From Chloromonas sp. AAM2 (taxonomy: Eukaryota > Chlorophyta > Chlorophyceae > Chlamydomonadales > Chlamydomonadaceae), in NCBI GenBank assembly GCA_004335635.1, contig QAXH01004833.1:502-18139 (forward strand): a DNA stretch of 17,638 nucleotides. Reading direction: 5' to 3'. The notes under the pieces are model-generated. The model saw only the letters and a list, made by a program, of their open reading frames with translations. It did no database searches and was not told the origin of the DNA. Position numbers and translations under genes: made by a program. The number at the start of each line of letters is the position of its first letter. The stretch's first letter is position 1. Of the stretch, positions 1 to 17,638 are shown piece by piece.

Positions 1-1373
1 GGGTAGGCCAGGGCGGTGCCCATTCCGTTCCGTGTCCTCTGACGGCTTCCCTGGTGTAAATACATATACATATATATACCAACTAGACAGGGCTCTGCAC
101 CTTGATGATGGTTGTGGGTTGCACGAGCTCGTGTGACATGGCAAATAACACACTGGTCAGGACACTCCACATTTTCTACATAGATGCTTGGGTTCACGTT
201 TCGTGGATGGCGATTACGATTAGCACTACCAGGTCCGGCTCTTGCCTACGTTGCCAGCCTCCTACTTCGGCCAGGACACTGCAGCTTGAGATAGTCAGAG
301 TGGTAATGTGCACAACACTTGGAAGTTACAGGCAAGACGACCCCAGCTGTTGAAAAGTGGCCGTGCTCAGTGCCCGCTGGGTGCTCATCACTTCCCGATT
401 CCAGTGCTCGCTGTGCAAACCCGATTCTGATTACAACATAGGTCAGTCACGAGCAAGGCCCGCTGATCAATAGCTCGCACTTATACCCTTTGCCCATGAC
501 ACTCAAAAAGAGGGCGGAGCAATATTCAAGCCTTCTCGTCCTTGAAGGACGCGTATACACATTCATATTCTCGGTGCTAATGAGTCAATAAGCACTTGCA
601 TGCCATAGAGACACTGAGAGTGCATATGCAGGGTGAGATGCCCTGGCTAAGGTGGCAACGGCCATGGTGAATAATCAGAAGCGGAGATTCAAAGAAGTAT
701 CTAACCTACCAGCTAACGCACTGTAGTTGTATATGTCCTTCCGACCTGCATGCCTTGAAATCTCGAGGCATGGCCATCACTCTAAAAATGTCAGTCACAC
801 TGAGAAAGAAGCTTGGCTCATGCTCCATGGGCGGTATGTACTACTTCCTGCATGTCCATGTCCCTAGCCAAACCATGGCTGAAGGACAGGACAACCCACA
901 AGCCGGCGCAGTTACCGTTTGAAGGTGTGATTAACAATACTGAAACGGTCAAACACACGTAATACAATGTTTCTGTACGCATTCGCGAAGAGTTAGAGTT
1001 CCCATCCACCACCATGTCTGGTGGCAGCAGCCTGCATTACCTGTATACACGCTACAGAGACAGTGACCAGTGACTAGCCATGCCAGAACACCACAGGGGC
1101 CTGCCAGCCTGGTTGGATCGTCTGTGGCCACTCGAGGACGTGCGTGGGATTATTCTAGTTGTGTGACAGCGTTTGCCCGGCACCACCAGACAACCTGGCC
1201 TAAGGTTAAATGTGTTGCATGTTCAGGTGCCTCCATGAACTCATTCCTGATTGTGGAGTGAAAGTTTCCGAGAACATATCGGTCGATAATCGCATTGTGT
1301 CGTGCCTGCACAATCGCTGGTATCTACCAGAAAACTAGATGAATGCCGATTGTACGAGAAATGTCATTTGCGT
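1..1373. other. No recognisable gene; probable 3' UTR of the fusion gene and flank
   Basis: Open frames here are short, overlap on both strands and show no family motif or plausible splice pairing. The part next to 1374 is probably the 3' UTR of the fusion gene. An AT-rich TATA-repeat patch lies at about 59-78. TGTAA on the plus strand at 55-59 could be a poly(A) signal of a gene to the left, but this is very weak. Confidence 0.45.
431..435 (-). terminator. Candidate TGTAA poly(A) signal of the fusion gene
   Basis: TTACA on the plus strand reads TGTAA in the sense of the fusion gene and is the first copy found downstream of the stop at 1374, implying a 3' UTR of about 0.95 kb. A second copy lies at 326-330. 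Long 3' UTRs are common in green algae, but the motif is short and may be chance. Confidence 0.3.
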
Positions 1374-4300
1374 CTATGCCTGAGGCTCACACTGGATGGC
1401 AATCACGGTCCTTTCCGATATGCATGTGGAGCGGCGAACGGTGATGGACGGGCAGTTCGTGATCGCAGTGTGGAAAGCTGCTGGCTCGTCCACAGCCAGG
1501 CGGTCTAGGAAAGTTCTCTGCACACAAGCACGACGCATAGATGCAAATACTAGCACAGAGCGGCAATCTGAGGTCGTTAGCTTGGCTACCACAGCACACA
1601 GAGTGCGGTACATTCAGTTTGGGGCGCTGGCAGTGCAACCGTTATCTTGTGCGCTGGTGTTCCCACATGTCTCATGTGTTATGCATATCCCAACCATATC
1701 AATCTCTGTACACTCTGCGTGTGCTCACTCACCACTGCCTTATGGTAGCGGGCTAGCATGTCATCACGCACGGTTTGCAGCTGCGAGCTAATGGCTGCCG
1801 CATTGGTTGTGGCATGCAGCACCTTGGACACCATAAGCTTGGCCAGCTCAATGGTATCAACAGCCCGGAGGTCAGCCCTGCACGGCAGCAGATGCCACCA
1901 ATTGACTTTGCCAAACCGATGCAGTGCAGTAGTTGTAGGCAATGCACATGCACCCCCAGCCACATGACCTGGTTCTGCTCCCACGCATGCATGTTCATGT
2001 GAATGAGTGATCCCCAGGTGACCAAGAAAATTTGCGAAGATTGTGCACCTGCATCTGTCCAAGGTTACCCACAGCAGCACATGACCTTATTCGATACGCA
2101 TTGATATGTATCAGAGAGCTACGTAGCAGGGTATGCCTTGCCAAAGTCCTGCAACAAGTTCAAGACAGCTTCCGTCAGTTGGCATGTGGCTGACCCTGCA
2201 GCTGCAAATGTGTTCAGCTTGCATGAGCACCAATGTTCTGGCAGGCCAGAATTGTCCCATCCTAAACATATGCCCAGTGCACTCACTTTGGGCCCCACCT
2301 GTCAGGCTTGATCATGTACTCGTCCTGTCCAATGCTGTTCATGAAGTCAGCGAACTTGGGCAGACTGGCCATGTACACAGTTGGGCGCAGCGCAGCCGCT
2401 GACAGCACACCGCTGTGCAGGCGGCAGTTGACAGTTACAGCAGCTCGCTCGTACAATTCCATGACACCGCTGTAGCTGGCGTGCTGCGAGGCACAAGGGC
2501 AGAGCACGTGGTTAGAATGCATGGGGATGCCACAGGAAGGAGAAAACTTTCAACAGCACAGGAAGTGGTACTCCGAACAATGAAATGGGCACATGGTTAG
2601 AACGGATGGGGACAGTGCATGGGAGGGCGCAGGGGAGCTTGAGGGTGCAAGGGCAGAGCACGTGGTGTGAATGCTCTGAAGTGGCAAACCACGCAGGATT
2701 GCCACGTATACACATCAGAGTGCTACTACAAATCAATCGGTAGTGCCGTCATAAAAAAAGGCAGTTTGGCAAACTGCTCTCACATGCTGACGCATACAGC
2801 ACACAAACAAACAATGTGAAAAGGGGGTATTGGGCTATTAGGGAATGCATGGCGGAGGCACAAGAACGCAAAACGCTGCTCACACAGCTGCTCCATGAAC
2901 ACAGCAAACGCGGTGCCTCACCCTCCCTCTCTGTTCGCTTACCGCATTGTGCAGAGTGACAGGTGGGTTTCCGGGCCTGATGCGCCTGTTGATCATTGCC
3001 ACGTAGCGCTCGTGCGCAGTCAGGCTCTTGTCGTCGACTGCTTGAAGCACAACCTGCACAAACGAAACGTGAGTCTGCAGGTATTCATCACCATCGTCAT
3101 CATCAGACAGCTTCTTGCTTGCTGGGTAGCCACCGGTGCAGCAGACCAAACAATTCAGGCCCATGTTAGGCGTTGGTGAGCCCATGGCTCCGCAACAAGT
3201 CATTCTTCGTCTCCCTGGCCTCTGCCAATTCAGACTGGGTTGTTTCTGTGTGTTTTTATGTTGGTGTGTGTGCGTGTGTGCCTGAGTTCACCCAAAACAC
3301 CGTATGTATGGTTGTTGACATGGCCTTCAGTCCTCTCCGGATTGAAGGCTATGTCAACAACACCACCAGCACCCACCTGGAAGTGATGTTCGTTGACCAG
3401 CTCCTGAATCATTAGCATCATGATGGCTATCGGGTGACGAGGCACCTGCACACGCATGGACGCATGTTGCAGACACGACTCAAAGTCAGTGCCAAGGCCC
3501 TTTAGCAGCAGAACCAAGGCCAAGCAGCCTTGCTTGCAGTGCCAAGGCCAAGCAGCAGAACCAAGGCCATACCAGCTTCAAGGTTTTGCTGCTTAGACAC
3601 GACAACTAGCTGCTTACAAAGAGCTACAAGCAACGTTAGACATCAATGCAGCTTGCTCAGGTCTGAGCCAAGTGGTGATCGCACGCCGCCACACCTTGAT
3701 CTGTTCCACGTACATGGCTTATGGGACGCTACAGATGTAAAAAGACACACCAGAAGGGGGCACACACACATACACACACACACACACCTTGAGCTGCTCG
3801 ATGTCTGCCTCGTCCACTAGATGTTTGCCGTCCCTGAACAGGTCGGTGCTCTCCAGGGCCGTGCGCAGGGTGGCCACGATCAGCGGCCGCTCGCAGGGCG
3901 ACCCAGGGGCCTCATTCACCTTAGGCTGTATACTGGTCAACTGCACAATCTCAGCGCACAGATACGTGCCACAGTAAGCCACAGGTACGTGCATGCACAC
4001 GAGTTGACAGACACAATAGACACGTGATGCACAAGGACAGCCAAGGCCAAGTTGTGCCAGTAGCACTCTGGTTACAGTGGAGCAGGTTAGCATTGCTTGA
4101 CTGACAGGAAACCCAACTGCAGAAGCTCCACCTGACAACACTTTCTGCTTCGACCGTTTTCAGGCCGTGCCACGTGGGCAGGTCATCCTAGCCTCTCACC
4201 TGGGATGTGCGTGAGTGCACCTGGCGGCTGGCCTCCAGGCACTCGGGCTTGGGTGGCCAGTTGGGCACGGGATGGCCGGGCGGGATCTTTGCCGGCAGCT

Positions 4301-7300
4301 TGTCGGCGAGCACAAGCGACTGAGGGTTGCCCGGGAACAGCGCGTCGGAAAGGAAACCCGAATCACCGATGATTGGAAGAGTGGCCTTGACATGGTTCAT
4401 CAGGAACTCTGCAGGCAAACAGGAGAAGGACAATGAGATCAACGTTATCATTCAGGCCAGGGGCGTGAGTGGCACAGTGCGATGCCAGGCTGATGTACCC
4501 AGAAACCTGTATATATATACATATATATATATATATGTGTATATATATATATGTATATTTTGATTACGTCTGGGGGAATCGCATTCACCGAGCGCGAACG
4601 CAAGCACTAACCAGATACCCTTCTCAGCCGGTCAGCCGGTGAGATATGCGCCAAGCAAGTGTGATGTGCAGATGCTAAGCCGTCCGAGCCCCGTCTTTTC
4701 CATTGCATCCGTTGTCTTCACTCATAGCAGTCGCCTGCTCTACCAGTGCTGCACCCCACCCACATGCCTTTCCCTGTCAAGCCACCCACGCACCCGATGT
4801 GATAGGACCCCTGATGCCCCCGGTCGTGTTGGCATCCATGAGCAATCGCAAGTACATATCCTGCACCGTGGTGTTTGCCCACACACGCTGGTAGCCGCCG
4901 CCAAAGAGCAGCACGGGCTTCTTGGCCTCGAGCATGGGCTTGGCTGCCTGGATGAAGGGAACATCAACTGCAACACCACACACGCAGCCACACTTCAAAC
5001 ACACTAAGCTGTAGTCACACTTGATGTGGACGTTGAATTTGATGTACGTGTTAGAATGCATGCCAGACCAGACACTTGGCACGAATTACTCCAGGGACCA
5101 GCTTGACTTGAGGCAAGCTTGCTGTGTACTGATTCAGGTCCTGGTGCACAAGCGTTACTCACGGAAACGCTGTGGTAGGCACTGTAGCAATTGAGCAGCA
5201 AGGACAAACTGGGCTGTCTACTGATTCAGGTCGCCACTAGCAAAGCTGTACGCCATAGTAAGCTGTACGCTGCAGTGTACCATTCGAAAACCATAGCTCA
5301 AGCACAGCTGAGGGGGAACTGGTGATCCAGGTTGATGGATTAAAGTTGATTGAACCGATCGCACCTGTGGAGCCACCTCCGATGACGGCGAAGTGGCAGC
5401 CGTTGTACTCCTTGTTGACTCCGCAGCCTGCATACTTGCGCGACAGCCCCGCGTCCACCTCAGGCATGACCTGGACGGTAGCGCCCTTGGGAGCCAGGCC
5501 GGCAAGCTGCGCAGTGGGCGCAAACGGGTGCCGACTCAGCCAGGACCAGGACCAAACCCAACGTAAGAATAAGAAACGGAAGGGCATGATGCGCCAATCT
5601 CAAAGACTGATAAAATGGATTTCTGGCTTGAACAATGGGGAAAGTGAGCAGAAGAGCTGACAGCAGCAAAGAAGAAGCCTTGCACAGCAGGTCAGTTGGG
5701 ACAGCGTGCTTGTTGCAGCAGAACATGCATGGCACCAGGTGATACCTAATTTACTGGGTGTGCAAGACTGTCTGCTGTGTTGACCCGTTGGCTGGAGCAG
5801 CAGAGGTCCCCGTCAGCTCAAGCCCCTTCAATTGATTAATCAGGTTAGAATCATTGTTCCGTAACACGAGGACAGACTTGGAGTTGATTAATTCGTGTTG
5901 AGTTGATGACCTCAAGGCACTGCGATGCGTCCTACCGCACGCACTTACCCCCTGGCGCAGCAGCTCATAGAAAATGTCGGCCACAATCTCGTCACCCAGG
6001 TTGTCATGTCCCAGCCAGCCAAGGTAGATGCCATGCAGTACCGCAGGCGATGCATCCATGGCGAGCAGCCGCCTGCCGATGGCAACCTTAGGTGCCTGTA
6101 TTGTCTGTGCCGTGTTGGTCGTTTGCGCTGCCTGAGCTGTGATTGCTGCCTTCACCTTCTGCATCAACTGCTCGTGCTTGCTATGCAGATGGCTCTTGCC
6201 CTTCTTCCATGCCTGTTTGCCTCCTTTACCCTTTGCCTGCATCGTCTGTGCATCGGCCTGGTCCCTGCCCAGCCTGCGCCGGTCCTCTGCATCCGGCTGG
6301 TTCACAGCACTTGTTTGTGTGGTCGCTGGCACTGCCTCCGCTGGCAACAGCATAACAGTGTCCAAGTCAGAGCCTGGCAACCGTGCATCCTCTCCACTAC
6401 CCCACACAGGCCCAGCAGCGATTGTACTAGCCTCAGGCACTCGTCGTGCTTTCACCCCAAGCTCAGCACTGCCGCTGGCTACTCTGGCAACGTCTGGTAA
6501 GGTGGTGCCCGTGGCCACCAGTCCACTCGCTGGCAAAGAGGTGTGTGCCTTCAAAAGATGGTACTCGGCTGTAGGGCCAGTGAAGCTGTTCACGGACCAA
6601 AAGCCCGTTGGCAGCAGGAGCGGCAGAGTGCAGATCATGATACCAACGATAACGGACCGGGCGAGGCTCAAACGGCGGGGCCCAGCGGGCGGCAAGCAGC
6701 TGGAGCAAGCCGGCAGGACGGTTGACTGTGGTAGTGGTTCAATCTCCTTGCTGTCGCGCCCGGCATCGGTGATGTGAACCGTTGCTGCCCCGTCGATCGC
6801 ACCGCCACCGCTGCTGCTGCCACCCATGGACAGTTGCTTCTCCCGGAATGCAGTACCCTGGTCCCGTCTGCCTGGTGACTGCAGCACGTCGTTGCGTGGT
6901 GCCACGAGGGAGTTGAAAAGTGTGGACACGCCTGTGCCTGCCTTGGCGGAGCTGGGGTTGTCCAGGCTGTCGGTACGGGCGGCCTTGGTATCCGAGTGTG
7001 AGTGTGTATGGGTGTGGGCTGGGTGGTGGGCGTGGCTGTACTTGAAATAGAGCCCAGCTGCCACGAAGGTGATGGCAGCTCCCACCATGTTGTGCCAGTG
7101 CCAGTGGGCGCTCTGTAGTACAAGAAGCACAGCATAACCACCTACCAGGGTTGTGTAATCCAGAGTTGTGTCTGCATCCAGCTTGTACACAAAAATGGTA
7201 CAGCATGACTTCAGCTGGACAATCAAAATGAACATGTGGTGCATCTAGACTCGGTTATGTATCCAGCTCGGCTCGCCTTGGATTGCAGACAGTTCCAGTT

Positions 7301-9147
7301 CCAGCCAAACCAGGGTCTCCATACCAGGGTCAAGGGTCCATTGATGCAATCCACCCCCGGCCTGCTGTCATCAGAGCACCTCAAGACCTGTGTGATCGTA
7401 TCCTACATGCGTGCATACCTGTTGCCATCACCATGATAGTGTCAATCTGTGCTTGTACAATTCCATTCCTCCACGCACCTGTGCAAAAAGGGATACTGCC
7501 ACCAGCACAAACACGCGCTTGAGCAGCTCAAGCATACCGTGAGACACGACCGTCAGCTGCGCCAGAACCAGCTGGCTGGCCAGGTTGTAGGCCCAGTTTG
7601 TGCCGCCTAGAATCAACAGCTGCCTGCACAGACAAGGTGCAAAATAGGCAAGGCGGTTGAATGTGTGCTTGCATGACTGCGTCATGATTGGGTGGAGGAT
7701 GATTGGGGAGATTACCCCATGAACGCACGAGCTGGCGCACATGTGGAAATGGGAAAGGGTCAGTAAAACAACGTGTACAGCATTGGTTTCAGGTGGACCA
7801 GCAAGTGTAAAGGGCTAGCTGGCAAGTGGGGCACCTGTTATCCAACAATGAATGAACAGTAATAGACCAGGCTGCCACTGTACACGCAAGGGTGTGTTTA
7901 CAGCATGCAGAGGTGCTTTTCCAACATGCACGCATGCCAACATGCGCCAGGCCTACCTGACAGAGTCGAAGGGCATGCGTGCCAGTTGAACAGCAGCCTG
8001 AGAGCCTGACATGCTGCCTGCTATCAGCAGCACCACCAGCGCTGCACAGCCTGCAGCATTGCCTGTGGTGAGCAGCAAGCCTGCCATGTGGGTGGAAGGG
8101 ATTGTGCTGTATTCTGGCTGCACAATCTGAGAGCTTGTGGTTGGTCGCAATGGGTTGATGACCTTGCCACTGTTGGTGTGCTCTAGATGTCTCTGTGGGG
8201 ATGCCGGGGAGTGGTGCCCCTTGCCGATGCCGAGAGCTGCTAGCAGCCGCCGGGTGATAACGTTCCTGAGCAGCATCAAGGACATGCAGGCCACTGCTGT
8301 TTAACGTGAGAAGCTATTCAGCAGTGCATCAACCAGCTTGCCTGTGCTGAGTGTGAGCTCCTTACAGGCAAAGATGTATACTGCCTCTCCCAGAATATGA
8401 GCAACAAAAAGTATGGAAAGCCAGCATGTGAGGATGATCCAGAAGGGATGTACATAGATTTCCAACAATGGTCTGAGTCTCTTGTGATCACACTCACCGG
8501 AAGGTCATGCAGGAGTTTGCCGCAAGCATCAGCACCACGGTCATCATGCAGAGGGTGGGTTCTTTCCATGATGCCAGCATGGTGCCACCAAGGGATGCAA
8601 AGAGGCATGCCAACGGCTTGCCGTTGGTGATCTGGTCGAGAAGCAAGACGGCCCAAACTGTTGTGAACAAGGGGCCTACACTGCGCGCCACTTGCACCAG
8701 CTGGATGCTGCCATATTCATAAACGACTGTGATGGAGGCTGTGCCCATAACCGTGCTGGCACACATGAGGCACATGTCTAGCGTGTGATGTGTCCAAAGG
8801 AACTTCCATGCTGGGATCAGCTGTGGTGTTGCAGTGCATGAGTGCAGCACCCAAGGAAGGGTGGCAGCAGTGGTGGTGGCGAAGATAGCTACAAGGAGGG
8901 GCATGGTAATGGGGCTGAGCCATGATGTTGCTGTTTCTGTCAACTGAGCAGTGGCGGACGAGAGGCTGGTTTCCACTGTTATAGCTGGGACTGCGGGTCT
9001 GGACGTGGACAGCCAGGCTTTCAAACGCGTGTTATATTCATAACTGAAGTAGTACCAGATGACAACCAAGAAGACGATGAACCCAATGCGCCGAAGCCGC
9101 TGAAAGTTGCCCTGAAGCAGCTCCTGCTGCAAAGATGTGGAGCTCAT
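1374..9147 (-). CDS. Transporter-pyruvyltransferase fusion (TPT/PEP-translocator-like + polysaccharide pyruvyl transferase)
   Basis: Thirteen exons, in transcript order: 9147-8498, 8265-7957, 7623-7479, 7112-5949, 5506-5365, 4967-4794, 4408-4200, 3940-3788, 3445-3377 (or from 3478), 3053-2943, 2483-2287, 1877-1733, 1517-1374. All have GT-AG borders and the phases close into about 1,203 aa. Residues 1-393 resemble the triose-phosphate/PEP translocator family: WYYFSYEYNTRLKAW near 31-45, FRNVITRR near 216-223, and LLKRVFVLVAV with the phosphate-site K355-R356 pair. A His-rich tail and linker (394-515) and a membrane segment (about 521-538) follow. After a low-complexity, Lys/Gln-rich stem comes the pyruvyltransferase domain: GWLGHDNLGDE (733-743), VIGGGST, PVLLFGGG, GGIRGPIT, IGDSGFLS and CRLHSG (RLH about 1063-1065). 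The family transfers pyruvate ketals from PEP to sugars. The start is supported by an in-frame TGA seven codons upstream. Inference: a Golgi protein importing PEP and pyruvylating glycans in the lumen. Separate transporter and transferase transcripts are a less likely alternative. Confidence 0.87.
2484..2674. repeat. Duplicated acceptor-region sequence in intron 10 of the fusion gene
   Basis: CAAGGGCAGAGCACGTGGT occurs at about 2493-2511 and again at about 2648-2666, with diverged flanks; a weaker related stretch (CACATGGTTAGAA) is at about 2589-2601. In the gene's sense the first copy is the pyrimidine-rich tract just before the exon 11 acceptor. Confidence 0.75.
3487..3580. repeat. Approximately 50-nt tandem duplication beside exon 9
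   Basis: Two diverged copies start with CAGTGCCAAGGCC at 3487 and 3537 and share the segments AGCAGCAGAACCAAGGCC. They lie in intron 8 of the fusion gene, immediately upstream (in its sense) of the exon 9 acceptor. Confidence 0.75.
3761..3788. repeat. CA/GT microsatellite at the exon 8 splice donor
   Basis: A nearly pure CA run, broken once by CATA. Read on the minus strand it begins AAG|GTGTGTG, so the donor GT of exon 8 of the fusion gene is the first repeat unit. Confidence 0.85.
4509..4557. repeat. AT-rich dinucleotide repeat in intron 6
   Basis: Alternating TA with few interruptions (ACATA, ATGTG, ATGTA) in intron 6 of the fusion gene. It is close to self-complementary and could extrude as a hairpin. 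Smaller similar runs are at about 59-78 and 10195-10210. Confidence 0.85.
6603..6656 (-). other. Extra (eleventh) membrane segment joining transporter and transferase
   Basis: Residues about 521-538 (SVIVGIMICTLPLLLPTG) are strongly hydrophobic. They are preceded by RRLSLAR and by C504 and C507 in a CSSC motif. Basic residues on the N-terminal side predict a cytosolic N-flank and luminal C-flank (positive-inside rule). Members of this transporter family end in the cytosol after ten helices, so one more helix carries the following domain into the lumen, as in a type II Golgi glycosyltransferase. Confidence 0.75.
6993..7034 (-). other. His-rich segment after the last transporter helix
   Basis: Residues about 395-408 read HAHHPAHTHTHSHS, eight histidines in 14 residues, directly after the tenth predicted helix. 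It should face the cytosol. Such stretches can bind zinc or similar metals. The DNA is a GTG/TGT-rich low-complexity tract, so it may instead be a neutral repeat expansion. Confidence 0.8.
7112..9147 (-). other. Transporter half of the fusion gene (exons 1-3 and start of exon 4)
   Basis: Exons 9147-8498, 8265-7957 and 7623-7479 encode residues 1-368; the last helix follows at the start of exon 4 (HNMVGAAITFVAAGLYF). The first hydrophobic segment is at about 21-35. A hydrophilic loop of about 50 residues (about 230-275) splits the two five-helix halves, as expected for this drug/metabolite transporter family. RNVITRR and LKRVFV look, from memory, closer to plastid PEP/phosphate translocators than to triose-phosphate ones. 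No plastid transit peptide is evident; the protein starts almost directly with helix 1, which fits an endomembrane location. PEP as the substrate is inferred from the fused domain and cannot be read from sequence alone. Confidence 0.82.
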
Positions 9148-9395
9148 GGCCGTCGCCGCAGCGGGTCAGACGGGCTGAGAGTCAGTGAAGCTGGGTGGAG
9201 CCTGCCAGCAAAAAGTTTTTGAAGGTGTTGGTTTTGATCAGCTTGAAGCCGAAGGCTGACGATGCGCTGCAGCCTCTGCTCGCTGAGTAGTTGTTCTGCA
9301 CGAATATGGCGGGCACGAGCGAGGTTCATAATTTGAGTTACTGCCATGCAAAACGAGCGGCTTGCATGATGAGCACTAGCTGTTTCTGTACGCAC
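9144..9395 (-). other. Upstream ORF overlapping the fusion start codon
   Basis: An 83-codon ORF on the minus strand starts at 9395 and its TGA stop (9146-9144) overlaps the ATG of the fusion gene (9147-9145) as ATGA. Its middle part is rich in Arg, Gln and Leu and could form a helix. No family is recognised. If the mRNA starts upstream of 9395 this would be an upstream ORF that represses the main ORF or permits reinitiation. It may be chance. Confidence 0.3.
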
Positions 9396-9690
9396 CTGTG
9401 CTCTGCCAATCTCCTTCTGGATGTGGCGTGTACCTGGTGTCGTCTGGCTGGTCTGCTACTGCGCGGTGAACTTTGACCGGCAAATGCAAGGCCAGACCCC
9501 GGCTGGTGGCGCGCCTGAGTGAGTTACGAACTCAGTCGTGCTTCTGCGATGAATGCTACAGAGCACCAGACCGTGTTTTTGACTGGCTTGCATAACCGCA
9601 AGTTCACGTGAGTTCAACTTCCAGTTCACCTGACTTTACAGATTGGTGGAAAAAGTCATGGTCAATGGTTGACGGATGCATCAGCAAGTA
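9148..9690. other. Spacer between DPH5 stop and fusion-gene start
   Basis: This 543-bp stretch holds the presumed DPH5 3' UTR with its TGTAA motif and the promoter/5' UTR of the fusion gene, including the 83-codon upstream ORF. I see no other gene or RNA in it. Confidence 0.6.
9636..9640 (-). terminator. TGTAA poly(A) signal of DPH5
   Basis: TTACA on the plus strand reads TGTAA in the DPH5 sense, 51 nt after the TAA stop at 9693-9691. TGTAA is the usual chlorophyte polyadenylation motif, so cleavage is expected some 10-20 nt further on, near 9620. Confidence 0.6.
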
Positions 9691-12600
9691 TTAAATGAAG
9701 CCGGTATCATCTTCTTCTTGTTCGAGCGTTGGACGCGATCTAGGCTTGATCAACCCTTGCTGCCGCAATGTGGCGATGCTGTAGCAGCTCAGCATCTGCT
9801 CCTCGATCTCATGCGTTTTGCCAGCTATCACAAGACAGTGGAGTGGAGGGCCGAACTCAACCTCCACCACCTCACTGATTGGCCCAGCTACCATGAGTTG
9901 GTCCTCCGCCTGCAGGAAAACGCACAGGAAACCCCCCGTTCGTGTTACAGGCACCCAAACAGCACAAGCTTTTGAAGCTCTGTCAACGGCTTTGCTATCT
10001 GTGCTTTGGTGTATCTGGGGCTGCTGTTCCTGTTCAGGAGATGCAACTGCAGCGCCCACCTGCAACCTTGCAATTCCAACACAAAGTGTGCTCTTGTCGT
10101 AGGCACCTTCCTTCCTGCGCTCCTCTATTTCCATAAGCTGTTCCAAGGCCTGAGAGCACGGCAGCAAATGCACAGCATGCAACGTCATGATTGATTATAT
10201 ATATGTATTTACACCAGGGATTGATTATTGAGATGATTTTGGTGCCCGAGTTCTGGATAACCACGCCTGCACAGTTTTCTTTCTGGCATTGTCTCGTGGT
10301 GGCACTTACCGTGTTGATGGTCATGAATCTGGGAGGCTCATACACAGTCCTGCCCCGAGCTAGCATGTCAAGGTTGGGCTCTTTGACCTGCAGCTCACCA
10401 ACAACGGGGCATGACCATGGGCAGGATGAATGATCGAGGCAGCATGTGATGATCAGCACTGTGTATGCTGATTGGCGATAGAGGCAGCATATGACTGCCA
10501 CAGCTGTACGGCTATGAAAACAAATGGTGCAATGGTAACTGGGTTAACACATACTGTATGAGCGCAGCTCACCTTGATATCCAAAAGGCACAGAGTGTGA
10601 AGGCCAGCAGCACGATTGTCACGTATGCGATCATAGAATGAGTCAGGTCTCCAGGTGTCCGAGAAGAAAACTATGGAAATGGACTGCAATGAGTGAGTAG
10701 CACGTCAGTCATCAACTGGCCGGGATTCAAATCCCAGCACAAGTCATAGCACAGCGCGCAAGAGCGACAACAAAGGATAGGATGCGGCAGGCCAAGGCAC
10801 GAAGTGGTTGGCCGACCAGCGTGTGATATTCCAATAGTGAGCTGTTTGGTGTGACAGTAGAGTTGTGCCGTCACAGTGACATACATATCGCAACCAGCGC
10901 CCTCTGTGCGTCCTCTTCGTCCGGAGGACGTTGTTTGCTGGAGTTGTTCATGCGTTTTGTGCCTAACGGGGTTTGCGGTCAGGATAACACCCAGAGAGAT
11001 GACCATTAGCAGCACCACCATAGTCGTGCGTAATAATGCCCTTGACATGTAGGTTAGACAGGTTGGGCTCCCTCCCTGCATGTAATCGCCACACCATACC
11101 GTCACCTGCACACCTGTGCCTGCAACATCCAGCTACCTTCAATCCATACCTCATGAGAGGCAAAGTAGGATTATCACGCTCTCCAAGCCTCACCAAGCAA
11201 ATCGGTGCCTTACCTCACCAAAGCGATAGAGCTGCAAGCCACAGGCGCCCACCGCGTTCATCACACTCGCATTGTGCACAACTTTCACTGGAATGCCCTT
11301 CTCTCGCGCACGCAACTGCAAATCCGTGTGTGTGGTGGCTCTGCATGGAGAAGACATGGTAGTATGCATCAAAACACAAGTTAAGGAACCAGCAGCAGCA
11401 GTCCCAGCACACCCAAGTGCACTGTTGCTTTTGGCTGCAGGCTACATGCACTTGGTGATGAGTGCTGAACACGGCCATGAGCATGCAGGCCGTTCCGACA
11501 GCCAGCAGGAGCCAGCAAGATCTACGTCAAACCTTCTCTAGCCATCTGCGTGAGTCAACACTTGTGCAATGCAGTCAGGGATGGAGGCAACACGCAAACA
11601 ACCCAAGGTGCCATGCCCGATGCCTTGCGAGTGGAAAACGGATGCAGCTCTGGCAGTGAAGCGGCAACCTTTCAGCACACAGGTTTCGATTGCACACGTC
11701 TCACCCGAAAGGGTCTCCCACGACAAGGAAGGCCACATCCTCCTTGTCAGCGTTTTCAAGGATGACTTCCGCGGCCTGCAGCCATGCGGGTAGGCAGTAC
11801 AAGTCACATCCTATCTTTCAAACAAGGGATGCAACACACTGCCGCCTAAGGGCCTATGACATATCCATTGGGTAGACCAAACGAATGCATTCACTGGCTG
11901 GCTGACCGCCTGCATCAGGTGTGGGTGCTCCGGCTAACTTGGTCTCTTGGGTTGGCTGCCTGAACGATCATTTTTTTATTTTTATTTTGGTGTTATGCAT
12001 GATCTGTTCAAAGCCAGCCTGAACAAGACAGCTGCCCGCAACAATGCTCGCTCACGCACTGAAAGCATCATGTGTAGGGGCGCGTCTACTCACAGACTCA
12101 ACCATCTCCCGATCAGCCACTACCACTTCTTTGCCGTACAGGTCCTCCTACAGCCAGGACAACGTACAGTCTCAACATGACTCTCAATTGTGCTGAAGGT
12201 ACCTGCAATGCAGTCAACTGCAAGGGGCGGAGACTTGAGCTGTGTAATAATAACTCAAGCTGGTGCAATCAGGTTGTCGAGTGGTGCTGAAAGCTTGGCG
12301 TCGTGAAGGAACGTTCTGATAACGCTCACCAATCTCTTCTTGTCACACAAGAGGATGGATGTGTAGGCCTCTAAATAGATACGGCTACACTGCCTCACTG
12401 CCTCCAAGCCCCTGCATCAACACTCAGCCGATATGGGTTGTGTTCGGGCCTTGTCATTGTATGCTGGTTGTGGTTATGGCAGCTGGTCAAGCAGCAGGAA
12501 GACTGATATGGCGACTGCCAAACTGGTGCTGGCAGCGGCTGCTGATGCCTGAGCATGACATGGTAATGGCATGGCAAGAGGCCAGGGTCAAATAGCTGGC

Positions 12601-12703
12601 ACCATGTGGGTGAGCAGGCATGGTGCAGTGTTGATGGGGCAGCATACCTGAGGGTGATGTCCTTCTCATCATAGAGACCCAGCCCGATGAGCCACAGTAC
12701 CAT
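9691..12703 (-). CDS. DPH5: Diphthine methyl ester synthase
   Basis: SAM-dependent methyltransferase of the diphthamide pathway: it methylates the aminocarboxypropyl group on the target histidine of eEF2 in the cytosol. Nine exons in transcript order: 12703-12648, 12411-12330, 12147-12094, 11775-11705, 11340-11214, 10683-10573, 10387-10310, 10149-10060, 9909-9691; phases close to 295 aa, close to the usual length of about 285. Family motifs in order: [13 protein letters not shown] (5-17), [20 protein letters not shown] (about 82-92), [61 protein letters not shown], and [23 protein letters not shown]. The start matches the family N-terminus. The intron 9910-10059 is 150 nt with no stop; removing it restores the family sequence (ARLQ joined to AEDQLMVAG). 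The glycine usual at position 11 is tyrosine. Confidence 0.95.
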
Positions 12704-13027
12704 CCCTCCCTTGTGGGCCTGCTGGTACGAGAACTAAGAGAAGCAGACTGCTAGCCGCGATGCATCCATGGTCAGCCGAGTCAGCCGCCTCCGTTCACTC
12801 TTCTCTGAAGTCACTCTATATGACTTCCGAAACATGCTTGCATGAAAAGGTGGGCTGAAGGGAGGATGTCGATTGATCACAAGGGCAATCCATCGAGTGC
12901 ATGGGGTTTTGGCTTTTGTTGAAATCTCTTGCGAATGGTACGCTCGCCAGATCAGTAGGCATTTGACGCCAGTGCTGAACGGGGCCATCATTCGAGTCGT
13001 ATCGCGGCAAGTTATCTGCAAACAACC
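12704..13027. promoter_or_regulatory. Divergent promoter region between DPH5 and UGGT
   Basis: The start codons of DPH5 (12703, minus) and UGGT (13028, plus) face away from each other with 324 bp between, so both promoters and 5' UTRs should lie here. It contains a perfect 7-bp inverted repeat, GAAGTCA and TGACTTC, around a 7-nt AT-rich loop (12807-12827), and a 9-bp tandem GTCAGCCGA/GTCAGCCGC at 12772-12789. No binding site is identified with confidence. Confidence 0.55.
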
Positions 13028-16000
13028 ATGCAGAACAGCCACATCGCACATCGTGTGGGTTTGCTGCTGCTTGCCGGCCTTTTACCCGGCATAATTTCAA
13101 ACGTCTGGGCCGAGGAGAAGGGGGCAAGCGTCTCGCTGCGGGCAAAATGGCGTGGCTCGCCCTTGTTTCATGAAGCAGCGGAACTTGTGGTAAGCTTTGC
13201 GCTTGGATGCGTGGACAGGCAATTGGGGGGCCTTGTAGGTCTTGGATGTAGACATGGTGTCCCCTCCCCGTAACCGCCTTTACATTGCGCTACCACAGGC
13301 TGAGGATGATCATGACAAGTTCTGGAAGTTTCTCGAGGCTTCATTCACCCAGGAACAGCCCTCTGATGTTGGCATGTGCTGGGCTCATATCCTGGGCTTG
13401 ACAACTTCGATGTTAGACAAAAGCGTCGGCAAGGTGGGTCAGCGTCAATGAACAGTGCACGGAGGTTGACAAGCATGCCAGAGATTCATGCCAACTCTCT
13501 AGGCCAGTTGTCAGCAGAGTGTCACATGTAACCGTCCTGTGCATGGATTTGCGCAACAGAGCAGGATTTGTGCTCCTAGAACCTCTGCACCACGGAGGAT
13601 CGTGTCTTGCGCCCCTCACATGCAGCATACTCCTTGCAGGCCTTATTGTGCAACACTCTAACGCCCAGTATGGCTAGTCAAGGCATGCCAGGCATATCCA
13701 ATCTGCATGTAGAAGTAGTGCTTTGCAAATGTACGTGAATAAGCCCATTGTATTTGTTGCACACCAAGTTGTTTGCTGCTGTTGGCACATATCGCTCTGT
13801 ACTGTGTGTGCAAATGGACATGCATGCATGCATGTGCGTTTTGAGAACACTACCTTTCCATACATGCGGGTCTTCGTTTCTTACTCCAAGTCACATGCCA
13901 TGCAGCTCGTCAGGGTTGCCATCTAAGTGCTGTGCACATGCACTTCAGGCCGCCCCTTTGATCCTGGCTAGCCGGAAGTACTCGGCCAAGCTAGCCATGT
14001 ATCAGCAAATGTTTGAAGAGACACATCCAGACGTGCAGGTATGGACTACGTCATGCACAAGGCAGGTTGAGTTGCAGGGTGAAGACATATAGCATGCACA
14101 AGGCCACTGCTGACATGCCTGACAATGCATGTGCGCCAGCATGAGGCAAAGGGACTGCCTTCAGCCGTGGACGCGTAGCAGGACAGCTGTAATCAAATGT
14201 GTGTCAAGTCTTTTCTATTGCCTTGCCCAGGGCGGGCCAGGCAGGTGCTCATACCGGTCTCATGCGTGGCTCCATAGCAATCACAGGATGTGGTCGAGAT
14301 TGCTGTTGGTGCTTGGAGGAGCATTGCCTCCAATTTTGCTTGAAAGCGCATGAGTCAACAGCATAGGATCTGTAGCGGGATCACACACATATAACCTGGA
14401 CTGACTGTGTTACAAAGTGCCTTTGCAATGTGCTACATCTGCATTGTGCTAACATGCTGTTGACGGGTGAATGCGGACCATAGCCACAAGCTGCTGCCTT
14501 GTCTCTCAGACTTGTTGCGTTGTAGACGTGATGGGGTCTGTGGCTACTTCAATCGAGGAGCTTCCAAAGGCCATTGAGAAAGCCTCCTCTGGCAAGCATG
14601 AGGAGGAGGACTCGCAGCTCTTTCCCTTTGACCATGTGTTCCGGGGCAAGGTCAGCCGGCCAGGTGAGGCACGTGGCTGAATTTCCTGTCATAAACAGCG
14701 CCAGACATAAAGAGCTGATCACGTTCGTCCTCAATAAAATGTGGGAATGCATGCAAACATGCAAGGCAGCCCGCCAATAGGTTACTGTTGGCGCACTGCA
14801 TTGTTGGTAAGCGCTTCTGATGTGAAATGGCGCACACGTGCTCACAGATGCCATCCGTGCCATCCTATACGCACCGGTGGGCGCTGCATGCGCCAAGCCG
14901 CTGCACTTTGCGCTTAAGGTGGCCGCCAACGCCGGGCATGTGGCGTACGCCTTCCGACCCGTGCTGCCTGCCAGCTGTGAGGTGAGGGGCTGTCCACAGC
15001 TGGTGCGAATGCATGTGCGTTGCCACCATTCATGCGCACCACGGCTGGTAGTATGCTCGCTGCATGCACTTGGAATGGGCTGGGGTTCCACTGCATGTGA
15101 CACATATGTGATGCTCACATTTCAGAGGCTGTGGTGTCCACATGTGGTACAGATGCTTAGGTACATAAGGTGCGGATGGCCCTGTAGTATTACCAGTGGC
15201 TAGAGACTGAAGCCGCTGGTTCGAGATCCAAACCAACACCCATCCATTGCAAGATATGGCTTTCATTACAGATGAATGTGTGGGTTTGACCATTCATCCG
15301 TATCACACATGGATGGCTGTTGTGTTAGACATGGCCTGTAACATGCTCACTGCAAGGACTGTAACGTCAACAGCCATGCAGCCATGCAGCCATGCATTTT
15401 GACAGCCATGCTTGTAACCATGCAACAGCCTTGGTTGTGACATTGGCAACCTTGGTTGTGGCGTTGGCAACTTTGGTTGTGACAGCACCCTGACAGTTCT
15501 GCTTTCCAAGCACAGCTGTCATCGCTTTTGCCGTGTTATGCGTGGTTTGCAGCACCTGAGGGCGGATGCATCGCGTCCTAACAGTACCCTGGCACTTCTG
15601 CCTCACAAGCACGACCTTAGTTCTGTCTCACACTTTTGTCATAACGCGTGGTCTCGCAGGTTTCCGAGGGTGGCTGCACGCAGTCCGGTGCACATGAGCC
15701 ACTGGTACTGCCCGGTTGGGGTGTGGAGGCGGTGCTGAAGAATACAGAGTACAGCGCAATGGATGAGAAGGACAAGAAGGCAGAGGCAGCGGCAAAGAGC
15801 AAGGCAGCAGGCAAGGTCAGTGGGGACATGGGAGCAACGAAAAGAGCAGCAAAAGCTCTTGGGCAAGATAGGCGTTGAGCTACAGGCGAATTGTGCTGCA
15901 GGTGGGGCATGAATGCTGAGGTACAGTTGGCATGCACTTGAGCGAAAGGCAGGGTCATGCTGCAGAACAAACCTGGGTGCCAGGCAGTGTTCAGTGTGAA

Positions 16001-17638
16001 ACCTCATCTGATTGGAAAACGGTACGTACCCGTTCACCCACCTATCCACTCGTCTGAAACTGCACCTTATGCCAATCTCAGCATGTTTCTGGTCAAGCCA
16101 TGGTTTTATGTTGTTTGCAGGCGAAGCAGTTCCTGGGGGAGCACGAGGGGTTCATGTTCGACACGCTGGTCAAGCGCAAGCCCGCACTGGCCCAGGAGCT
16201 GCTCACATTCAGGGACCACCTCATGTCCGTGGACGAAGAGGATAACGTCAAGGTAGGGCACAAGAAAAAAACAAGGAGTGGGAGTGAGTGGTGTTTTTGC
16301 TGGAAAACTAAAACTGCAATGCCGGGTCTACAATAGGTTGACCAGGTCGCTTTGGACAATTGGGGAAGGCATGTCAATCAAGTTCACCAAGGTTCTGTTG
16401 TAAGATTTTGTTGCCGAAAACGTCTATTCCGGCCCATGTAGGCTAGCTCCTGGCTGCTGTGTGCCCGTTTGCAGGTGTGGGACTTGAAGGACGTGGGTCT
16501 GCAGGTGGCGCAGCGCATCATGCAGGCAGCGGACCCCCTCAGCCTTCTCACGGAGATGTCACAGAGCTTCCCATCGCTCGTATCGTCACTCTCACGCCAA
16601 GAGGTGCGTACAGGGTGTGTGGGTGGCATGCAGCTTGCAGTGGTGGCCTTGCCAGCACCACCTGTCTTGCCTTCACTAAATTCACGCCATGTGTCCCCAC
16701 CGTAAGTGCAGCTTGGTGGTAGCGGTACCGTGAAAAACATGAATTGTACCACCCGAGTACATGCCATCTGTTTCAAACATGCAATGCCACCCGTCCTGCC
16801 ACAGCCTGCGCATCTCCCCTGGTGCATCGCAACTTGCGCTGGAGTAACAGCTTCCGTTTTGTTGTTCAGTGCATGCAACCAATGACTTGATTATCCCATT
16901 CCATATCACTCGACAACTTTCCTGATGCTCGGTGTCGGATTTGTTGCCTCAAGGACATGTCGTTATCACTGTGCCTTCACTGGGCTCCTTGCTACCACAT
17001 CATGTCCCTTTCTTGCCCGCTGTTGCAGGTCAACTCCAGTCTGCGTGAAGCCGTGGCTCACAACCAGCAGTACCTCAGCCCCGGGCTCAACTTCATGCTG
17101 CTCAACGGCCTAACTGTGGACATCAACGAGTTTGATTACTTTGGTGAGATAACGTGCTTGGGATCACGGTGGACTCAAGGCAGGGCTAGACTAAGCTGGT
17201 GAATAGGCTAGGCTAAGCTGGTAAGATAGGCTAGACTAAGCTGGGGAATAGGCTAGACCAAGCTGGTAAGATAGGCTAGACTAAGCTGGTGATTAAATAT
17301 GACAAGGCAGCTCACCGTGTGGGGGTTCAGGATCGGAGGCCGTGCGCTGAACTGCAAAATAGTTCACCAGACATTGTTTACTGCCTGGCCAAGCTGAGGA
17401 TTTGGCAGTGTGTTGGTGAAATCACTCCATTGTATGACGCCAAGGTGCCACACCGTGGTCACACGTGGTTTCTTATCACGTGTTTCTCAGGTTTCCTTGA
17501 TCGTCTCAAGTCCGAGCTGCAGCTCCTTGAGTTGCTATCCAGCCTGGGACTGGACCATGAGGACATGAGGCAGCTCATGATGGTGAGAGGGAGTGCCTGA
17601 TGGTGAGAAGCCATGGCATGAGGCAGCTCATGATGGTG
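13028..17638 (+). CDS. UGGT: UDP-glucose:glycoprotein glucosyltransferase, N-terminal part (runs off the right edge)
   Basis: ER-luminal folding sensor that adds glucose back to high-mannose N-glycans of misfolded glycoproteins so that they rebind calnexin/calreticulin. Exons: 13028-13189, 13299-13433, 13949-14038, 14510-14663, 14848-14981, 15660-15815, 16121-16252, 16475-16603, 17029-17143, 17491-17582; phases close over 433 residues. Residues 1-28 form a signal peptide (LLLLAGLLPGIISNVWA). Then VSLRAKWRGSPLFHEAAELV, YSAKLAMYQQM, FPFDHVF, HVAYAFRPVLPASCE, GWGVEAVLKNTEYSAMDE, VWDLKDVGLQVAQRI and SFPSLVSSLSRQ match plant UGGT in order. This is the thioredoxin-like sensor region; the catalytic GT24 domain lies beyond the window. 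A Lys/Ala-rich insert follows EYSAMDE (about 253-277). The start is the first ATG giving a complete signal peptide. Confidence 0.93.
13824..13836. repeat. Short TGCA repeat in UGGT intron 2
   Basis: CATGCATGCATGC is a short tetranucleotide run. TGCATG-type palindromes are frequent throughout the window. Confidence 0.5.
15429..15483. repeat. 21-nt tandem repeat in UGGT intron 5
   Basis: Two full copies (15429-15449 and 15450-15470) and a partial third to 15483, each built on TTGGTTGTG followed by GTTGGCAA-like sequence. It lies in the longest UGGT intron, which also holds a short CAGCCATG repeat at about 15370-15395. Confidence 0.75.
15487..15651. repeat. Degenerate duplicated block in UGGT intron 5
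   Basis: The stretch beginning ACCCTGACAGTTCTGC at about 15487 and ending GTTATGCGTGG is echoed from about 15586 (ACCCTGGCACTTCTGC) to ATAACGCGTGG at 15651. The second copy runs up to the exon 6 acceptor, so that acceptor region may have arisen by duplication. Confidence 0.5.
17184..17295. repeat. Minisatellite of five 22/23-nt units in UGGT intron 9
   Basis: Five head-to-tail units begin at 17184, 17206, 17229, 17251 and 17274, sharing GGCTAGACTAAGCTGG. Unit lengths alternate 22, 23, 22, 23, 22 and the 23-nt units end GTAAGATA, so the array looks like a 45-nt dimer repeat. Confidence 0.9.
17564..17638. repeat. 22-nt direct repeat over the exon 10 donor of UGGT
   Basis: The 22 nt at 17564-17585 recur exactly at 17617-17638 (both start CATGAGGCAGCTC and end ATGATGGTG), spacing 53 nt, the second copy ending at the window edge. 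A partial TGATGGTGAGA lies between. The first copy carries the last codons of exon 10 and its donor. Confidence 0.85.

Follow-up and report, generated by a model that had tools for sequence, protein, structure and literature searches.

Gene structure at the locus

The window, i.e. the whole stretch of 17,638 nucleotides from Chloromonas sp. AAM2 that was analysed, accounts for the greater part of a contig of 18,139 bases, which belongs to a genome of 74.4 Mb and 2,324 contigs. On its minus strand a gene was rebuilt from 9147 to 1374, with 13 exons coding for 1,198 residues and a stop (Table 1). All 12 introns are of the GT...AG type and measure 215-459 bases, and all exon junctions are in phase, which bears out an earlier note on this DNA that had thirteen exons joining in phase. 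According to the same note, the last transporter helix (HNMVGAAITFVAAGLYF) and the first pyruvyl transferase motif GWLGHDNLGDE share one open exon of 388 codons. Both indeed lie in exon 4 in one frame, and the coordinates and codon count proved exact. Exon 4 comprises 1,164 bases inside a 497-codon stop-to-stop frame, while the other two frames hold many stops.

Table 1. Features of the probable fusion gene, in positions of the window.
Feature	Position	Strand	Content
Exon 1	8498..9147	-	Start codon and helices 1-6 of the transporter (residues 1-217, with the last codon split); exon length equal in C1448
Exon 2	7957..8265	-	Loop and helix 7
Exon 3	7479..7623	-	Helices 8-9; codons of Lys355-Arg356 at 7520-7515
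Exon 4	5949..7112	-	388 codons spanning helix 10, the linker, the eleventh helix, the join and the first transferase motif
Eleventh hydrophobic helix	6588..6674	-	Residues 515-543; also in the transporter-only paralog C1448
Join zone	6294..6518	-	Residues 567-641; neither paralog has a clear counterpart; low coding score
Transferase N-terminal motif GWLGHDNLGDE	5988..6020	-	Residues 733-743
Exon 5	5365..5506	-	Transferase, GGGST
Exon 6	4794..4967	-	Transferase, GIRGPIT
Exon 7	4200..4408	-	Transferase
Exon 8	3788..3925	-	Transferase
Exon 9	3377..3445	-	Transferase
Exon 10	2943..3053	-	Transferase
Exon 11	2287..2483	-	Transferase; Arg-Leu-His codons at 2423-2415
Exon 12	1733..1877	-	Transferase
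Exon 13	1374..1517	-	Transferase C-terminus and stop

Two introns contain repeats: an AT microsatellite in intron 6 (4500-4560) and, by eye, an imperfect inverted repeat in intron 9 (3310-3365; GTTGTTGACATAGCCTTCAATCC ... GGACTGAAGGCCATGTCAACAAC). Elsewhere in the window, five joined exon pieces on the plus strand (13030-14990) match Thioredoxin_12 (PF18400, 1.2e-31) and form the start of a glycoprotein-glucosyltransferase-like gene, which we take to be a UDP-glucose:glycoprotein glucosyltransferase (UGGT)-like gene. On the minus strand, exon pieces at 9690-10540 resemble diphthine synthase (DPH5) by eye; two open frames there gave no Pfam match at E 0.01. A 56-base stretch at 18-73 recurs at C1448:6258-6313 (87.5%) and is perhaps a dispersed repeat. 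The genome also yielded 30 exon-level chlorophyll a/b-binding matches, one of which was compared with the PDB and was closest to green-type LHC proteins, several of the best entries being from Chlamydomonas; this points to a green alga as the likely source.

Paralogs in the same genome and order of events

Two genes of the same genome each correspond to one half of the window gene. The first, C1448 (C1448:7610-10379), is a transporter-only gene coding for 567 residues, with four exons at the same places as window exons 1-4. It ends at a TGA a few residues past the eleventh helix, at a position that aligns with residue ~563 of the protein encoded in the window. The second, C791 (C791:12970-19965), is a stand-alone transferase of 10 exons and 573 residues, and the phases of its nine junctions are those of the window gene from exon 4/5 to the end, two of them adjoining alignment gaps. 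A third transferase-like match, C2208, was rejected (E 0.99, not significant). The Pfam pyruvyl transferase model PF04230 found no match in this genome, probably because the exons are short.

The earlier note had reasoned that relatives always encoding the two parts separately would speak against a fusion. This is half the case: the only two near relatives found, both in the same genome, are separate genes, but the start of C791 looks like the first transporter helix and C1448 has the extra eleventh helix of the window gene. The start of C791, MKQFSPQLVVVVFLVAVCSCEHNTRFKA, and the transporter start, ...FIVFLVVIWYYFSYEYNTRLKAW, match in frame at the DNA level. The match scores 36 with window exon 1 and 43 with the C1448 exon, against maxima of 31 and 32, respectively, in 1000 dinucleotide shuffles each. 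Among 196 genomic decoys, compared with window exon 1 only, the top score was 32, so that none reached the 36 of C791. The likeness spans 38 aligned bases with the window and ~66 with C1448, and it is weaker at the protein level (43 vs a maximum of 39 for the window, 44 vs 41 for C1448, 2000 shuffles each). The in-frame match suggests a fused ancestor that was later split. On the simplest reading, C791 would derive from a fused gene whose middle part has been lost; the stretch is short and could also be a captured leader. The fused form is probably older than the C791 split (dS 1.46 between the transferases), and C1448 probably arose later (transporter-core dS 0.28).

The DNA that follows the C1448 stop was compared with the missing half. 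In its readable 1.9 kb, no transferase remnant was found by blastn and the best tblastn match had an E-value of 0.48. Compared with the join zone, the same stretch was shuffle-like under strict alignment, and under permissive alignment its first 301 bases scored 18, a value that 5 of 500 shuffles also attained. Such a faint trace, if real, would suit a truncated fused gene. Further along the contig, every fetched base of G000:C1448:12311-34000 is N.

In a different order of events, two genes that were separate ancestrally would have fused recently, with intergenic DNA becoming the join and the likeness between C791 and exon 1 being due to chance or to the independent capture of a signal sequence. 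This order would explain why the C1448 stop roughly marks the limit of clear similarity to that gene, why the coding signal is weaker in the join zone and why each half also exists alone. Nevertheless, it has to set aside an in-frame match that exceeds all shuffles and decoys, as well as the faint trace past the C1448 stop. This history is possible, if doubtful; it is compatible with the mechanism proposed below and concerns only when the halves met. The boldest reading, advanced tentatively and a little short of probable, is that a transferase fused to the carrier of its own donor is the old state in this algal lineage. Copies would then have split, C1448 retaining the transporter alone and C791 the enzyme with helix 1 as a leader, and the fused form would be a one-chain Golgi machine for import and transfer that pyruvylates surface glycans.

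Family likeness and motif residues of the two halves

The whole protein passes the TPT model PF03151 with 38.1 bits (cut-off 30), and the paralog C1448 scores 43.3 bits. The tpt model TIGR00817 gives 29 bits against a curated cut-off of 317.9. The earlier description of the transporter as PEP-translocator-like thus holds for the TPT family, whereas the PEP subfamily is a guess. In a hydropathy scan, eight distinct hydrophobic stretches stood out, including residues 515-543; with helices 5, 8 and 10 placed by eye, the usual ten transporter helices and helix 11 are obtained. The TM9 motif VSHGMLELLKR, which contains Lys355-Arg356, resembles those of the three other TPT-family genes examined in the genome (VTHSIGNCVKR, VSHGVCNVVKR and VTFSVGNTMKR). 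In GsGPT, Lys362 and Arg363 of TM9 coordinate phosphate, according to the published account (PMC9010763). When the GsGPT phosphate-binding residues K362, R363 and K204 were aligned by eye with the window protein, the TM9 Lys-Arg pair was kept and the TM4 Lys204 position was occupied by Arg155.

Compared with C1448, dN/dS is 0.149 in the transporter core (391 codons), 0.362 in the linker (392-514), 0.383 in helix 11 and 0.250 in the tail (17 codons only); dS in the linker is 0.59, twice that of the core. The transporter half looks to be under constraint (dN/dS 0.15-0.38). Since C1448 keeps the extra tail and the eleventh helix (dN/dS 0.36 for linker and helix), neither would be there only to carry an enzyme.

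On the transferase side, the window protein scores 20.2 bits (whole protein) and 23.8 bits (domain) with PS_pyruv_trans (PF04230), whose cut-off is 25.3. C791, 60% identical over the transferase domain, reaches 35.9 bits and so exceeds the cut-off. The CsaB model TIGR03609 gives 29.3 bits against a curated cut-off of 213.1. What stands of the claimed transporter-pyruvyl transferase fusion is that a PF03151 hit and a pyruvyl-transferase-like domain share one frame, but the PF04230 score of the window protein itself stays below the cut-off. In the literature, an Arg, an Arg-x-His and a Lys are assigned to PEP binding in Pvg1p and CsaB, and Tyr14 and Phe16 are given as acceptor residues of CsaB. 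Likely counterparts of the PEP-binding residues, placed by motif and by eye, are Arg856, Arg1058-Leu1059-His1060 and Lys1080, all of which are kept in C791. When a profile of the two transferases was compared with two bacterial proteins, an Alicyclobacillus pyruvyl transferase scored 49.5 bits over an N-terminal block and a second block around RLH, and Escherichia coli WcaK scored 8.3 bits, with the match confined to the RLH region; E-values in this comparison are for these two targets alone. The Alicyclobacillus member aligns with the N-terminal motif, GGGS, RGxxT, a Lys-Leu-His with Lys at Arg1058 and the following Lys. WcaK keeps GGS, RLH and Lys but has no RG at the Arg856 motif. With a dN/dS of 0.207 relative to C791, the transferase half looks constrained as well. 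The protein has two NxS/T sites in all, at 835 and 850, and both fall within the transferase domain.

The protein could be fused as described and still serve another cargo, such as a different phosphorylated compound or a nucleotide sugar, with a transferase relative that catalyzes a different reaction. The TIGR00817 and TIGR03609 scores, far under the curated cut-offs, would agree with this, as would the positions of CsaB Tyr14 and Phe16, which are presumably Leu and His here. On the other hand, the Arg-Leu-His and the following Lys are kept, by eye, as in PEP binding by Pvg1p and CsaB, and so is the TM9 Lys-Arg pair. Another cargo is regarded as rather unlikely, and delivery of PEP to the attached enzyme is our best guess at the mechanism.

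The join within exon 4

The 153 codons that join the halves (563-715) are open in the given frame, a result matched by only 6 of 2000 dinucleotide shuffles. With a codon score of 0.159 in this frame, they lie above all of 225 intron windows (maximum -0.004); this is a rough control, because these windows overlap and the same introns set the background. Smaller windows of 50 codons gave 0.043 for residues 567-616 and 0.013 for residues 592-641. As the corresponding null of 405 intron windows has its 95% point at 0.023, its 99% point at 0.072 and its maximum at 0.117, residues 567-641 are marginally coding-like at best. Clear similarity to C1448 stops where these residues begin. Ahead of the join, the linker (392-562) looks coding in the window gene and in C1448 alike (dN/dS 0.36), and the reading frames on both flanks of the join zone agree. 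The DNA that holds the join (window 6560-5949) matches one other place in the genome, ~100 bases in the transferase motif region of C791. TGTAA, the poly-A signal used by green algae, is absent from the minus strand between 7902 and 4076; with only 13 occurrences on this strand across 17.6 kb, its absence from exon 4 means little.

The weak score of residues 567-641, together with the end of C1448 similarity at the same place, leaves room for two transcripts from overlapping or adjacent genes. Within exon 4 the transporter transcript would end or be spliced away, and a type II transferase encoded separately would start there from its own promoter. Both paralogs are separate genes, the C1448 stop coincides with the start of the join zone, a donor-like GTGTGG lies at codon 604 of the marginal stretch, and a start at Met464, which precedes helix 11, would yield a type II protein anchored by that helix. 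However, helix 10 runs into the transferase without an in-frame stop and the frames flanking the join zone agree. Moreover, helix 11 is kept in the transporter-only C1448 and is hence not a private anchor of the transferase, and the C791 start looks transporter-derived. Two genes appear quite unlikely on these grounds. A false assembly of two loci within exon 4 is conceivable in a draft genome of this many contigs with the window in an 18 kb contig, but it is highly improbable, since it would need one frame kept over 153 codons, the genome yielded no repeat of the join DNA on which an assembler could have gone astray, and neither half is identical to its paralog. Overall, the fusion of both halves in one gene is probably real.

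Proposed mechanism and significance

The locus has one open in-phase frame that resembles both families; both of its halves look constrained, and an extra helix lies between them. From this gene a single membrane protein would be made, with transporter and pyruvyl transferase in one chain. The transporter would most likely carry phosphoenolpyruvate (PEP) from the cytosol to the lumen. There, the attached enzyme would use PEP to pyruvylate galactose or some other sugar in a glycan of the cell surface, and phosphate would leave the lumen via the same carrier. In ten-helix carriers of this superfamily both ends are cytosolic; an eleventh helix would thus put the transferase in the lumen, where PEP would arrive. 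Topology, compartment, PEP as the cargo and the acceptor sugar are inferred. Taken as a whole, import of PEP and transfer of pyruvate by one protein is on balance probable.

If this holds, both components of a pyruvylation pathway in green algae, transporter and enzyme, would be identified at once. Pyruvylated galactans of green algae are known chemically, as stated in PMC6801904, and no algal pyruvyl transferase gene was found among the matches listed in a search of open-licence PubMed Central. The gene would also offer a natural test of the coupling between donor transport and transfer in the Golgi, and an orphan transporter would be linked to PEP through its fused partner.

Comparison with known systems

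Relatives were searched for beyond this genome. In the protein database, no match was found for the fused protein (7994 candidates, E<=0.001), for the transferase alone (7999 candidates, E<=0.001) or for the exon 4 alignment of the window, C1448 and C791 (7996 candidates, E<=1); candidates had to share 5-letter words, so that remote algal relatives can be missed. Viral contigs, scanned with C791 alone and with the two-row transferase alignment, contained no relative, nor did the prokaryote genomes scanned. A plasmid search returned a single bacterial transferase, a remote one (24% over 27% of the query). Sequence searches of the PDB gave no meaningful match, only chance-like ones such as chemokines and an antitoxin. 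A single protein uniting transporter and pyruvyl transferase was absent among the matches listed from open-licence PubMed Central. The fusion is rated as a new architecture made of two families already known.

Each half can be set beside its family. Like TPT/PPT carriers (PF03151, TIGR00817), the window protein passes the Pfam model, has the TM9 Lys-Arg pair and accommodates ten helices; it differs from them by its extra tail, its eleventh helix, the attached enzyme and an Arg in place of the TM4 Lys. The transferase shares with bacterial CsaB/WcaK-type enzymes (PF04230, TIGR03609) the motifs described above, i.e. the LGW..NLGDE start, GGGS, RGxxT, (R/K)LH and following Lys of the Alicyclobacillus member, and GGS, RLH and Lys of WcaK. 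In two records the bacterial enzymes have coding sequences of their own. The domain encoded in the window is remotely related to them, contains insertions and, taken alone, lies below the PF04230 cut-off.

The closest functional parallel comes from fission yeast, in which the Golgi-membrane pyruvyl transferase Pvg1p, read as a type II protein, is fed by the PEP transporters Pet1p and Pet2p, as described in PMC4872226 and PMC6801904. In these accounts the yeast transporters and enzyme are separate proteins, whereas the window gene has both in one frame. Golgi nucleotide-sugar transporters and N-acetylglucosaminyl-transferases, according to PMC6453868, form non-covalent assemblies in which a donor transporter is held beside the enzyme that uses the donor. 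Such reported assemblies make a covalent version plausible: contact between separate proteins there would correspond to a single chain here.
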